From Patescibacteria group bacterium (GTDB taxonomy: Bacteria; Patescibacteriota; Microgenomatia; UBA8517), in the NCBI GenBank assembly GCA_018823885.1, contig JAHJHG010000006.1:74752-130356 (forward strand): DNA of 55,605 nt, in the 5' to 3' direction. Below the pieces are notes generated by a model. The model was not told the DNA's origin and did not search any database. It was given only the letters and a program-made list of their open reading frames with translations. Numbering within the stretch: position 1 is the stretch's first letter; each line of letters starts with the position of its first letter. Positions 1 to 55,605 of the stretch are shown piece after piece. The position numbers and the translations under genes were made by a program.

Positions 1-2
1 AA

Positions 3-221
3 AGGTTTGCTAAACAAACCCTTACCCTTGTTACTAGTGGTTTTGGCCTAGTGGCTGCATTAGCCTGGAACGAACTTATTAAAGAGTTCGTCAAAGAATA
101 TGTCAAACCTTTTTTTGGAGAGTCTTCTGGAATAATTTCACTTCTAATTTATGCTGTCTTTGTAACTTTGCTGGCCGTTCTAGTAACCTACAATCTGTCA
201 AAAATTAAGGAGAACAACTAG
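3..221 (+). CDS. DUF5654-like membrane protein, 5' end outside window
   Basis: The frame is open from the left edge to a TAG at 219-221 and has no start, so the gene is cut by the window border. The visible 72 residues include TSGFGLVAALAWNELIKEF, then a charged stretch and a second hydrophobic segment of about 20 residues. This two-helix layout with the AALAWNE motif resembles the DUF5654 family of small membrane proteins found in archaea and CPR bacteria; the function is unknown. The stop codon overlaps the stop of the convergent minus-strand gene in a CTAG palindrome. Confidence 0.7.
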   Translation, partial: RFAKQTLTLVTSGFGLVAALAWNELIKEFVKEYVKPFFGESSGIISLLIYAVFVTLLAVLVTYNLSKIKENN

Positions 222-508
222 TCCTCATCATCAGGTAGGTCCATTGATTTCCGTACGGCTCTCTCTTTCTCCTCGTCTCGTTCATCCATCGCTTTCGACA
301 CTATGTCAGCGTTGAAACTTCCTCTTTCCTCTTTAGTAAGCGGTGGGCGTATCTCGATTTTAGAAGAAGAGTTTTCCCCCTTACTCGACTCTGATACCAC
401 CACTTTCCGTCTTTTAAAATATTTCGCACCCGTATCCGGATTTTTATGATCGAAAACGTTTTTCCATACTGTCTTCTTTTTTGCTTTTTTTGGCTCTCCT
501 TCAGTCAT
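218..508 (-). CDS. Small charged hypothetical protein downstream of recF
   Basis: This is a 96-residue protein rich in Lys, Glu, Asp and Ser, with no hydrophobic segment and no domain I recognise. The N-terminus carries a lysine cluster (KKAKKKTVWK) and the C-terminus is acidic (MDLPDDED), as in a flexible nucleic-acid or ribosome-associated protein, but that is only an inference. It begins 12 bases after the recF stop on the same strand, so it is probably the last gene of the exonuclease-glycosyltransferase-mutM-recF operon. Its stop overlaps the stop of the convergent DUF5654 gene by four bases. Confidence 0.6.
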   Translation of the reverse strand: MTEGEPKKAKKKTVWKNVFDHKNPDTGAKYFKRRKVVVSESSKGENSSSKIEIRPPLTKEERGSFNADIVSKAMDERDEEKERAVRKSMDLPDDED

Positions 509-520
509 ATCTTCTCTATT

Positions 521-1612
521 TTATCCGTTTAGCCGTATCTTTTCTACTTTTTCAAGTTTTTCAACAAAATGAGGATTGGCTGTTGTAATAATGGTTTGTT
601 GTCCTTTTGAGGCCTTCATAACTACTTTTCTGTGATCAGGGTCAAGCTCGGAAAAAATATCGTCTAGTAAAAGAGTTGGTTTTTCTCCTGTCTCACTTTT
701 AATAAAAGCTAATTCTGCCAACTTGAGCCATAAAACGCCCATTCTCTGTTCCCCTCTTGAACCATACCTTGCTAATTCTCTTGCTCTTTTATTATCGGGG
801 TTTTTCACTTTAAAACAAAAGTCATCCCTGTGTGGACCTACCAGGGTTGTGGCTGCAGCCACTTCCTCATCTTTGTACTGCTCAAGCCTTGCTTCGCTGA
901 TTGCACTTTTGTCATATTCTACGGTGAAATCTTGCTCGTTAAGAGAGGGTTTGTTATTTATAAAACCAATAAGCTCTTCTCGTTTTTGAGAAATATAATT
1001 CCCGTTTTTAATAATTAGCCTGTCCCAAAAAAGCAACTGACTTCTCGGCAAACCCTCTTCCCTCATTCTAAAAAGAAGCTTATTTCGTTGTCTTAACCCT
1101 TTCTCGTAAGAAAGCGCGGCTCTTCGGTATTCTCTATCAACTTGAGATAAAACTGTATCTAGAAATCGCCTTCTAATACTTGGTGATTCCGTCACAAGCT
1201 CTAAGTCCCAAGGGCCAAAAAGGACCATTCTGAAATTACCGGCAAAATCAATTAATCTTTTACTCACACCATTAACTAACATCCTTTTTCTCGCCACTTT
1301 TTCTGGTTTTGCCGTCCCTACTCCTATCTCCCCTCGCGTGAGAACCGCCTCTAATTTTATTGTTGATTCTCCCTTACCCACCCCATCCTTGAACAATCCT
1401 TTCGCTCTCGCAACCTCTTCATCATAATTAATCATCTCCTCTTCAATCCTAGCTCTAAAACTTTTACCTGTTGAAAGAAGAAAAAGACTTTCTAGTATAT
1501 TTGTTTTTCCTGATGCATTTGGACCCACTATTACAGTTGTTTTTTGGGAAAATTCAAATAATTTGTCTTCGATGTTTCTGAAATTTGAAAGATGGATCTT
1601 TAAAACACTCAT
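521..1612 (-). CDS. recF: DNA replication and repair protein RecF
   Basis: RecF is an SMC-like ATPase that helps load RecA at single-strand gaps together with RecO and RecR. The protein (363 residues from the start chosen) opens with LKIHLSNFRN, has a Walker A motif GPNASGKTN near residue 33, the ABC-type signature region YGSRGEQRMG, and a Walker B/D-loop LLLDDIFSELD near the C-terminus. An upstream in-frame ATG exists at 1624, but the ATG at 1612 overlaps the mutM stop as ATGA, the usual sign of translational coupling, and gives the family's normal N-terminus. It is not next to dnaA, dnaN or gyrB as in many bacteria. Confidence 0.93.
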   Translation of the reverse strand: MSVLKIHLSNFRNIEDKLFEFSQKTTVIVGPNASGKTNILESLFLLSTGKSFRARIEEEMINYDEEVARAKGLFKDGVGKGESTIKLEAVLTRGEIGVGTAKPEKVARKRMLVNGVSKRLIDFAGNFRMVLFGPWDLELVTESPSIRRRFLDTVLSQVDREYRRAALSYEKGLRQRNKLLFRMREEGLPRSQLLFWDRLIIKNGNYISQKREELIGFINNKPSLNEQDFTVEYDKSAISEARLEQYKDEEVAAATTLVGPHRDDFCFKVKNPDNKRARELARYGSRGEQRMGVLWLKLAELAFIKSETGEKPTLLLDDIFSELDPDHRKVVMKASKGQQTIITTANPHFVEKLEKVEKIRLNG

Positions 1613-2427
1613 TGCTTCTGACATTTGGGGCAGTAATATGTACCTCGACCTCCTAATCTTATCTTTTCAATCTTTCCTTCACACCCAAAACATTTCTTTC
1701 CAGCTCGACCGTAAACCAGAAAATGGTCTTGATACGAACCTTTATGCCCTAAAGCATCAAGATAGTATTGATCAGAGGCTCCACGATATTTTATCCCTGC
1801 TTTCAGAACCTTTTCAATCGCTCTAAAAAGTTTTTTAATTTCATCTTCTTTTAAATCATTTGCCTTCCTTCCTGGGTGAATTTTTGCCAGAAACAAGGCA
1901 TCACAAGCATAAATATTACCGATACCGGAGATTTTCTTTTGATCCATGAGAAGCACCTTGATTGCCCGAGAGGTTGAAGCAGTAATTGCCTTAAATTCTT
2001 TCAAACTAAGATCATCTAGAGGTTCGGGTCCAAACTCGGCCAATATTTTTTCCAGCTCTTTTTTGTCCTGCAGTAGCTTTACCCATCCAAATTTGCGCAA
2101 ATCAGTAAAACGAAGCTCCTTATCTCCACTCAACATAAGTGTTACATGTTGCCACTTATCTCTAATAGCTCCTTTCTTCCTAACTAAAAGTCTTCCCGTC
2201 AGTTTTAAATGAATGACCAATATTTTGCCACTAGAAAGAAAAATTTGCAGAAGCTTGGCCCGCCTCTCTATCTTTCTAATGCTGGCGCCGATAATCTCCT
2301 TTTTTACTACCCCCAACGAAGGCTTGATTTGTTTAACCGAATCAGTTTCTATATCCAATATTTTCTTACCAACAATTAATTTGGTTAAGTCTTTTCTGAT
2401 TGTTTCAACTTCAGGTAATTCAGGCAT
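1609..2427 (-). CDS. mutM: Formamidopyrimidine-DNA glycosylase (Fpg/MutM)
   Basis: This enzyme removes oxidised purines such as 8-oxoguanine and nicks the abasic site. The 272-residue protein has the invariant N-terminus MPELPEVET, where Pro2 is the catalytic nucleophile and Glu3 assists. RRAKLL near residue 57 supplies the conserved lysine. The C-terminus has the zinc finger CFGC...CPKC (Cys-X2-Cys-X16-Cys-X2-Cys) with the GRGTYYC arginine. Length is normal. The start overlaps the end of the glycosyltransferase gene by eight bases and the stop overlaps recF, so all are read as one transcript. Confidence 0.96.
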   Translation of the reverse strand: MPELPEVETIRKDLTKLIVGKKILDIETDSVKQIKPSLGVVKKEIIGASIRKIERRAKLLQIFLSSGKILVIHLKLTGRLLVRKKGAIRDKWQHVTLMLSGDKELRFTDLRKFGWVKLLQDKKELEKILAEFGPEPLDDLSLKEFKAITASTSRAIKVLLMDQKKISGIGNIYACDALFLAKIHPGRKANDLKEDEIKKLFRAIEKVLKAGIKYRGASDQYYLDALGHKGSYQDHFLVYGRAGKKCFGCEGKIEKIRLGGRGTYYCPKCQKQ

Positions 2428-3517
2428 TTTTTTTAATAAACAATTTTATTTCCTTTTTAAATCTCTCTTTCGAAAATTTTTTCGCTTGTTTAATACAATC
2501 CTCGGACTTTATTTTACTCTTTTCAAATTTCTTTATTGCCGTTATAAGTGAATCTGTACTTGCTTCGTCAAAAAATATACCTGTTTTGTCTTCAATAACA
2601 GATTCTAAATAGCCCCCGCCCCGGAAAGCAATAACTGGTGTACCCACCATCATTGCTTCCACAGGAGTTATTCCGAAATCTTCATCTTGAGCCAAAGCTA
2701 AAAATACCTTTGCTCCAGCATATAGCTGAGCTAGTTTTTCGTCTGACACATATCCTAAAAATTCAATATTCTTCTTGGTAAGTTTTTGCAGAGTTTTGTA
2801 TTCTGTATAATAGCCAGCTGGTTTTCCTGCAATTTTTAGTTTAATTCCAAGTTTTACGGCCGCTTTTACAGCCAAATCAAGACCTTTTCCTCCAACTAAT
2901 CTCGATATCACTAAATAATAATCTTCCTTTTTTATTTTCACTGCCCTGGGCAGTTCCACCGGTGGATAAATCACTTTTGCTCGTCGTCTATAAAATTTCC
3001 AAATTCTTTCTGCCACATTATTAGAATTAGCAATGAAAAAATTAACTCTCTGGGCAGCTTTGAAATCATACATTCTCATAAAGTGTCCGATAATTTGTCC
3101 ATACACTCGTACTGGCCAGTATTTTTGCCATTCTATTGAAGTCCGATACCCGTAAAGCCATCGGGGAGGCGTGTGGCAGTAACATATTTCTATAGTTTTC
3201 TTCCCTTTTCGAAAACCCTTAGTTATGTACCAACCCGCAGAACCAATAACAACATCATATTTAGAGAAATCAAAACTATTCCAAATCAAAGGAGCTAAAA
3301 ACCTTAATGGACTGTGTAAGTATTTACTGAAAAAAGGAATCTGGTGAACCCAAGAGACTTTGACATTTCTGTTTTTGAACCTTTGCCAGGCTGGAGAATC
3401 TTTCTTATAAAATGCAGTATAAATAGGAGCCTTAGGCCAAATTTCAGAAAGGGCTAGAAGCACTCTTTCTGCCCCTCCGAACTCATTTAAATAATCGTGA
3501 ACTAAAGCTATTTTCAT
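2420..3517 (-). CDS. GT4-family glycosyltransferase
   Basis: A 365-residue retaining glycosyltransferase of the GT-B fold. The N-terminal Rossmann half starts MKIALVHDYLNEFGGAERV, with the GG loop typical of GT4 enzymes. The C-terminal donor-binding half has the E-X7-E motif EDFGITPVE followed by AMMVGTPVIAFRGGG. Donor and acceptor cannot be read from the sequence; family members make mannosyl or glucosyl linkages in cell-surface glycans. No membrane anchor is obvious. It sits four bases after the exonuclease gene and overlaps mutM, so its operon context is DNA repair rather than envelope synthesis. Confidence 0.87.
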   Translation of the reverse strand: MKIALVHDYLNEFGGAERVLLALSEIWPKAPIYTAFYKKDSPAWQRFKNRNVKVSWVHQIPFFSKYLHSPLRFLAPLIWNSFDFSKYDVVIGSAGWYITKGFRKGKKTIEICYCHTPPRWLYGYRTSIEWQKYWPVRVYGQIIGHFMRMYDFKAAQRVNFFIANSNNVAERIWKFYRRRAKVIYPPVELPRAVKIKKEDYYLVISRLVGGKGLDLAVKAAVKLGIKLKIAGKPAGYYTEYKTLQKLTKKNIEFLGYVSDEKLAQLYAGAKVFLALAQDEDFGITPVEAMMVGTPVIAFRGGGYLESVIEDKTGIFFDEASTDSLITAIKKFEKSKIKSEDCIKQAKKFSKERFKKEIKLFIKKNA

Positions 3518-3521
3518 TATT

Positions 3522-4421
3522 TTATAGGAGGCTCATTTGCTTTTCGTTGCTTATCTCCTCCCCTACTTTATTGGCTCTCTTTGTTAAAGTTTTAAAACCA
3601 TATTCTGCAAAAAGATCTAAAACATTCTTATTATTAACTTTCCATTTACCAGACTTTTCAACATCCAATTTAACCGGCACATTGGTCACTATTTCCGCTA
3701 ATTTTTGAGAAACTATTGCCATATCCTTTCCTTCTTTTAATTTCCTGGCCGTACTTTCTTGTATCTTATCTATGTTTTTATAAATATTCTCTACTGTTTT
3801 ATATTCCGCTAATAACTTTGTAGCTGTTTTTGGTCCAATACCCGGAACCCCTGGGTAATTATCTGAAGGGTCTCCTATTAATGCCTTGTAATCATCTACT
3901 TGGTCAGGTCTTACACCTAATTTCTCCATAACATCTTTTTCTTCCATTAATTTTGCATCAGACAATCCCCGTATAGGTAAATATACTTTTGTTTTCTTTG
4001 TCACAAGCTGCAAAATATCTTTATCTCCTGTCACTATGACAATCTCGTCTAATTTTTTTTCTGCTTGTTTGGCTAATGTCCCTATTACATCATCCGCCTC
4101 AAAACCAGCTTTATCATAGAATGGGATACCAAAGGCATCAACCACTCTCTTTGTTTTATCAAACTGTGAGATTAACTTCTTGTCCGTTTCGGGTCTCTGC
4201 GCCTGATAATGCTCATACTCCTTGTGTCTGAAAGTCGGCTCTTTTCTATCAAAAGCAACAACTATGTGGGTAGGTTCCAAGTCTTGAATAACTCTTAGCA
4301 GCATTGAAATAAACCCATACACTGCATTAATAGGTTCACCTCTTTTTGTAGTTAAAGGAGGAAGTGCGTGATAGGCTCGATGAAGAATGGCGTTTCCGTC
4401 AATTAGGATTAATTTGCTCAT
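3522..4421 (-). CDS. Stand-alone 5'-3' exonuclease (PolA N-terminal-type flap nuclease)
   Basis: A 299-residue protein matching only the 5'-nuclease domain of DNA polymerase I. It has the metal-binding start MSKLILIDGNAILHRAYHA, the FDRKEPTFRH arch region, VTGDKDILQL with catalytic aspartates, and the helix-three-turn-helix GVPGIGPKTATKLL. It would remove RNA primers and 5' flaps. No polymerase domain follows, so the Klenow part must be encoded elsewhere or be replaced. It is the first gene of the operon running down to recF; a TAAAAT box ends 7 bases before the ATG, implying a leaderless mRNA. Confidence 0.93.
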   Translation of the reverse strand: MSKLILIDGNAILHRAYHALPPLTTKRGEPINAVYGFISMLLRVIQDLEPTHIVVAFDRKEPTFRHKEYEHYQAQRPETDKKLISQFDKTKRVVDAFGIPFYDKAGFEADDVIGTLAKQAEKKLDEIVIVTGDKDILQLVTKKTKVYLPIRGLSDAKLMEEKDVMEKLGVRPDQVDDYKALIGDPSDNYPGVPGIGPKTATKLLAEYKTVENIYKNIDKIQESTARKLKEGKDMAIVSQKLAEIVTNVPVKLDVEKSGKWKVNNKNVLDLFAEYGFKTLTKRANKVGEEISNEKQMSLL

Positions 4422-4427
4422 GAGGAT

Positions 4428-4433
4428 ATTTTA
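4428..4433 (-). promoter_or_regulatory. Extended -10 box of the exonuclease-recF operon
   Basis: On the minus strand TTGATAAAAT gives an extended -10 (TGA-TAAAAT). Its last base is 7 positions before the ATG at 4421, so transcription should begin at or next to the start codon. No Shine-Dalgarno sequence fits in between. Confidence 0.6.
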
Positions 4434-4445
4434 TCAAGATTCTAA

Positions 4446-6329
4446 TTACTTGTTAGCTTTTTTGCCAACAATTTTCTCAAAATCATCTCTATCTAGAGTC
4501 TCTTTTTTAAGCAATGCCTTGCTAACTTTGTCAAGAATCTTTCTTTCCTTCTTTATAATTAAAATTGCATCTTTATAACACTTTTCAACAATCGTTTTAA
4601 TCTCATTATCCACCTTTTCCTGCATTGCCGGAGATATTTGTGCAGGCTCATACCAGTTAGGTTTCCCCATTTCGTCATAACTTACTTGCGGACCTAAATC
4701 AATTGGCCCAAGAGAACTCATACCAAAACTAACAACCATAGCTCGTGCCAACCTCGTTGCTTGTTCAATATCATTTGAGGCCCCTGATGTCATTTCATTA
4801 AATACCTCTTCTTCGGCCGCTCGCCCGCCTAACATTGCTGTAATTTGCTGCAATACTCTATTTTTAGTTTCATGAACCCTGTCGCCAGCAGGAGGAATAA
4901 ATGTATGTCCTAAACTCATTCCTCTAGCAACAATTGAGATTCTTTGGACCGGGTCCATTTTAGGTAAAAAATGTGTGACAATCGCATGCCCTGCCTCATG
5001 ATAGGTAGTTATTTTTCTATCTTCATCGCTTTGCAAACGCTTTTTAGCAGGACCCAGTTTTACTTTAGTCGCCGCCTCCTCTATATCTTCTGCATCAATC
5101 GTTGTTTTGTTATTTCTTGCCGCAGATATGGCTGCTTCATTGAGCATGTTTTCAAGATCTGCTCCCGAAAAACCAACCGTTCTGTCTGCTATCCCACTCC
5201 ATTTGACTCCTTTTGTAAATTTCTTGCCAATGGCGTGAATTTTTAAAATTGCTTGCCTCCCTTCTTTGTCTGGCATATCAAGCATTATTCTCCTATCAAA
5301 CCTTCCTGGCCTAAGAAGAGCTGGGTCAAGTAAATCTCCTCGGTTGGTTGCAGCGATAATAATCACATTATCATTTGGGGTAAATCCATCCATTTCGACC
5401 AAAATCTGATTTAATGTTTGTTCGCGTTCATCATGACCCCCAACAAAACCCCTACCTCTTTGTCTTCCAATAGCATCAATTTCGTCAATAAAGATTATAG
5501 AAGGTGCTGAGGCCTTTGCTTGTGCAAATAAATCTCGGGCACGGGAGGCACCAACACCTACGAGCATTTCCATAAACTCAGAACCAGCCATACTGAAAAA
5601 TGGAACACCCGTTTCTCCTGCAACCGCGCGAGCCAGAAGAGTTTTCCCAACCCCGGCAGGACCAAACAAAATAGCTCCTTTGGGTGTACGGGCACCAATT
5701 TTCCTATATTTTGCTGGATTCTTTAAAAAGTCTACAACCTCTTCCAATTCTTTTTTAGCCTCATCAACTCCTGCAACATCTTTAAAAGTTACGGACTGTT
5801 TTCCTTTCGCAAAAAGCTTTGCCTTTGAACGCCCGAAAGAGAAAATATCTTGAGCCCCTTTTGTTTGAGCTCTAATAATAAAGAAGAAGAAAGCAGCCAT
5901 AAGACCGATTGGAAGCAAAATACTCAATATGTCCCCTATTGCCTTTGCCATTGTCTGGTCAACAACATCATAGTTTACTGAAGTTGGCTCTATATTAGAC
6001 TTTTCCAAAAGATCGGCAAAACTTTGGTTCTGCTCTTTTGTCGCTGTTTTTACTCCACCGTCTTTGTAGGTTAACGTTAATCTCTCATTTTCTATTATAA
6101 TTTTCTCAACTTTTTCCTCTTTTATATCTATTAATGCCTGAGAAATTTCAACTTTTTGACTTAGCCCTTCTTCACTAAATAGAGAGAGAAAGAAGGGGAG
6201 GAAGAATAATATAAGAAGCCCAGTTAGAACTAGCTTCCAAAAATTCAGTTGAATTTTGAACTGAAAACCTCTCTTTCCCGGTAGTCGTATAAACTTACCT
6301 GCTTTTTTTACTTTTTTGATATTGCTCAT
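4446..6329 (-). CDS. ftsH: ATP-dependent zinc metalloprotease FtsH
   Basis: A membrane-anchored AAA+ protease that degrades misfolded and short-lived membrane proteins. Two transmembrane segments flank a short extracytoplasmic region in the first 150 residues. The AAA domain has Walker A GPAGVGKTLLARA, Walker B IIFIDEIDAIGRQR and the second region of homology LLRPGRFDRR. The protease domain has the zinc site HEAGH and the downstream GGRAAEE motif. The ATG at 6344 lies inside a TATAAT box, so I take the ATG at 6329 (627 residues, starting MSNIKKVKK) as the start. Length is normal for the family. It appears monocistronic. Confidence 0.96.
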   Translation of the reverse strand: MSNIKKVKKAGKFIRLPGKRGFQFKIQLNFWKLVLTGLLILFFLPFFLSLFSEEGLSQKVEISQALIDIKEEKVEKIIIENERLTLTYKDGGVKTATKEQNQSFADLLEKSNIEPTSVNYDVVDQTMAKAIGDILSILLPIGLMAAFFFFIIRAQTKGAQDIFSFGRSKAKLFAKGKQSVTFKDVAGVDEAKKELEEVVDFLKNPAKYRKIGARTPKGAILFGPAGVGKTLLARAVAGETGVPFFSMAGSEFMEMLVGVGASRARDLFAQAKASAPSIIFIDEIDAIGRQRGRGFVGGHDEREQTLNQILVEMDGFTPNDNVIIIAATNRGDLLDPALLRPGRFDRRIMLDMPDKEGRQAILKIHAIGKKFTKGVKWSGIADRTVGFSGADLENMLNEAAISAARNNKTTIDAEDIEEAATKVKLGPAKKRLQSDEDRKITTYHEAGHAIVTHFLPKMDPVQRISIVARGMSLGHTFIPPAGDRVHETKNRVLQQITAMLGGRAAEEEVFNEMTSGASNDIEQATRLARAMVVSFGMSSLGPIDLGPQVSYDEMGKPNWYEPAQISPAMQEKVDNEIKTIVEKCYKDAILIIKKERKILDKVSKALLKKETLDRDDFEKIVGKKANK

Positions 6330-6342
6330 AACTTGCTTTGGC

Positions 6343-6348
6343 ATTATA
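6343..6348 (-). promoter_or_regulatory. Extended -10 box of ftsH
   Basis: The minus strand reads TGGTATAATGCC, an extended -10. The last two bases of TATAAT plus the next G form an apparent ATG in frame with ftsH, which cannot be transcribed if this is the promoter. The next ATG at 6329 would follow a leader of roughly six bases. Confidence 0.65.
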
Positions 6349-6374
6349 CCACCAGACCCTGGTGAGGTTAATCC

Positions 6375-6737
6375 CTAGTGCACTCGTATCCCATTCGGAA
6401 CCTTTCTCTCTAAGGAGAACATGACGGGAGGCGTTTCTTCATCATCTTTAGGAACAGCCATAATCATCATACATTCGCTAATGTTTTGTTTTCCATTCTC
6501 TTTTGGTCCAATTTTCTTAGGCTCCAGATTAATAATAAATGGAAATTGTTTACCAATTAAATCCTCGGGCTTAAAAAATTTCATAATGCCCGCAAAAGCT
6601 GTTTTCTTGCCAATCTCCTTTCCAAAATCGACATTAAGTTTCATAACCCAATGGCTCCATTCAGGAACTTCTGCCTCGATCACAGTTCCAATTCTAATAT
6701 CTAACTTTTGAAAATCCTCGAAAGTAATTTTTGTCAT
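6375..6737 (-). CDS. tRNA-binding domain protein (CsaA / MetRS beta-like)
   Basis: A 120-residue single OB-fold protein starting TFEDFQKLDIRIGTVIEAE, the hallmark of the tRNA-binding domain shared by CsaA and the C-terminal appendage of methionyl-tRNA synthetase. Stand-alone copies act as tRNA chaperones or synthetase partners. It starts 3 bases after the trpS stop, so it is co-transcribed with trpS behind the T-box. The link to a synthetase is therefore contextual as well as structural. Whether it aids TrpRS, MetRS or tRNA in general cannot be told from sequence. Confidence 0.87.
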   Translation of the reverse strand: MTKITFEDFQKLDIRIGTVIEAEVPEWSHWVMKLNVDFGKEIGKKTAFAGIMKFFKPEDLIGKQFPFIINLEPKKIGPKENGKQNISECMMIMAVPKDDEETPPVMFSLERKVPNGIRVH

Positions 6738-6740
6738 ATC

Positions 6741-7742
6741 TTAAGTTAACCCCATTGCCTCTTTGACTTCGGAGAGAGTTTTTTGAGCCTCTAGACGAAC
6801 TTTCTTTTTTCCATTTCTTAATATTTCTTCAACTATTTCGGGATTCTTTTGAAACTCTTTTCTTCGTTCTCTGATTGGCTCTAGAAATCCATTTAATACT
6901 TCTGTCAAACAGCTTTTTACCTCAACATCTCCAACAGTCCCTTCTTTGTATCTTTTCTTAAGATCTTTAATCTTTTCTTCGTTCTCTTCTCCACCAAATT
7001 CATCTAAATAAATAAAAACCGGGTTTCCTTCAACTTTTCCTGGGTCGGTAGCATGAACTCTTGTTGGATCTGTATACATGCCCTTTACTTTTCTTTCAAC
7101 TTCTTCCTTTGAATCCGAAAGATAAATTGCATTATTTAATGATTTGCTCATTTTTAATTTTCCATCCGTCCCAGGCAAAGTCGGAGTTTCTCCTACAAGA
7201 GCCTTCGTTTCCGGAAATACCTTTTCATAAGTCTTATTAAAAGTTCTGGCTATTTCGCGAGCAAGTTCAACATGTGACTCTTGATCTTTGCCAACAGGAA
7301 CTAAATCTCCTTTGACCATTAATATATCGGCTGCCTGAAGAATAGGATAAGCCAAAAGACCCATCGATGGCTGATTAATCTCCAAATCTTTCATTATCTC
7401 CTTTAGAGTAGGAATCCGTTGGGCCCGAGGGACAGTAACCAACATTGAAAAAATAAGAAAAAGCTCAGCGACCTCAGGTATGCTGGATTGTCGATAAAAA
7501 ACAATCTTTCCAGGATCCATGCCAACAGAAAGATAATCAAAAACCATATCTTCTATATTCTTATTAAATTTAGAAATATCTTCCTTACTGGGCTTGGTAG
7601 TCAACGCATGGTAATCTGCAATAATGATAAAAGTTTCATACGTATCTTGCAGTTTTACTCTGTTTTTGAGCGTACCAACATAATGACCCAAATGTAACTT
7701 CCCTGTTGGTCGATCGCCTGTTAAAATTCGTTTCTTTTGCAT
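6741..7742 (-). CDS. trpS: Tryptophanyl-tRNA synthetase
   Basis: A class I aminoacyl-tRNA synthetase that charges tRNA-Trp. The 333-residue protein shows TGDRPTGKLHLGHYVG with the HIGH-type signature (HLGH), the substrate pocket region SMGLLAYPILQAADIL, and KMSKSLNNAI as the KMSKS loop. Length is normal for bacterial TrpRS. It is preceded by a Trp-type T-box attenuator (7762-7896), so expression should rise when tRNA-Trp is uncharged. A TGG specifier and a TGGC acceptor-pairing bulge in that leader agree with the enzyme's identity. Confidence 0.96.
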   Translation of the reverse strand: MQKKRILTGDRPTGKLHLGHYVGTLKNRVKLQDTYETFIIIADYHALTTKPSKEDISKFNKNIEDMVFDYLSVGMDPGKIVFYRQSSIPEVAELFLIFSMLVTVPRAQRIPTLKEIMKDLEINQPSMGLLAYPILQAADILMVKGDLVPVGKDQESHVELAREIARTFNKTYEKVFPETKALVGETPTLPGTDGKLKMSKSLNNAIYLSDSKEEVERKVKGMYTDPTRVHATDPGKVEGNPVFIYLDEFGGEENEEKIKDLKKRYKEGTVGDVEVKSCLTEVLNGFLEPIRERRKEFQKNPEIVEEILRNGKKKVRLEAQKTLSEVKEAMGLT

Positions 7743-7761
7743 ATCTTTAGTTTACCAAAAA

Positions 7762-7896
7762 TAGAAAAATCCGCCTCCTGAAAGGACGGATTTATACCGT
7801 GGTGCCACCTTTCTTCTCCTTCATCACTTAGGCTACGAAGGACTTATTCTTAAAAGGCTCCCGCACTCCAAACGCATGCAGTAATAATGCCTTTTG
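7762..7896 (-). promoter_or_regulatory. T-box riboswitch (tRNA-Trp specific) with attenuator
   Basis: Read on the minus strand, the trpS leader has the conserved T-box AGGTGGCACCACGG (7810-7797). It is followed by a terminator whose arms AAATCCG and CGGATTT (7793-7767) lead into a T-run. Upstream, AAAAGGC pairs with GCCTTTT to form a short Stem I, and its 3' side carries TGG (7870-7868), the Trp codon, as specifier. CCTTC/GAAGG forms Stem III. The bulge TGGC pairs with a GCCA tRNA end, matching the G73 discriminator normal for bacterial tRNA-Trp. Stem I lacks the usual long distal part. The leader begins at the base after tRNA-Met. Confidence 0.88.
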
Positions 7897-7969
7897 TGCC
7901 AACGGGTGGAGTCGAACCACCGACCTATCGCTTATGAAACGATTGCTCTAACCACTGAGCTACGTTGGC
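7897..7969 (-). tRNA. tRNA-Met(CAU), probably elongator
   Basis: A full cloverleaf fits on the minus strand: acceptor GCCAACG/CGTTGGC, D-stem GCTC/GAGC, anticodon stem ATCGT/GCGAT around the loop TTCATAA, T-arm GGTGG-TTCGACT-CCACC, discriminator A. CCA is not encoded. The G1-C72 pair and C11-G24 argue against an initiator. A lysidine-type tRNA-Ile(CAU) is not excluded, but a tRNA-Ile(UAU) elsewhere in the window makes it less necessary. Its 3' end directly abuts the trpS T-box leader. Confidence 0.88.
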
Positions 7970-7997
7970 ATGGCTTGCATTAAGCTTGCCGTATATG

Positions 7998-8067
7998 TTG
8001 CGGAGCCGGGAGTTGAACCCGGTCTGCGAGATTATGAGCCTCGCGTGCATCCGTACACTACCCCGCA
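7998..8067 (-). tRNA. tRNA-Met(CAU), initiator-like, short D-loop
   Basis: The minus strand folds as acceptor TGCGGGG/CTCCGCA, D-stem GTGT/GCAC, anticodon stem CGAGG/TCTCG with loop CTCATAA, T-arm CCGGG/CCCGG and discriminator A. It totals only 70 bases, because the D-loop has six bases and the variable loop four. The GGCTCATAA anticodon context and GCGGGG acceptor resemble bacterial initiator tRNA, and the weak U1-A72 pair could play the role of the usual C1xA72 mismatch. The three G:C pairs of classical initiators are not complete. Confidence 0.8.
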
Positions 8068-8082
8068 CGTATTAGCCTTGCT

Positions 8083-8088
8083 ATATTA
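8083..8088 (-). promoter_or_regulatory. Extended -10 box upstream of the tRNA-Met pair
   Basis: The minus strand reads TTTGGTAATATAGC, an extended -10 (TGG-TAATAT) ending 16 bases before the first tRNA. No other promoter is obvious before trpS, so both tRNAs, the T-box leader, trpS and the tRNA-binding protein may form one transcript. Confidence 0.5.
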
Positions 8089-8135
8089 CCAAATTTGAGG
8101 TCATCTAACAAGTTTCGAGTGAAATCAAAACTCTC

Positions 8136-8525
8136 CTAAAAGAAAAGCTTAAACCACTTTTTCCAGTTGGGATCAGGGAGTATTTCTTCCTCTTTTTCAT
8201 CATTGGGAGCGAACTTTTTAATCGTCTCTTCGTCGGGCAAAACGATAATGGTTTCTCCTTCTTTTGCTAATCCTAATTTATCCCTTAATTGCTTCTCAAC
8301 AAATTCGTCACTTTTGAAAGTTTCAACTCTTTGACTCAACTCTTCATTTTCTTTTCGTATTTTTTCTATATGTTCTTCTCTTTCTTTCAGTCTTTCTTTT
8401 GCTTCTCTCACTTTTATTATGTTCCTGGTAAGAGAAACCAGCATCAAGAGAGAAATAACCACAAATACGATGTTTGAATAAGTTTTTAGCTTTGCCTGTA
8501 TTTTTGTTGTAAGTGTTTCAAACAT
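8136..8525 (-). CDS. FtsB/DivIC-like septum formation initiator protein
   Basis: A 129-residue bitopic protein. A short cytoplasmic N-terminus is followed by one transmembrane segment (about residues 18-35), a charged coiled coil (about 38-75, EKIRKENEELSQRVETF) and a C-terminal FVEKQLRDKLGLAKEGE segment, which is the FtsB/DivIC pattern. Such proteins bridge FtsL, FtsQ and the septal synthase during division. I place the start at 8525 because GGGTGAG stands just upstream; an in-frame ATG at 8561 would add twelve residues unlike the family. The leader contains a 17-base palindrome (8558-8574). Confidence 0.83.
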   Translation of the reverse strand: MFETLTTKIQAKLKTYSNIVFVVISLLMLVSLTRNIIKVREAKERLKEREEHIEKIRKENEELSQRVETFKSDEFVEKQLRDKLGLAKEGETIIVLPDEETIKKFAPNDEKEEEILPDPNWKKWFKLFF

Positions 8526-8557
8526 TTTCTCACCCTTGTCTACCGGCTTAACCGCAA

Positions 8558-8574
8558 GCAAGATTCAATCTTGC
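8558..8574. repeat. Perfect 17-bp palindrome in the ftsB leader
   Basis: GCAAGATT-C-AATCTTGC is a perfect inverted repeat between the divergent ftsB-like and Xer recombinase genes, about 33 bases upstream of the ftsB start. It could be an RNA hairpin in the ftsB leader or a protein-binding site. There is no T-run, so it is not an intrinsic terminator. Confidence 0.6.
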
Positions 8575-8674
8575 AGTCAGGTAGCTTATAATATGTTGAC
8601 CTTTTCCAGAATTATGCTATTATATAAACCGATAATCCTAATTAAGCTTGCCCATAGCCTTCTGTCCTAATATT

Positions 8675-9538
8675 ATGACACAAGATACTTTTAAGAACCT
8701 ATTACCCAAGTTTACCAAAGCTTTGGAAGAAAAGGGCCGATCCCCATCGACCATCCTTGCCTATAGAGCGGACTTGGAACAACTTATTGATTTTTTACAA
8801 GGAAAAAACAAGGTTTTAACTGGTGACGCTAGACCGGCAGACATTGAAGCTTTCCGAGACTCTTTATTGGCTCAAAAATACACACCCAAGTCCGTATCAA
8901 GAAAACTAAACGCCGTAAAAACTTTTTTTAGATGGCTTGTTTCCGAAAAACTTGTAGTCACAGACTCATCTGTCGACGTGGCTCACCCTAAAATAGAACC
9001 CTCAGTGCCCAAGTTCTTATCCCCTATTGAGTATCGTGCCTTAAGAGACGTTGTTAGAGGAGATGATAGAATCGCCGCCATTGTTGAAATTATTTTACAG
9101 GTGGGGCTAAGAATTTCGGAAGTTGCAGACTTAAAGATAGCCAACATTAGCAAGGATAAAGTTAAAATCGAAGCATATGCAACTCAACCAGAAAGAACTA
9201 TTCCTTTTAATAAGCCGGCAAAAGACGTGTTGGCTCGATATCTAAAACTGCGTCCCAAAACAGATTCTCCATATGTTTTCGTAAGCAAAAACGGAAATCC
9301 CTTGGCTGTCAGAAATATCAGGGCAGCAATTGATAGATATATGCAAAGGGCAGAAGTTCCTGGTTATTCCGTTAATGATTTAAGAACAACCTTTCTTGTC
9401 GAAAATCTAAAAGCCGGGGTTGATTTAATTCTTCTTTCTCAGGTAATGGGCCACAAAAGGCTATCAACCACAGAACGCTACTTGGAACTTGCTGAGGTGA
9501 AAGAACCAGGCAAGAAACAGGTCCTCGAAGAACTCTAA
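8675..9538 (+). CDS. Xer-type tyrosine recombinase
   Basis: A 287-residue integrase-family protein with an N-terminal SAM-like DNA-binding domain (FTKALEEKGRSPSTILAYRAD) and a C-terminal catalytic domain. The catalytic Arg lies in GLRISEVADL, and GHKRLSTTERYLEL supplies His and the nucleophile Tyr. The usual H-X-X-R box reads N-D-L-R, so the first histidine is replaced. Length is typical of XerC/XerD chromosome-dimer resolvases, and this could be the host Xer enzyme acting at dif. An in-frame TTG at 8648 gives an odd N-terminus, so I choose ATG 8675. Its stop overlaps the convergent neighbour by four bases. Confidence 0.82.
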   Translation: MTQDTFKNLLPKFTKALEEKGRSPSTILAYRADLEQLIDFLQGKNKVLTGDARPADIEAFRDSLLAQKYTPKSVSRKLNAVKTFFRWLVSEKLVVTDSSVDVAHPKIEPSVPKFLSPIEYRALRDVVRGDDRIAAIVEIILQVGLRISEVADLKIANISKDKVKIEAYATQPERTIPFNKPAKDVLARYLKLRPKTDSPYVFVSKNGNPLAVRNIRAAIDRYMQRAEVPGYSVNDLRTTFLVENLKAGVDLILLSQVMGHKRLSTTERYLELAEVKEPGKKQVLEEL

Positions 9539-10341
9539 TAAGATTCTAGCTTTCCCCTTATTGCGACTATTTCATTCTTTCTGCGTTGAAAGTCCGCCCA
9601 AGTTTCTTTAACCATAAGAATAGACTCTGCCTGGTCAAGCATATTTTCAAGTATTTTTCTCTGTTTATTTGATAATGAAGTATTGCTGTCAAACACTCCA
9701 TGCCATACTTTTATTGGAACACCAGATTTCCAAATAGCCCAAGTATCATAATCTTTCCCCTTGAGTGCAGCACCGTCTCCTTTGTCATAATATTCGAAGG
9801 TATTGACAGCAAGGTCAATTGCCTCATTAATAGCTCCAGTTAGAACCAGCGCCTCTGCCAAAAACCCTCGAAGCTCAAGTCCATTAATTCTTTGACTAAA
9901 ATCTTTTTCATCGTCAAAACGGGAAATCGCCAGACTAAAATGTCTCACGGCGGAATCATAATCACCATCAAATTGACTAATTTCTCCCATAAACCGATGT
10001 GATCTTGTAAGTTTTTTCTCCACGTTGTGTTCTGTTATACATTGATGAGCGTCCTTCGCCATTTCTCGCATCATCTCCAAACCTTGGTCATATCTTTCAC
10101 TTCCCTTCTTGTCTATATCTCTTTCGTCCATCACAAGGTGTTTTCCATAAAGATATTCTTCCCAAAAGAAATCAACAGCAGCCTCATGTAATTCCGCTTC
10201 AATCATTTTCTCTCGATACAACCTAATATCATTAATAACCGCCTTTGCCCCAAACTCTTCTCGTTTTTCGGCAATTTCTTTTCTAATCCTCGGAAGATTT
10301 TCTGAAGTTACTTTTATTTCAAAAGATGGTCTTTCTGTCAT
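9535..10341 (-). CDS. Helical-repeat (TPR-like) hypothetical protein
   Basis: A 268-residue soluble protein, largely alpha-helical by composition. The middle carries a TPR-like pattern, for example FMGEISQFDGDYDSAVRHF followed by a second helix pair with LAEALVLTGAINEAIDL. I do not recognise a family. The ATG is only three bases after the discriminator of tRNA-Ile(UAU) and there is no room for a ribosome binding site, so the mRNA is probably released as a leaderless message by tRNA 3' processing. Confidence 0.7.
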   Translation of the reverse strand: MTERPSFEIKVTSENLPRIRKEIAEKREEFGAKAVINDIRLYREKMIEAELHEAAVDFFWEEYLYGKHLVMDERDIDKKGSERYDQGLEMMREMAKDAHQCITEHNVEKKLTRSHRFMGEISQFDGDYDSAVRHFSLAISRFDDEKDFSQRINGLELRGFLAEALVLTGAINEAIDLAVNTFEYYDKGDGAALKGKDYDTWAIWKSGVPIKVWHGVFDSNTSLSNKQRKILENMLDQAESILMVKETWADFQRRKNEIVAIRGKLESY

Positions 10342-10344
10342 AAG

Positions 10345-10416
10345 TGGGCCCGGGAAGAGTCGAACTTCCGTCTATACTTTATAAGAGTATCGTCCTAACC
10401 GTTGAACGACAGGCCC
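10345..10416 (-). tRNA. tRNA-Ile(UAU)
   Basis: The minus strand folds as acceptor GGGCCTG/CGGGCCC, D-stem GTTC/GGAC, anticodon stem ATACT/AGTAT with a seven-base loop CTTATAA, T-arm GGAAG/CTTCC and discriminator A. The anticodon is TAT, which reads AUA. Most bacteria read AUA with a lysidine-modified CAU tRNA, so a genuine UAU anticodon is unusual. CCA is not encoded. It lies immediately upstream of a protein gene on the same strand. Confidence 0.85.
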
Positions 10417-10429
10417 GTCTTGTGCCTAA

Positions 10430-11125
10430 TTATATCAACATCTCTTCCAAGTTGCCAGAATACTGATCTGCTACGGCTTTTATTCCCATCATAATTTTTT
10501 CCTTAACTCTGGCATCAGATACCCTTAGTCCACATGTCCCGTGCCCAAAACCCTTGTGTGTCATTCCCTCTCTTGTACTTTTTTTAATATACGGTTTGTA
10601 AAAACGCACCAAAGAAATCCTAAGCTTTTTGCTCCAATACCTTTTTTCCTCTTCTATATCCATATCACTATAAAGATGTAAATAAACCTTTATCTTCTTT
10701 TTCGGGATTCTTAACCCTATTGTTAACCAATCATAGAAAAATTTTAAAACTTGAGGATCTGTGTTGTTTAAGCCAACGTTGCCGTTGTAAATACCCTTAA
10801 CACCCTCTCCCCAATAAAGGAATAGGCCGGCTATATAAAATTCCTTCTTACTTAGCGGCAACAGCTGTTTTTTCTTCTCCTCATAAAAATTCCGTATGCG
10901 CTTCTCTCTTTTCTTGCGCATGGTTTCTCGATATTTTTCTATTCTGACCTCACTGGTAGCCCTCAACTTCATCAGTTTCTTAATCTGTTTCTTGTTTAAA
11001 GGACAAGTTCTTAACCAATAACTTAACGTGCTCTTGCTAACCCCAACTTTTTTCTTAATTTGGTTGTAGCTTTTGCCTTGTTTACGAAGTTCCAAAGCTT
11101 TTCTTCTTTCTTCTCTTTTTGCCAT
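10430..11125 (-). CDS. HTH protein with a YWGEG domain (possible homing-endonuclease-like fold)
   Basis: A 231-residue basic protein. Residues 1-45 form a resolvase-like helix-turn-helix (ELRKQGKSYNQIKKKVGVSK followed by STLSYWL). A lysine-rich helix follows, then a domain starting KEFYIAGLFLYWGEGVKG with NTDPQVLKFFYDWL and YWSKKLRI. The AGL...GEG pattern recalls a LAGLIDADG-type helix, but this is inference. Start ATG 11125 is preferred over TTG 11137. A 14-bp palindrome lies just upstream, suggesting autoregulation. Confidence 0.7.
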   Translation of the reverse strand: MAKREERRKALELRKQGKSYNQIKKKVGVSKSTLSYWLRTCPLNKKQIKKLMKLRATSEVRIEKYRETMRKKREKRIRNFYEEKKKQLLPLSKKEFYIAGLFLYWGEGVKGIYNGNVGLNNTDPQVLKFFYDWLTIGLRIPKKKIKVYLHLYSDMDIEEEKRYWSKKLRISLVRFYKPYIKKSTREGMTHKGFGHGTCGLRVSDARVKEKIMMGIKAVADQYSGNLEEMLI

Positions 11126-11146
11126 TGAAATACCCAAATAATATCC

Positions 11147-11160
11147 GAATATCTATATTC
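11147..11160. promoter_or_regulatory. Palindromic operator candidate upstream of the HTH-YWGEG gene
   Basis: GAATATCTATATTC is an inverted repeat (GAATAT-CT-ATATTC) immediately upstream of a possible -10 (TATTAT, minus strand). A related GAATATATATTC palindrome sits at the promoter of the DUF5320/DUF134 genes at 46708. Confidence 0.5.
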
Positions 11161-11256
11161 AGATTATCAATTATAGAAAACTCAGTCAAGCACTAATTAG
11201 AAGTTTTTACCGCCTCTTTAAAGTCTTCCTTTTTTCCTTAGATGTTAATTGGGGTA

Positions 11257-13590
11257 TCAAAGTTTCGCGCGCCTAATAACTTCTGCTTCAACTAATCTCA
11301 CGTCTTTCCCATACTTCAGCCTACTCATTTCTTTTATTATTTCTGCCACTCTCGGATTCATTGTACTTGCTTGCTGCTCCATATCTTTTGTCAAGTCCAT
11401 TGAAAACGGAGGAACTGGTTCATTCTTAACCGTTGTTTTTGTGTAAACATGATACCTTTCAATATTTAGAAGGTCTTCCTCGGTAAAAACCGGAGTAAAT
11501 TCGTGAGCCAAATAACCTGCATCAGTTACCCCGACCCTAAAACAAGCGATTGTTCCAACGTTCCCAAAAACAGCATTCTTGATCTCCTCTTCTACTTGAC
11601 CAATAAACTGGTTTGCAACAACAAGATTAAGACGATATTTTCTGGCCTCAGAAAGAATCTGAGCAAAATCCGGGGTGGCAAAATTTTGAAACTCATCGAC
11701 ATAAAGATAAAAATCTTTGCGCTCTTCTTCCGGCAGATCTTGCCTACTCATAGCCGACATTAATAATCTAGGAACTAAAATTAATCCCAGGAAATTTGAG
11801 TTCTCCTCCCCTATTTCACCTTTGGCCAAATTGATAAGAAGAATTTTTTGTTCATCCATTATTTCTCTGAAAGAAAATGCACTCTCTGACTGGCCAATAA
11901 TATTTCTTACCATTTTATTTGTAACAAAACGTCCGAATTTGGAAACAATGTAATCTAAAACTTCTGACTTATGAAAATCCGCAGTTTGAGCGATTTGGTC
12001 AGTCCAATAACGCCTAATGATTGGGTCTTTAACCTTCGGAAGAAGTTCTTGAACATATTTTGCATCGGTCAAAACCCTGACCACCTCAACAAAAGTCGCC
12101 CCCTCATCACACATAACCGTAAGCATTGCATTTCTGACGGCATGCTCAAATCTCGGACCCACAATTCCAGTTTTATAAGGATCAAAAAGTTTGTACATCA
12201 TATTTATAATTGCCGTGGCAACGAAATGTTTTTGATCCTCTGTTTTGGCTTCAAGTAAGTTAAGTCCCATTGGACGATCCGTATCTGATGGATTGAAGTA
12301 AATAACGTCTTCCGCCCTTTCGGGCGGAATCATCTCTAAAATATCTTTCACCGCATCGCCATGAGGATCCATGAAACAAAGCCCTCTTCCCTCTCTGATG
12401 TCTTGCATAATCAAATCTTTAAGCATTTCTGTCTTACCTGTTCCAGTTTTTCCAATAATGTACATGTGTCGACGCCTATCGTCTTCCGATATAAATACCG
12501 GGCGTTTTACTCCTCGATAGGTACTTGTTCCCACAAAAAGACCTTCCGAAGGAATTTCTGATGGAGCTGGGGCTGTTTTTGCGTAAAGCCAGAAAATATG
12601 AGGCGTGGTTACTTGTTTATTGGGAAAATGATAAATTGTTGCAAGCTCTTCTGAATTTAATATTGTCGGTCTGTTCCCAAAAAAATGGAACATGGGCTGA
12701 TATCTATAGAGAAAATCTTCCACAAATAATGCTTTTCTCCTTATTTTTCTGCTTTTGAAGCCGTTTAGTTCTCCAGAATACTGCTCGAAGCTTCCCACGA
12801 TATTTGATAAATGTGCTTTGGCGCTTGGCAAATCTTTCGCAACAGTGACTATTCTTATTGATGTCTCAAATCCTGATTTGCCGCTTTTGCTTTCTACTCC
12901 TTCCAGCGTTTTTGCCGAAACTGAAAATTTAGCATTTTCCGGATCCGATTCTTGCTTCTTTGTATCGGAGATAAATTTCCTTGCTTCCTTCTGCCAAGAA
13001 GGTTTTGCTGGGGAAATTAGTACTTGCACGGCCGCTGCTTCTCCCTCTCCCATTTTGGCTAAAGCCGAAGTAATTGCTGCTAAAGGATCTGTCGGTAATT
13101 CTTTAAAGGTTTTTAAAGGATAGAAATTGCTGCGCTTAAGCTGAATTGATTTGTAGGCTACTTTTCCATCTTCCGTGAAAATATTGTACTCGGGGACTTC
13201 TGAAATTTCCGCGTCAGGGTATGCACCATGAACTTGCTTCTCGACCAGGTCTTTTAATTTATTTGGAGCCCAAATATAAAATTTAATATCTTCCTGTTTC
13301 GCAACCATCTCAAAAGATACTGCTGGCTGAACCGAAAATTTTTGTTTCCATCCTCCTTTTTTAATTGTGTAAAGAGAGGCAAACAGCTGCTCCATGGCAT
13401 CAATTTTTATTTCATTTCCACGCGGAACCGCAACTTGAAGCAAGGTCGACTCAATAGATCGATCCTCTCTCCCCCTCCATCTATATAGAGTAAAAGCTAA
13501 ATAACCTAATCCCACTAAAAACAATAGTCCTAGTCCAATCAGAACCATTGCAATAATGATTGCGTTAAAATTTATTGCTGTTATCGGCAT
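11257..13590 (-). CDS. VirD4/TraG/HerA-like ATPase with N-terminal membrane segment
   Basis: A 777-residue protein with one N-terminal transmembrane segment (about residues 8-35), a roughly 330-residue uncharacterised region, then a DNA-pumping ATPase domain. It has Walker A GKTGTGKTEML, the MDPHGD motif and Walker B YLYVDEFQNF, followed by LSEARKYRLNLVVANQF. This architecture matches the type IV secretion-like ATPases widespread in CPR genomes; a substrate (DNA or pilus) is not evident. The start at 13590 lies one base after the stop of the preceding gene with a GGAAAG ribosome site; an upstream ATG at 13626 would overlap it by 35 bases. No other secretion genes are nearby. Confidence 0.83.
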   Translation of the reverse strand: MPITAINFNAIIIAMVLIGLGLLFLVGLGYLAFTLYRWRGREDRSIESTLLQVAVPRGNEIKIDAMEQLFASLYTIKKGGWKQKFSVQPAVSFEMVAKQEDIKFYIWAPNKLKDLVEKQVHGAYPDAEISEVPEYNIFTEDGKVAYKSIQLKRSNFYPLKTFKELPTDPLAAITSALAKMGEGEAAAVQVLISPAKPSWQKEARKFISDTKKQESDPENAKFSVSAKTLEGVESKSGKSGFETSIRIVTVAKDLPSAKAHLSNIVGSFEQYSGELNGFKSRKIRRKALFVEDFLYRYQPMFHFFGNRPTILNSEELATIYHFPNKQVTTPHIFWLYAKTAPAPSEIPSEGLFVGTSTYRGVKRPVFISEDDRRRHMYIIGKTGTGKTEMLKDLIMQDIREGRGLCFMDPHGDAVKDILEMIPPERAEDVIYFNPSDTDRPMGLNLLEAKTEDQKHFVATAIINMMYKLFDPYKTGIVGPRFEHAVRNAMLTVMCDEGATFVEVVRVLTDAKYVQELLPKVKDPIIRRYWTDQIAQTADFHKSEVLDYIVSKFGRFVTNKMVRNIIGQSESAFSFREIMDEQKILLINLAKGEIGEENSNFLGLILVPRLLMSAMSRQDLPEEERKDFYLYVDEFQNFATPDFAQILSEARKYRLNLVVANQFIGQVEEEIKNAVFGNVGTIACFRVGVTDAGYLAHEFTPVFTEEDLLNIERYHVYTKTTVKNEPVPPFSMDLTKDMEQQASTMNPRVAEIIKEMSRLKYGKDVRLVEAEVIRRAKL

Positions 13591-13591
13591 T

Positions 13592-13918
13592 TCATCTTTC
13601 CTTCCCAGTAATAATCTTCCATCCAAAATGTGTCGCCTTTTTTATCATTCTCAACCAATAAACTCCTAGCCAAGTTAATGAATTCGCCGGTTTTCCTTGT
13701 GACCAAGTAGATACGGTGGCTTGCCCGGCCGGAAGTTTAATTTTAATTTTTTGGGTTGCTGGAGTTTGAATTAAATGTCTACCTTTATCTTTTACTCTGG
13801 CCTTGACGGCTGTTTCAACGGCTTTTATGCCTGTATCTTCAAGGTGTGGGGGTAATTCAAATTCCTCTGCTCTTTCCACTACAGAGGCGCGAGGTTCTTT
13901 TTCCAGTGATCTTGGCAT
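13592..13918 (-). CDS. Hypothetical protein co-encoded with the VirD4-like ATPase
   Basis: A 108-residue protein with no recognised domain. The acidic N-terminus (VVERAEEFELPPHLEDTG) is followed by a basic, weakly hydrophobic C-terminal third (LTWLGVYWLRMIKKATHFGW) that could be an amphipathic or membrane-touching helix. It ends one base before the ATPase start, so the two are translationally coupled and may work together; this rests on position only. Confidence 0.6.
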   Translation of the reverse strand: MPRSLEKEPRASVVERAEEFELPPHLEDTGIKAVETAVKARVKDKGRHLIQTPATQKIKIKLPAGQATVSTWSQGKPANSLTWLGVYWLRMIKKATHFGWKIITGKER

Positions 13919-13934
13919 AAAATCATTGTATCAC

Positions 13935-13950
13935 CTGCCTATCGGCAGGC
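13935..13950. repeat. Short palindrome, REP-like (CCTGCC-TATC-GGCAGG)
   Basis: A 6-bp stem with a 4-base loop lies in the gap between the adenosyltransferase and the hypothetical gene. A closely related palindrome (CTGCCTA-CCAA-TAGGCAG) occurs at 22682 inside a coding sequence. Two related copies suggest a dispersed repeat family. Confidence 0.5.
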
Positions 13951-13976
13951 AAGGTCTGTAGAGGAACTCGCAGGCT

Positions 13977-14516
13977 TTATTTTGCACCTTGCCAAAATTT
14001 TTCTTTCGCCCCACGGTCGTGGTTGACTGTCCTTGCCAAAATATAGAGAAAGTCGGAAAGACGATTTAGGTAAACCAATACTTGAGGTTTTATTTCTTCT
14101 TTTTTGCTAAGGGCAACGACTATTCGTTCAGCTCTCCTAGCCAAAGCTCTGGCATAATATAACTGCGCTCCAACTAAAGTTCCTCCTGGAAGAATAAAGT
14201 GTTTTACGGCGGGTAATTTCTTTTGCATTTTGTCTATCTGTCTTTCAAGATATTTAGTTTTAGTAGAATATAAACGCAAGTTGGCACCCGCCAGTATCGA
14301 ACCTATTGTAAAAAGTTCTTCTTGAAGTTTTTCTATTGTCCTTTTTAATCCTGGCTCCTCACTAAAAGAAATAATCCCCAAATAACTGTTTACTTCGTCT
14401 ATTGCGCCGAGAGCGTCAATCTTCAACGAATCTTTCGCCACCATCACTTTTCGAGAAGTTTTACTATTAAAAAGAGTGGTCTCTCCTTTGTCACCAATCT
14501 TTGTATATATTGCCAT
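13977..14516 (-). CDS. ATP:cob(I)alamin adenosyltransferase (PduO type)
   Basis: The enzyme adds the adenosyl group to reduced corrinoid, making adenosylcobalamin. The 179-residue protein begins MAIYTKIGDKGETTLFNS, the ATP-binding signature of PduO-type enzymes, followed by DALGAIDEVNSYLG. The C-terminal half has the conserved LARRAERIV and YLNRLSDFLYILAR helices. It lies 46 bases downstream of nrdJ on the same strand, whose product needs adenosylcobalamin, so it probably supplies the cofactor to that enzyme. Confidence 0.94.
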   Translation of the reverse strand: MAIYTKIGDKGETTLFNSKTSRKVMVAKDSLKIDALGAIDEVNSYLGIISFSEEPGLKRTIEKLQEELFTIGSILAGANLRLYSTKTKYLERQIDKMQKKLPAVKHFILPGGTLVGAQLYYARALARRAERIVVALSKKEEIKPQVLVYLNRLSDFLYILARTVNHDRGAKEKFWQGAK

Positions 14517-14562
14517 TTACGCCTTTCTCTTAATTGGTTCTGAGAATCCCTGGATCAAGTCG

Positions 14563-17151
14563 TTAACATTCTGAATGACCACAGGCATAACACTTAGAGC
14601 AACCTTCCTCAAAAACTAGGGCGCTTGCTCCACACGAAGGGCAGAGGTCTCCGGGAATTTCAAATGATGACACTGAAATCTGTTTGGTTGCTTCCTCTAA
14701 ATTTAAAGAATCCTTCGAAAAAGTCGGGACCGACGTGGGGTCATTTGTGTCCGCATGGCGGACTTGCTCTGTTTGCACAGAAGCATTCGCCACCAGGTTA
14801 GTCCCGACTTCCCCATTAGAATCTTTGGCAACGACATGATTTCCGTTGCCGTTTATCTTAAAACCAAAATGAGATGACAAGGCTACTGCAATGGCGTCTG
14901 GCAAAGAGCGTATCTTCTTTGGTCCGAACCCTACAGACCTCCTGCCACCTATTCCAGAAAGCTGAAAGGCTACCTCTTCTGCTCTCTCCCTCGGACTTGA
15001 AGCTCCCCTCAGCCTTAGCGCTGTGGAAATTGTACGCCCCAATGCTTCTGCCATCGCCGCCACATCAGTGCCCGCCTTGCCAACATTAATAAACACCTCC
15101 AACGGATCTCTTTTTTCGTTTTCGTTTATCGTCACAAAAGCTGTTCCTACTGGTGTTTTCAATTTATAGGTGGCACCAATAACCTTAAACGGTCTCACCT
15201 GCATTGATCCATCTATTTCCAATTCTTTTTTACCAATGACGTCTTTTGTTCCCATGTTTAGTACCTGTGTACCTTTACAGCCATCTCTAAAAACAGTAAT
15301 TCCCTTACAATTAAACTCCCAAGCCAAAAGATAAGCTTCTTTGATGTCCTTAACTGCTATCTTACTTCGCATATTTATTGTTTTACTCACAGCATTTTCT
15401 GTGTACTTTTGAAAAGCAGCTTGCATCTTTATATGCCAATCGTGGTGAATTTCGTGCGCTGTACCAAATATCCCTCTTACCTCTTCCGGAACCTCTTTTA
15501 TTTTTCTTACTGTTCCTCGTTCGGCCACTTTCTGCTTTATATCTTCTGACCAAAATCCTCGTTCCTTTGCTAATGCCTCGAATCTCGGATTTATAAAAGT
15601 AAGGGTTCTATCTAAATGTTTGTCTTTAACTATGTGTCGAAAAGCTATGGCGAAAAGCGGCTCAATTCCACTTGAAGCTCCGGCGATTATCGATATTGTC
15701 CCAGTGGGGGCAATTGTGGTTACCGTAGAATTTCTTCTAGGTTTCTCATTTTTATATATACTCACAGGCCAAAGAGGAAATGGACCACGCTCTTTGGCAA
15801 TCTCCTGAGAAGCACTTACAGCTTCCTCTTGTATTGTCTTCATTACCTTCTCCCCCAGCTTTACTGCTTCATCGCTGTCATAGGGAATACCTAAATCAAT
15901 AAGCATATCCGCCCAACCTCCAACTCCCAATCCAATTCTCCTAATTCCAAGCACCGTGCGTCTTATTTCCTCAAGCGGCAAGGGGTTTACTTCAATAATG
16001 CTATCTAAAAATCGAACGGCGATTCTTGTTGTGTTTTTTAGCTTTTCCCAATTAATAATTTTTTCTCCATTCTCCTCTTTAATAAAATAAGTCAAGAAAA
16101 TACTTCCCAGGTTGCAAGCATCGAATGGGTAAAGTTCTTGTTCTCCACAAGGATTGGTGGCTTCAATTGGCCCCATTGATGGAACAGGATTTGAAGACTC
16201 TCTGTTTCTTCTATCAATAAAGACAAGACCAGGATCTCCAGTTTTCCACGCGCTATCTGCAATCTCATTAAATACTTTTCTTGCTAATAGCGAACTTGCC
16301 TTCTTCTTTGTATTTGGATCAATAAGATCATATTTTTTATTCTTTTTGTAGGCCTCCATAAATTTATCAGTTATGGCGACAGAAATATTGAAATTGGTAA
16401 GGCCACCCTCCTCTTTGCAATGAATAAAGTCTAAAATGTCTGGGTGATCTACTCTTAGAATCCCCATATTGGCGCCGCGCCTTTTCCCCCCCTGTTTAAC
16501 CTCGTTAGTGGCCGCGTCAAAAATCCTCATAAAGGAAATGGGGCCTGAGGCAACTCCGCCACTTCTTTTTACCATTGAGCCTTGGGGCCTGAGGCGATTG
16601 AATGAAAATCCTGTTCCTCCCCCACTTTGATGAATTAATGCTTGATTTTTTATAGACTCAAATATTCCCCTAATAGAATCTTCGACAGGTAAAACAAAGC
16701 ATCCAGAGTATTGCAAATTATTATCTGTTCCGGCATTCATTAAGGTTGGAGAGTTGGGGAGAAAAACGTGTTCAGTAAAAAGTTTATAATATTCTTTTGC
16801 TTGAATTTTAACTTCTTTTCTGTTCCTACCCCAAAGAGCCTCCGCTGAAGCAGCCTCCCAAGACACTCTCCAACACATATCTTCCGGTGTTTCAATTATC
16901 TTCCCCTTTGCGTCTTTCATTAAATAGCGTTCTCCTAGCACCTTCGAAGCTTGCTCGCTCCATTCCCCTTTGGAAAGTCCCTTGGGTAAAGGGGGCATTT
17001 TCCCTATTTTTGTTTTAATTCGCTCGTTTATCTCGCTAAGTGAGGGGAATTCCAGGTTATCAAGCGACAGTTTTTGTTCTCCGTTTGTACGCGAAGAGGT
17101 TTTTCTCTTTTTGGAGGGATTTTTAATAACTCTTTTTTTTGTTTTTGGCAT
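14563..17151 (-). CDS. nrdJ: Adenosylcobalamin-dependent ribonucleotide reductase (class II, NrdJ)
   Basis: Reduces ribonucleotides to deoxyribonucleotides using a B12-derived radical. The 862-residue protein has the substrate-site cysteine in QYSGCFVLPVEDS, finger-loop residues in NPCGEQELYPFDACNLGS, and the phosphate-binding TTIAPTGTISIIAGASSG. The C-terminal tail ends in CPSCGA and CSKCYACGHSEC, a zinc ribbon with the redox cysteines that re-reduce the active site. It starts 5 bases after nrdR and is followed by the adenosyltransferase. No class I or III reductase is seen in the window. Confidence 0.96.
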   Translation of the reverse strand: MPKTKKRVIKNPSKKRKTSSRTNGEQKLSLDNLEFPSLSEINERIKTKIGKMPPLPKGLSKGEWSEQASKVLGERYLMKDAKGKIIETPEDMCWRVSWEAASAEALWGRNRKEVKIQAKEYYKLFTEHVFLPNSPTLMNAGTDNNLQYSGCFVLPVEDSIRGIFESIKNQALIHQSGGGTGFSFNRLRPQGSMVKRSGGVASGPISFMRIFDAATNEVKQGGKRRGANMGILRVDHPDILDFIHCKEEGGLTNFNISVAITDKFMEAYKKNKKYDLIDPNTKKKASSLLARKVFNEIADSAWKTGDPGLVFIDRRNRESSNPVPSMGPIEATNPCGEQELYPFDACNLGSIFLTYFIKEENGEKIINWEKLKNTTRIAVRFLDSIIEVNPLPLEEIRRTVLGIRRIGLGVGGWADMLIDLGIPYDSDEAVKLGEKVMKTIQEEAVSASQEIAKERGPFPLWPVSIYKNEKPRRNSTVTTIAPTGTISIIAGASSGIEPLFAIAFRHIVKDKHLDRTLTFINPRFEALAKERGFWSEDIKQKVAERGTVRKIKEVPEEVRGIFGTAHEIHHDWHIKMQAAFQKYTENAVSKTINMRSKIAVKDIKEAYLLAWEFNCKGITVFRDGCKGTQVLNMGTKDVIGKKELEIDGSMQVRPFKVIGATYKLKTPVGTAFVTINENEKRDPLEVFINVGKAGTDVAAMAEALGRTISTALRLRGASSPRERAEEVAFQLSGIGGRRSVGFGPKKIRSLPDAIAVALSSHFGFKINGNGNHVVAKDSNGEVGTNLVANASVQTEQVRHADTNDPTSVPTFSKDSLNLEEATKQISVSSFEIPGDLCPSCGASALVFEEGCSKCYACGHSEC

Positions 17152-17156
17152 ATATG

Positions 17157-17603
17157 TTAGTGATTCTTTTCAATCGCTTTTTCGAAATCTTTCAGGTCAG
17201 CAAACTCCAAATACACACTGGCAAATCTCAACCAGGCTATTCTGTCAATTTTTTTAAGTCTTTTCAATACCGCATTTCCTATTACTCTCGAACCAACTTC
17301 TTCTTTTTCTTGCCTTAACATTTCCCTTTCAATTTGATCTACTATGTCGTCCACCAAATCAAGTGAAATTGGTCTTTTTTCAATTGCCCTCAAAATTCCC
17401 CTTTTGATTTTTTCTCTGTCAAAAGGCTCGCGTTTTCCGTCCTTCTTAATAACCCAAAGGACCTGCCCTCTTACTTTCTCGTATGTCGTAAAACGCTTGT
17501 GACATTTGCCACATTCACGCCTTCTTCTAACTGCTTGTCCTTCATCAACAACTCTTGATTCAAGAACCTGATTATCATCGCTGGCACAAAAAGGGCATTT
17601 CAT
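17157..17603 (-). CDS. nrdR: Transcriptional repressor NrdR
   Basis: NrdR represses ribonucleotide reductase genes when dATP is abundant. The 148-residue protein starts MKCPFCASDDNQVLESR and has a zinc ribbon (CPFC...CGKCHKRFTTYE) followed by the ATP-cone (VIKKDGKREPFDREKIKRGI). I take the ATG at 17603; the frame runs open to 17621, but those six residues are not family-like. It is first in an operon with nrdJ. A palindrome between its -35 and -10 may be its own operator. Confidence 0.95.
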   Translation of the reverse strand: MKCPFCASDDNQVLESRVVDEGQAVRRRRECGKCHKRFTTYEKVRGQVLWVIKKDGKREPFDREKIKRGILRAIEKRPISLDLVDDIVDQIEREMLRQEKEEVGSRVIGNAVLKRLKKIDRIAWLRFASVYLEFADLKDFEKAIEKNH

Positions 17604-17640
17604 ATATGAAAAATAAATCACTATCCTTAGAGCACCAAAA

Positions 17641-17669
17641 ATAATCTAACACTAGATGTGTATTGTCAA
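17641..17669 (-). promoter_or_regulatory. nrdR-nrdJ promoter with possible NrdR box
   Basis: On the minus strand TTGACA (17669-17664) and GATTAT (17646-17641) are separated by 17 bases. The spacer holds the inverted repeat ACAC-TAGAT-GTGT (17649-17661), in the position of a repressor operator and similar to the AT-rich palindromic NrdR boxes. The classical second box about 31 bp away is not clear. Confidence 0.5.
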
Positions 17670-17836
17670 CTAGTAACATCTATGTCATTAAACATCACTT
17701 CAGGCATTACCCGAACCTAGTTTTTTGCAACCAATATTTAACAAAATTATTAAGTGGAATTATTTGAAGAGAAAAATACAGCAATTCAAGAATGTGTCAA
17801 AAATTCGCGTTTACATTTTCCACTCAAAACGAGGAG

Positions 17837-18466
17837 TTACTCCGACTCGAAGGGGTTTTCGACAACAGGCAATCCTTTTCCCTGCAAGGCATTTCTTGTT
17901 TTGTTATATGTCTCTTTGGAATAATCTTGTACTCTTCCAATCCCTGGTTTTGCATCTTCCGGAGCGATCGTTAATATCTCGTCTATCATTTGTCTGTGTT
18001 TAAGAGAAGCCTTTGAAAGAATGGTCAAAAACTCAGAAGTGTCTAGACCATTTTGTCGATTCTCTTGTTCAATCGCACAAGCTTTCTCTAAATATTTTTC
18101 TGCTTTTGTTAAGGTCGAAAAGGCAATCTCAGATTTATCTTTCTCAAATAAGGTCTTGCTCATAGCAAGCCTTTTATCCGCAAAAAGAAGCTCTAGCTCT
18201 GCTTTCCTGCTTGGATTAGTCGTTAACAATAGCCACAATCTATCTCTAAAAGCTTTTATTGGCCAAAAAGGACTGTCGGGGGATATTCTTCCAGGATAAG
18301 GAAGCATATAATCAATTTCTGCGGCTTCACCTTCTTGCCCCTCTTCTTGAATTTCGGTTTCTTGGGAAAAAACATATTTGACAGACGCTGTTCTAAGAAC
18401 TGAAGTAAATAGAATTGCAAAAGCAAAAACTAAAGTTGAGACAACTATCAATATTCGCCTATACAT
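17837..18466 (-). CDS. DUF5667 domain secreted/membrane-anchored protein
   Basis: A 209-residue protein with an N-terminal signal anchor (about residues 5-28) and an extracytoplasmic DUF5667-type domain: DYMLPYPGRISPDSPFWPIK followed by AFRDRLWLLL and ELLFADKRLAMSKTLFEKDK. The rest is helical. Members are common in CPR bacteria and have no known function. The 215 bases between this gene's stop and nrdR hold the nrdR promoter and nothing else recognisable. Confidence 0.78.
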   Translation of the reverse strand: MYRRILIVVSTLVFAFAILFTSVLRTASVKYVFSQETEIQEEGQEGEAAEIDYMLPYPGRISPDSPFWPIKAFRDRLWLLLTTNPSRKAELELLFADKRLAMSKTLFEKDKSEIAFSTLTKAEKYLEKACAIEQENRQNGLDTSEFLTILSKASLKHRQMIDEILTIAPEDAKPGIGRVQDYSKETYNKTRNALQGKGLPVVENPFESE

Positions 18467-18539
18467 CTAAGTAAAACTATCCTAAATCCACAGTAAATAA
18501 AAGTCAAGTTATTGGCATAAGATTGATTAAATGAAAAGA

Positions 18540-19187
18540 TTACCTAAACAATATTATTGGCCATTGCCAAAGAATATGGAGAAGAATGGACGAGAAGACA
18601 TTTCGTGTTCTTGCGAAAACAAATGCTGACCCAACACCGAAAAGAGCGGTTAGGAAGAGATAAACCAAGGAAGAAATCAAAGATAGTTTCCAAACAAATA
18701 TTACTACTGGAACATGAACCAATGCCCAAACAACGCTTGTTGTAATATTAGCTAACCATTCGTTATTAAGAGCGCCCCAAACTCTATTGAATAAATATCC
18801 CCGAAAAGACACCTCTTCGGAAAAGGCAGTAACAAAGGAAATTCCCAAAGAAGCAAGAAGCGCTTTCTCCCCAATATTGGCTGTAAATTCAAAGCCACCA
18901 TATTTTACGAAATTAATAATAATGGCCTCTATTGCAAATACTGCTCCCAGCGCTAAAGTAAAGTAAATCGCCGGAAATAATTTCTTGATTGTTATCCCTA
19001 CAGAAGATAAATTTCCACCTTCCTTTTTGACCAAATAAATGACCGGAAGCAACCAGACTATTGGTTTTATTATCAATTCCTCAATTTCTTCTGGGAGTTT
19101 GAAAAGAAGGCGATAAAAACCCCAAACAACTAAAAGATAAGCAGCCAATATTGTGGCGTGTTTTATGGCAGCTTCCTTTTTAGGCAT
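18540..19187 (-). CDS. CPBP-family intramembrane glutamic protease
   Basis: A 215-residue polytopic membrane protein with about six hydrophobic segments. It carries the family motifs FSEEVSFRGYLF (EEXXXR) and WALVHVP, with a final HILWQWP segment holding a further conserved histidine. CPBP/Abi proteins are intramembrane proteases related to Rce1; in bacteria they act in bacteriocin immunity or surface-protein processing. It starts 9 bases after the HEPN-like gene and is the third gene of a small operon. Confidence 0.85.
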   Translation of the reverse strand: MPKKEAAIKHATILAAYLLVVWGFYRLLFKLPEEIEELIIKPIVWLLPVIYLVKKEGGNLSSVGITIKKLFPAIYFTLALGAVFAIEAIIINFVKYGGFEFTANIGEKALLASLGISFVTAFSEEVSFRGYLFNRVWGALNNEWLANITTSVVWALVHVPVVIFVWKLSLISSLVYLFLTALFGVGSAFVFARTRNVFSSILLHILWQWPIILFR

Positions 19188-19196
19188 AATTAAAAA

Positions 19197-19697
19197 TTAA
19201 CTATTAGTCAATTCTATCTTGCAATCTTTAAACGTGGTATCTATTGTTTCTATTATCAAATCTACCTTCGTTTTTGCTTGATCAAAATCTATTGCGTTTC
19301 TTTCGTTGGGAAACCAGTGAAAAAGTAAATTTCTACATACCTTCCAAGTGTTCCACATTTTATCGGCCAAGTCCTTCCCTCCACAAAACTGAACAATCTT
19401 GTCATAAACACTTTCTTTGGCTCTTAAACGCCTTTCCAAAGACGGGTTAAGAGCCTTCCCTACCCTAAAGCGCTTACCATAGTAATCTTCTTCGCTTATA
19501 AAACCTCTTTCCAAAAAAACAAGCTTCAGGAATCCTTCGTATGCTTTTGCTGCAGGAAAGACTATAAATGAATAGTCATGAAATTTCTCGTCCCACAAAC
19601 TTACTTTTTCAAGCAATAAAGTGGCTTCCCGGAGAAGTCCCTGAAGGTCCTTCCCTAAATATTCCCACCAATTTTTTTTCTCAAGAGAAAAATCCAT
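19197..19697 (-). CDS. HEPN-domain-like protein (RNase LS/RnlA-related?)
   Basis: A 166-residue helical protein. FPAAKAYEGFLKLVFLERGF and the C-terminal CRNLLFHW, an R-N-X3-H form of the HEPN R-X4-6-H motif, suggest a HEPN nuclease fold resembling the RNase LS/RnlA C-terminal domain. HEPN proteins are often toxin RNases, but no antitoxin or nucleotidyltransferase partner is adjacent. The ATG at 19697 avoids overlap with the upstream gene; a TTG at 19715 is possible. Confidence 0.62.
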   Translation of the reverse strand: MDFSLEKKNWWEYLGKDLQGLLREATLLLEKVSLWDEKFHDYSFIVFPAAKAYEGFLKLVFLERGFISEEDYYGKRFRVGKALNPSLERRLRAKESVYDKIVQFCGGKDLADKMWNTWKVCRNLLFHWFPNERNAIDFDQAKTKVDLIIETIDTTFKDCKIELTNS

Positions 19698-19704
19698 AGG
19701 CTGC

Positions 19705-20283
19705 TTAAAGACCAAGTGTTAGTGAAATTACTGTCTTCGACTCTTCAACTGTAACGCCGATAAACCCACTCACGTCATTTTTTTCGAATGCAAAAGTTGT
19801 CGAATCATCTGTCTTGGAAGTAAAACTCAATGTCCACCCAGCGTCTTCAAGTTCGCTTTCGTAAAAATTACTAATCTTACTGACAGAATCTTTTGTCTCC
19901 CAAACAAGAGAAAGGCCATCTGTGTCATCACCTTTTGCCACCCAAGAACTAGCTAGTTTTGCATCTGGATAAATCGGAAAATCTGATGGAAAATTATCAG
20001 GCAACCTTCCCTCTTCTTCAAAAGAAAACTCCCCTTCCTCTGTTGTAATTGTTACCTTTTCTCCATCCTTATCAACATCAACAGCTCCTCCTGTTAGTCT
20101 GGAAAAAATATTTCCTACAACCAAATCTTTTGCTTTCCTGTAAAAAATGCCTCCCAGTATCACTGCTACCACTATTATTGCCGCTAGTATCACCAAAATC
20201 GGCGCTTTTTTATTAGATCCGCGCTTTTCTTTTTTCTCTTCTTTTTCCTTTGTTTTTTCTTTTTTCTCTTCTTTTTCTTCCAC
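19705..20283 (-). CDS. Membrane-anchored protein with a lysine/glutamate-rich N-terminus
   Basis: A 192-residue protein. The first 25 residues are almost only Lys and Glu repeats (KEEKKEK-like), followed by a transmembrane segment (about 28-46) and an extracytoplasmic domain beginning LPDNFPSDFPIYPDAKLASS. That motif and the following WETKDS...FYESELEDAGW occur in small bacterial surface proteins of unknown function. It starts with GTG behind a strong GGGAGGTGA ribosome site and leads an operon with the HEPN-like and CPBP genes. Confidence 0.72.
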   Translation of the reverse strand: MEEKEEKKEKTKEKEEKKEKRGSNKKAPILVILAAIIVVAVILGGIFYRKAKDLVVGNIFSRLTGGAVDVDKDGEKVTITTEEGEFSFEEEGRLPDNFPSDFPIYPDAKLASSWVAKGDDTDGLSLVWETKDSVSKISNFYESELEDAGWTLSFTSKTDDSTTFAFEKNDVSGFIGVTVEESKTVISLTLGL

Positions 20284-20343
20284 TTACCGTCACCTCCCAC
20301 TAACTCAATCTTTTAAGTCTGTTTATAATTTAAGTATACTTTG

Positions 20344-20349
20344 TATAAT
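20344..20349 (+). promoter_or_regulatory. -10 box of the first class A PBP gene
   Basis: TTGTATAATACC carries TATAAT ending 14 bases before the ATG at 20363, which implies a leader of about six bases without a Shine-Dalgarno sequence. Confidence 0.55.
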
Positions 20350-20362
20350 ACCTGAAGATTAG

Positions 20363-22609
20363 ATGAAAAATAAAGAAAAGCCAACAATCAAGAAGTCCAT
20401 AAAGAAAAAGAAGTTTTTTCTAAAGATTAAGAAGTATTTCAAAAATGAGAAGTCGAGAAAAAAGTTTCTCTTTGTGTTTGTTGTCGGTACCGTTCTGCTC
20501 TGGCTTTTTTGGGGCATACCGCTCCCCACCAACCTTTCTTCTGAGCAATATCCTGTATCAACAAAACTTTTTGATCGAAATGGCAAGTTGATTTATGAAA
20601 TTTATACTGAAAAAAGGAGAACCCCTATCGACCTTGAGGATATCCCTGAACATGTAAAGTTGGCGACAATTTCCATAGAAGATAAAGATTTTTATAAACA
20701 TTACGGTTTTTCTCCAATTGGAATCACCAGGGCAGCCGTCAATATTGTTTTTAAAAGAAAGCTCCAAGGTGGATCAACTTTGACCCAACAACTAGTTAAA
20801 AATGCTTTATTAACACCGCACAGAACGATTAGAAGGAAGATTAGAGAATTTGTATTATCGATGATTGTTGAGGCTATTTACTCCAAAGACCAAATTCTAG
20901 AGATGTATTTCAATCAAATTCCATATGGTTCAACGGCATATGGGATAGAAGCGGCAACTGAACTGTATTTTGACAAAACGGTTAAAGACTTAAGTCTTGC
21001 AGAGGGAGCCTTATTGGCTGGAATAACCCAAGCACCAACCAGATACTCACCTTTTGGAGCGCACCCCGAACTCGCAAAAGGCAGACAAGAAACTGTGTTG
21101 CGACGAATGGTAGAAGACGGACACATAACCAGCGAAGAAGCTGACGAGGCAATGAAAGAAGAAATTATCTATGCTGAGCCTGAAAAACAACAAGCTACCC
21201 ATTTTGCTCTTTGGGTAAAAGAACAACTGGCCGAAAAATATGGCGATGCGGTGGTTGAACAAGGTGGCTTGCGCGTTACAACTACTCTTGATTTAGAACT
21301 TCAAGAATTTGCCGAAACCACGGTCGCCACGGAGGTTGCCAAGCTTGAAAGATATGATGTTGGAAATGGAGCCTCTCTCGTGACCAGACCCAAAAGTGGT
21401 GAGATACTGGCGATGGTTGGTTCTAAAGATTATTTTGCCGAAGACGAAGATGGAAAAGTAAACATTATCTTTGCCAATAGACAGCCAGGCTCATCCATTA
21501 AACCTCTCAACTATGCCTTAGCCTTCAGAGACGAAAGAATAACCCCTTCAACAGTTCTTGCAGATGTTCCTACTTGTTTTACCGTTGCCGGACAACCTCT
21601 CTATTGTCCAAGAAATTATGACGGAGAATTCCATGGTGCCGTTCAGGCACGTTTCGCCCTAGGGAGCTCTTTTAACCTCCCGGCCGTAAAAGTATTGGCA
21701 TTAAATGGACTTGATAACTTTGTTGAATTTGCTACTAATATGGGCATAACAACTTTTACCGACCCTTCAAACTATGGTCTCTCTTTGACACTGGGTGGAG
21801 GTGAAGTCAAACCTTATGACATGGCGGTTGCCTTTGGTGTTTTTGCTAACCAGGGAATAAAACAACCTTTGATTTCTATTCTAAAGGTAGAAGATTGGCG
21901 TGGAAAAGTTCTTGAAGAAACTAATATTGATGAGATTGAAGGAGACAGGGTTCTAGATCCTGACGTTTCTTTCCTGATCTCTCACATCCTGCATGACAAT
22001 AATGCTAGAACCCCCGCCTTTGGAGAAAGTTCATATCTTAACGTAGGAGGCCATCCAGAAGTGTCCGTAAAAACAGGAACGACAAATGATAGGCGTGATA
22101 ATTGGACCATTGGCTACACTTCCCATATTCTGGTTGTTACTTGGGTGGGAAACAATGATAACTCGCCTATGAGTGGCGCTGTTTCCGGAGTTTCGGGAGC
22201 ATCTCCTATTTGGAACAAGATTATTAGAGAGGCCCTTAGCAAAGCTGAAGATGGTTTTTATAATGAAGAAGAGCAAAGTCACGCCTGGCCACTGCAACCA
22301 AGTGGAGTTGTGGGAGCAACTGTTTGTTCAACAACTGGTGTATTGCCATCTGGACCCGAAGGAGACCTTGGTTGTCCCCCTCGTTTTGAATATTTCTTGT
22401 CTGGAAATATCCCTGAAGCTATTGAAGGAGGAAATCAAGATATACAAATCGACAAAACAACCGGGGCCTTGGCAAACCCGGACACCCCACCTGAAAACAT
22501 AGAAACTCAAAATCACCCAGTTATTTACGATCCCTTAGGAACCCTTATGTGTCTTGATTGTATTATTCCCGAAAAGGCAGTTACCGTAAGATATCCACTT
22601 TCCTTTTAA
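20363..22609 (+). CDS. Class A penicillin-binding protein (bifunctional PBP1a-like)
   Basis: Polymerises and cross-links peptidoglycan. A lysine-rich cytoplasmic tail and one transmembrane helix (about residues 33-50) precede a GT51 glycosyltransferase domain with the catalytic Glu in IEDKDFYKHYGF and GGSTLTQQLVKNALL. The transpeptidase domain has SXXK (PGSSIKPLNY, about residue 376), SXN (SSFNLPAVK) and KTG (VKTGTTNDRRDN, about 569). The C-terminus has two short cysteine-containing segments. The 748 residues are normal for the class. A second class A PBP follows directly. Confidence 0.95.
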   Translation: MKNKEKPTIKKSIKKKKFFLKIKKYFKNEKSRKKFLFVFVVGTVLLWLFWGIPLPTNLSSEQYPVSTKLFDRNGKLIYEIYTEKRRTPIDLEDIPEHVKLATISIEDKDFYKHYGFSPIGITRAAVNIVFKRKLQGGSTLTQQLVKNALLTPHRTIRRKIREFVLSMIVEAIYSKDQILEMYFNQIPYGSTAYGIEAATELYFDKTVKDLSLAEGALLAGITQAPTRYSPFGAHPELAKGRQETVLRRMVEDGHITSEEADEAMKEEIIYAEPEKQQATHFALWVKEQLAEKYGDAVVEQGGLRVTTTLDLELQEFAETTVATEVAKLERYDVGNGASLVTRPKSGEILAMVGSKDYFAEDEDGKVNIIFANRQPGSSIKPLNYALAFRDERITPSTVLADVPTCFTVAGQPLYCPRNYDGEFHGAVQARFALGSSFNLPAVKVLALNGLDNFVEFATNMGITTFTDPSNYGLSLTLGGGEVKPYDMAVAFGVFANQGIKQPLISILKVEDWRGKVLEETNIDEIEGDRVLDPDVSFLISHILHDNNARTPAFGESSYLNVGGHPEVSVKTGTTNDRRDNWTIGYTSHILVVTWVGNNDNSPMSGAVSGVSGASPIWNKIIREALSKAEDGFYNEEEQSHAWPLQPSGVVGATVCSTTGVLPSGPEGDLGCPPRFEYFLSGNIPEAIEGGNQDIQIDKTTGALANPDTPPENIETQNHPVIYDPLGTLMCLDCIIPEKAVTVRYPLSF

Positions 22610-22650
22610 AATAGGCCAAAGACCCCCTTTCGAGAAATGTCCCAAGCTGG

Positions 22651-22656
22651 TAAAAT
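22651..22656 (+). promoter_or_regulatory. Extended -10 box of the second class A PBP gene
   Basis: CTGGTAAAATATAGG: TGG-TAAAAT ends 8 bases before the GTG at 22664, so the message is probably leaderless with a GTG start. Confidence 0.65.
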
Positions 22657-22663
22657 ATAGGTT

Positions 22664-25120
22664 GTGGCCCGCAAGCCAAAACTGCCTACCAATAGGCAGG
22701 CGAAACAAAATGTTAAACTTGCCCCAAAATTAGACAAAAACCACCTTGCTCCCTTAGGAAAGGTGTTAGTTTTTGCTGGTAAACCTTTTTACCTCACTCT
22801 TACCTATCTTGCCATTACTCTTCTTTTTACCATCTACTGGACTGGACGAATAACCCGACTGTTTCTGGGCTTTCTTATATTTATCACTCTTAAGTTTTTA
22901 AACAAACTCCCCGACCTTATCAAAAAACCTGACTTCACATACAAATTAAAGGGCGTTAAGCTTCTGGGTCTTAAATTAAAACTTAGGGCTATTAGTCTTC
23001 CAAAACTTAAACTACCGAAGATTAGTTTTAAATTCAGAACAGCGCTAGTTATATTAATTACTCTCTTCTCTCTCTTTTGGCTATTAATTCTTAAAGATCT
23101 CCCCTCCCCTAAAGAATTAGTAACCAGGAAACAAGAAATGTCAACAAAAATATACGACAGGAATGGTGAGCTGCTTTTCAAAATATATAAAGACAAAAAT
23201 AGAACCCCAGTATCTTTGAATCAGGTTCCTATTCAAGTAAGACTTGCAACATTGGCCGCCGAAGATGCTGAATTTTATCAACACCTAGGTTTTTCCGTTC
23301 GAGGGATTATGAGGTCGACAATAAGGAATGCAACCCGGGGAGAACTAGCTGGCGGTTCAACGATCACTCAGCAACTTGTTAAAAATGCCTTACTTTCTTC
23401 CGAAAAAACAATTATCCGAAAAGTTAGAGAGATTGTATTGGCCATTGGAGTTGAACTAACTTTCACCAAAGACGAAATCCTTGAAATGTATTTAAATGAA
23501 GTCTCTTATGGAGGTACAGCTTATGGTATTGAAGAGGCTTCACAAGTTTACTTCGCCAAAGATGTAGGAAGCCTAAATCTTGCCGAAGCGGCTCTACTAG
23601 CCGGACTTCCAAAAAGTCCTACAAAATATTCCCCCTTCGGACCAAATCCTGATTTTGCAATAGAGCGCCAGAGAGAAGTAATCAGGCTCATGAGAATAAA
23701 CAAATATATAAGCGAAGAGCAGGAGGAAGCAGCTTTAAATGAAAAACTATCTTTTGCTCCAAATAAAATTGATATTAAAGCTCCTCATTTTGTGATGTCG
23801 GTAAAACAGTCATTGGTTGAAAAATATGGTGAAGAATTAATTGAAAAAGGCGGTTTAGAAATAACAACCACCCTTGATTATTCCGTCCAAAAAATGGCAG
23901 AAGAGGCTGTTACCAACGAAATCGAAAGACTTAGTTCTCTCAATGTAACAAACGGGGCCGCTCTTGTTATGAATCCACAAACAGGTGAAATTCTAGCGAT
24001 GGTCGGTTCAAAAAATTACTTTGACACCGAAGCCGGAGGAAATGTAAATGTCATCACCAGACTTAGACAACCCGGTTCTGCGATAAAACCCATTAATTAT
24101 GCCTATGCGCTTTCAAATGGACATACGCTAGCAACGATATTGGCGGATACACCAGTTATTTTTTCGATTCAAGGGCAGGAACCCTATTCCCCTAAGAACT
24201 ATGATGGAAAATTTCGAGGGAGTATTTCATTGAGAAGTGCATTGGCTGAATCTAGAAATGTACCCGCCGTTAAGGTGCTCGCAAATTACGGTGTAAACAA
24301 GATGATTGAAATGGGTCAAAAAATGGGAATCACAACTTGGGAAGATACTTCAAGATTTGGTCTTTCTTTAACCCTAGGAGGGGGTGACATAAAACTTATT
24401 GACCTGGCCAAAGCTTACGCAACACTGGCTAATTATGGAGAGCGCCCTGATTTTGTATCGATACTTAGCGCCACAAATTACAAGGGTGAAGTAATAGAAG
24501 AGAATGTCTGCACTCAAAGCAAGCTGGGAAAGTATCTCATTGGATTAACACCGTACACCTATGCAGCCGAGGCAGCAAAAAACGTCTGCGAAAGGGAACA
24601 GGTCGTAGATCCTAGGGTTGCTTTCTTGCTAACTGATATCCTAAGCGACAATCAAGCGCGAGCGCCGGCTTTTGGAAGCCAATCTCTCCTTAATATTCCA
24701 GGACATCCTGAAGTAGCTGTTAAAACAGGAACGAGCAATGACTTACGAGATAATTTAGCTATTGGCTATAACCAAGATTATCTGGTCGCTGTTTGGGTTG
24801 GCAATAATGACAATTCTCCAATGGCAAGAGTCGCTTCAGGCATCACAGGAGCAACTCCTATCTGGAACAAAATTATGAGTACTCTTTTGGCAAATGAGCA
24901 GAATAAGGAGTGGGAAGTACCAGAAGGATTAAAAGAAGTTCCTGTTTGTACTCTTACGGGCACTCTTCCCTGTGAAGGTTGTCCTGTCCGTCTGGAATGG
25001 TTCCTGGAAGAAAACCAGCCCCAAAAGGCTTGTAGGATAGAACAAGTCCTTAAAGAAAAAGAAAAGAAGGAAAAAGCGGAAGGAGAAATATTGGAACCGG
25101 CCGCAAGAACCGAACAATAA
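22664..25120 (+). CDS. Second class A penicillin-binding protein, extended N-terminus
   Basis: An 818-residue bifunctional synthase parallel to its neighbour. GT51 motifs are AAEDAEFYQHLGF and GGSTITQQLVKNALL; transpeptidase motifs are SXXK (PGSAIKPINY, about residue 470), SXN (ESRNVPAVK) and KTG (VKTGTSNDLRDN, about 686). Unlike the first copy it has about 120 extra N-terminal residues: two hydrophobic segments (about 40-85), a basic leucine/lysine-rich linker and the usual anchor near 125-140. The start is GTG at 22664, 8 bases after a -10 box. Codons 7-12 are formed by a palindromic repeat. It ends two bases from the convergent hydrolase gene. Confidence 0.93.
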   Translation: MARKPKLPTNRQAKQNVKLAPKLDKNHLAPLGKVLVFAGKPFYLTLTYLAITLLFTIYWTGRITRLFLGFLIFITLKFLNKLPDLIKKPDFTYKLKGVKLLGLKLKLRAISLPKLKLPKISFKFRTALVILITLFSLFWLLILKDLPSPKELVTRKQEMSTKIYDRNGELLFKIYKDKNRTPVSLNQVPIQVRLATLAAEDAEFYQHLGFSVRGIMRSTIRNATRGELAGGSTITQQLVKNALLSSEKTIIRKVREIVLAIGVELTFTKDEILEMYLNEVSYGGTAYGIEEASQVYFAKDVGSLNLAEAALLAGLPKSPTKYSPFGPNPDFAIERQREVIRLMRINKYISEEQEEAALNEKLSFAPNKIDIKAPHFVMSVKQSLVEKYGEELIEKGGLEITTTLDYSVQKMAEEAVTNEIERLSSLNVTNGAALVMNPQTGEILAMVGSKNYFDTEAGGNVNVITRLRQPGSAIKPINYAYALSNGHTLATILADTPVIFSIQGQEPYSPKNYDGKFRGSISLRSALAESRNVPAVKVLANYGVNKMIEMGQKMGITTWEDTSRFGLSLTLGGGDIKLIDLAKAYATLANYGERPDFVSILSATNYKGEVIEENVCTQSKLGKYLIGLTPYTYAAEAAKNVCEREQVVDPRVAFLLTDILSDNQARAPAFGSQSLLNIPGHPEVAVKTGTSNDLRDNLAIGYNQDYLVAVWVGNNDNSPMARVASGITGATPIWNKIMSTLLANEQNKEWEVPEGLKEVPVCTLTGTLPCEGCPVRLEWFLEENQPQKACRIEQVLKEKEKKEKAEGEILEPAARTEQ
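22682..22699. repeat. Palindrome inside the second PBP coding sequence
   Basis: CTGCCTA-CCAA-TAGGCAG is a 7-bp inverted repeat coding for residues LPTNRQ of the second PBP. It resembles the intergenic palindrome at 13935, so a dispersed repeat may have been captured into the 5' end of the gene. Confidence 0.5.
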
Positions 25121-25121
25121 A

Positions 25122-26165
25122 TTACTTGGCTTCCTGGTTATAAATAGCCTTCGATATCTCTGGAAATGCTTGATCTGCTTCTCTTTCAACAACTCCCTTA
25201 CTTAAAAGAACTAGTATGAAAGGCTCATCTGTAAAAAGAATGCCGGCATCGTTTACAACATGGATTTCTCTCCCGTACTTATGGGCAACATCAATACTCG
25301 ATGGAATACCGGCCGCAAGCCACTCCTCATATATAGTATCCGTTAAAAAACCGAGAAGTTCGTCCTTGTGTTTTTTAGAAATAACGTCACCTTCCCAAAG
25401 TTTCTCAAAGAAAAGACCTATATCATATGGTGTCGTTTTTTGGTCTTCTCCGATAACAACCGTGTTCTCCATTCCCGATATCTCAATCGCCTGTTTTATT
25501 TTCTCTTCTCCTAATAAATTTCTTGCAATATTCGCGGCCGTGTTATCCGACTCCTTCCCCATATAGCTCAATATTTCTCGGTAAGTTAACTCAAACCCTT
25601 CCGGTTTTCCATAAAGACTTCCTGACCCTGCAACTTTATCACTACTTTTTAGAATGTAAGTTGTCTCTAGGTTTATGCTCCCTTTTTCTGCTTCGAGATA
25701 CATTGCAAGCATGACTGGAAGTTTATTCAAAGAGGCTGGCTCGAAAGTATCGTTCTCATTGACTCCATAACTAACACCATTATCCAATCTAATAATATAT
25801 AACCCATAAACTCCCGATAAGCTTTTTGTTTTTTCTTTAAAAGAAGAAATTACTTCCTTCGCTGTTTCATCTAATTCCGCCTTGTCTTTCTCTATTACAA
25901 TCGTTCCACTTCTAAATGAAGGGAAAGCAATCCTAGACAAACCTGGGAGTTTCCAATTCCTGGCTGAAAATGCAAGTATTACCGACGCCAAAATAGTTGC
26001 AGAAAGAACAAAGAATATTAAATACCTTTCCTTCTTGCCCCATGGTGCAGGATCCTTTTTCTTTCTTCGAGATCTGGAATCAGAGTTGAAATTTTTTTTA
26101 TCTCTCGCAATAAACTTTTCTTCCTTTTGTTCTCTTTCTTCCTTTTCTTTTCTTAAAATCCCCAT
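25122..26165 (-). CDS. Beta-lactamase-fold serine hydrolase, membrane-anchored
   Basis: A 347-residue protein with a highly charged cytoplasmic N-terminus (about 45 residues), one transmembrane helix (about 49-70) and an extracytoplasmic domain of the class A beta-lactamase/PBP fold. Motifs: SXXK as PASLNKLPV (about residue 143), SDN in GKESDNTAAN (about 204), and KXG as AHKYGREIH. The omega-loop Glu-X2-Leu-Asn of true beta-lactamases is not visible, so a peptidase or transpeptidase-like role is more likely than drug resistance. It converges on the PBP pair; a TAAAAT box ends 7 bases before the ATG. Confidence 0.82.
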   Translation of the reverse strand: MGILRKEKEEREQKEEKFIARDKKNFNSDSRSRRKKKDPAPWGKKERYLIFFVLSATILASVILAFSARNWKLPGLSRIAFPSFRSGTIVIEKDKAELDETAKEVISSFKEKTKSLSGVYGLYIIRLDNGVSYGVNENDTFEPASLNKLPVMLAMYLEAEKGSINLETTYILKSSDKVAGSGSLYGKPEGFELTYREILSYMGKESDNTAANIARNLLGEEKIKQAIEISGMENTVVIGEDQKTTPYDIGLFFEKLWEGDVISKKHKDELLGFLTDTIYEEWLAAGIPSSIDVAHKYGREIHVVNDAGILFTDEPFILVLLSKGVVEREADQAFPEISKAIYNQEAK

Positions 26166-26171
26166 GTCCGC

Positions 26172-26177
26172 ATTTTA
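26172..26177 (-). promoter_or_regulatory. -10 box of the serine hydrolase gene
   Basis: The minus strand reads GACAGGTAAAATGCGGAC followed by the ATG at 26165. TAAAAT ends 7 bases before the start, giving a probable leaderless mRNA. The remainder of the gap up to 26328 shows nothing I can name. Confidence 0.55.
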
Positions 26178-26328
26178 CCTGTCAGTGGCTATTACACGCA
26201 AGCCTTGCTTATGAAATAACAATCTAGGAAACAATATTTTCTATTAAAGTCTTTTCGTATTATTTTCGGAGTTCAACAGGTGTCTAATTGACTGTGTTTG
26301 AATGATTACTTTTTATACTCGGAGTGGG

Positions 26329-27315
26329 TTATTTCCTCCGTTTCTCCCAAACTTCCTTATTAACTAAGTTTTCAGGTTTTTTGCCCTGAAAAGCATCTAA
26401 GATTGCACTAACCGCTTGTTCTCCCATCTTTTCCCTCGCTTCCCAGGTGGCTGATGCAATATGTGGAGTCAGGACTATATTTTCCATTCCAATAAGTTCG
26501 GGGTTAATATCTGGTTCGTTATCAAACACGTCTAAGGCAGCACCTAAGAGTTGGCCTGAACGTAAGGCTTCCGCCAGATCCTTTTCATTAACTACCGGAC
26601 CTCTTGACGTGTTAACGAGATATGAACGCTTCTTCATTTTCGCCAAACTCTCTTTATTAACCATATGCCTTGTTTCTTCAGTTAAGGGAACGTGGAAGGT
26701 GACAAAATCGCTTTTAGCCAAAAGCCCCTCTAGTTCGACAAAGGTAACTCCCAATTCCTTTTCCGCTTTTTCATCACGGCTTCTCTTGTTATACAGAACA
26801 GTCATGCTGTAACCCTTTGCGCGTCTGGCAACCATGGAGCCAATTCTCCCTAAACCAACTATCCCCAGGGTTTTACCAAGAAGTCCTGTTCCTAAAAAAA
26901 TACCCGGTTCCCACCCCCTATATCCTCCGCGTCTAGTAGCCTCGTCCGCCTCTACTATACGACGGGCAAGAGAGAGAATTAAGGCCCAGGTATGTTCTGC
27001 AACTGCCTCATTGACTTCGTTGCTTGGAGTGTTTGTTACCACTATTCCCCTATCCGTTGCTGCCTTTATATCAACATTGTCAAAACCAACTGCGTAATTT
27101 GAAATTATCTTTAATTGCGGTCCAGCTGCATCCATAAGCGACCCGTCAATTCGATCCGTAAGAAGAGTAAGAAGCGCATCTGCATCTCTCACTTTTTCAA
27201 CTAATTCCTCTTCTTTTAAAGGCCGGTCAAATTCTGAAATAACTACCTCATGTCCTGCGGACGTAAGTTTTTCTATTGCTTTTCCTGGAGTTTTTCTTGT
27301 TGCAAATATTTTCAT
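26329..27315 (-). CDS. D-2-hydroxyacid dehydrogenase (glycerate/glyoxylate reductase type)
   Basis: A 328-residue NAD(P)-dependent dehydrogenase. The nucleotide-binding loop is GLLGKTLGIVGLGRIGSMVA. Catalytic residues are Arg in NTSRGPVVNE, Glu in FDNEPDINPE and His in LTPHIASAT. It resembles glyoxylate/hydroxypyruvate reductases, with substrate uncertain (D-glycerate, lactate or phosphoglycerate are alternatives; the regulatory ACT domain of SerA is absent). It overlaps the sugar-kinase gene by one base at the tail of the central-carbon cluster. Confidence 0.9.
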   Translation of the reverse strand: MKIFATRKTPGKAIEKLTSAGHEVVISEFDRPLKEEELVEKVRDADALLTLLTDRIDGSLMDAAGPQLKIISNYAVGFDNVDIKAATDRGIVVTNTPSNEVNEAVAEHTWALILSLARRIVEADEATRRGGYRGWEPGIFLGTGLLGKTLGIVGLGRIGSMVARRAKGYSMTVLYNKRSRDEKAEKELGVTFVELEGLLAKSDFVTFHVPLTEETRHMVNKESLAKMKKRSYLVNTSRGPVVNEKDLAEALRSGQLLGAALDVFDNEPDINPELIGMENIVLTPHIASATWEAREKMGEQAVSAILDAFQGKKPENLVNKEVWEKRRK

Positions 27316-28310
27316 TAAAATTCTCCAACCTTTACTTCACTGCTCCTTGCTCTTTCTATCCATGTCGGCATTTCTGATTCCTTTATTAAACCCCTCTGGG
27401 AGCCAATATAGCCTATCACTGAAGCAGAGTTTAAGGTACCCCAAAGGAGTGCCTCCTCAAGGCTTTTCCCTTTTATTAAGGCCGCAATACAACCCGACCC
27501 GAAGGCATCTCCTGCCCCAGTTCTTTCGTAGGCATCAACAGGAAGAACCTCTGCCTTAACAAATTTTGTACCATCGTAAACAAAAGAACCATTGCTACCG
27601 TCCGTAATAATGGATATTTTTGGACCTAGAGCAGAGAGTGCTTGAAGAAGCTCCTTTTCCTTATTCTTGGTTTCTTTCATTCCTGTAAGTGTTTCCGCCT
27701 CTTTTCTGTTTACGTAAACCATATATGAGCAAGAGAGAACATCCTTAATTGAATCAAGGCCGGCCCTCAATTGACGACTGCCAGGATTAAAGGCCAATTT
27801 TACTTCTCCATTTTTCTTCATCCAGTCAAGAAGATGATTATAAAAAGGTCTAAACGAATCTCCCATTGAGGTCAGATATATCCAAGGAGCTGATGGAAGT
27901 TGAACAGGAAATTCATAACTTCTTGGTGCCTTATAAGTAAAGATTGTCCTTTCTCCTGCAAAATTTATAACCGTAGAATAATTCGAGTTTGTTGCAGGCT
28001 GTTGAATGACATAAGTTGTATCAACACCTTCGTTTTTTAGTTTTCCAATAATTTTGTTACCCACATCGTCATCGCCAAGAGTCAAAACGGTGGCTGATTT
28101 CACTCCAAGCCTTTTGGTACCAACCGCGTTATTGGCAGCATTTCCTCCAACAGAAATTTCAAAATTATTAACCGGGATTTTGTCACCATAAGAAAAGGCA
28201 ATAAGGCTCTCTTTTGTGTTTACCTGGCAAAAAGTTTCAAGTTCGTTTGGGGTCATAAAAACATCGAGTGACGAGTCTCCAATTGAAAGTAACTCTATTT
28301 GATTATCCAT
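27315..28310 (-). CDS. PfkB/ribokinase-family carbohydrate kinase
   Basis: A 331-residue kinase with the N-terminal glycine pair signature ISVGGNAANNAVGTKRLG and the C-terminal ATP/anion-hole signature ERTGAGDAFGSGCIAALI containing the catalytic Asp. The substrate could be a sugar (ribose, fructose, fructose 6-phosphate) or a nucleoside. Its place next to aldolase suggests a sugar-phosphate role, possibly replacing a 6-phosphofructokinase, since no PfkA is seen. It starts two bases after the aldolase stop. Confidence 0.88.
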   Translation of the reverse strand: MDNQIELLSIGDSSLDVFMTPNELETFCQVNTKESLIAFSYGDKIPVNNFEISVGGNAANNAVGTKRLGVKSATVLTLGDDDVGNKIIGKLKNEGVDTTYVIQQPATNSNYSTVINFAGERTIFTYKAPRSYEFPVQLPSAPWIYLTSMGDSFRPFYNHLLDWMKKNGEVKLAFNPGSRQLRAGLDSIKDVLSCSYMVYVNRKEAETLTGMKETKNKEKELLQALSALGPKISIITDGSNGSFVYDGTKFVKAEVLPVDAYERTGAGDAFGSGCIAALIKGKSLEEALLWGTLNSASVIGYIGSQRGLIKESEMPTWIERARSSEVKVGEF

Positions 28311-28311
28311 T

Positions 28312-29325
28312 TTATTCTTTCACTTCTACCTTATATTTTCCCTGTCTCGCAAGCGAAGTGGATCTTGCAACTTCATAAAACACTTCTTGAGCCATAGTAG
28401 CATTATTTTCCTCCCCCTTCCAAGCATCAAGAGCGGAACTTTGTAAAGCTCTCCCAAAAGAAAAGCTTAGTTCCCAAGGATATTTATCACCCTCTTCGTT
28501 TATTCCATTGAGATTGGCTACAGCCTCCTCAGATGATTGCCCCCCAGAAAGAAATACTATTCCTGGAACTTCCTCCGGAACCGTTGCTTCAAGCGCCCTT
28601 AAAGAAAACTGAGCGGCCTCCTTAGGTTCAGCTTTTACTAAAGATTTCTTCCCCGGCAATACCATATTTGTTTTGAGAAGTAATCCTTCCAAAAAGACTT
28701 GTTTTTTTTCAAGCTCTTCAAAAACTGTTTTCAATACTAATTTAGTAACAATTTCACACTTAGTAATTGTATGTTCCCCCTCCATTAGAACTTCTGGCTC
28801 AACAATTGGCACAAAACCATTCTCTTGAGATATTTTGGCATACTCAGCTAGTCTTTTTGCATTCTCTAAAATAGCCTCTATGGAGGGATAAATTTGATCT
28901 ATATATACAACGGCTCTCCATTTAGTGAACTTCAATTCCATTTTCTTGTATTCCAATAGTCTTTCTGATAAACCCTTCAAGCCTTTTGTAACCTCTTCTT
29001 TATCATTTTGAAAAGGCTCTTTTCCTTCGTCAACTTTTATCCCGGGAATTATTCCTCTTTGGGAAAGATATTCTGGAAAAGCAATGCCTTCGTCATTTTT
29101 CTGCTTGACGGTTTCGTCAAACATAATAACTCCACTGATAAACTCCTCTATTTTGGGAGTAGAAAAAAGCATTTGTCTATACTTGCGGTTTAGTTCTGGG
29201 GTCGAAGTAATACCAATCGATTCAAATCTTTTTGTTATCGTTCCCGTACTTTCATCAGCCGCCAAAATTCCTTTGTTTTTGGCAACTAACTTTTCAGCAA
29301 TCTCTTTTAGGGCAACTTTATCCAT
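28312..29325 (-). CDS. Class I fructose-bisphosphate aldolase
   Basis: Cleaves fructose 1,6-bisphosphate to two triose phosphates through a Schiff base. The 337-residue protein matches the animal/plant-like class I enzyme: NKGILAADESTGTITKRFES at the N-terminus, KWRAVVYI and the Schiff-base lysine in GLLLKTNMVLPGK, then FLSGGQSSEEA near the phosphate site. No zinc ligands of the class II type are present. A 51-base gap with a TACAAT element precedes the ATG, so this gene may have its own promoter within the cluster. Confidence 0.94.
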   Translation of the reverse strand: MDKVALKEIAEKLVAKNKGILAADESTGTITKRFESIGITSTPELNRKYRQMLFSTPKIEEFISGVIMFDETVKQKNDEGIAFPEYLSQRGIIPGIKVDEGKEPFQNDKEEVTKGLKGLSERLLEYKKMELKFTKWRAVVYIDQIYPSIEAILENAKRLAEYAKISQENGFVPIVEPEVLMEGEHTITKCEIVTKLVLKTVFEELEKKQVFLEGLLLKTNMVLPGKKSLVKAEPKEAAQFSLRALEATVPEEVPGIVFLSGGQSSEEAVANLNGINEEGDKYPWELSFSFGRALQSSALDAWKGEENNATMAQEVFYEVARSTSLARQGKYKVEVKE

Positions 29326-29376
29326 ATATATTGTAAATTAAATTTAACACTTAGCTCTTATGCGGGCAATCCGTTA

Positions 29377-30372
29377 TTAAGAAGTTTTAAGCTTAATAAC
29401 TCTTTTAACTGCTTTCGCAATATCAACTGATTTCATTTTGTATTTTGCAAGAAGTTCACTAGGTTTGCCAGATTCTCCAAAGGAATCAGGCATACCTACA
29501 AAGCCCATTGGTACAGGAAAGTTTCTAGCCAAAACTTCAGAAACAGCGCCCCCAAGACCCCCTGTAATTTGATGTTCTTCAACAGTAACAATTGCTCCAG
29601 TTGTTTTCGCGGCTCGAATTATTGCTTGTTCATCAAGAAGTTTAATTGTATGGCAGTTGATAACAAGTGTTTCAATTTTGCTATTATCTAGTTCCTTTGC
29701 CGCAAGTAATGCCTCATACACCAATGAACCACAAGCTATTATGGCAACTTGAGGGCTTTTGGTTTCCCAGAGACTCTCAGCTCTACCAATTTTAAAAGGA
29801 CTCTTTTCCGTTGTAAAAACGGGCGTTTCTTCTCTGGAAAACCTAATATATGTTGGTTTCTCGTTCTTTGCAGCCTCAATAACCGCTTTTTTAGTTTCAA
29901 TTGCGTCAGCTGGAGCAATCACTATCATGTTTGGTAACGCTCTCATTATGGCAATATCTTCTAACATCTGATGGGTTGCCCCATCGGGACCAACGATTAT
30001 TCCGGCATGAGAACCAGCAATTTTTACGGGGACGTCATTTAGACAAATCGTTGTTCGTATCTGTTCCCAATTTCTTCCTGGAGAAAATACGGCAAAAGAA
30101 GAGATAAAAGGAATTTTACCGTAATTAGCCATCCCAGAGGCTATTGTCGCGAGAGCCTGTTCGGCAACGCCCACTTCAATAAATCTTTTGGGAAATTTGT
30201 CCTGAAACAAATGACTTCTTGTACTCTCTGTTAAATCAGCGCACAAGACAACAACATTTTCATCTTTCTCCCCCGCCACAACTAACCCTTCACCATAACC
30301 ATTCCTTGAAGGAACTTTTTCAATATCCTTTTTGAATACTTGTGTTGACAAATTTGCTGCTTTTCTAATCAT
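29377..30372 (-). CDS. Transketolase, C-terminal subunit
   Basis: The C-terminal half of a split transketolase, 331 residues: pyrimidine-binding domain with VVLCADLTESTRS, FIEVGVAEQALATIASGMAN (containing the Glu that activates thiamine diphosphate) and FAVFSPGRNWEQIRTTI, then the C-terminal domain. I choose ATG 30372, which overlaps the N-terminal subunit stop by eight bases, over the frame's earlier ATG at 30405. With the adjacent subunit it makes the thiamine enzyme linking glycolysis and pentose phosphates. Confidence 0.92.
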   Translation of the reverse strand: MIRKAANLSTQVFKKDIEKVPSRNGYGEGLVVAGEKDENVVVLCADLTESTRSHLFQDKFPKRFIEVGVAEQALATIASGMANYGKIPFISSFAVFSPGRNWEQIRTTICLNDVPVKIAGSHAGIIVGPDGATHQMLEDIAIMRALPNMIVIAPADAIETKKAVIEAAKNEKPTYIRFSREETPVFTTEKSPFKIGRAESLWETKSPQVAIIACGSLVYEALLAAKELDNSKIETLVINCHTIKLLDEQAIIRAAKTTGAIVTVEEHQITGGLGGAVSEVLARNFPVPMGFVGMPDSFGESGKPSELLAKYKMKSVDIAKAVKRVIKLKTS

Positions 30373-31213
30373 CTTCCTTTTTCTTTCTAATCTCTTTTGC
30401 GGCAACTTTTAATTCTTCTAGTGCTTTTCCTGCCTCTTCTTTATTGGGCACTTTACCATGCCATTCAGGTAAATCCTCCATAAAAGAAACTCCTTTTCCT
30501 GGAGTGATATTGGCTATTATCACTGTTGGTTCTTCTGATTCCATTCTCGCTTTTGTAACAGCATTAATAATTTCTTCCATGTTATGACCGTCAATATCGA
30601 TTACATGCCAATTAAAGGCTTCGTATTTTTCTTTTAAAGGCTCCAGGGGCATTACATCTTCTGTATCTCCGTCGCTTTGAATGAAATTTCTATCAACAAA
30701 ACATGTCAAATTAGAAAGTTTATTTTTCCCGGCAAACATTACTGCTTCCCAATGATTTCCTGAGTCGTGTTCGCCGTCACTTGTAATGCAAAATGTTCTA
30801 AATCTAGCTCCATCCATTCTGGCCGCATATGCAATTCCGGCGGCCTGAGCCAAACCACAACCTAAAGGGCCCGATGTTGTTTCAAATCCTGAATACCTTG
30901 TTCTTTCTGGATGACCTTGAAGGCGGGAGCCCAATTCCCTTAGAGTCTTTAATTCCGATATAGGGAAATAGCCCGAATGAGCCATAGCGGCATAGCGAAC
31001 AGGACAGATGTGTCCATTTGAAAGAATTAATCTATCTCGTTTTTTCCAAGTTGGCCTCTTGGGATCATGCGTTAATATCTTGAAATACAAAGCTGTAAAA
31101 ACATCGGCCATACCAAGAGAACCGGCCGCATGCCCAGACCCAGCGGCAACAAACATTCTAATAACCTCTTGCCTTATTTCATTTGCTTTTTTTTCTAATT
31201 CTTTAGTAGTCAT
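30365..31213 (-). CDS. Transketolase, N-terminal subunit
   Basis: A 282-residue thiamine-diphosphate-binding half. Motifs: AAGSGHAAGSLGMADVFTAL, the cofactor Mg/TPP motif TSDGEHDSGNHWEAVMFAGK and its closing Asn in CFVDRN, plus the conserved HPERTRYSGFETTSGPLG. The split into two genes is common in archaea, thermophiles and CPR bacteria. It overlaps the C-terminal subunit and lies five bases from the LOG-family gene, within the central-carbon operon. Confidence 0.94.
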   Translation of the reverse strand: MTTKELEKKANEIRQEVIRMFVAAGSGHAAGSLGMADVFTALYFKILTHDPKRPTWKKRDRLILSNGHICPVRYAAMAHSGYFPISELKTLRELGSRLQGHPERTRYSGFETTSGPLGCGLAQAAGIAYAARMDGARFRTFCITSDGEHDSGNHWEAVMFAGKNKLSNLTCFVDRNFIQSDGDTEDVMPLEPLKEKYEAFNWHVIDIDGHNMEEIINAVTKARMESEEPTVIIANITPGKGVSFMEDLPEWHGKVPNKEEAGKALEELKVAAKEIRKKKEDD

Positions 31214-31218
31214 TTTTC

Positions 31219-31821
31219 TTACAACTGGAATGCCTTTTCTCTATCATGAATATTATTCTGCTTTTTTAAAGCATCCTCAAATATTTCTATTGCTTCGTAT
31301 GCTTCAAGGGGGGTTTTAACAACTTTGTATACTTTTAAATCCTCCGGCCTAATTCTCATATTTTTTTTGAAGTCTTTAATAATTTCATTCCAAAATTCAC
31401 CGTATAGAATTAAGGGCTTGTGGTGACCAAAATATAACCTGGCCAATCCCCAAGCCATACCAAATTCCGAAATTGTGCCTGTCCCTCCTCTAAATATTAC
31501 GTACGCGTCCCCTAATTCGAGAAGCTTCATTGTTCTTTCCAAATAATTTTTAGCTTCAACCTCTTCGTCCATAGGATTTTCCGGATCTCGGCCCTCATAG
31601 TTTGTGATATCTTCCGGATAAAAAGTAACGCCAATCGCTCTACCCCCTGCCGCCTTCGCTCCCTCAGAAACAGCTCTCATCACCCCAGGTCCTCCTCCAT
31701 TTATGGCCACTAAGCCTTTTTCCGTCAAAAACTTAGCACACTCGTAGGCCTCTTTATACAAAGGGTCATTAGGTGCTGCATCGGCAAAACCGAAATATGA
31801 AACCTGTTTTATTTTTTTCAT
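31219..31821 (-). CDS. LOG-family (TIGR00725/00730-like) nucleotide phosphoribohydrolase
   Basis: A 200-residue Rossmann-fold protein with the motifs INGGGPGVMRAVSEGAKAAG and the substrate-binding FRGGTGTISEFGMAW (a GGxGTxxE loop). LOG enzymes cleave nucleoside 5'-monophosphates to base and ribose 5-phosphate; others of this fold are DprA-like or of unknown role. Here the product ribose 5-phosphate would feed the neighbouring transketolase and RpiB, a plausible nucleotide-salvage link. It starts six bases after gap. Confidence 0.85.
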   Translation of the reverse strand: MKKIKQVSYFGFADAAPNDPLYKEAYECAKFLTEKGLVAINGGGPGVMRAVSEGAKAAGGRAIGVTFYPEDITNYEGRDPENPMDEEVEAKNYLERTMKLLELGDAYVIFRGGTGTISEFGMAWGLARLYFGHHKPLILYGEFWNEIIKDFKKNMRIRPEDLKVYKVVKTPLEAYEAIEIFEDALKKQNNIHDREKAFQL

Positions 31822-31827
31822 TAATCG

Positions 31828-32946
31828 CTAGACATTCCCGTCCTGCTCCGTTTTAAAAGAAAGGCTAATGGGGTCAGCTGGGGCAGTTTCCGTAGACAAT
31901 GTTTTGCCTACTCTAATCACTTGATCGATCAATCTTTCAGCATAACCCCATTCGTTGTCATACCAAGCAAATACTTTAACCAAATTACCGTCAACAACTT
32001 GTGTCAATCCTAAATCAACTATGGCTGATTCACTTCTGCCCACTATGTCTGAAGATACAAGGGGTTCATTAGTAACAGCCAATATTCCCTTATATAGTGC
32101 ATTTCCGCTTGCTTCTGTAAAAGCAGTATTTACTTCTTCTACGGTTACTTCCTTTTTAAGAAGAACTGTAAAATCCGTGATCGAACCAGTAATAATCGGT
32201 ACTCTAAGAGCCTTTCCATCAAAAAGCCCTTTTAGTTCAGGAATTGTCTCTATTGTTGCCGCTGCGGCACCCGTTGAAGTAGGAACAATGTTTTCCGCTG
32301 CGGCTCTTGCCCTTCTCAGATCTTTGTGAGAATTATCCTGCAACTTTTGATCATCTGTATAGCCGTGAATAGTGGTCATCATTGCTTTTTCTATCCCAAA
32401 TTTAGAATGCAGTACGGCGGCGACAGGCGCAACGCAGTTTGTTGTGCAACTTGCATTTGAAATTATCTCCGCTTCTCCCTTGTATTCATTAACACCCAAA
32501 ACATATGTCCCGACATTTCCTCCCTTACTGGGAGCAGAAATGATCACCCTCTTTGCTCCAGCTTGAGCATGTTTCTTAGCATCATCTTCTGTATTAAATT
32601 TACCGGTTGATTCGATAACAACCTCTACACCATATTTTTTCCAGGGAATTTTTACGGGGTCTTTTTGGGCCAAGACTGGAATTTTCTTACCTTCTACTTT
32701 TAAATATCCGATAAGTGGATCCTCGTCTGTTGCTTCTTTTGCTTTCTTAACTTCTTCCCCCACCACCTTTTTCTCAAATTTCCGATACATTGTATCGTAA
32801 TTGACCAAGTGCGCCCAACCTGAAACATCCATACTGCCCGAAGTATTTATGGCAACAAATTCAATATCATTAGGGTGCTTAAGAAGAGCAACCCTGAAGG
32901 CTATCCTTCCAATTCTTCCAAAACCATTTATTGCAGTTTTTATCAT
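31828..32946 (-). CDS. gap: Glyceraldehyde-3-phosphate dehydrogenase
   Basis: Oxidises glyceraldehyde 3-phosphate to 1,3-bisphosphoglycerate. The 372-residue protein has AINGFGRIGRIAFR at the N-terminus, the catalytic cysteine in SNASCTTNCVAPVAA and the base histidine in TTIHGYTDDQKL. It is longer than the usual 330-340 residues because of insertions (for example in the first 80 residues) and a C-terminal tail. The residue after INT, normally Asp in NAD-specific enzymes, is not acidic (VAINTSGSMD), so NADP use is possible. Confidence 0.95.
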   Translation of the reverse strand: MIKTAINGFGRIGRIAFRVALLKHPNDIEFVAINTSGSMDVSGWAHLVNYDTMYRKFEKKVVGEEVKKAKEATDEDPLIGYLKVEGKKIPVLAQKDPVKIPWKKYGVEVVIESTGKFNTEDDAKKHAQAGAKRVIISAPSKGGNVGTYVLGVNEYKGEAEIISNASCTTNCVAPVAAVLHSKFGIEKAMMTTIHGYTDDQKLQDNSHKDLRRARAAAENIVPTSTGAAAATIETIPELKGLFDGKALRVPIITGSITDFTVLLKKEVTVEEVNTAFTEASGNALYKGILAVTNEPLVSSDIVGRSESAIVDLGLTQVVDGNLVKVFAWYDNEWGYAERLIDQVIRVGKTLSTETAPADPISLSFKTEQDGNV

Positions 32947-32959
32947 GGCAGGTTATTTA

Positions 32960-33940
32960 CTAGTTTAACAAGGCCTCTATTCCCGGTAAAGTTCCTTTTG
33001 CTAAAAATTCAAGACTCGCTCCACCTCCTACTGAAATCCAGTCAAACTTTTCTGTTAGGCCCAATATTGATATTGTCTTCTGGGTTTCTCCACCACCCGC
33101 TAACTTATACGCCTGAGAATCAGCAATTGCCTTAAAAACTCTCTTTGTTCCCATCATATGACCTTCTTCTTCACATTTACCCATGGGTCCAGCAACAACG
33201 ATTGTCCCTGCTTTACTGATTTCTTCCTCAAATTTTTCAATTGCATGAATGGTGATATCTTCTTTGTCCATAATTAATTTTGCTACCAAAAGTTTTTTAT
33301 CGTTTATCTCTTCTGGCATATATTCTGGTAAGCGTCCACCAATTAGAATTTTATCTGCAAATTTTTTAAAATCCTCTAAGTAATCCAGCTTATCTTTCTT
33401 AATACCTCCGATGATTAGAAGAACAGGCCTTTTGGGGTCTTTTAAAACTTTCTCTAAATTTTCAACTTCCTCAATAAAACGAAGCCCTGCCGCCGAGGGC
33501 AACAGCTCAGGTAACCTGATAATTGATGCATGTTTTCTGTGGCTTGCCGCGAAAGCCTCATTAATATAAACATCACAATCTTCCGCCAAATCTTCTGCAT
33601 AATGCTCATTATTTTCTACCTCTCCACTGTCAAAACGTAAGTTTTCAGATACTTCCAAATCTATATTTTTGACTTTCTCTTCTCCCCACTCTTGAACCAG
33701 TAATTTCTCTAAAGCAACACTTACCGTGTCCAAACTTAGCTCTTTTAATTCCCTTCCTTCCGGTCGTCCTTTATGCCCTATTATTGTGATTTTTGCAGCT
33801 TTCTGGGTTAATATTTTCAGTGTTGGCAAAAGGGCTTCTAGTCTACCAATTCCATCCTTTGGAACATCAATATCTAAGTCCGCGCGCAAGAGGACTTTTT
33901 TATCTTGAAAGTCTAAATCTTCAATTTTAGGCAGGTTCAT
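32960..33940 (-). CDS. pgk: Phosphoglycerate kinase, short form
   Basis: Makes ATP from 1,3-bisphosphoglycerate. Motifs: KKVLLRADLDIDVP (family RVDFNVP), IGHKGRPEGR, GEVENNEHYAEDLAEDCDVY and the C-terminal GGGETQK...FDWISVGGGASLEFLAKG. At 326 residues it is about 70 shorter than the standard enzyme. The usual GGAKVSDK lysine segment reads GGIKKDKLDY, and much of the C-terminal nucleotide domain is compressed. It is still likely functional because the neighbours are glycolytic and no second copy is seen. Confidence 0.9.
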   Translation of the reverse strand: MNLPKIEDLDFQDKKVLLRADLDIDVPKDGIGRLEALLPTLKILTQKAAKITIIGHKGRPEGRELKELSLDTVSVALEKLLVQEWGEEKVKNIDLEVSENLRFDSGEVENNEHYAEDLAEDCDVYINEAFAASHRKHASIIRLPELLPSAAGLRFIEEVENLEKVLKDPKRPVLLIIGGIKKDKLDYLEDFKKFADKILIGGRLPEYMPEEINDKKLLVAKLIMDKEDITIHAIEKFEEEISKAGTIVVAGPMGKCEEEGHMMGTKRVFKAIADSQAYKLAGGGETQKTISILGLTEKFDWISVGGGASLEFLAKGTLPGIEALLN

Positions 33941-34373
33941 ATGAAGTAATCTTATTTACCCTCCTTTTATGTTTTTCTTCTTTTGAAAAAAATGTCTCTA
34001 AAAATGTATCGGCAATCACCTTGGCTGTATCTAAATCCACATAATCTGCGCCTAATGACAAAATATTGGCGTCGTTATGTTCTCTCGCCATCTTTGCCAT
34101 CTTCACATTTAGGCAAACGGCAGCCCTAATGCCTTTCACCTTATTAGCCGCAATTGCTTCCCCGTTTCCGCTTCTGCCGAGAATTATCCCCGTCGCTCCT
34201 ATTTCTTTGGCCACCTTCTCCGCTAAAGGGAGAACAAAATCGGGATAATCATCTTGGGGGTCAGGCTCTTTATTTCCCATATCCTCAATCACATATCCTT
34301 TTCCTTGTAAGTATTTCGCAAGTTCTTTTTTTAGTTCATACCCCCCGTGATCTGAAGCGATATATATTTTCAT
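33927..34373 (-). CDS. rpiB: Ribose-5-phosphate isomerase B
   Basis: Interconverts ribose 5-phosphate and ribulose 5-phosphate. The 148-residue protein starts MKIYIASDHGGYELK and has the phosphate loop GRSGNGEAIAANKVKGIRAA. The catalytic cysteine of E. coli RpiB (CGTGIG) is replaced here by an LGRSGNG sequence, as in the subgroup that uses another residue as base. REHNDANILSLGADYVD is the conserved C-terminal part. It overlaps pgk by 14 bases and ends the TPI-RpiB-PGK-GAP run. Confidence 0.93.
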   Translation of the reverse strand: MKIYIASDHGGYELKKELAKYLQGKGYVIEDMGNKEPDPQDDYPDFVLPLAEKVAKEIGATGIILGRSGNGEAIAANKVKGIRAAVCLNVKMAKMAREHNDANILSLGADYVDLDTAKVIADTFLETFFSKEEKHKRRVNKITSYEPA

Positions 34374-34375
34374 AT

Positions 34376-35035
34376 TTATTTAAACCCTTCCGTCAAATCC
34401 AAGAGTTCCTTCTTGGGATCGTTGGCAACAACAACGTCACTGGCAACAGCCACACCAACGGCACCTAATTCTACGCATTTCTTGACATCCCTTGCCGAAC
34501 TCACCCCTGCCCCAACAATGAGGGGTATCCCCGCTTCATTTGAAAGTGAAACAGCCTTGGCAATTAGTTCCGGCTGCGCCTGAGATACCGAAGTTGTTTT
34601 ACTACCAATTAGTTCCGGAGGTTCATAGGCTGCATATGTAGGCTTCAAACTTAATATTTTTACTAACTCGGCGACGTCAGATGCAAATATCAAAGTTTTT
34701 AGATTAACTTCTTTAGCTCTTTTAACCACTGCCTCTAATTTATCAAAATCTGGCAGCTTCTTTTCCGAATGATTAAGGAAAGTACCTAAAGCTCCATCTT
34801 CAAAAACGGCCTCTGGTAAAATAGCTCCCGTATGGGCTCCGTAGTCTTCGAGGTCAACATTTTGTGCCCAAACTTCAAGCTTTGATCCCCCCACTATTTC
34901 TTTAATATCTGTTGCTTGAACTACCGGAATAATCTTAATTTGTGTTTCCTCCGATACTCCCTCTATGATTTTTACCAAATCAATAGCTTTTTCCCCGCTA
35001 CCTTCTTTGTAGGTTTTAAAATTTATGAATATCAT
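34376..35035 (-). CDS. tpiA: Triosephosphate isomerase, archaeal-type short form
   Basis: A 219-residue TIM barrel. The substrate lysine is in FINFKTYKEG, the catalytic His in GTFLNHSEKK and the catalytic Glu in YAAYEPPELIGS; IPLIVGAGVSSARDVKKC is the phosphate-binding loop. The length and the EPPELIG/NHSEKK wording match the archaeal (tetrameric) type rather than the 250-residue bacterial enzyme. It overlaps the glutaredoxin gene by four bases. Confidence 0.93.
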   Translation of the reverse strand: MIFINFKTYKEGSGEKAIDLVKIIEGVSEETQIKIIPVVQATDIKEIVGGSKLEVWAQNVDLEDYGAHTGAILPEAVFEDGALGTFLNHSEKKLPDFDKLEAVVKRAKEVNLKTLIFASDVAELVKILSLKPTYAAYEPPELIGSKTTSVSQAQPELIAKAVSLSNEAGIPLIVGAGVSSARDVKKCVELGAVGVAVASDVVVANDPKKELLDLTEGFK

Positions 35036-35286
35036 TCTTGTATTCCTAAAACTGAGTTTATCTTGCCTTTGTCGAATCCTATTACCGTTTCTTTGGTATT
35101 ATCATCTTTTATAATAACGACAAATGGAACACCTTTAAAGCCGCCTGATTCTTTCTCCATTTCTTCACCAGCCGCTTTATCTTGATCAATTAATTTTTCC
35201 GTAAAAGCAACTTTCCTAGCTTCCAAATATTCTTTAAGTGCATTGCAATATGGACAAGTTGTTGTTGAATATATGACGATCTGCAT
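35032..35286 (-). CDS. Glutaredoxin-like (NrdH-type) thiol-disulfide protein
   Basis: An 84-residue thioredoxin-fold protein with the redox motif CPYC near residue 12 (YSTTTCPYCNALKEYL) and the cis-proline in GVPFVVI. It could reduce NrdJ's C-terminal cysteines or other proteins; that is inference from family behaviour. It is the first gene of the central-carbon cluster and has an ideal ribosome site AAAGGAGGTGA, with a GATAAAAT element further upstream. Confidence 0.88.
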   Translation of the reverse strand: MQIVIYSTTTCPYCNALKEYLEARKVAFTEKLIDQDKAAGEEMEKESGGFKGVPFVVIIKDDNTKETVIGFDKGKINSVLGIQE

Positions 35287-35359
35287 TTATTTCACCTCCT
35301 TTTATCTTTTTCCAAGCGTCTATCTCATTTTATCTGGTATCTGAAGTTATTGAAAGCGA

Positions 35360-36109
35360 CTAATGTGCGGGAGAAATAACACTTAGGAAATACATTAATA
35401 ATATCCCAATAACAAGAAGGGATAATTTCTTCCATGTAGAAACCCCTTTTTCTTCTTCTCCAACTTCCGGCAAGAAATCCGAAGCACCCAAATAAAGGAA
35501 TATGCCGGCAGAAATAGCTAATAATATCCCGATTTTATCGTGAGCATTTCTTAAATAGAAGTAAACCAAGAGCGCTCCGGGGAAAGTGGCTGTTGCTGAA
35601 AGTAGATTGGCCATAAAGGTTTTACCCCGAGACCAACCGGCAGACATCAAAACACCAAAATCTCCAATTTCGTGAGGTGTTTCATGCAAAAAGGTGGAAA
35701 GAGTGACCACCAAACCAAAATAGGGGTCAACTAAATAAGCGGAGGCAATGGCAACCCCGTCGATAAAGTTATGAATCGTGTCTCCAAAAACAACCAAAGG
35801 GGCAGAGGCCTTGATCGTCACATGTTTATGGCCTTCATGATGGTGGAGGTGAGCAAAATACTGCTCAAAAAAGAATGAGAAAAGTAAGGCTATTAAAACA
35901 ATAAAATAGGCCGGTTCCCCAATAAGATGAACGGCCTCTGGCAATAAATGAAGAAGTGACACGGAGAGAAGAACTCCAGCGGCAAAAGGGACAGCGTACT
36001 TGCAGAGTGTCCTGGCCCATTCTTTCTTTAGAAGGAACACCACTCCTCCGACCAATCCTGCCACGCTCCCGACAAAAGAGAGCAATAATATGGCAATTAA
36101 CGGATTCAT
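35360..36109 (-). CDS. ZIP-family metal transporter
   Basis: A 249-residue polytopic protein with about eight hydrophobic segments. The signature metal-binding helices are HNFIDGVAIA (HNXXD) and FLHETPHEIGDFGVL (HEXPHE), and a His-rich loop HLHHHEGHKH sits between segments. ZIP carriers import zinc or other divalent metals. It follows the secreted-protein gene by 9 bases on the same strand and may be co-transcribed with it. Confidence 0.93.
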   Translation of the reverse strand: MNPLIAILLLSFVGSVAGLVGGVVFLLKKEWARTLCKYAVPFAAGVLLSVSLLHLLPEAVHLIGEPAYFIVLIALLFSFFFEQYFAHLHHHEGHKHVTIKASAPLVVFGDTIHNFIDGVAIASAYLVDPYFGLVVTLSTFLHETPHEIGDFGVLMSAGWSRGKTFMANLLSATATFPGALLVYFYLRNAHDKIGILLAISAGIFLYLGASDFLPEVGEEEKGVSTWKKLSLLVIGILLMYFLSVISPAH

Positions 36110-36118
36110 ATAATTAAT

Positions 36119-36856
36119 CTAGCCAAACAAGTAACTTAATACTATCAACCAGGGCGGTTGCTCAACATGGACTATTTCTCCAGTAAGGACAGAAACGCTT
36201 GCTTCCACTTCAACTGGATAATCCAGAAGGTTAAAAAGATTTAAAACTTTCTCCCCGCTTAATACATAAACAAGTTCACCTCTGTCTCCCTCTATCAAGG
36301 ACGCCTTTTTGTCAGTAAATCTAGTTATCACTTTGGCTCGTAAGGCCGACTCGGCTGCTTCTATGGGTAAAACAGAAAGAAATCTGGCACCAGAAGGGGT
36401 TTGAACGGAAATCTCGTTTTTGTTTGGATCAATATTAATTGGATAGCTTGTCGTTACGGATATTCCTTTTTGTTCTATATTAAATTCGCCGTCTATTATT
36501 CTAATGGCCAGCTTTTTTGTTTCTCCTCTTTCCTCAACCTCAATCAGATCATCCTGCCAGTTGGTTACATCTAAGCTCCGATTGCCCTCACTTGAATCAA
36601 TGCTCAAACTTATACTCCCATCTTCTTTCTCCAAACTTATTTTTGCATCGCTTGTTGTTTCAAAACTTGCCGCCACATCGGTTATCTCAAGATGTTCTCT
36701 TTCGGGAATACTTAATGAAATGGAGTCTGTACTAGAAAGAACCTTCCAGATTATGTCTCCTTCTCCATTAACCACAAGGAGGCTTTCTGCCTTTACGGCC
36801 ACACTTGAAATACAAAATAAAATAGAAAGAGTAAGAATAAAAACAAACTTTTTCAT
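36119..36856 (-). CDS. Secreted/anchored hypothetical protein upstream of ZIP transporter
   Basis: A 245-residue protein with an N-terminal signal peptide (MKKFVFILTLSILF...KAES, cleavage after about residue 23) and a beta-rich extracytoplasmic domain. The last residues PPWLIVLSYLFG are hydrophobic and may be a C-terminal anchor. I do not recognise a family. A TATCCT element ends exactly 8 bases before the ATG, fitting the leaderless pattern. Coupling with the ZIP gene hints at a metal-related envelope role, from context only. Confidence 0.68.
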   Translation of the reverse strand: MKKFVFILTLSILFCISSVAVKAESLLVVNGEGDIIWKVLSSTDSISLSIPEREHLEITDVAASFETTSDAKISLEKEDGSISLSIDSSEGNRSLDVTNWQDDLIEVEERGETKKLAIRIIDGEFNIEQKGISVTTSYPINIDPNKNEISVQTPSGARFLSVLPIEAAESALRAKVITRFTDKKASLIEGDRGELVYVLSGEKVLNLFNLLDYPVEVEASVSVLTGEIVHVEQPPWLIVLSYLFG

Positions 36857-36863
36857 TAAGTTT

Positions 36864-36869
36864 AGGATA
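36864..36869 (-). promoter_or_regulatory. Possible -10 box of the secreted protein/ZIP operon
   Basis: The minus strand TATCCT lies 8 bases before the ATG at 36856. The match to TATAAT is weak, but the spacing equals that of the other leaderless genes here. Confidence 0.35.
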
Positions 36870-36906
36870 GCTTGCTTAACCAGAAGATGTCAACGAAGAT
36901 TGGCTA

Positions 36907-37398
36907 TTAAAAAGCGCCTTCAAGAACGTGTTTCTCCGGAATATCGTCTTCTGTTTCCTCAAGAGTAATAACAACTCCCTGATAATCTAAATAATCTATC
37001 TCTGATTCAAATTCTAAAAGATAGCCACCCTTGGCAAGTCTCATTATACCGGTTGAGATAAAATCAAAGTCGGCATCCCCTTCTTTACCTCTTACCAACC
37101 AGCCCTCATAGAAAAATCCTTCTTCTGGGCCGGGCAAATCGGCTAAGACTACATGGATAAAGGTACCATTATCGTAGCTTCTGGTGGCAATCCCCGAAGC
37201 ATCGCCTCCTACCGCATCTTTTAATTGAGCCTTCTCTATGTCTTCTGGAATCTCAACACTGAAAATTCCCTCCATTTTCTCTTCAACTGATGGTGTTTCG
37301 GGAACCTTAAGTTCTTCTTTGGGTTTTTGAAACCAATAAATAATCCCTGCCAAAGCGGCAAGGACGATAAGACCAATTACTATATCCTTTCTTTTCAC
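36907..37398 (-). CDS. Membrane-anchored RskA-like (anti-sigma-K C-terminal) domain protein
   Basis: A 163-residue protein with an N-terminal transmembrane helix (about residues 6-22) and an extracytoplasmic domain carrying LADLPGPEEGFFYEGWLVRG, FISTGIMRLAKGGYLLEF and VVITLEETEDDIPEKHVLEG. These resemble the RskA/anti-sigma-K C-terminal domain, but with no zinc-binding anti-sigma domain and no sigma factor beside it, so the role is open. The frame has a TTG at 37404; I prefer GTG 37398, which is 7 bases after TAATCT. Confidence 0.75.
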   Translation of the reverse strand: MKRKDIVIGLIVLAALAGIIYWFQKPKEELKVPETPSVEEKMEGIFSVEIPEDIEKAQLKDAVGGDASGIATRSYDNGTFIHVVLADLPGPEEGFFYEGWLVRGKEGDADFDFISTGIMRLAKGGYLLEFESEIDYLDYQGVVITLEETEDDIPEKHVLEGAF

Positions 37399-37404
37399 CT
37401 GCAA

Positions 37405-37410
37405 AGATTA
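37405..37410 (-). promoter_or_regulatory. Extended -10 box of the RskA-like gene
   Basis: Minus strand TTTGTTAATCTTTGCAG: TGT-TAATCT ends 7 bases before GTG 37398, supporting that start and a leaderless mRNA. Confidence 0.45.
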
Positions 37411-37496
37411 ACAAAAAAGTGAATAGGTGTCAATTAACTAAGCAAAACCAATAATTTCCGCATATTCCCCGCATAATTACCGCAGGGTTAAAAATA

Positions 37497-37673
37497 TCAA
37501 CTTTCCATTCTGGTATATAGTCCAAAAAGGGCCAAAATTGCGGCGACAAGAAGCCATTGAGTGGAGGCTAACCAGATATCAACCCCTAAATAACCAATCC
37601 CTGCTAAGAGAATTGAAATGATAGCCCCGCCCATTAATACTTGCGAAATTAATTTTAAGTCTTTCTTCTTCAA
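37497..37673 (-). CDS. Small two-helix membrane protein
   Basis: A 58-residue protein with a lysine-rich start followed by two hydrophobic segments separated by a short loop (GYLGVDIW). No family is recognised. The TTG at 37673 has a strong GGGGGTGAG ribosome site at proper distance, whereas the upstream in-frame GTG at 37682 lies inside that site, so TTG is the better start. Confidence 0.6.
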   Translation of the reverse strand: MKKKDLKLISQVLMGGAIISILLAGIGYLGVDIWLASTQWLLVAAILALFGLYTRMES

Positions 37674-37756
37674 TGTTCTCACCCCCTATGTGAACAAGAT
37701 ATCGTTAGCAAAACTTCAACCTAAGACCTCACTTAAATATTAGCATAAAATTCTCC

Positions 37757-37785
37757 TTGAAAAATTAAATATTTTGAGAAATAAT
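37757..37785 (+). promoter_or_regulatory. Promoter of the cobalamin-riboswitch transcript
   Basis: TTGAAA (37757-37762) and AATAAT (37780-37785) are separated by 17 bases, placing transcription start at about 37792, just at the riboswitch. Confidence 0.45.
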
Positions 37786-37790
37786 GCATT

Positions 37791-37905
37791 TAGAGGTTGT
37801 GTTTAAGGAAGCAGGTGTAAATCCTGCGCTGTGCCGCAACTGTGATCCGCTAATCAGCGGAGAGTCAGAAAACTAACAACCTTCAAGTATCCCGAGCAGG
37901 AAAAA
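37791..37905 (+). promoter_or_regulatory. Cobalamin (B12) riboswitch
   Basis: The leader contains the hallmark core: AAGCAGGTGTAAATCCTGC, then GCTGTGCCGCAACTGTGAT with the conserved B12-box-like GCCGCAACTGTGA, a hairpin CCGCT-AATC-AGCGG, AGAGTCAGAA, and a closing helix GGTTGT (37795-37800) with ACAACC (37876-37881). No terminator follows, so control is probably on translation. GCAGG recurs in the ribosome site region (37896-37900) and could compete with the aptamer GCAGG for the CCTGC strand. It precedes the zinc-ribbon gene at 37906. Confidence 0.9.
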
Positions 37906-38895
37906 ATGATCAAAGAAACCTCTTTAGCACTAAATACTAGAAATTGGCTCCCCAAAGAAGGTGAATCTGTTGATAGAGCAAGAAACAGAGCCACTCATGA
38001 TTTTGCCGCGGCATCAATTGAACAAAGGAAGGCGCCCCCCGAGGAGAGAATAAACACCTTTATTTATATTCTGGGTAAAGATGGGCAGCTATATGATAAG
38101 GAAACAGGTGAAAAACCCACCCTCAGGTGGGCAACAGAAACAGACCACCTTGAAAACCACGCATTTCAAATAATGGAACTCTGGGCAAGGGAAGGTTCAT
38201 CAGAGAATCTTGCCTGGTTTAGTCCCCCAGATGACAAACATGGGTACACTGAGGCCCGCTTAGTGGTATCTAAGATTGAAAAAGAAAAAGAAGAAATATC
38301 AATTATCTGTAGGGCTTTTTGCCTCCCCTATTCCAAAGACGAATGTATCGACCTTGCCAAAGAAATTGCAGTAACTTCTACCGAGAACACTACCCACATT
38401 AATTCTGGAGATACTCTTCGGGCATTTCCGATCTTCTTTAATCCTCCAAATAATCTAGCTTGGTACGAATACTTAGAAGAAAAAATCAAGGAGCCGAATA
38501 TTTGGAAAAAGGTAAAAAGCGGAGATGATTATAGAAACAAAAGAGAGGCGTTGAGGCTTTCAAGACCTGTTATTGAAAAACACTTCGATTTAATAGTTGC
38601 CACCGAGAGCGCATATGGATACGTTCTTGCCGGAGCTTTAATGGAAAGGGAGATAGCTATGTCTGGAGTAATCTTTCAAGCAAGGGGAAGTTGCGGCATG
38701 TCTAATCAAGAAGCCCTAGGAGGCTTTAAAAATAATTCAGGTATATTTGATACTGTATTTTCCAGCGCGGCAACATCCAACCACGAATCCTCTTTCAGTT
38801 GTCCAAGTTGTCACAAGGCAATACCCTCAGGTCTTGGGATAACTGTTTGTCCTCATTGTGGGGCCAAAAAGGAAGATTATGGAAAATGTGTTTAA
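37906..38895 (+). CDS. Riboswitch-controlled protein with C-terminal zinc ribbon, function unknown
   Basis: A 329-residue soluble protein whose family I do not recognise. The first 280 residues have no signal or membrane segment; notable conserved-looking stretches are TFIYILGKDGQLYDKETGEK, IVATESAYGYVLAGALMERE and GSCGMSNQEALGGFK. The C-terminus is a four-cysteine zinc ribbon, CPSC-(X)n-CPHCGAKK, followed by a final cysteine. A B12 riboswitch directly upstream and an AGGAAAAA ribosome site show that it responds to cobalamin. It could act in corrinoid capture, sensing or in a process tied to the B12-dependent reductase; no function can be assigned from sequence. Confidence 0.8.
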   Translation: MIKETSLALNTRNWLPKEGESVDRARNRATHDFAAASIEQRKAPPEERINTFIYILGKDGQLYDKETGEKPTLRWATETDHLENHAFQIMELWAREGSSENLAWFSPPDDKHGYTEARLVVSKIEKEKEEISIICRAFCLPYSKDECIDLAKEIAVTSTENTTHINSGDTLRAFPIFFNPPNNLAWYEYLEEKIKEPNIWKKVKSGDDYRNKREALRLSRPVIEKHFDLIVATESAYGYVLAGALMEREIAMSGVIFQARGSCGMSNQEALGGFKNNSGIFDTVFSSAATSNHESSFSCPSCHKAIPSGLGITVCPHCGAKKEDYGKCV

Positions 38896-38929
38896 AATCA
38901 GAATTCTGGATTGAAATTTTCCTTGCTGG

Positions 38930-38935
38930 TATAAT
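38930..38935 (+). promoter_or_regulatory. Extended -10 box of tRNA-Asn
   Basis: GCTGGTATAATATGG contains TGG-TATAAT, ending 16 bases before the tRNA 5' end. Confidence 0.6.
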
Positions 38936-38950
38936 ATGGTTTGCTTATAT

Positions 38951-39022
38951 TCCCCGGTAGCTCAGCGGTAGAGCGCTCGCCTGTTAAGCGAAGGGTCGTA
39001 GGTTCGAATCCTACCCGGGGAG
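38951..39022 (+). tRNA. tRNA-Asn(GUU)
   Basis: Acceptor TCCCCGG/CCGGGGA, D-stem GCTC/GAGC, anticodon stem CTCGC/GCGAA (one C-A mismatch at its outer end), loop CTGTTAA with anticodon GTT, T-arm GTAGG/CCTAC and discriminator G, as expected for tRNA-Asn. CCA is not encoded. Confidence 0.93.
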
Positions 39023-39050
39023 CCCACTTATTTCCAAGACCTTACTTTGA

Positions 39051-39056
39051 TACAAT
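39051..39056 (+). promoter_or_regulatory. Extended -10 box of the beta-helix gene
   Basis: CTTTGATACAATTCTC: TGA-TACAAT ends exactly 8 bases before GTG 39064, which fixes the start of the beta-helix gene. Confidence 0.65.
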
Positions 39057-39063
39057 TCTCTTA

Positions 39064-39918
39064 GTGAAAAAAATAATCTTAATTGTAGGATTAATAATTA
39101 TAGCTCTAGCCATAGGGACATACTTCTATCGACAAGCTACCAAATCCCGCCAACGCCCATCCGAAGTTATTATGGGAAATCAGACTTGGTCCGGCGAAAA
39201 ACTGATAACTGGCGACGTATACATTGAGGGAAACTTAACAGTCTTGCCCGGCACTATTGTGCGCTTTGCTGTTGGTGATGATCAAAATTCTGGAGAAGAA
39301 ATTGAACCGGATGGCTTCAATAATTCAGATCCAACGCGTCTCTTGAAGTATGAAAAAACTCATTCCGGTTTATATGTTACCGGAAAGTTAACAGCGGTTG
39401 GAACTCCTGACAAGCAGATTATTTTTACCTCAGCCGCTAAAGAGCCAAATTATGCGGATTGGGTTTCCCTAGGCTTTGGTGGTGACGGGAGCATAATAGA
39501 ACACTGCATTGTTGAATGGTCAAGAAACAGTATTACCCCAGGAAGAAACCAGCCAAATACAATTATAAGAAATAACGTTATAAGAAATACTTTCTGGGGT
39601 GCCATAGGAGCTGGCTTTTCAGGTGCACATATCTACAACAATGAAATATGGGAGGCTGGCCACGAAGGTATAGATGTGCAGGGTGGCAACCCGATCATAG
39701 AAAACAATGTCATATACGATTCCCACTCCGGCATAGTGATTCTAAAGGGTTCTGCAACAGTGAGGAACAATACAATGATAAACGTGGGCGGCGGAGTCCA
39801 TGTTGATGATAGGGCCACACCGACACTTAAAAACAATTCTGTAGAACTCGCCCCCAAGGATTCGACAAAAGAATGGCGCTACGGAGACTTTGCCTACACC
39901 ATGAGGAAAGAAAAATGA
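39064..39918 (+). CDS. Membrane-anchored right-handed parallel beta-helix protein
   Basis: A 284-residue protein with an N-terminal transmembrane helix (residues 2-20) and an extracytoplasmic repeat domain. Repeats of the type NTIIRNNVIRNT, AHIYNNEIWEAG, NPIIENNVIYDSH and SATVRNNTMINVG are parallel beta-helix coils, as in pectate-lyase-like and surface carbohydrate-binding or -cleaving proteins. The open frame extends upstream through tRNA-Asn to 38941, but GTG 39064, 8 bases after a -10 box, is the real start. It leads a three-gene surface module. Confidence 0.82.
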   Translation: MKKIILIVGLIIIALAIGTYFYRQATKSRQRPSEVIMGNQTWSGEKLITGDVYIEGNLTVLPGTIVRFAVGDDQNSGEEIEPDGFNNSDPTRLLKYEKTHSGLYVTGKLTAVGTPDKQIIFTSAAKEPNYADWVSLGFGGDGSIIEHCIVEWSRNSITPGRNQPNTIIRNNVIRNTFWGAIGAGFSGAHIYNNEIWEAGHEGIDVQGGNPIIENNVIYDSHSGIVILKGSATVRNNTMINVGGGVHVDDRATPTLKNNSVELAPKDSTKEWRYGDFAYTMRKEK

Positions 39919-39933
39919 GAATCTAAAATGTGT

Positions 39934-39939
39934 TAATAT
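39934..39939 (+). promoter_or_regulatory. Extended -10 box of the lectin-like gene
   Basis: AATGTGTTAATATTCAATTG: TGT-TAATAT ends 8 bases before ATG 39947, arguing for that start over the in-frame TTG at 39944. Confidence 0.55.
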
Positions 39940-39946
39940 TCAATTG

Positions 39947-40927
39947 ATGGAAGGTGATACCCCACAAGTTCCTGTTACTCAAAAAGTCCAGCCCGGAGTT
40001 AAAGAAGTTCCTCAAACTCCGCAGCAACCCCCAATTGTTCCTCAAACGCCCCCCGAATCAACCCCTCCCCCAAAACCTGAGAAGAGGCTGAAAACAAAAA
40101 AGGGTGTTCTGTTTCTTATTTTCATACCTGTTTTGATTTTAATTGCTTATGGTATTTTTATTGCCACAACATATTGGAATTGCTCTAAAACCACTCCCCA
40201 AGCATGTGAGATGGGCAAATGTGGCTTTTCTCCATCTGGATTTAGTTTTGTGAGTGATATGAAAGATAATTGCTGTGGGAATACTTTGTGCGAAGAAGAT
40301 TATGAAACAAGCTCAGATTGTCCAGAAGACTGTCCCAGCTGCGATGATAATAGTAAGCTTACAGTAGATAGTTTTAGTTACCAAACTCAGAAGTGTGAGA
40401 ATATTGCTACCCACTATTTTATTGAGGATTTTGAGGAAGGCAAGACCAGCATAGACAAAAAAGTAAACTGGAAAATTATGGATGACCAAGGGAATAAGGT
40501 TCTGGATTGTCCGGGAAAAGAAATCGGTGGTGTACAAAATGATTGGGGAAATTTTGGATATGCAGACTGGACCAACTATAAATCTGAACTGCGCTTTAAG
40601 TTGGTGGAAAACCTTGAGGGTTTTGGATTTCACTTTTTTTCAAAAGAAGATCAAGGTTATATCGTAGACATTCGAGAAAGAAAAATCACTTTAAAGAAAG
40701 GGGGCCAGCAAAGCAGAGTGGAAGTTTCTTTAGAGCCTTTTGATTTTAAGTTAGATGAGTGGTATGTGTTAAAAACAGAAAAAACAGAAAACAACATCAA
40801 TATTTATATTGACGATACCCAAGTTTTCGAATACAAAGATAGTCAACCTGTTAATACAGGCCAATTGCGCATAGAAACATTTGGAGATGGGCATGTCAGG
40901 CTTGATGATATTTCAATAAAAAAATGA
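39947..40927 (+). CDS. Membrane-anchored Cys-rich protein with C-terminal concanavalin-like domain
   Basis: A 326-residue protein. Residues 1-45 are proline/glutamine-rich (TPQVPVTQKVQPGVKEVPQ) and cytoplasmic, then a transmembrane helix (about 51-72). A cysteine-rich segment follows with CCGNTLCEEDYETSSDCPED, a CGN-C-E...CP-DC pattern seen in archaeal and CPR surface proteins. The last 160 residues look like a concanavalin/DUF1080-type beta-sandwich (FGFHFFSKEDQGYIVDIRER, INIYIDDTQVFEY). It overlaps the next gene by four bases, so the two are coupled. A glycan-binding role is inferred. Confidence 0.75.
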   Translation: MEGDTPQVPVTQKVQPGVKEVPQTPQQPPIVPQTPPESTPPPKPEKRLKTKKGVLFLIFIPVLILIAYGIFIATTYWNCSKTTPQACEMGKCGFSPSGFSFVSDMKDNCCGNTLCEEDYETSSDCPEDCPSCDDNSKLTVDSFSYQTQKCENIATHYFIEDFEEGKTSIDKKVNWKIMDDQGNKVLDCPGKEIGGVQNDWGNFGYADWTNYKSELRFKLVENLEGFGFHFFSKEDQGYIVDIRERKITLKKGGQQSRVEVSLEPFDFKLDEWYVLKTEKTENNINIYIDDTQVFEYKDSQPVNTGQLRIETFGDGHVRLDDISIKK

Positions 40928-41973
40928 AATTGAAAATCCTAATTATATTAATGATTCTGATTGGTCTAGGTGTGGGAGGATTTTTTGTTTGGAAAAATAT
41001 TACTGGCCCTAAAGTTGAGAAAGGAGTAGTTCCAGCACCATCCACCGAAGTAAGTGTTTACAAAGGTACTTGGACGCCCACTCTATTATCCAAAAATTCT
41101 ATAAAGCTAGCTTCTGATATGCGAAAGTTGAAGGACATGGGGGCAAATACAGTTTTCTTTCAGGGCGCTCCCCCTCAGGTCGAGCATTGCCTTGAAGGAC
41201 TTCCTCCCGATCACGAATTGGTTAAAATAATGAAAGAAATTATTCCGATTGAAAAAGAACTTTTGATTTCCAACATTCAAATCGCACACAAAAATGGTTT
41301 AAAAGTTGCCTTAACCATGTCAAAGTGCATGCCTCAATCAAAGAAGATAAGCATAGGGGCATGGAACTCTAGAGTTGTTGAACTCGCCAAATTAGCAGAA
41401 GAGCATGAAGTTGAACTCTTTGCTCCTATGAATGAACCGGAAGTGCTGTTTGGCCCATCCGCATCTGCAACTTGGGGGCAAGATATCCTTCCTAGAATAA
41501 AAGAGGTTTATCACGGCAAGATTATTTGGAAGGGAGGGGCTCCTGGTGATATAGAACCTGACCCCGGGAATCCCAATCTAACGAACTTCTCAGGATATGA
41601 TTACCTTGGATTTACCCTCGGTATAGGCTCTGGTCCCGGTACGCTAGAAATGTTCTCTCGAAATATTGATAATGAACTGGATACAATGCTCAGTCTTGCA
41701 GAAAGAGACAATTGTGAAGGAGTCATGATTAGCGAATTTTATGGCAGGTTGCCCGGGGATTGGGAAGAGAGAGAATGGAATGAAGAAAAAGAGGCAAGAG
41801 CCCATGAGATTGTGCTTGAAAAGGGAAGTAAGTATGATGAGGTTGTTGGATTTTTTGTTTTAGATTTTCTTGAATTAAGTTTTTTTGGGGAAGATTTGCT
41901 AGGACTGCCTGGCCCTGAAGAGTCCTCAAAAACAGAAGAAGTAATTAGAAGATGGTTCACAGAAATTTTGTAG
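40924..41973 (+). CDS. Membrane-anchored glycoside-hydrolase-like TIM-barrel protein
   Basis: A 349-residue protein with an N-terminal anchor (about residues 4-24) and a barrel domain starting VYKGTWTPTLLS. AKLAEEHEVELFAPMNEPEV carries an Asn-Glu pair typical of clan GH-A acid/base residues, and GVMISEFYGR provides a candidate nucleophile Glu. DMRKLKDMGANTVFF is the usual first beta-alpha unit. Specificity is unknown (GH53/GH113-like enzymes are the nearest thought). It closes the surface module with the beta-helix and lectin-like genes. Confidence 0.75.
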   Translation: MKLKILIILMILIGLGVGGFFVWKNITGPKVEKGVVPAPSTEVSVYKGTWTPTLLSKNSIKLASDMRKLKDMGANTVFFQGAPPQVEHCLEGLPPDHELVKIMKEIIPIEKELLISNIQIAHKNGLKVALTMSKCMPQSKKISIGAWNSRVVELAKLAEEHEVELFAPMNEPEVLFGPSASATWGQDILPRIKEVYHGKIIWKGGAPGDIEPDPGNPNLTNFSGYDYLGFTLGIGSGPGTLEMFSRNIDNELDTMLSLAERDNCEGVMISEFYGRLPGDWEEREWNEEKEARAHEIVLEKGSKYDEVVGFFVLDFLELSFFGEDLLGLPGPEESSKTEEVIRRWFTEIL

Positions 41974-42050
41974 AACGGTTGTAATTTATTCTCATTATTG
42001 CCGTACGAAAATCGTCCCATTCTGCGAGCCCATAAAGTTGCAAAGCAAAA

Positions 42051-42215
42051 TTACTTCGTGAGCTTTAAACCAATAATAATCCCAATAATTGCTCCCACAC
42101 TGCCAAAAATCAGTGATGAAATAGAAAGAAAACCAGCTCCCCATATCTTAGGAACATAAGCTCCCACAATAGAACCAGCAAAAAGGAAGAAATATATCAT
42201 CAACTTTGAAGACAT
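42051..42215 (-). CDS. Tiny membrane protein (54 residues)
   Basis: A short frame coding for 54 residues, MSSKLMIYFFLFAGSIVGAY at the start, with two hydrophobic helices and a glycine-rich second helix ending LKLTK. No family is recognised. A TATAGA box (42228-42223) ends exactly 8 bases before the ATG, matching the leaderless promoters of this genome, which supports it as a real gene. It fills most of the otherwise empty stretch 41974-42276. Confidence 0.62.
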   Translation of the reverse strand: MSSKLMIYFFLFAGSIVGAYVPKIWGAGFLSISSLIFGSVGAIIGIIIGLKLTK

Positions 42216-42222
42216 AATCCAT

Positions 42223-42228
42223 TCTATA
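42223..42228 (-). promoter_or_regulatory. -10 box of the 54-residue membrane protein gene
   Basis: Minus strand TAGGGTATAGAATGG: TATAGA is 8 bases from ATG 42215. Confidence 0.5.
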
Positions 42229-42276
42229 CCCTAAGACAATAATTGGACGTTCGAAAGCCCATCCTGTGAGCAAACA

Positions 42277-42795
42277 TTATTCAGAGGAGGGGTAAAAAAG
42301 GGTAAGACATTCTTCAATTTGAGATAGTACAAATTCTTGCAACAAAACAGGATGGAGGTCGCCTACCATAATTTTATCAGGCAATTCCGATAAAGGCACC
42401 CATTGCCAGTTGCTGTGTTTTTCTGGTTCAACATTAATTGGTTCTTTTTCGTCGGTTGCTCCATCGAAAAAAGTAAAGAATAAGTGAGTTAAATAATTTT
42501 TTTTGTTATCACAGATCAGTATTCCCTCTTGTCTTGGGTGAGCACTAATTAAATATTCTGTCCAGAAAAGGTGAATTCCTGTCTCTTCCAACAATTCTCT
42601 AGTTGCACCGTCTCTCGGTGTCTCACCTGGTTTCACACAACCACCGGGAAGTGTATAGCCCCTGCGATTAAGTCGTTTGGCAACTAAAAAATAGGGGATA
42701 TTATTATCAATTTTAATGAGTAGTAAAGCAGCTGCATGAATAATGGAGTTTTCAGGCCCAAAACCAGGCAAGAAATCTTGTTTTTCGGGAGACAT
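42277..42795 (-). CDS. NUDIX hydrolase
   Basis: A 172-residue protein with an intact Nudix box GCVKPGETPRDGATRELLEE followed by TGI (G-X5-E-X7-RE-L-X-EE-X-G-I). The family hydrolyses nucleoside diphosphates linked to another group, for house-cleaning or nucleotide-sugar turnover; the substrate cannot be read here. Surrounding strands are Nudix-like (ALLLIKIDNNIPYFLVAKRL, WQWVPLSELP). A TGG-TAGGAT element ends 6 bases before the ATG. Confidence 0.92.
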   Translation of the reverse strand: MSPEKQDFLPGFGPENSIIHAAALLLIKIDNNIPYFLVAKRLNRRGYTLPGGCVKPGETPRDGATRELLEETGIHLFWTEYLISAHPRQEGILICDNKKNYLTHLFFTFFDGATDEKEPINVEPEKHSNWQWVPLSELPDKIMVGDLHPVLLQEFVLSQIEECLTLFYPSSE

Positions 42796-42866
42796 GGGCT
42801 ATCCTACCACACCTCCCAGAAAAATAGTAAATTCTAAAATCATTCCAATAAATAGCATGCACTTGA

Positions 42867-42872
42867 TATAAT
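42867..42872 (+). promoter_or_regulatory. Extended -10 box of the 52-residue protein gene
   Basis: CTTGATATAATTTGAG: TGA-TATAAT ends 7 bases before GTG 42879. Confidence 0.6.
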
Positions 42873-42878
42873 TTGAGT

Positions 42879-43037
42879 GTGAGAAAATTTCTCTTTTGGT
42901 TACTTCTTGTAATTACTGTCCTGCTTTTTGTCCGATTTGTTATTGGTGGGTCCGAAGATGATTGGATTTGTGTTGAGGGACAATGGGTAAAACACGGGTC
43001 TCCCTCCGTACCAAAACCAGAAGAAAAATGTAATTAA
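42879..43037 (+). CDS. Tiny membrane-anchored protein with a CVEGQWVKHG motif (52 residues)
   Basis: Starting at a GTG directly after a -10 box, the frame codes for 52 residues: one N-terminal helix, then GGSEDDWICVEGQWVKHG and a proline-rich end closing with Cys-Asn. The arrangement D-W-I-C-X-X-G-X-W-V-K-H-G-X-P...C recurs in very small CPR proteins as I recall it; its role is unknown. The two cysteines could form a disulfide outside the membrane. Confidence 0.65.
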   Translation: MRKFLFWLLLVITVLLFVRFVIGGSEDDWICVEGQWVKHGSPSVPKPEEKCN

Positions 43038-43091
43038 TAAAACGCAGTAAAAATACTCTGGGAATTAGCCACAAACTCAAAGCCTATAACA

Positions 43092-43120
43092 TTGACATTC
43101 TTCCTCATTCTTGGTACCAT
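43092..43120 (+). promoter_or_regulatory. Promoter of the 77-residue secreted protein
   Basis: TTGACA (43092-43097), 17-base spacer ending TGG, TACCAT (43115-43120). The roughly 65-base leader contains the hairpin GGCCAA-TC-TTGGCC (43159-43172) and then an AAGGAGGAATATC ribosome site. Confidence 0.55.
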
Positions 43121-43192
43121 AATTCCGCACATTTCAGCCGAAGATTTATCTATCATGGCCAATCTTGGCCACTATTCCCAAGGAGGAATATC

Positions 43193-43426
43193 ATGGGAAA
43201 GAAACTGGTTATGGCGATGCTTGTTGTAATTTTGCTTACCGCCGCCGTCGCAAGTGCTGCTTTTGCAGGTGGTGGGCCCGGAGAGCCTAATTGGACAGAA
43301 CAGAGCAGGCAATGTTCTGAAATTGGTGATGGGCCACCGTTCACTCGAGGACCAGAAGCGTCTTGTCGAAACCGAATGATCGAGCTCGACCCAAATGCGA
43401 ATACGCCCTACAAATTCGGTAACTAG
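43193..43426 (+). CDS. Small secreted protein, function unknown
   Basis: A 77-residue preprotein: basic start, hydrophobic core and an alanine-rich signal-peptidase region (AAVASAAFAGGG), leaving about 50 mature residues with two cysteines (RQCSEIGDG and EASCRNR). I recognise no family. It has an ideal AAGGAGG ribosome site, a consensus promoter and its own intrinsic terminator, so it is a stand-alone, probably well-expressed unit. The local GC content is higher than around it. Confidence 0.7.
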   Translation: MGKKLVMAMLVVILLTAAVASAAFAGGGPGEPNWTEQSRQCSEIGDGPPFTRGPEASCRNRMIELDPNANTPYKFGN

Positions 43427-43473
43427 CTGGTCATCGACCGCGCTAATTTAGCTGAATAGCATCCCAGCAAGAC

Positions 43474-43530
43474 CCCCTCCGACAGAGCTTGGCTACGATA
43501 GCAAGTTTTTTGTTCGGAGGGGATTTTTTT
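43474..43530 (+). terminator. Rho-independent terminator of the small secreted protein gene
   Basis: CCCCTCCGA (43474-43482) pairs with TCGGAGGGG (43514-43522), followed by ATTTTTTT. The 31-base loop is long. Confidence 0.8.
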
Positions 43531-43557
43531 GGCATTAAAAGCTTTGGCAACTTGGGG

Positions 43558-43563
43558 TAAAAT
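43558..43563 (+). promoter_or_regulatory. -10 box of the VIT-like gene
   Basis: TTGGGGTAAAATATAAAG: TAAAAT ends 8 bases before GTG 43571. Confidence 0.6.
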
Positions 43564-43570
43564 ATAAAGT

Positions 43571-44047
43571 GTGAAACTCTCATTAAAAACAGGTCTCAGT
43601 TTTGGTTTGACTTCAGGAATAATTACAACTCTCGGTTTGATCGTGGGACTTCATGCTGGCACTCATTCTAAAATCGTTATCATTGGTGGAATTCTTACTA
43701 TTGCTATTACTGACGCCTTTTCCGACGCTTTAGGTATTCATGTATCTCAAGAATCCCAAAATAGACATTCTGGTAAGTCAATTTGGGAATCAACGATAGC
43801 TACTTTTCTCTCAAAATTTGTCTTTGCTCTTACTTTCATTGCTCCTATCTTATTATTTGAACTTTCTAAAGCCATTTTGATATGTGTTGTTTGGGGGTTT
43901 CTGGTTCTTTCTATTTACAATTTTATTATCGCTAAGCAACAAAAGAAAAATCCATGGAAGATGGTAACAGAGCATTTAATTATTGGCCTCATTGTTGTCT
44001 TAATCACCAATTTTGTGGGTGGCTGGATAGCCACAATTTTTAGCTAA
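43571..44047 (+). CDS. VIT1/CCC1-like membrane protein
   Basis: A 158-residue integral membrane protein with about four to five helices. LSFGLTSGIITTLGLIVGLH and ITIAITDAFSDALGIHVSQE-like wording (ADAFSDALGIHVS pattern) resemble the vacuolar iron transporter family, which moves Fe(II) or Mn(II). It is shorter than full VIT1 (about 220-250 residues), lacking the cytoplasmic metal-binding domain, so transport is plausible but not certain. The start is GTG. Confidence 0.72.
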   Translation: MKLSLKTGLSFGLTSGIITTLGLIVGLHAGTHSKIVIIGGILTIAITDAFSDALGIHVSQESQNRHSGKSIWESTIATFLSKFVFALTFIAPILLFELSKAILICVVWGFLVLSIYNFIIAKQQKKNPWKMVTEHLIIGLIVVLITNFVGGWIATIFS

Positions 44048-44067
44048 AGGCTATACAAAACCCAGTT

Positions 44068-44802
44068 TCATTTTTTTACTACAACGATAATTTGCGATTC
44101 GCCGAATAACGCCAGAGTTATATTGTCTAGAAATGTAATCATATCCGAAACCAAACTAAATCTATTCGCGACTCGTATAATTGGATGTAGAAATTTAAAC
44201 ACATATAACGAATTTCGCAATATTCCCTCTGTCTTCTTTGAATAAACCACCTTGAAATTGTGTTTTTCCAACAAAGCACTTAGGCTTTCCAAGGTATATC
44301 TTCTTAAATGTCCCGATCTTTTATCGAATGCTTCTATTGCACCAAATTTGATAAGAGGAGCGTTTTTGGAAGGAACGGTTATCATCGCTAAACCTCCTCT
44401 TTTCGCCAAACGATGAATCATTTTTACGGCTATCTTGTCATCTTTGAGATGCTCAAGCACTTCTGAGCAAATGACGAAGGCATACTTCCCTTTTGGTTCC
44501 AATTTAAGAAAGTTTCCAAGAATAAATTTAACTTTGCCTTTAAGGTCAAATGCCTCTAGTGATTTATTGGCAATATCTACTGCCCTTTCAGATATTTCTA
44601 TCCCTGTGACATTTCTTCCCTTTGAGGCTAAATATAGATCAAGAGTACCAACCCCGCTTCCGACATCCAAAATATCCTTATTTGTACAGTATTTATCTAA
44701 CACCAAGACAATATGTCTGTAAGTAAAGTCTTTTTTACCAATAATTCTTTTTGGCAAAAGCCTTCCCTCGTGGTATTTTTCATAAAATTTCTTAAAATCC
44801 AT
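44068..44802 (-). CDS. Class I SAM-dependent methyltransferase
   Basis: A 244-residue protein with the S-adenosylmethionine motif DILDVGSGVGTLDLYLASKG (motif I) and acidic loop VTGIEIS, then VICSEVLEHLKDD and GGLAMITVPSKNAP. The general type is UbiE/COQ5-like; the substrate is unknown, and enzymes of this type often methylate surface glycans or small molecules. TAGAAT in the 5' region ends about 10 bases before the ATG. Confidence 0.85.
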   Translation of the reverse strand: MDFKKFYEKYHEGRLLPKRIIGKKDFTYRHIVLVLDKYCTNKDILDVGSGVGTLDLYLASKGRNVTGIEISERAVDIANKSLEAFDLKGKVKFILGNFLKLEPKGKYAFVICSEVLEHLKDDKIAVKMIHRLAKRGGLAMITVPSKNAPLIKFGAIEAFDKRSGHLRRYTLESLSALLEKHNFKVVYSKKTEGILRNSLYVFKFLHPIIRVANRFSLVSDMITFLDNITLALFGESQIIVVVKK

Positions 44803-44845
44803 ATCATTCAGATTCTAGCATTATTCTCTGGCATTGCTATTTTGA

Positions 44846-44851
44846 TATAAT
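44846..44851 (+). promoter_or_regulatory. Extended -10 box of the 82-residue membrane protein
   Basis: TTTTGATATAATAGGC: TGA-TATAAT ends 8 bases before ATG 44859. Confidence 0.65.
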
Positions 44852-44858
44852 AGGCAAT

Positions 44859-45107
44859 ATGAAAACAAAAAGGAAAATATTTCTACCAAAATGGCAACGC
44901 TGGTTCATAATTCCATTTTTTGTTGGTACGTGGTCATTCATTACTTATATGGAGTTTTTCAATCTGGAGAATTCTGAAAAGCTGGGCCTTGTAGGATATA
45001 TCTTTATGACTGTTTTGTTCTTGGGCTTGGCAGCAATGATGTGGCTAATGACCAGCGGAAGACTGCCTGCCTATATTATTGAAGAAACAAAAGAAAAAGA
45101 AAAATAA
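44859..45107 (+). CDS. Small two-helix membrane protein
   Basis: An 82-residue protein with a basic N-terminus (KTKRKIFLPKWQRW), two transmembrane helices separated by the acidic loop FNLENSEKLG, and a charged KEKEK tail. No family is recognised. It has its own leaderless promoter. Confidence 0.65.
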   Translation: MKTKRKIFLPKWQRWFIIPFFVGTWSFITYMEFFNLENSEKLGLVGYIFMTVLFLGLAAMMWLMTSGRLPAYIIEETKEKEK

Positions 45108-45194
45108 GTTTAAAAATCATCCTAATAAACAAGCAGGCTGGATTTAAAAATATACCAATAGCCATGAAGACTGATATAATACAGATACTGATAG

Positions 45195-45578
45195 ATGCAA
45201 ATTGCTGAAATACTATTTCTTCTAATAGGCTCCTTTTTCTCCTTATTTTATGGAATTCGTTCATATTTTATCTTTACACTCCGAACAGTAGATAAAATCG
45301 AAAGAGAGCGCTATGAGAAATCAATTACAATGAAGATTCACAATTTTTTTGTCAATTTTACTGGATCTGCAATTGGATGGATGTGTTTGTATCTTCTTTA
45401 CAAAGATATATTTTCTTCAGGCATTACAAACATAAATTTAGACAATATCAACTTCGGACATGCGCTGCTGGTATTCATAGCACTCCTTGGAATATGGGGC
45501 ATCCTGCCTCACACTTTCTGGGGCCTGGCTTCATCTGCCAAATATATGGCCGAAAAGGCCCTGGGTAGACTTAAATAG
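45195..45578 (+). CDS. Hypothetical membrane protein with three to four helices
   Basis: A 127-residue protein with hydrophobic segments at about residues 3-22, 45-70 and 85-110, and a basic loop RTVDKIERERYEKS after the first. No family is recognised. A TATAAT box (45175-45180) ends 15 bases before the ATG, implying a leader of only about eight bases. Confidence 0.65.
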   Translation: MQIAEILFLLIGSFFSLFYGIRSYFIFTLRTVDKIERERYEKSITMKIHNFFVNFTGSAIGWMCLYLLYKDIFSSGITNINLDNINFGHALLVFIALLGIWGILPHTFWGLASSAKYMAEKALGRLK

Positions 45579-45629
45579 CTTCCGCCATTTTCCCCCTACA
45601 TTTCGCCAATTTCTGCCGAGCAAACTCAA

Positions 45630-46133
45630 TTAGTAATCAATACCAGAATTTTCCATCATGGCATCGAGGTCCATGAAATTAACTCCTGATGGCACATTAA
45701 ATTCTGCGTCGGTAACTACAGCTGGTAAACAAGTGTATCCAATAGGGGCACTTCCCTCAGGTTGTTCCCACATGTCATACTCTTCTTCGTCGAAGCAAGT
45801 TTTAATACCCTGGTTATCTACATCCGACCAGGTGTACATGCAGTTGTCTTTCATAATCACGTTCCCTTCTTTACCGTCTTGCATGGTCACCTTGCCTTTG
45901 TACTGCTTGCCCTTGATAATCCCGGAGTACTCAACTCCATTCACTTCATAACTACACTTCATGGGTACTCCCAAGGCAACCGCTGCTTTAAGAGATCCTG
46001 AAAATGGACTACTTTCAGAAACTTTTTCCGTTAGGTCGCCTACGCTCGTACCATTACCTCCCTTTAGAAAAAACCAAGCCCCTCCAGCCGCCGCTATAAC
46101 CAAAACGATAATAATTAATTGTTTTCCCTTCAC
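45630..46133 (-). CDS. Membrane-anchored extracytoplasmic protein with paired cysteines
   Basis: A 167-residue protein with an N-terminal helix after MKGKQ and a domain with five cysteines (MKCSYEVNG, MKDNCMYTW, IKTCFDEEEYD, IGYTCLPAV). KYEVNG...GKVTMQDGKEG-like strands suggest a beta structure. No family is recognised, though similar CPR proteins share CXYEVNG near a lipoprotein-like anchor. GTG 46133 has an AAGGGGGTGATTAAT ribosome site; the open frame continues to 46250 without one. Confidence 0.7.
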   Translation of the reverse strand: MKGKQLIIIVLVIAAAGGAWFFLKGGNGTSVGDLTEKVSESSPFSGSLKAAVALGVPMKCSYEVNGVEYSGIIKGKQYKGKVTMQDGKEGNVIMKDNCMYTWSDVDNQGIKTCFDEEEYDMWEQPEGSAPIGYTCLPAVVTDAEFNVPSGVNFMDLDAMMENSGIDY

Positions 46134-46212
46134 ATTAATCACCCCCTTCCATACAACATAGTAATATTTAACTGATTCTGTTTGCAACAGCCATATAAAC
46201 TTCTCTATTTGA

Positions 46213-46218
46213 TATAAT
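46213..46218 (+). promoter_or_regulatory. Extended -10 box of the 144-residue membrane protein
   Basis: TTTGATATAATGAGACC: TGA-TATAAT overlaps an in-frame ATG at 46217 and ends 8 bases before GTG 46226, identifying the GTG as start. Confidence 0.65.
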
Positions 46219-46225
46219 GAGACCT

Positions 46226-46660
46226 GTGAAGAAATCATTGTTACCAACAATCTTCTATGCCTTAATCGGGGTCTTTGTGGTCATCGTAAGTATGTTTTTT
46301 GTTCCCGTTGTTAGAAACTTCGTTCAAGGCCCATTCCTTTTTCTATTCCCTTTTGTGGTGTTTTCATTATTAGGTGTTGCACTAATAGTTTTAACCACTA
46401 AAAGCAAGATAAAAGGAAAGCATCGAAAATTTTTGTTATTGACCGGAGTTTCCGCCGCAGGATTTTTTGTAAGTATTTTTTTACATAATTTCTTCTATGC
46501 CTTGGCTATTGTTTCCAGCCAGATTGTTGTCCTTAAATATATATTCGAATTTCTTCACACCGTATTTTTTCTTCTAGCAATTCCCATTTGCCCTCTGGGT
46601 TTCTTAGTCGGTGCCATTGGCAGCACAATTATCTTCGTTAGGAAAAGAAAAAGAAAGTAA
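46226..46660 (+). CDS. Hypothetical four-helix membrane protein
   Basis: A 144-residue protein with four hydrophobic segments joined by basic loops (TTKSKIKGKHRK; C-terminal RKRKRK). I recognise no family. The start is GTG 46226 (MKKSLLPTIFYALIG), because the ATG at 46217 lies within the -10 box. Confidence 0.66.
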   Translation: MKKSLLPTIFYALIGVFVVIVSMFFVPVVRNFVQGPFLFLFPFVVFSLLGVALIVLTTKSKIKGKHRKFLLLTGVSAAGFFVSIFLHNFFYALAIVSSQIVVLKYIFEFLHTVFFLLAIPICPLGFLVGAIGSTIIFVRKRKRK

Positions 46661-46679
46661 TTACTCCATTCATACAAAC

Positions 46680-46707
46680 TTGACAGGCGTCTTTACGGTG
46701 TTATAAT
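46680..46707 (+). promoter_or_regulatory. Promoter of the DUF5320-DUF134 operon
   Basis: TTGACA (46680-46685), 16-base spacer, TATAAT (46702-46707). A palindromic operator begins at the next base. Confidence 0.7.
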
Positions 46708-46733
46708 GAATATATATTCGATATGAATATTCG
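46708..46733. promoter_or_regulatory. Operator candidate (overlapping palindromes) at the DUF5320 promoter
   Basis: GAATATATATTC (46708-46719) is a perfect palindrome, and ATATTCGATATGAATAT (46714-46730) is an overlapping inverted repeat. They cover the transcription start, where a repressor would block. The DUF134 protein encoded just downstream has an HTH and is the likely ligand. Confidence 0.55.
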
Positions 46734-46750
46734 AAAGAGGGTGATAGATT

Positions 46751-47002
46751 ATGCCAAAATATGACGGAACAGGACCCAGAGGAATGGGTCCACGAACAGG
46801 TAGGGGCTTTGGTCCTTGTGGCCTAGGCTTAGGCTGGAGGCAAAGGTTTGGTGGAGAACGAGGAATGGGAAGATATTTTAATTGGAACTGGCCTCAAACA
46901 CCAAAAGATCAACTAGAGGCTCTCGATGATTACAAAAAAGCGTTAGAGGAAGAACTAGAAGATGTTAGTAAAGAAAGAGTAGAATTAAGTAAAGACAAAT
47001 AA
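46751..47002 (+). CDS. DUF5320-like small protein
   Basis: An 83-residue protein with a glycine/arginine-rich N-terminal half (MPKYDGTGPRGMGPRTGRG, a single Cys in FGPCGLG) and a C-terminal coiled coil (DDYKKALEEELEDVSKERVE). This is the DUF5320 pattern, usually found beside DUF134 and Mrp/NifX-like metallo-cluster genes, suggesting a link to metal-cluster handling. It has an AGAGGGTGATAGATT ribosome site. Confidence 0.82.
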   Translation: MPKYDGTGPRGMGPRTGRGFGPCGLGLGWRQRFGGERGMGRYFNWNWPQTPKDQLEALDDYKKALEEELEDVSKERVELSKDK

Positions 47003-47012
47003 ACTAATCATC

Positions 47013-47294
47013 ATGCCTAGACCAAAAAAAATCCGCCGCATGCGGTTCAATCCGAATGTATATTATTTTAAGCCCAGGGGTGTTCCCCTTAGGGCCCTGG
47101 AAGAGGTCGTTTTAGCCCCAGATGAACTTGAAGCACTGAAGTTACATGATGTAGATGGTTTGGATCAGTTGGGCGCGGCAAAAAAGATGAAGATATCCCA
47201 ACCCACTTTTGCACGAATAATTGACGCTACCTATAAGAAGATCGCCGAGGCCTTAATAAAAGGGAAGGCTATCAAACTTGAAGAGAGAAGCTAA
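47013..47294 (+). CDS. DUF134 family predicted DNA-binding protein
   Basis: A 93-residue protein starting MPRPKKIRRMRFNPNVYYFK with the DUF134 words LEEVVLAPDELEALKLHDV and an HTH in LDQLGAAKKMKISQPTFARI. It is 10 bases downstream of the DUF5320 gene. The family is a sigma-70-region-4-like HTH, often associated with nitrogenase-cofactor-like proteins. It probably represses its own operon at the palindromes described upstream. Confidence 0.87.
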   Translation: MPRPKKIRRMRFNPNVYYFKPRGVPLRALEEVVLAPDELEALKLHDVDGLDQLGAAKKMKISQPTFARIIDATYKKIAEALIKGKAIKLEERS

Positions 47295-47349
47295 AAACAA
47301 CTTTTATACATATTTTGTTAAGATTGTTTGTTTTCTAATGTTTTTCTGA

Positions 47350-47355
47350 TATAAT
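47350..47355 (+). promoter_or_regulatory. Extended -10 box of the RRM protein gene
   Basis: TTCTGATATAATG: TGA-TATAAT, predicting a leader of about 74 bases before GTG 47436, unusually long here and a possible RNA-based control region. Confidence 0.6.
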
Positions 47356-47435
47356 GTTTTTCTGTCAGGCGTCTTAATTTTGGTCTCCGAATGGGCTCCA
47401 AAAAAGACTTCTGCTTTTCGAGGGGGTGATAGATA

Positions 47436-47693
47436 GTGAATTCTAAACTTTATGTAGGTAACCTTTCTTATAATGTTACCAGTGATCAATTAGCAACACA
47501 TTTTGGTGAGGCTGGTACCGTGGTTGACTCTGTTGTAATTACAGAACAACATTCCGGACGCTCAAAGGGCTTTGGTTTCGTTGAGATGAGTAGCCCCGAA
47601 GAGGCAAAGAAAGCAATCGAAATGTTTAATGGTAAAGACTTTGAAGGTAGAGATTTGGTCGTAAACGAAGCTCGCCCCAAAGAACCAAGATAG
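47436..47693 (+). CDS. RRM-type RNA-binding protein
   Basis: An 85-residue single RNA-recognition-motif protein: RNP2 is KLYVGNLS, RNP1 is SKGFGFVEM, and the beta-alpha-beta spacing is canonical. Such small RRM proteins in bacteria bind single-stranded RNA and are often cold- or stress-induced. The GTG start has a very strong GAGGGGGTGATAGATA ribosome site behind a long leader. A 7-bp hairpin (47691-47709) surrounds the stop codon. Confidence 0.92.
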   Translation: MNSKLYVGNLSYNVTSDQLATHFGEAGTVVDSVVITEQHSGRSKGFGFVEMSSPEEAKKAIEMFNGKDFEGRDLVVNEARPKEPR

Positions 47694-47822
47694 AGAACAT
47701 GCTTCTCTAGCTTTCCAAGAATAAAGTTACAGCTTTTGTTGTGATATGTTGTTATTGTGTATTTTTTGAAAACCTAGTATTGTTTTTGGTAAAATATATA
47801 ACTAGAAAGTAAATTTTATTAA

Positions 47823-48218
47823 ATGAAACGCTTTTCTTTATTAGTTGGTTTTGTGTCAATCCTAATAATTATTGGGGGGGTATTTATATTCTCTAATGAT
47901 TCTAAGAATGAGACTGAAGCTACTCCCCCTAACTTGCCTGACTCTTATGAGTACTATTGGGGGGAGGGATGCCCCCATTGTGCAAATGTAGAAAAAGTTC
48001 TTGGTACTTGGGACAACAGAGACAAAATACAAATAGACAAAAAAGAAGTCTATAAGAACCAGGAAAACGCAGAATTATTTAAATCAAGAGTTGAATACTG
48101 CGAACTCCCTAACAACCAGGTAGGCATACCATTCCTATTTACTCCTGAAGGAGAATGTGTCGTCGGTGACACACCAATTATTAATCTGCTTGAACAAATA
48201 AAATTTGAGGAAGAGTAG
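47823..48218 (+). CDS. Membrane-anchored thioredoxin-like protein (CPHC)
   Basis: A 131-residue protein with an N-terminal anchor (about residues 5-23) and a short thioredoxin-like domain with the redox motif in YYWGEGCPHCANVEKVL and a cis-Pro-like VGIPFLFTPEGECV. Such proteins reduce or form disulfides outside the cell membrane, perhaps with the many cysteine-bearing surface proteins here. A TGG-TAAAAT box (47790-47795) is upstream with a leader of about 20 bases. It converges on rpoD one base apart. Confidence 0.82.
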   Translation: MKRFSLLVGFVSILIIIGGVFIFSNDSKNETEATPPNLPDSYEYYWGEGCPHCANVEKVLGTWDNRDKIQIDKKEVYKNQENAELFKSRVEYCELPNNQVGIPFLFTPEGECVVGDTPIINLLEQIKFEEE

Positions 48219-48219
48219 A

Positions 48220-49305
48220 TTACTCTAAGTAGTCTTGCAACTTCTTTCTTCGGCTGGGGTGCTTAAGTTTTCTTAAGGCTTTGGCCTCAATTTGTCGAAT
48301 TCTTTCCCTGGTTACCCCAAAAACCTTTCCCACTTCTTCTAGGGTCATTTGCTTGTTTCCCTCTAATCCAAACCTAAGTTTTAATACTCTTGCTTCCCTA
48401 TCTGAAAGGGTATGCAATACTTCATCTAAGTGATCTTTTAGTAATTGTTTTGATGCTTGATCTACAGGAGATAGTTGGCTTTCATCCGGAATAAAGTCGC
48501 CCAGAAAGCTCTCCTTGTCATCCCCCACGGGGGTTTCGAGGGAGGTTACTTCTTGGGCAATTTTAAATATCTCTCTCACTCTGTCTGCGTCAATCTCTAG
48601 CTCTTCACCAATCTCTTCAGGAGTAGGCTCCCTTCCCAACTCTTGCATTAAGCGACGGCTAACCCGATAGAGTTTATTGATAGTTTCGACCATATGAACA
48701 GGAATTCTTATCGTTCTAGCCTGATCGGCAATCGCCCTGGTTATGGCCTGCCTTATCCACCAAGTGGCATAGGTTGAAAATTTGTAGCCTCTTCTCCAAT
48801 CGTATTTTTCAACAGCCCGAATCAAACCCTGATTCCCTTCTTGAATTAGATCAAGTAAGGAAAGTCCTCGCCCAATATATTTTTTGGCAATGGAGACAAC
48901 AAGTCTCAAATTAGACTCCGTTAGTTTGCTTTTAGCTTTCTTTTCGTTCTTTTCGTAACGTTTAGCAAGCTCTATTTCCTCTTCGGCAACAAGAAGTGGA
49001 ACTTTTCCAATTTCTCTTAAATACTGTCTTACTGGATCGGTAGATTGAGAACCTTCCAGTTTCGTCAATATTTCAACCTCGCGTTCTACTTTTTCTTTTT
49101 CCTTCTCATCACTGGTTGTCTCGTCTACGGATACTGACTCAAAAACATCAATATTCTTTGTTAGTAACTGTTCGTATAAATTATCCAGCTCCTCTATTCT
49201 TTTCTCCGCGTCAGGGAAAGCTTCCAGTATTTCCTCTTGGGTTAAAAATCCTTGATTTTTGCCTTTTCTAACTAACTTTTCTATATCTTTTCTTTGTTTT
49301 GCCAT
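48220..49305 (-). CDS. rpoD: Primary sigma factor RpoD (sigma-70)
   Basis: A 361-residue sigma-70 protein. A weakly conserved N-terminal part (region 1.1-like) is followed by region 1.2 ([16 protein letters not shown]), region 2 ([20 protein letters not shown], then [20 protein letters not shown], the -10-binding and melting part) and region 4 with [20 protein letters not shown]. It recognises the TTGACA/TATAAT type promoters described here. It lies 11 bases downstream of dnaG and forms the classic dnaG-rpoD operon. Confidence 0.97.
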
Positions 49306-49316
49306 GTATTTATATA

Positions 49317-51116
49317 TTAAAGGATTATACTCTTACTTTCACTCTCTTCAAGTTGTGTTAGCCTCTCAGAAAGCTCGCCGAATTTTTCCTCAGCTTTTCT
49401 TAATTTAGCTTTCTCACCTTTCTCCTCATACTCGCTAATTTTTTCACCTAGCGCCGAAAGCTCATCTTTTATCTTTAATAAACCAAGCTCCCTTATTACC
49501 ATCTCTTGTTCTTTTTTTAGAACCTGAGGTCTCTCTATTAGGTTTTGAACATCTTCTAAAATCATATCTGCAAACCCTTGGACTAGCTCTTTCGGGAGAC
49601 TTGCCGCAAAGTCAGACGGGTTAAATTCTTTGTTTCCTGCAGAGTATTTCTTGTATTCTTCTGCTATCCTCGTTGTCAATGGTGCGGCAAAGAGTGAAAA
49701 TGTTTTTTTCTCAGAAAGAATTTTAGGATCCGACTGAAAAGCAAGAGCCAGCAATCTTTCTTCTAATAGTTCGCGCCTTGATATTACTTTAGGCTTTGTG
49801 GGAATAGCTATTTTCGGCGTCCCGGTAGCCGCTGCTGTTTTTGTTTTCCTTGTTTGGTCAGCTACAGCATCTCTAGGCACACCCAATTTCCTGGCAACCT
49901 TTTCAATATAGTGAGCTTGAACAATTTCATCCGATATTTCCGCCAAAATAGGACTTATTTCTTTGCTTATCTTAGCCTTACCCGTCCCTGATGTTTCATC
50001 ATACTTTGAAAAAATGAGGTCGACCAAAAAGTCCCATACGCCTTGTGCTTTTTTTAATGCCTTTTTGTACTCTCCTGGAGCTTTTCTAGCCATTTCATCA
50101 GGATCCTTATACTTTCCAAGTCTGGCCACTTTTACCTCTACTCCCTGGTCCTGAGCCAAAGTAATGCTTCGCCTGGCAGCCTTATCTCCTGCAGCATCGG
50201 AATCAAGGGCAAGAATAAATTCATTGCCAAACCTACTAAGTAGTTTTACTTGATCTTCTGTTAAAGCTGTACCTTTGATAGCTACCGTGTTTTTTACTCC
50301 AGACTGCCAAGAAGAAATCATGTCTAGTTCGCCTTCAACCACCACCACTGAGTTTTCTTTCTTGATGTCCCTCCTTGTCGAATTTAACCCATAAAGGACC
50401 TTGCTTTTGTGATAAATCTCTGTCTCAGGAGAATTGATATATTTACCAGCTTCTGTTTTTATTGAAGGAAGGATGCGCCCGGCAAGACCAATGTTGTTCC
50501 CTCGGTGGTCAAGGAGCGGAAAAATTATCCTACCTTTAAATCTATCTATCGCTCCGCCTCCCCTTCGGTAGACAATGCCCGCCTTTTCCAAATCCTGATA
50601 ACTAAATTTTTTCTTATCGATCAAGAATTTTTTTAAAGCAAGAGGGACATTTGGAGAAAAACCAATATTGAATGCTTTTATCGTTTCGAGCTTAAGACCG
50701 CGTTCTTTAATTAAATAATCCAACGCGGGTTTCCCTACTTTGTGATTTAAAAGAATGTAGTTATAAAATTTTGCCGCCAGAGCATTTATTTCAATGAGTT
50801 TCTCTTTCTCTCCCTTGCCTTTAAATTGTCGCTGTATTAGCTTAACGCCGGCTCTATCTGCCAAATACTTTAATGCCTCAGGAAAATCCATTCCTTCGTA
50901 TTTCTGTAAAAAGGAAATAACGTCTCCTGATTCACCACAACCAAAACACTTAAATATCTGAAGTTCGGGAGAAACCATAAAAGAAGGGGTTTTCTCACTA
51001 TGAAATGGACATAATCCTTTATAATTTCTACCTGCTTTTTTAAGTTCAACATGTTCCGAGATTATCGGAACAATATCTGTCTTTGTTTTAACTTCTTCTA
51101 TTTGATCTTGAGGCAT
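49317..51116 (-). CDS. dnaG: DNA primase
   Basis: Synthesises RNA primers at the replication fork. The 599-residue protein has the N-terminal zinc finger [11 protein letters not shown]...CFGCGES, the TOPRIM domain with [17 protein letters not shown] and [15 protein letters not shown], and a C-terminal helicase-binding region after about residue 430. The minus-strand element TGT-TAAAAT ends about 10 bases before the ATG. It heads the dnaG-rpoD operon. Confidence 0.97.
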
Positions 51117-51178
51117 CTTGATGCGATTTTAACACAAACCTAAGTTTTCCCGAAGAAAAACCAGAGGCTTAATTTCTG

Positions 51179-51263
51179 CGGTGGGTACAGGATTCGAACC
51201 TGTGTAGGGATTTCTCCCTCTGGTTTTCAAGACCAGCGCGATTGTCCACTCCGCCAACCCACC
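51179..51263 (-). tRNA. tRNA-Ser(UGA)
   Basis: Acceptor GGTGGGT/ACCCACC, long variable arm (GGGAGAAATCCC), anticodon loop CTTGAAA with TGA, T-arm ACAGG/CCTGT, discriminator G as in class II serine tRNAs. CCA not encoded. Confidence 0.93.
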
Positions 51264-51277
51264 AAGTTTTATTAAAC

Positions 51278-51547
51278 CTAAAACGTTTCCATTCGTAAAA
51301 TTGAACTACCGAGTATTTCGTGTACACGCTCTGGCAATTCCGCATGTTCATCAAGAAACTCTTTAGTTCTGCTGCCTAGCCCTTTTTGAACTATCCCTGA
51401 CAATATCACTGCGGCCCGGCATTGATCTAAAGGATTTTCAAGTTCCTCCATGGCCCGAAAGCATAACTCTATAACTTTATCAACTTCATCCCCTGTTAAA
51501 TTCGTTTTTCTCTCTTTTAATCTGTCCATTATCTCTGCCGAACTCAT
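51278..51547 (-). CDS. Small helical hypothetical protein directly following tRNA-Ser(GGA)
   Basis: An 89-residue soluble, helix-rich protein with a single CysArg pair (DQCRAAVILSGIVQKGLGSR). No family is recognised. The ATG is one base after the discriminator of tRNA-Ser(GGA), so no ribosome site can exist between them; 3' processing of the tRNA would release a leaderless mRNA. It ends shortly before tRNA-Ser(UGA), so it sits between two serine tRNAs. Confidence 0.62.
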   Translation of the reverse strand: MSSAEIMDRLKERKTNLTGDEVDKVIELCFRAMEELENPLDQCRAAVILSGIVQKGLGSRTKEFLDEHAELPERVHEILGSSILRMETF

Positions 51548-51548
51548 G

Positions 51549-51635
51549 CGGTGAGGGTGGGATTCGAACCCACGGTAGCCTTACGACTACACACGCTTTC
51601 CAAGCGAGCCCGTTAGACCACTCCGGCACCTCACC
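51549..51635 (-). tRNA. tRNA-Ser(GGA)
   Basis: Acceptor GGTGAGG/CCTCACC, long variable arm (TGTAGTCGTAAGGCTAC), anticodon loop TTGGAAA with GGA, T-arm GTGGG/CCCAC, discriminator G. CCA not encoded; the next gene's ATG begins two bases downstream. Confidence 0.93.
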
Positions 51636-51701
51636 TTAGCTTCAAATAGTAATCAACATTATATCAGACTTAATGGAAAATAGACTTTTGTATGAAGAAT
51701 T

Positions 51702-52190
51702 CTACTGTTCTTTGTTTTTTTCCGCTTTTTCCCATTTCTTTAACTCTTGTCTTGCCTGTTTTAACATCAGCCTCTCTCTTTTTGAACGAAGCTTTCTTAC
51801 TGCTTGGGCATATTCAAACCAACCACTTTCTTCAAACCCTATCACTTTTACCTCTTCCTCTTCTCTTCCTCCTTTTTTTTCTCCTTCTTCCTCTTCTATT
51901 TCCTTTAAGAGCATTATGTAATAAAGATGTCTTTGTGGAACAACTTTGCCATTAATAGTCGCTGAACCTCCTGCACGACCAGCTTCTTCTAAAACCTGTG
52001 TGTTTATACCTCCCTGTTCCATCATTAGTCGCATGGCTGCCCTAGCCGAGGATTCTGCTTTCCTGGCAATAATTTTGGGGATTTCCCACTCATCGCTTTC
52101 GTCAGACTGCCTTGCTAAAAACCAGCGTTTTTTGCCTCTTATCGCCCTATAGACAATGGCACCTGAAATTAATACTAAATCTTTATTCAT
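51702..52190 (-). CDS. Degenerate NUDIX-like protein
   Basis: A 162-residue protein whose N-terminus resembles a Nudix fold (LISGAIVYRAIRGKKRWFLA, DEWEIPK) and whose helix KAESSARAAMRLMMEQGG aligns with the Nudix box. The catalytic glutamates of REUXEE are mostly lost (RLMMEQ). The C-terminal third is a charged coiled coil (EIEEEEGEKKGGREEEE). It may have kept a nucleotide-binding or structural role. TAATAT ends 9 bases before the ATG; tRNA-Ser(CGA) is 24 bases upstream on the same strand. Confidence 0.65.
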   Translation of the reverse strand: MNKDLVLISGAIVYRAIRGKKRWFLARQSDESDEWEIPKIIARKAESSARAAMRLMMEQGGINTQVLEEAGRAGGSATINGKVVPQRHLYYIMLLKEIEEEEGEKKGGREEEEVKVIGFEESGWFEYAQAVRKLRSKRERLMLKQARQELKKWEKAEKNKEQ

Positions 52191-52214
52191 ATATGTTTAT
52201 ATTACCTTTTTTTG

Positions 52215-52299
52215 CGGAGGGTACAGGATTCGAACCTGTGCCTCCCTATGGGAGAATGGTTTTCGAAACCATCGCCTTAGACCACTCGGCCAACCCTCC
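52215..52299 (-). tRNA. tRNA-Ser(CGA)
   Basis: Acceptor GGAGGGT/ACCCTCC, long variable arm (CTCCCATAGGGAG), anticodon loop TTCGAAA with CGA, T-arm ACAGG/CCTGT, discriminator G. CCA not encoded. Confidence 0.93.
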
Positions 52300-52319
52300 T
52301 TATCATATTCATTATTTTG

Positions 52320-52393
52320 TGCACCCGGTGAGAATCGAACTCACAGTCTTCGGCTCCGCAAGCCGACGCTTTATCCTATTAAGCTACGAGTGC
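52320..52393 (-). tRNA. tRNA-Arg(GCG)
   Basis: Acceptor GCACTCG/CGGGTGC, D-stem GCTT/AAGC, anticodon stem TCGGC/GCCGA with loop TTGCGGA, T-arm GTGAG/CTCAC, discriminator A. The anticodon is GCG. Most bacteria read CGU/CGC with ACG (edited to ICG by TadA), so GCG is unusual and would make editing unnecessary. Confidence 0.9.
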
Positions 52394-52396
52394 TTG

Positions 52397-52957
52397 TTAG
52401 ATTCCGGGGATTTTTTTAGAAAACCAGCTGGCTGCTTTATCAAGAGAAGAAGGTGTTGCCTTTTCCTCAGGTAGATATTTCAAAAGACTGGTTTTGAGAT
52501 TCTCTTTCTCATCAGGATTAATGACCAACTCCAGCCTATCCGGTATACCATACTTTTGAACAATCAGTAATTGAGAGTCAAATCTCTTACCAAACCAAAA
52601 CCTAATAAGCCCCTCCCACTCAAATGTTTTTTCGCCAATCTTTATCCCCCTGTTGGTGACTGAATAGCCAATATTTTCCGGCTCAACAGTCGTCATAACA
52701 TAGACCAGAAAAACGATAGAAACAATTAAGATTACTGGCATAAAACCCTCAGCAAAGAAGAGAATTAATCCCACTATTGCCGCCATAGCAATAATTGTTA
52801 CCCAAAATTCCCTATTCATTCTCTTGAATGGTCTTGCCGGAGCAGACCAGCTAAGCAATTCCTTTTCTGGTTCATGCCGCGGTTTTTCCCCAACAGACCC
52901 CTCTGGTTTTTCTTTAAAAGTACTTTTTTCTGATTTTCTTTCGTCTTGAGCAGACAT
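52397..52957 (-). CDS. Membrane protein with a PH-like soluble domain
   Basis: A 186-residue protein. A charged, disordered N-terminus (about 45 residues, KEKPEGSVGEKPRHEPEKEL) is followed by two transmembrane helices (about 50-90) and a soluble C-terminal domain (IGYSVTNRGIKIGEKTFEWE followed by LIRFWFGKRF, a beta-rich PH-like pattern). Function unknown; architecture is common in CPR bacteria. A GG-TATAAT element is about 12 bases upstream of the ATG, so the leader is only about four bases. Confidence 0.75.
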   Translation of the reverse strand: MSAQDERKSEKSTFKEKPEGSVGEKPRHEPEKELLSWSAPARPFKRMNREFWVTIIAMAAIVGLILFFAEGFMPVILIVSIVFLVYVMTTVEPENIGYSVTNRGIKIGEKTFEWEGLIRFWFGKRFDSQLLIVQKYGIPDRLELVINPDEKENLKTSLLKYLPEEKATPSSLDKAASWFSKKIPGI

Positions 52958-53009
52958 TCCAAGTTCACATTATACCTTATTTTAGCTTCCCAGGTAAACC
53001 CAAGTTTGC

Positions 53010-53015
53010 TATAAT
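53010..53015 (+). promoter_or_regulatory. Extended -10 box of tRNA-Ser(GCU)
   Basis: TTTGCTATAATACAAAC: TGC-TATAAT, ending 10 bases before the tRNA 5' end. Confidence 0.6.
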
Positions 53016-53024
53016 ACAAACATT

Positions 53025-53108
53025 GGAGGTGTCGCATAGTTGGTCAATTGCACGGGCTTGCTAAGCCCGAGCCTTCGGGCTACGTGGGTTCGAATCCCAC
53101 CGCCTCCG
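53025..53108 (+). tRNA. tRNA-Ser(GCU), probable integration site
   Basis: Acceptor GGAGGTG/CGCCTCC, anticodon stem around TTGCTAA with GCT, long variable arm (GAGCCTTCGGGCT), T-arm GTGGG/CCCAC, discriminator G. Its antisense forms the last codons of the neighbouring recombinase gene, and an 87-bp inverted repeat begins within its 3' end, both signs of integration into this tRNA gene. Confidence 0.93.
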
Positions 53109-54554
53109 CCAGTTGGGAAATGTCTTTGTTGGCTCGCCCTCTGCGAGGGCTCGCCAGCCGATTTTAAGCGCAAATTGGAATTTTTTATCTTTCAAAATGA
53201 AGTTCGAGCCGATATTTTTTAGAAATGCTCGGATTTCCTGATTGTCGCTTTGCGACAAAAGAATTTTGGCTTGGCTACTGGCTAAAATCATTTCTTTCAT
53301 CGGTTCGAGCCAATTATTTCCTTTTTGTTCAAAATCTCTTATCTTCCCCAAAATGTCCTGCTTTTCGTTAAGCAGTTTTGATTTTTTGGCTTGGTATTCT
53401 TCGGGCTCAATTCCTTTGCCACCGATAAACAAATCAAGCAGGTTTTCAGCTTTGTTTTCAATTTCCACTTTTTGAGTTTGGAGATTTTGAACAAAAACTT
53501 TCGTTTCTTCTCTCACTTGCTCTTTTTCTTTGTCTATTTCGGCAAGCATATTATTTGCCCACTCGTCAGGCAAAGAAACTTTTTGAATAATCCCTTTCAT
53601 CTGTTCAACAAGATTTTCTTCTCGCAGATATTTTTCATTACAAGGTTGCTTTTTCTTGGTACAACGATAATAGTGATGTCCTTTTTGTTTTTCGGCAGTT
53701 ATGAGGCAGTCGCAATTTCCGCATTTCATCAACCCCGAAAAAGCAAATTCGTGTTTTCGCTTGCGTTTCTTTTTACCTCGGTTGCTCATTACTTGTTGAA
53801 CAGAATCAAAAAGTTTCTTGGAAATAATTGGCTCGTGCGTTCCGTCATAGATTTCACCGTTGAAAGAAAATACGCCGTAGTAAATCTGATTTTGAAGCAT
53901 ACGCTGGACACAGGAAACGGAAAGAACATTGCCTTTGTAGCTTCTTAGCCCCGCTTGATCCAAAATTATCGCAACAGCTTTCAAGGTATATTCGCCAGTC
54001 GAATAAAGTTCAAATGCTTTTCTGACAAGCGGTGCTTTTTCGCTATCAACATCAATGCCTCTCGTCTTGTGATTATTCAAATAACCAAGCGGGGCAAAGT
54101 TTGGCCAAATACCTTTTCGCAGTTTTGCCCGATGACCTCGTTTGATATTTTCGCTTAGATTGTCGATGTAATACTTGCTTTGGCCAAAGGCAATGTTCAT
54201 CATGAATTTCCCTTGTGGCGTCGAGTCGAACCAAAATGTGGGGAATTTCAAATCTTTGATTTTTCCTGTATCCAGCAAATAAATGATTTTGCCCCCGTCA
54301 ATTGAATTTCTAGCCAGTCGATCCGGATGCCAAGCCAAAATTCCTTGGGCTTCGCCTTTCTCAATCCGACCGAGCATTTCACCGAAAATTTTTCGGCCAG
54401 GTTCTTTGGCAGTTTTTGCCTCGCTAAGTGAGGCGACGATTTCAAGTTTTTCTTTGGCGGCAAATTCTTTTAATTCGGAAATTTGAGATTCAATGCTCAA
54501 AATCTGTCGTTCTTCGCTATCCGTTGATTTTCGGGTGTAGATAAAATATTTCAT
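53061..54554 (-). CDS. Large serine recombinase (resolvase/invertase family)
   Basis: A 497-residue site-specific recombinase. The N-terminal catalytic domain starts MKYFIYTRKSTDSEERQILS (nucleophile Ser in RKSTDSE) with the conserved RLARNSIDGGKI; the recombinase domain GVFSFNGEIYDGTHEPIISK and a zinc-ribbon CGNCDCLI...HYYRCTKKK follow, then a coiled coil. The last residues RRRWDSNPRSPKARA are the antisense of tRNA-Ser(GCU), so the original C-terminus was altered by integration. Start ATG 54554 has an AAGGAG site. Its 3' end is copied in inverted orientation upstream of the start. Confidence 0.9.
   Translation of the reverse strand: MKYFIYTRKSTDSEERQILSIESQISELKEFAAKEKLEIVASLSEAKTAKEPGRKIFGEMLGRIEKGEAQGILAWHPDRLARNSIDGGKIIYLLDTGKIKDLKFPTFWFDSTPQGKFMMNIAFGQSKYYIDNLSENIKRGHRAKLRKGIWPNFAPLGYLNNHKTRGIDVDSEKAPLVRKAFELYSTGEYTLKAVAIILDQAGLRSYKGNVLSVSCVQRMLQNQIYYGVFSFNGEIYDGTHEPIISKKLFDSVQQVMSNRGKKKRKRKHEFAFSGLMKCGNCDCLITAEKQKGHHYYRCTKKKQPCNEKYLREENLVEQMKGIIQKVSLPDEWANNMLAEIDKEKEQVREETKVFVQNLQTQKVEIENKAENLLDLFIGGKGIEPEEYQAKKSKLLNEKQDILGKIRDFEQKGNNWLEPMKEMILASSQAKILLSQSDNQEIRAFLKNIGSNFILKDKKFQFALKIGWRALAEGEPTKTFPNWRRRWDSNPRSPKARA
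53106..53192 (+). repeat. 87-bp inverted repeat A, left copy
   Basis: Left copy, inside the recombinase 3' end and beginning in the last three bases of tRNA-Ser(GCU). It matches the reverse complement of 54625-54711 at 86 of 87 positions (one A/G difference). Contains the internal hairpin GCCCTC-TGC-GAGGGC. Confidence 0.9.
53193..53220 (+). repeat. 28-bp inverted repeat B, left copy
   Basis: Directly continues the 87-bp repeat within the recombinase gene and matches the reverse complement of 54840-54867 exactly. In the right-hand region the two parts are separated and permuted. Confidence 0.85.
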
Positions 54555-54568
54555 AGTTTCTCCTTAAA

Positions 54569-54605
54569 AATTAAAAATGAAAATTCGGGAAGCCCGCTTT
54601 TGGCC
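54569..54605 (+). repeat. Terminal inverted repeat of a MITE-like segment, left
   Basis: Contains ATTAAAAATGA and GGGAAGCCCGCTTTTGGCC; the right copy (54868-54898) matches except for a 6-base insertion (AAATTC). It starts 14 bases upstream of the recombinase start codon. Confidence 0.75.
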
Positions 54606-54624
54606 AGCCCCGCAGTAGCGGGGC

Positions 54625-54711
54625 AAAGATAAAAAATTCCAATTTGCGCCTAAAATCGGCTGGCGAGCCCTCGCAGAGGGCGAGCCAACAAAGACATTTC
54701 CCAACTGGCGG
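54625..54711 (-). repeat. 87-bp inverted repeat A, right copy
   Basis: Reverse complement of 53106-53192 with one mismatch. The identity ends abruptly at both sides, so the copy is recent or maintained by recombination. Confidence 0.9.
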
Positions 54712-54755
54712 TGTGCGTTTGAAAAAATTCGAACAGATTTCGCCCAAAATTTGTA

Positions 54756-54796
54756 GGGCGGGCGGAATTCCCCCAAAACCCCCCTTCCGCCCGCCC
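54756..54796. repeat. GC-rich 12-bp hairpin
   Basis: GGGCGGGCGGAA (54756-54767) pairs perfectly with TTCCGCCCGCCC (54785-54796), loop 17 bases; a striking GC island in AT-rich surroundings, within the MITE-like segment. Confidence 0.75.
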
Positions 54797-54839
54797 GCAG
54801 AAGCGACACTTTCGGATTGAAAAACTGCCAAAGAACCTG

Positions 54840-54867
54840 AAAAAATATCGGCTCGAACTTCATTTTG
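54840..54867 (-). repeat. 28-bp inverted repeat B, right copy
   Basis: Exact reverse complement of 53193-53220, separated from its 87-bp partner by 128 bases here although they are contiguous in the recombinase gene. Confidence 0.85.
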
Positions 54868-54898
54868 GGCCAAAAGCGGGCTTCCCTCATTTTTAATT
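54868..54898 (-). repeat. Terminal inverted repeat of the MITE-like segment, right
   Basis: GGCCAAAAGCGGGCTTCCC followed by TCATTTTTAATT, the reverse complement of the left terminus. Confidence 0.75.
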
Positions 54899-54915
54899 GG
54901 ACTAATTTCATTTTA

Positions 54916-54968
54916 TTTGGTAGTATAACAATAAGGGTAATAATCATGCTTACTACAATACTACCAAA
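54916..54968. promoter_or_regulatory. Operator region with 11-bp inverted repeats upstream of the XRE gene
   Basis: TTTGGTAGTAT (54916-54926) and ATACTACCAAA (54958-54968) are perfect inverted repeats 31 bases apart, flanking possible divergent -10 elements: TATACT on the minus strand toward the recombinase and a TAATAAT-like element on the plus strand. They are likely binding sites of the XRE regulator, which would control both directions. Confidence 0.6.
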
Positions 54969-54979
54969 ACTTTACTAAT

Positions 54980-55186
54980 ATGACAAGTGGAAAAACAATC
55001 AGCGAAAATATAAAGAAAGCGCGGGCTAAACTTGGCTTAACACAAGATGATTTAGCAAAGAAAGCGGATATTAAATACACAACGCTTACCAAAGTCGAAA
55101 GTGGTGTTGTTAATAAACCAAGCGTTCAAACTATGGCGAAAATCGCCAAGGCGTTGGGCGTTTCAATTGAGGAGTTAATAAAATAA
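54980..55186 (+). CDS. XRE-family helix-turn-helix regulator
   Basis: A 68-residue Cro/CI-type repressor consisting of a single HTH domain: ISENIKKARAKLGLTQDDLA, then KKADIKYTTLTKVESG and a C-terminal helix ending ALGVSIEELIK. Single-domain regulators of this kind commonly control mobile elements and toxin systems. The 11-bp inverted repeats in front of it are probable operators. It stands between the recombinase unit and small membrane proteins. Confidence 0.9.
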   Translation: MTSGKTISENIKKARAKLGLTQDDLAKKADIKYTTLTKVESGVVNKPSVQTMAKIAKALGVSIEELIK

Positions 55187-55190
55187 AACT

Positions 55191-55397
55191 ATGTTAAAAA
55201 AATTGGTAATTTGGTTAAACATTATTGTGCTCAGTTTGTTTATTGTGCAATTTTTTACTACTCCAGGCATTGTTTTCTTTTTGACTGCAAACGAAACGAG
55301 CCTAATAGGAAAAGTATCAGATTTATTTTATATGACGTTGCTTTTTTTAACCCCTTTGTTGACTATTATTTTGTTTTTTAAAAAAATATCTAAATAA
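55191..55397 (+). CDS. Small two-helix membrane protein next to the XRE gene
   Basis: A 68-residue protein with two hydrophobic helices separated by a polar loop (TANETSLIGKVSD) and a lysine-rich end. It begins four bases after the XRE stop, so both are on one transcript. No family is recognised; the gene is markedly AT-rich. Confidence 0.6.
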   Translation: MLKKLVIWLNIIVLSLFIVQFFTTPGIVFFLTANETSLIGKVSDLFYMTLLFLTPLLTIILFFKKISK

Positions 55398-55447
55398 ATT
55401 CGTGAAAGAAAAAATGAAAATAATTATAGATTTTCTATGGTATTCTT

Positions 55448-55605
55448 ATGAATAATATGGTTCAAAAATCAAAATATCAGACATATCAAATAGCAAAATT
55501 TGTTATTCTTTCAGTTTTACTTATATACGGACTGTATTTCAAGATGCACATACCTTTAACATTGGTTTTAATTCTTGAAATTTTGCTATTCATTAAAGTT
55601 CTTCC
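55448..55605 (+). CDS. Membrane protein fragment, 3' end outside window
   Basis: From ATG 55448 the frame is open to the right edge (52 codons visible). After a polar start (MNNMVQKSKYQTYQIAKF) two hydrophobic stretches follow. No family can be named from this part. It shares the AT-rich composition and small-membrane-protein character of its neighbour. Confidence 0.45.
   Translation, partial: MNNMVQKSKYQTYQIAKFVILSVLLIYGLYFKMHIPLTLVLILEILLFIKVL

Follow-up and report, generated by a model that had tools for sequence, protein, structure and literature searches.

Cobalamin riboswitches precede a zinc-ribbon protein family linked to nrdJ and coenzyme B12 genes in Microgenomatia

Introduction

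What does a cobalamin riboswitch serve when the protein encoded behind it belongs to no named family? The question is raised by a 55,605-nucleotide stretch of a Patescibacteria group bacterium contig (hereafter the window), in which an earlier note had described a B12 aptamer in front of a 329-residue protein and had proposed that protein, in a CPR bacterium, as a candidate for a new function related to corrinoids. The handling and acquisition of B12 by CPR cells are little studied, and most Microgenomatia carry a B12-dependent ribonucleotide reductase, NrdJ. A conserved gene that reports low B12 beside the reductase and the enzyme activating its cofactor would be a direct experimental handle, in a family large enough for biochemistry, and would widen the targets of B12 riboswitches past transport, synthesis and B12-independent isozymes.

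Results

A cobalamin riboswitch adjoins the gene

The features of the locus are these:

37757–37785 (+): sigma-70-like promoter, TTGAAA-17-AATAAT, ten of twelve positions matching; shuffled sequences contain such sites no less often, and the match is weak taken alone
37782–37908 (+): cobalamin (AdoCbl) riboswitch, P2–P6 at 37793–37883, from RF01482, RF00174, the family model R1 and the fold
37890–37901 (+): P13 hairpin, UCC-CGAGCA-GGA, its 3' strand being the Shine-Dalgarno AGGA (37898–37901), from alignment, covariation and fold
37906–38895 (+): 329-residue protein of an apparently undescribed family, with near-invariant E39, S106-P107 and C263, a ribbon and a near-terminal C328, from the ORF, alignments and models
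38800–38889 (+): residues 299–328, the zinc ribbon at the C-terminus with the terminal cysteine; the exchangeable tail of the family

A cmscan of the whole window matched 37782–37908 of the forward strand to all 149 positions of RF01482 (AdoCbl), at 54.6 bits where the cut-off is 50 (E = 2.5e-7); E becomes 1.8e-9 when the search is limited to a 401-base stretch. RF00174 also exceeds its cut-off at the same element (42.0 versus 31.5 bits), so that the covariance-model check proposed in the earlier note returned significant matches, and an RF00174 search identified this element as the sole cobalamin riboswitch of the 756-kb, 98%-complete genome. The element is a riboswitch of a known class, cobalamin. 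The earlier placement of a clear B12 aptamer at 37791–37884 proved accurate: the minimum-energy fold of 37792–37908 (−32.3 kcal/mol, z −2.1) puts P2–P6 at 37793–37883 and forms a separate small hairpin before the AUG. Against R1 the window riboswitch scores 104 bits, the window sequence itself being part of the R1 training set. A transcript from the candidate promoter would begin where the aptamer does, at its 5' edge, and the ORF, with an ATG start, begins where the riboswitch match ends. Sequence and covariation together suggest that cobalamin controls the 329-residue gene.

The Shine-Dalgarno sequence lies in a covarying hairpin

The Shine-Dalgarno sequence of the gene is the 3' strand of the small hairpin that ends the riboswitch; from this arrangement B12 should turn translation off. 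Two pairs of P13 show compensatory changes in relatives, among which the helix takes the forms UCC/GGA, UCU/AGA and UUC/GAA. The invariant GCA of L13 is complementary to an invariant UGC of L5, and since this invariance leaves no covariation to score we regard an L5–L13 kissing loop of about three pairs as possible. The kissing loop has been described as the sensor of the ligand-binding state in cobalamin riboswitches (PMC9600662). The sequence [U/C]CC-CGAGCA-GG[A], or a variant of it, lies directly 5' of the start codon in 57 of the 82 riboswitch-bearing loci, and in eight further loci the leader ends in a terminator-like stem and a T-run just before the start (for example, CTCCTCGG...GAGGAGTTTTTTT-ATG). 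Both layouts are those used by ligand-induced OFF switches. We infer the OFF direction and the identity of the ligand as follows: when little coenzyme B12 is available the riboswitch would be unoccupied, P13 would open and the protein would be made, and when B12 is plentiful the L5–L13 contact would form, P13 would mask the Shine-Dalgarno sequence and synthesis would stop.

An apparently undescribed family that keeps its riboswitch

Searches with the window protein yielded no Pfam or NCBIfam family above cut-off and nothing in the PDB sequence search beyond weak zinc-ribbon scores, which agrees with the earlier failure to recognise a family; the best Pfam zinc-ribbon match, Prok-RING_1, reached 18.5 against a gathering cut-off of 29.1. 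The four-cysteine C-terminal zinc ribbon that had been read from the translation is indeed there, as C299/C302/C315/C318. A family profile compared with Pfam and the PDB gave generic zinc-ribbon similarity only, and neither cobalamin adenosyltransferase family of Pfam, PF01923 or PF02572, matched the window protein. No signal peptide or membrane segment is apparent in its sequence, and the protein looks cytosolic. AlphaFold2 gave a confident model with mean pLDDT 89.0 and pTM 0.80 from 38 sequences and one with pLDDT 84.4 from 20 sequences; Foldseek searches of the PDB with two models, and of viral structures, returned nothing at E ≤ 0.001. Several weak PAS/LOV matches, none at that level, fit the modelled beta-beta-alpha-beta-beta-beta order at residues 50–140 without being evidence that the family belongs there. 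No motif or fold known to bind cobalamin, and no flavin site, was recognised in the family protein, and no CblC/CblD/CobR-type protein is among the listed Pfam, PDB-sequence or Foldseek matches. None of the family libraries searched names the family, and a literature search, whose coverage of subscription papers and preprints is thin, returned nothing relevant joining CPR or Patescibacteria with riboswitches or B12. Within the literature covered, the regulated family appears undescribed and the riboswitch is of a known kind.

Homologues occur in 25 of 95 related genomes. Profile A1, made from 20 sequences, matches 109 of the 373 genomes of the class, some of these being ribbon-only matches to unrelated proteins, and a conserved-peptide search returned 11 related loci in Woesebacteria, Daviesbacteria, Roizmanbacteria and Curtissbacteria, all of which we take to belong to the class Microgenomatia. 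Outside the class, a phylum-wide draw of 287 genomes gave just weak ribbon-region matches. The three of these that were inspected (L170–L172) were rejected, as they lie in ORFs of about 415 residues that read as a short prolyl-tRNA synthetase.

Twenty-four family leaders were aligned (alignment A3) and the covariance model R1 was built from them. In P2/P3, P4, P6 and P13, 14 pairs are changed on both sides, with 85.1% of cells paired; the covariation score is 0.422, versus 0.160 for shuffled and at most 0.162 for slid alignments, and the core TGTGCCGCAAC is invariant. We ran R1 over 93 loci picked by protein similarity alone, regardless of RNA, and, the window aside, 82 of the 86 family loci proved to have a riboswitch upstream in the same orientation; one of the four loci without it (L153) sits at a contig end. 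The 24 leaders trained R1; most of the 82 detections are independent of them, and Rfam's own models find many. The profile search across CPR genomes that the earlier note had suggested, with its question of whether riboswitch and nrdJ co-occur, is thus answered in one half, the homologues keeping their riboswitch. The other half was uninformative: with NrdJ encoded by 338 of the 373 genomes of the class, and so nearly universal, mere co-occurrence says little and physical linkage carries the argument. Many genomes with nrdJ have no detectable family member; either they do not strictly require the family or its members there are too diverged for detection.

Linkage to adenosyltransferase, nrdJ and DUF4430-DUF6580 genes

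The same window holds the B12-dependent reductase and the adenosyltransferase, as had been noted earlier:

13977–14516 (−): PduO-type cobalamin adenosyltransferase (PF01923), a functional partner by genomic context
14563–17151 (−): nrdJ, encoding a B12-dependent (class II) ribonucleotide reductase that carries a TSCPD domain and a six-cysteine tail of its own
17157–17621 (−): nrdR, ribonucleotide reductase repressor

Side by side at 13977–17621, these three genes are separated by about 20 kb from the family gene, which has a riboswitch to itself. Relatives bring the parts together. At seven loci (L104, L147, L149, L150, L155, L157 and L161) the order is riboswitch, adenosyltransferase, family gene. 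In this arrangement nrdJ lies just upstream at L175 and L181, and the adenosyltransferase of L175 was confirmed as PF01923. In another branch the order nrdR, nrdJ, adenosyltransferase, riboswitch, family gene was read directly at L173, L174, L180, L182 and L183 and is indicated by coordinates alone in further genomes. The family gene of G013 and G018 adjoins a DUF4430-DUF6580 pair under the control of a second riboswitch, and that of G009 is adjacent to DUF6580. These pairs, annotated as DUFs only, are from their context likely to comprise a lipoprotein that captures B12 and a membrane component of its transport. Cobalamin-riboswitch-linked pairs are present at L029, L039, L050, L052, L178 (2528–3486) and L179 (1099–2080).

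In many genomes the module is followed by an ATPase with similarity to DUF87 and type IV coupling proteins (L175, 6095–8473). Its evident counterpart in the window, at 11257–13626, lies downstream of the adenosyltransferase, and from this the slot between adenosyltransferase and ATPase appears to have been vacated there. A long protein fills this slot after a cobalamin riboswitch in G063, G094, G087 and G066. Such slot proteins, uncharacterised and of 542–657 residues, were found at L176 (4080–5774), L177 (3742–5679), L178 (3577–5205) and L179 (2052–4025, −); those of L176–L179 have no detectable homology to the family, and L184 is borderline. In G066 a BtuR/CobO-type adenosyltransferase (PF02572) stands before the riboswitch in place of the PduO type (L179, 4279–6463, −), next to what read as ORFs for an anaerobic reductase and its radical-SAM activator.

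In the relatives examined, four types of gene stand immediately behind cobalamin riboswitches: the family, the adenosyltransferase, the long slot proteins and the DUF4430-DUF6580 pair. The simplest reading of them is one regulon supplying coenzyme B12 to NrdJ, and the family gene very probably belongs to it.

Several other elements were seen near these genes. The NrdJ of G274 (L086) has an apparent intein-like insertion in its N-terminal half, as read from the translation, and matches to group I introns (RF00028, about 68 bits) lie near the family gene at L005 (1236–1422, −) and L011 (801–1006, −). In the window a tRNA gene with anticodon GTT (Asn, read from the sequence) occupies 38951–39022, 55 bases past the family gene on the same strand, and an ORF at 53061–54554 (−), in a tRNA-gene-rich stretch, reads as a serine recombinase/integrase.

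Conserved residues and an exchangeable tail

Members are strongly diverged, at 14–36% identity to the window protein, and have in common E39, S106-P107, a cysteine at 263 and the zinc ribbon. The motif [S/G][C/H][G/P] surrounds position 263 in essentially all of them, and in the nrdJ-linked branch the cysteine is replaced by histidine (L007, L127, L130, L133, L135, L136, L138, L139, L141, L142 and L143). Exchange between Cys and His at a site that otherwise hardly varies is typical for a metal ligand; the position could alternatively be catalytic, zinc-binding or structural.

The tail is more variable. At least two CxxC motifs lie within the last 70 residues in 68 of the 83 members, and a cysteine within the last four residues in 55 of the 83; L099 and L185 have no ribbon and retain SGCG/TGCG and the near-terminal cysteine. 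Each of three ribbon sequence types, searched alone in 95 genomes, matched almost only family or family-like ORFs (plus one weak match, on contig 3 of G091), which argues that the tail is exchanged within the family.

Discussion

The proposal that the protein is a candidate for a new corrinoid-related function is supported by the significant covariance match, by the riboswitches kept at 82 of 86 loci and by B12-gene neighbours in several branches, with the molecular function itself a prediction. Neither of the outcomes that the earlier note had named beforehand as contrary to it, a missing covariance match or riboswitch-free homologues with corrinoid-unrelated functions, occurred.

We consider it reasonably probable that the protein is a cytosolic accessory of the Microgenomatia B12-ribonucleotide reductase module that captures or processes corrinoid and passes it to the adenosyltransferase and NrdJ. 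The protein would itself touch the corrinoid, capturing it or altering it chemically, for instance with cobalt held through the conserved Cys/His, and would hand it to the PduO-type adenosyltransferase and so on to NrdJ. Against this stand the negative searches for a cobalamin-binding motif or fold, the distance of about 20 kb between the window gene and nrdJ-adenosyltransferase and the many nrdJ genomes without a detectable family member. More tentatively, and with some doubt, the family might be a new class of corrinoid-binding and -processing proteins: of undescribed fold, restricted to Microgenomatia, with Cys/His as cobalt ligand and an exchangeable ribbon tail handing B12 to adenosyltransferase and NrdJ, and made only when coenzyme B12 is short.

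The direct linkage to nrdR-nrdJ in one branch could also point to a modulator of NrdJ, induced by B12 starvation, whose cysteines and zinc ribbon, resembling the cysteine-rich tail of NrdJ, would serve to protect, inhibit or re-reduce the reductase. An hhalign alignment of the ribbon and terminal cysteine to the NrdJ tail does span 28 columns (probability 87), but the likeness is confined to a generic zinc ribbon, NrdJ already has a tail of its own, and the tails of the family are freely exchanged and absent from L099 and L185, which makes this reading unlikely. Less likely again is a role in acquisition, as a cytosolic trap that retains imported B12 and substitutes for the DUF4430-DUF6580 system. 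The two share a riboswitch type and adjoin one another in some genomes, and among 95 relatives DUF6580 is found in 4 of 38 genomes with the family gene versus 20 of 57 without it (Fisher p 0.008, ignoring phylogeny and combining separate searches). Yet the two coexist in G009, G013, G018 and G052, no signal peptide or membrane segment is apparent, and the role of DUF6580 as a B12 transporter is itself deduced from context. A general effector of low-B12 stress, with a target such as the ribosome, RNA or DNA and no direct contact with either corrinoid or NrdJ, is the least likely of these readings: RNA- and ribosome-binding proteins commonly carry zinc ribbons and the tail profile is weakly similar to ribosomal eL43, but linkage with the adenosyltransferase and DUF4430-DUF6580 would not be expected, and the near-invariant Cys/His, E39 and S106-P107 lie outside the ribbon.

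The corrinoid-handling role that we prefer has a parallel in CblC and CblD, B12-trafficking proteins of which CblD is thought to use a cysteine as cobalt ligand. The parallel lies in the proposed role only, with no sequence or fold similarity detected. The PduO-type ATP:cob(I)alamin adenosyltransferase (PF01923) has operon and riboswitch in common with the family in several genomes, but is a separate protein with no sequence similarity to it. The DUF4430 and DUF6580 membrane protein genes have the same type of riboswitch and are adjacent in several genomes; their products are membrane or extracellular, whereas the family looks cytosolic. Transcobalamins carry DUF4430 as a C-terminal domain (PMC4350170).

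Like the cysteine-rich C-terminal domain of NrdJ, or NrdJb (Loderer et al., 2017, PMC5704485), the family has a cysteine-rich ribbon at its extreme C-terminus and linkage to nrdJ. In contrast to these it has a different main domain and no TSCPD domain: PF12637 is absent from the window protein and from the families shown for 38 members, and the window NrdJ carries it. The family tail has four ribbon cysteines and frequently a terminal one, as against six C-terminal cysteines in NrdJ. We rejected the family as a free-standing NrdJ tail or NrdJb-type subunit, since hhalign aligns the zinc ribbon only.

The riboswitch itself resembles other cobalamin riboswitches (CL00101: RF00174, RF01482 and RF01689) in its conserved core, in P2–P6 with P13 after the aptamer, and in an OFF-type layout with the Shine-Dalgarno sequence in P13 or a terminator-like stem; its L5–L13 complementarity, of about three pairs, looks short by comparison. 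It departs from the usual cobalamin riboswitches in what it appears to control: an undescribed family in place of a gene for transport, synthesis or a B12-independent isozyme.
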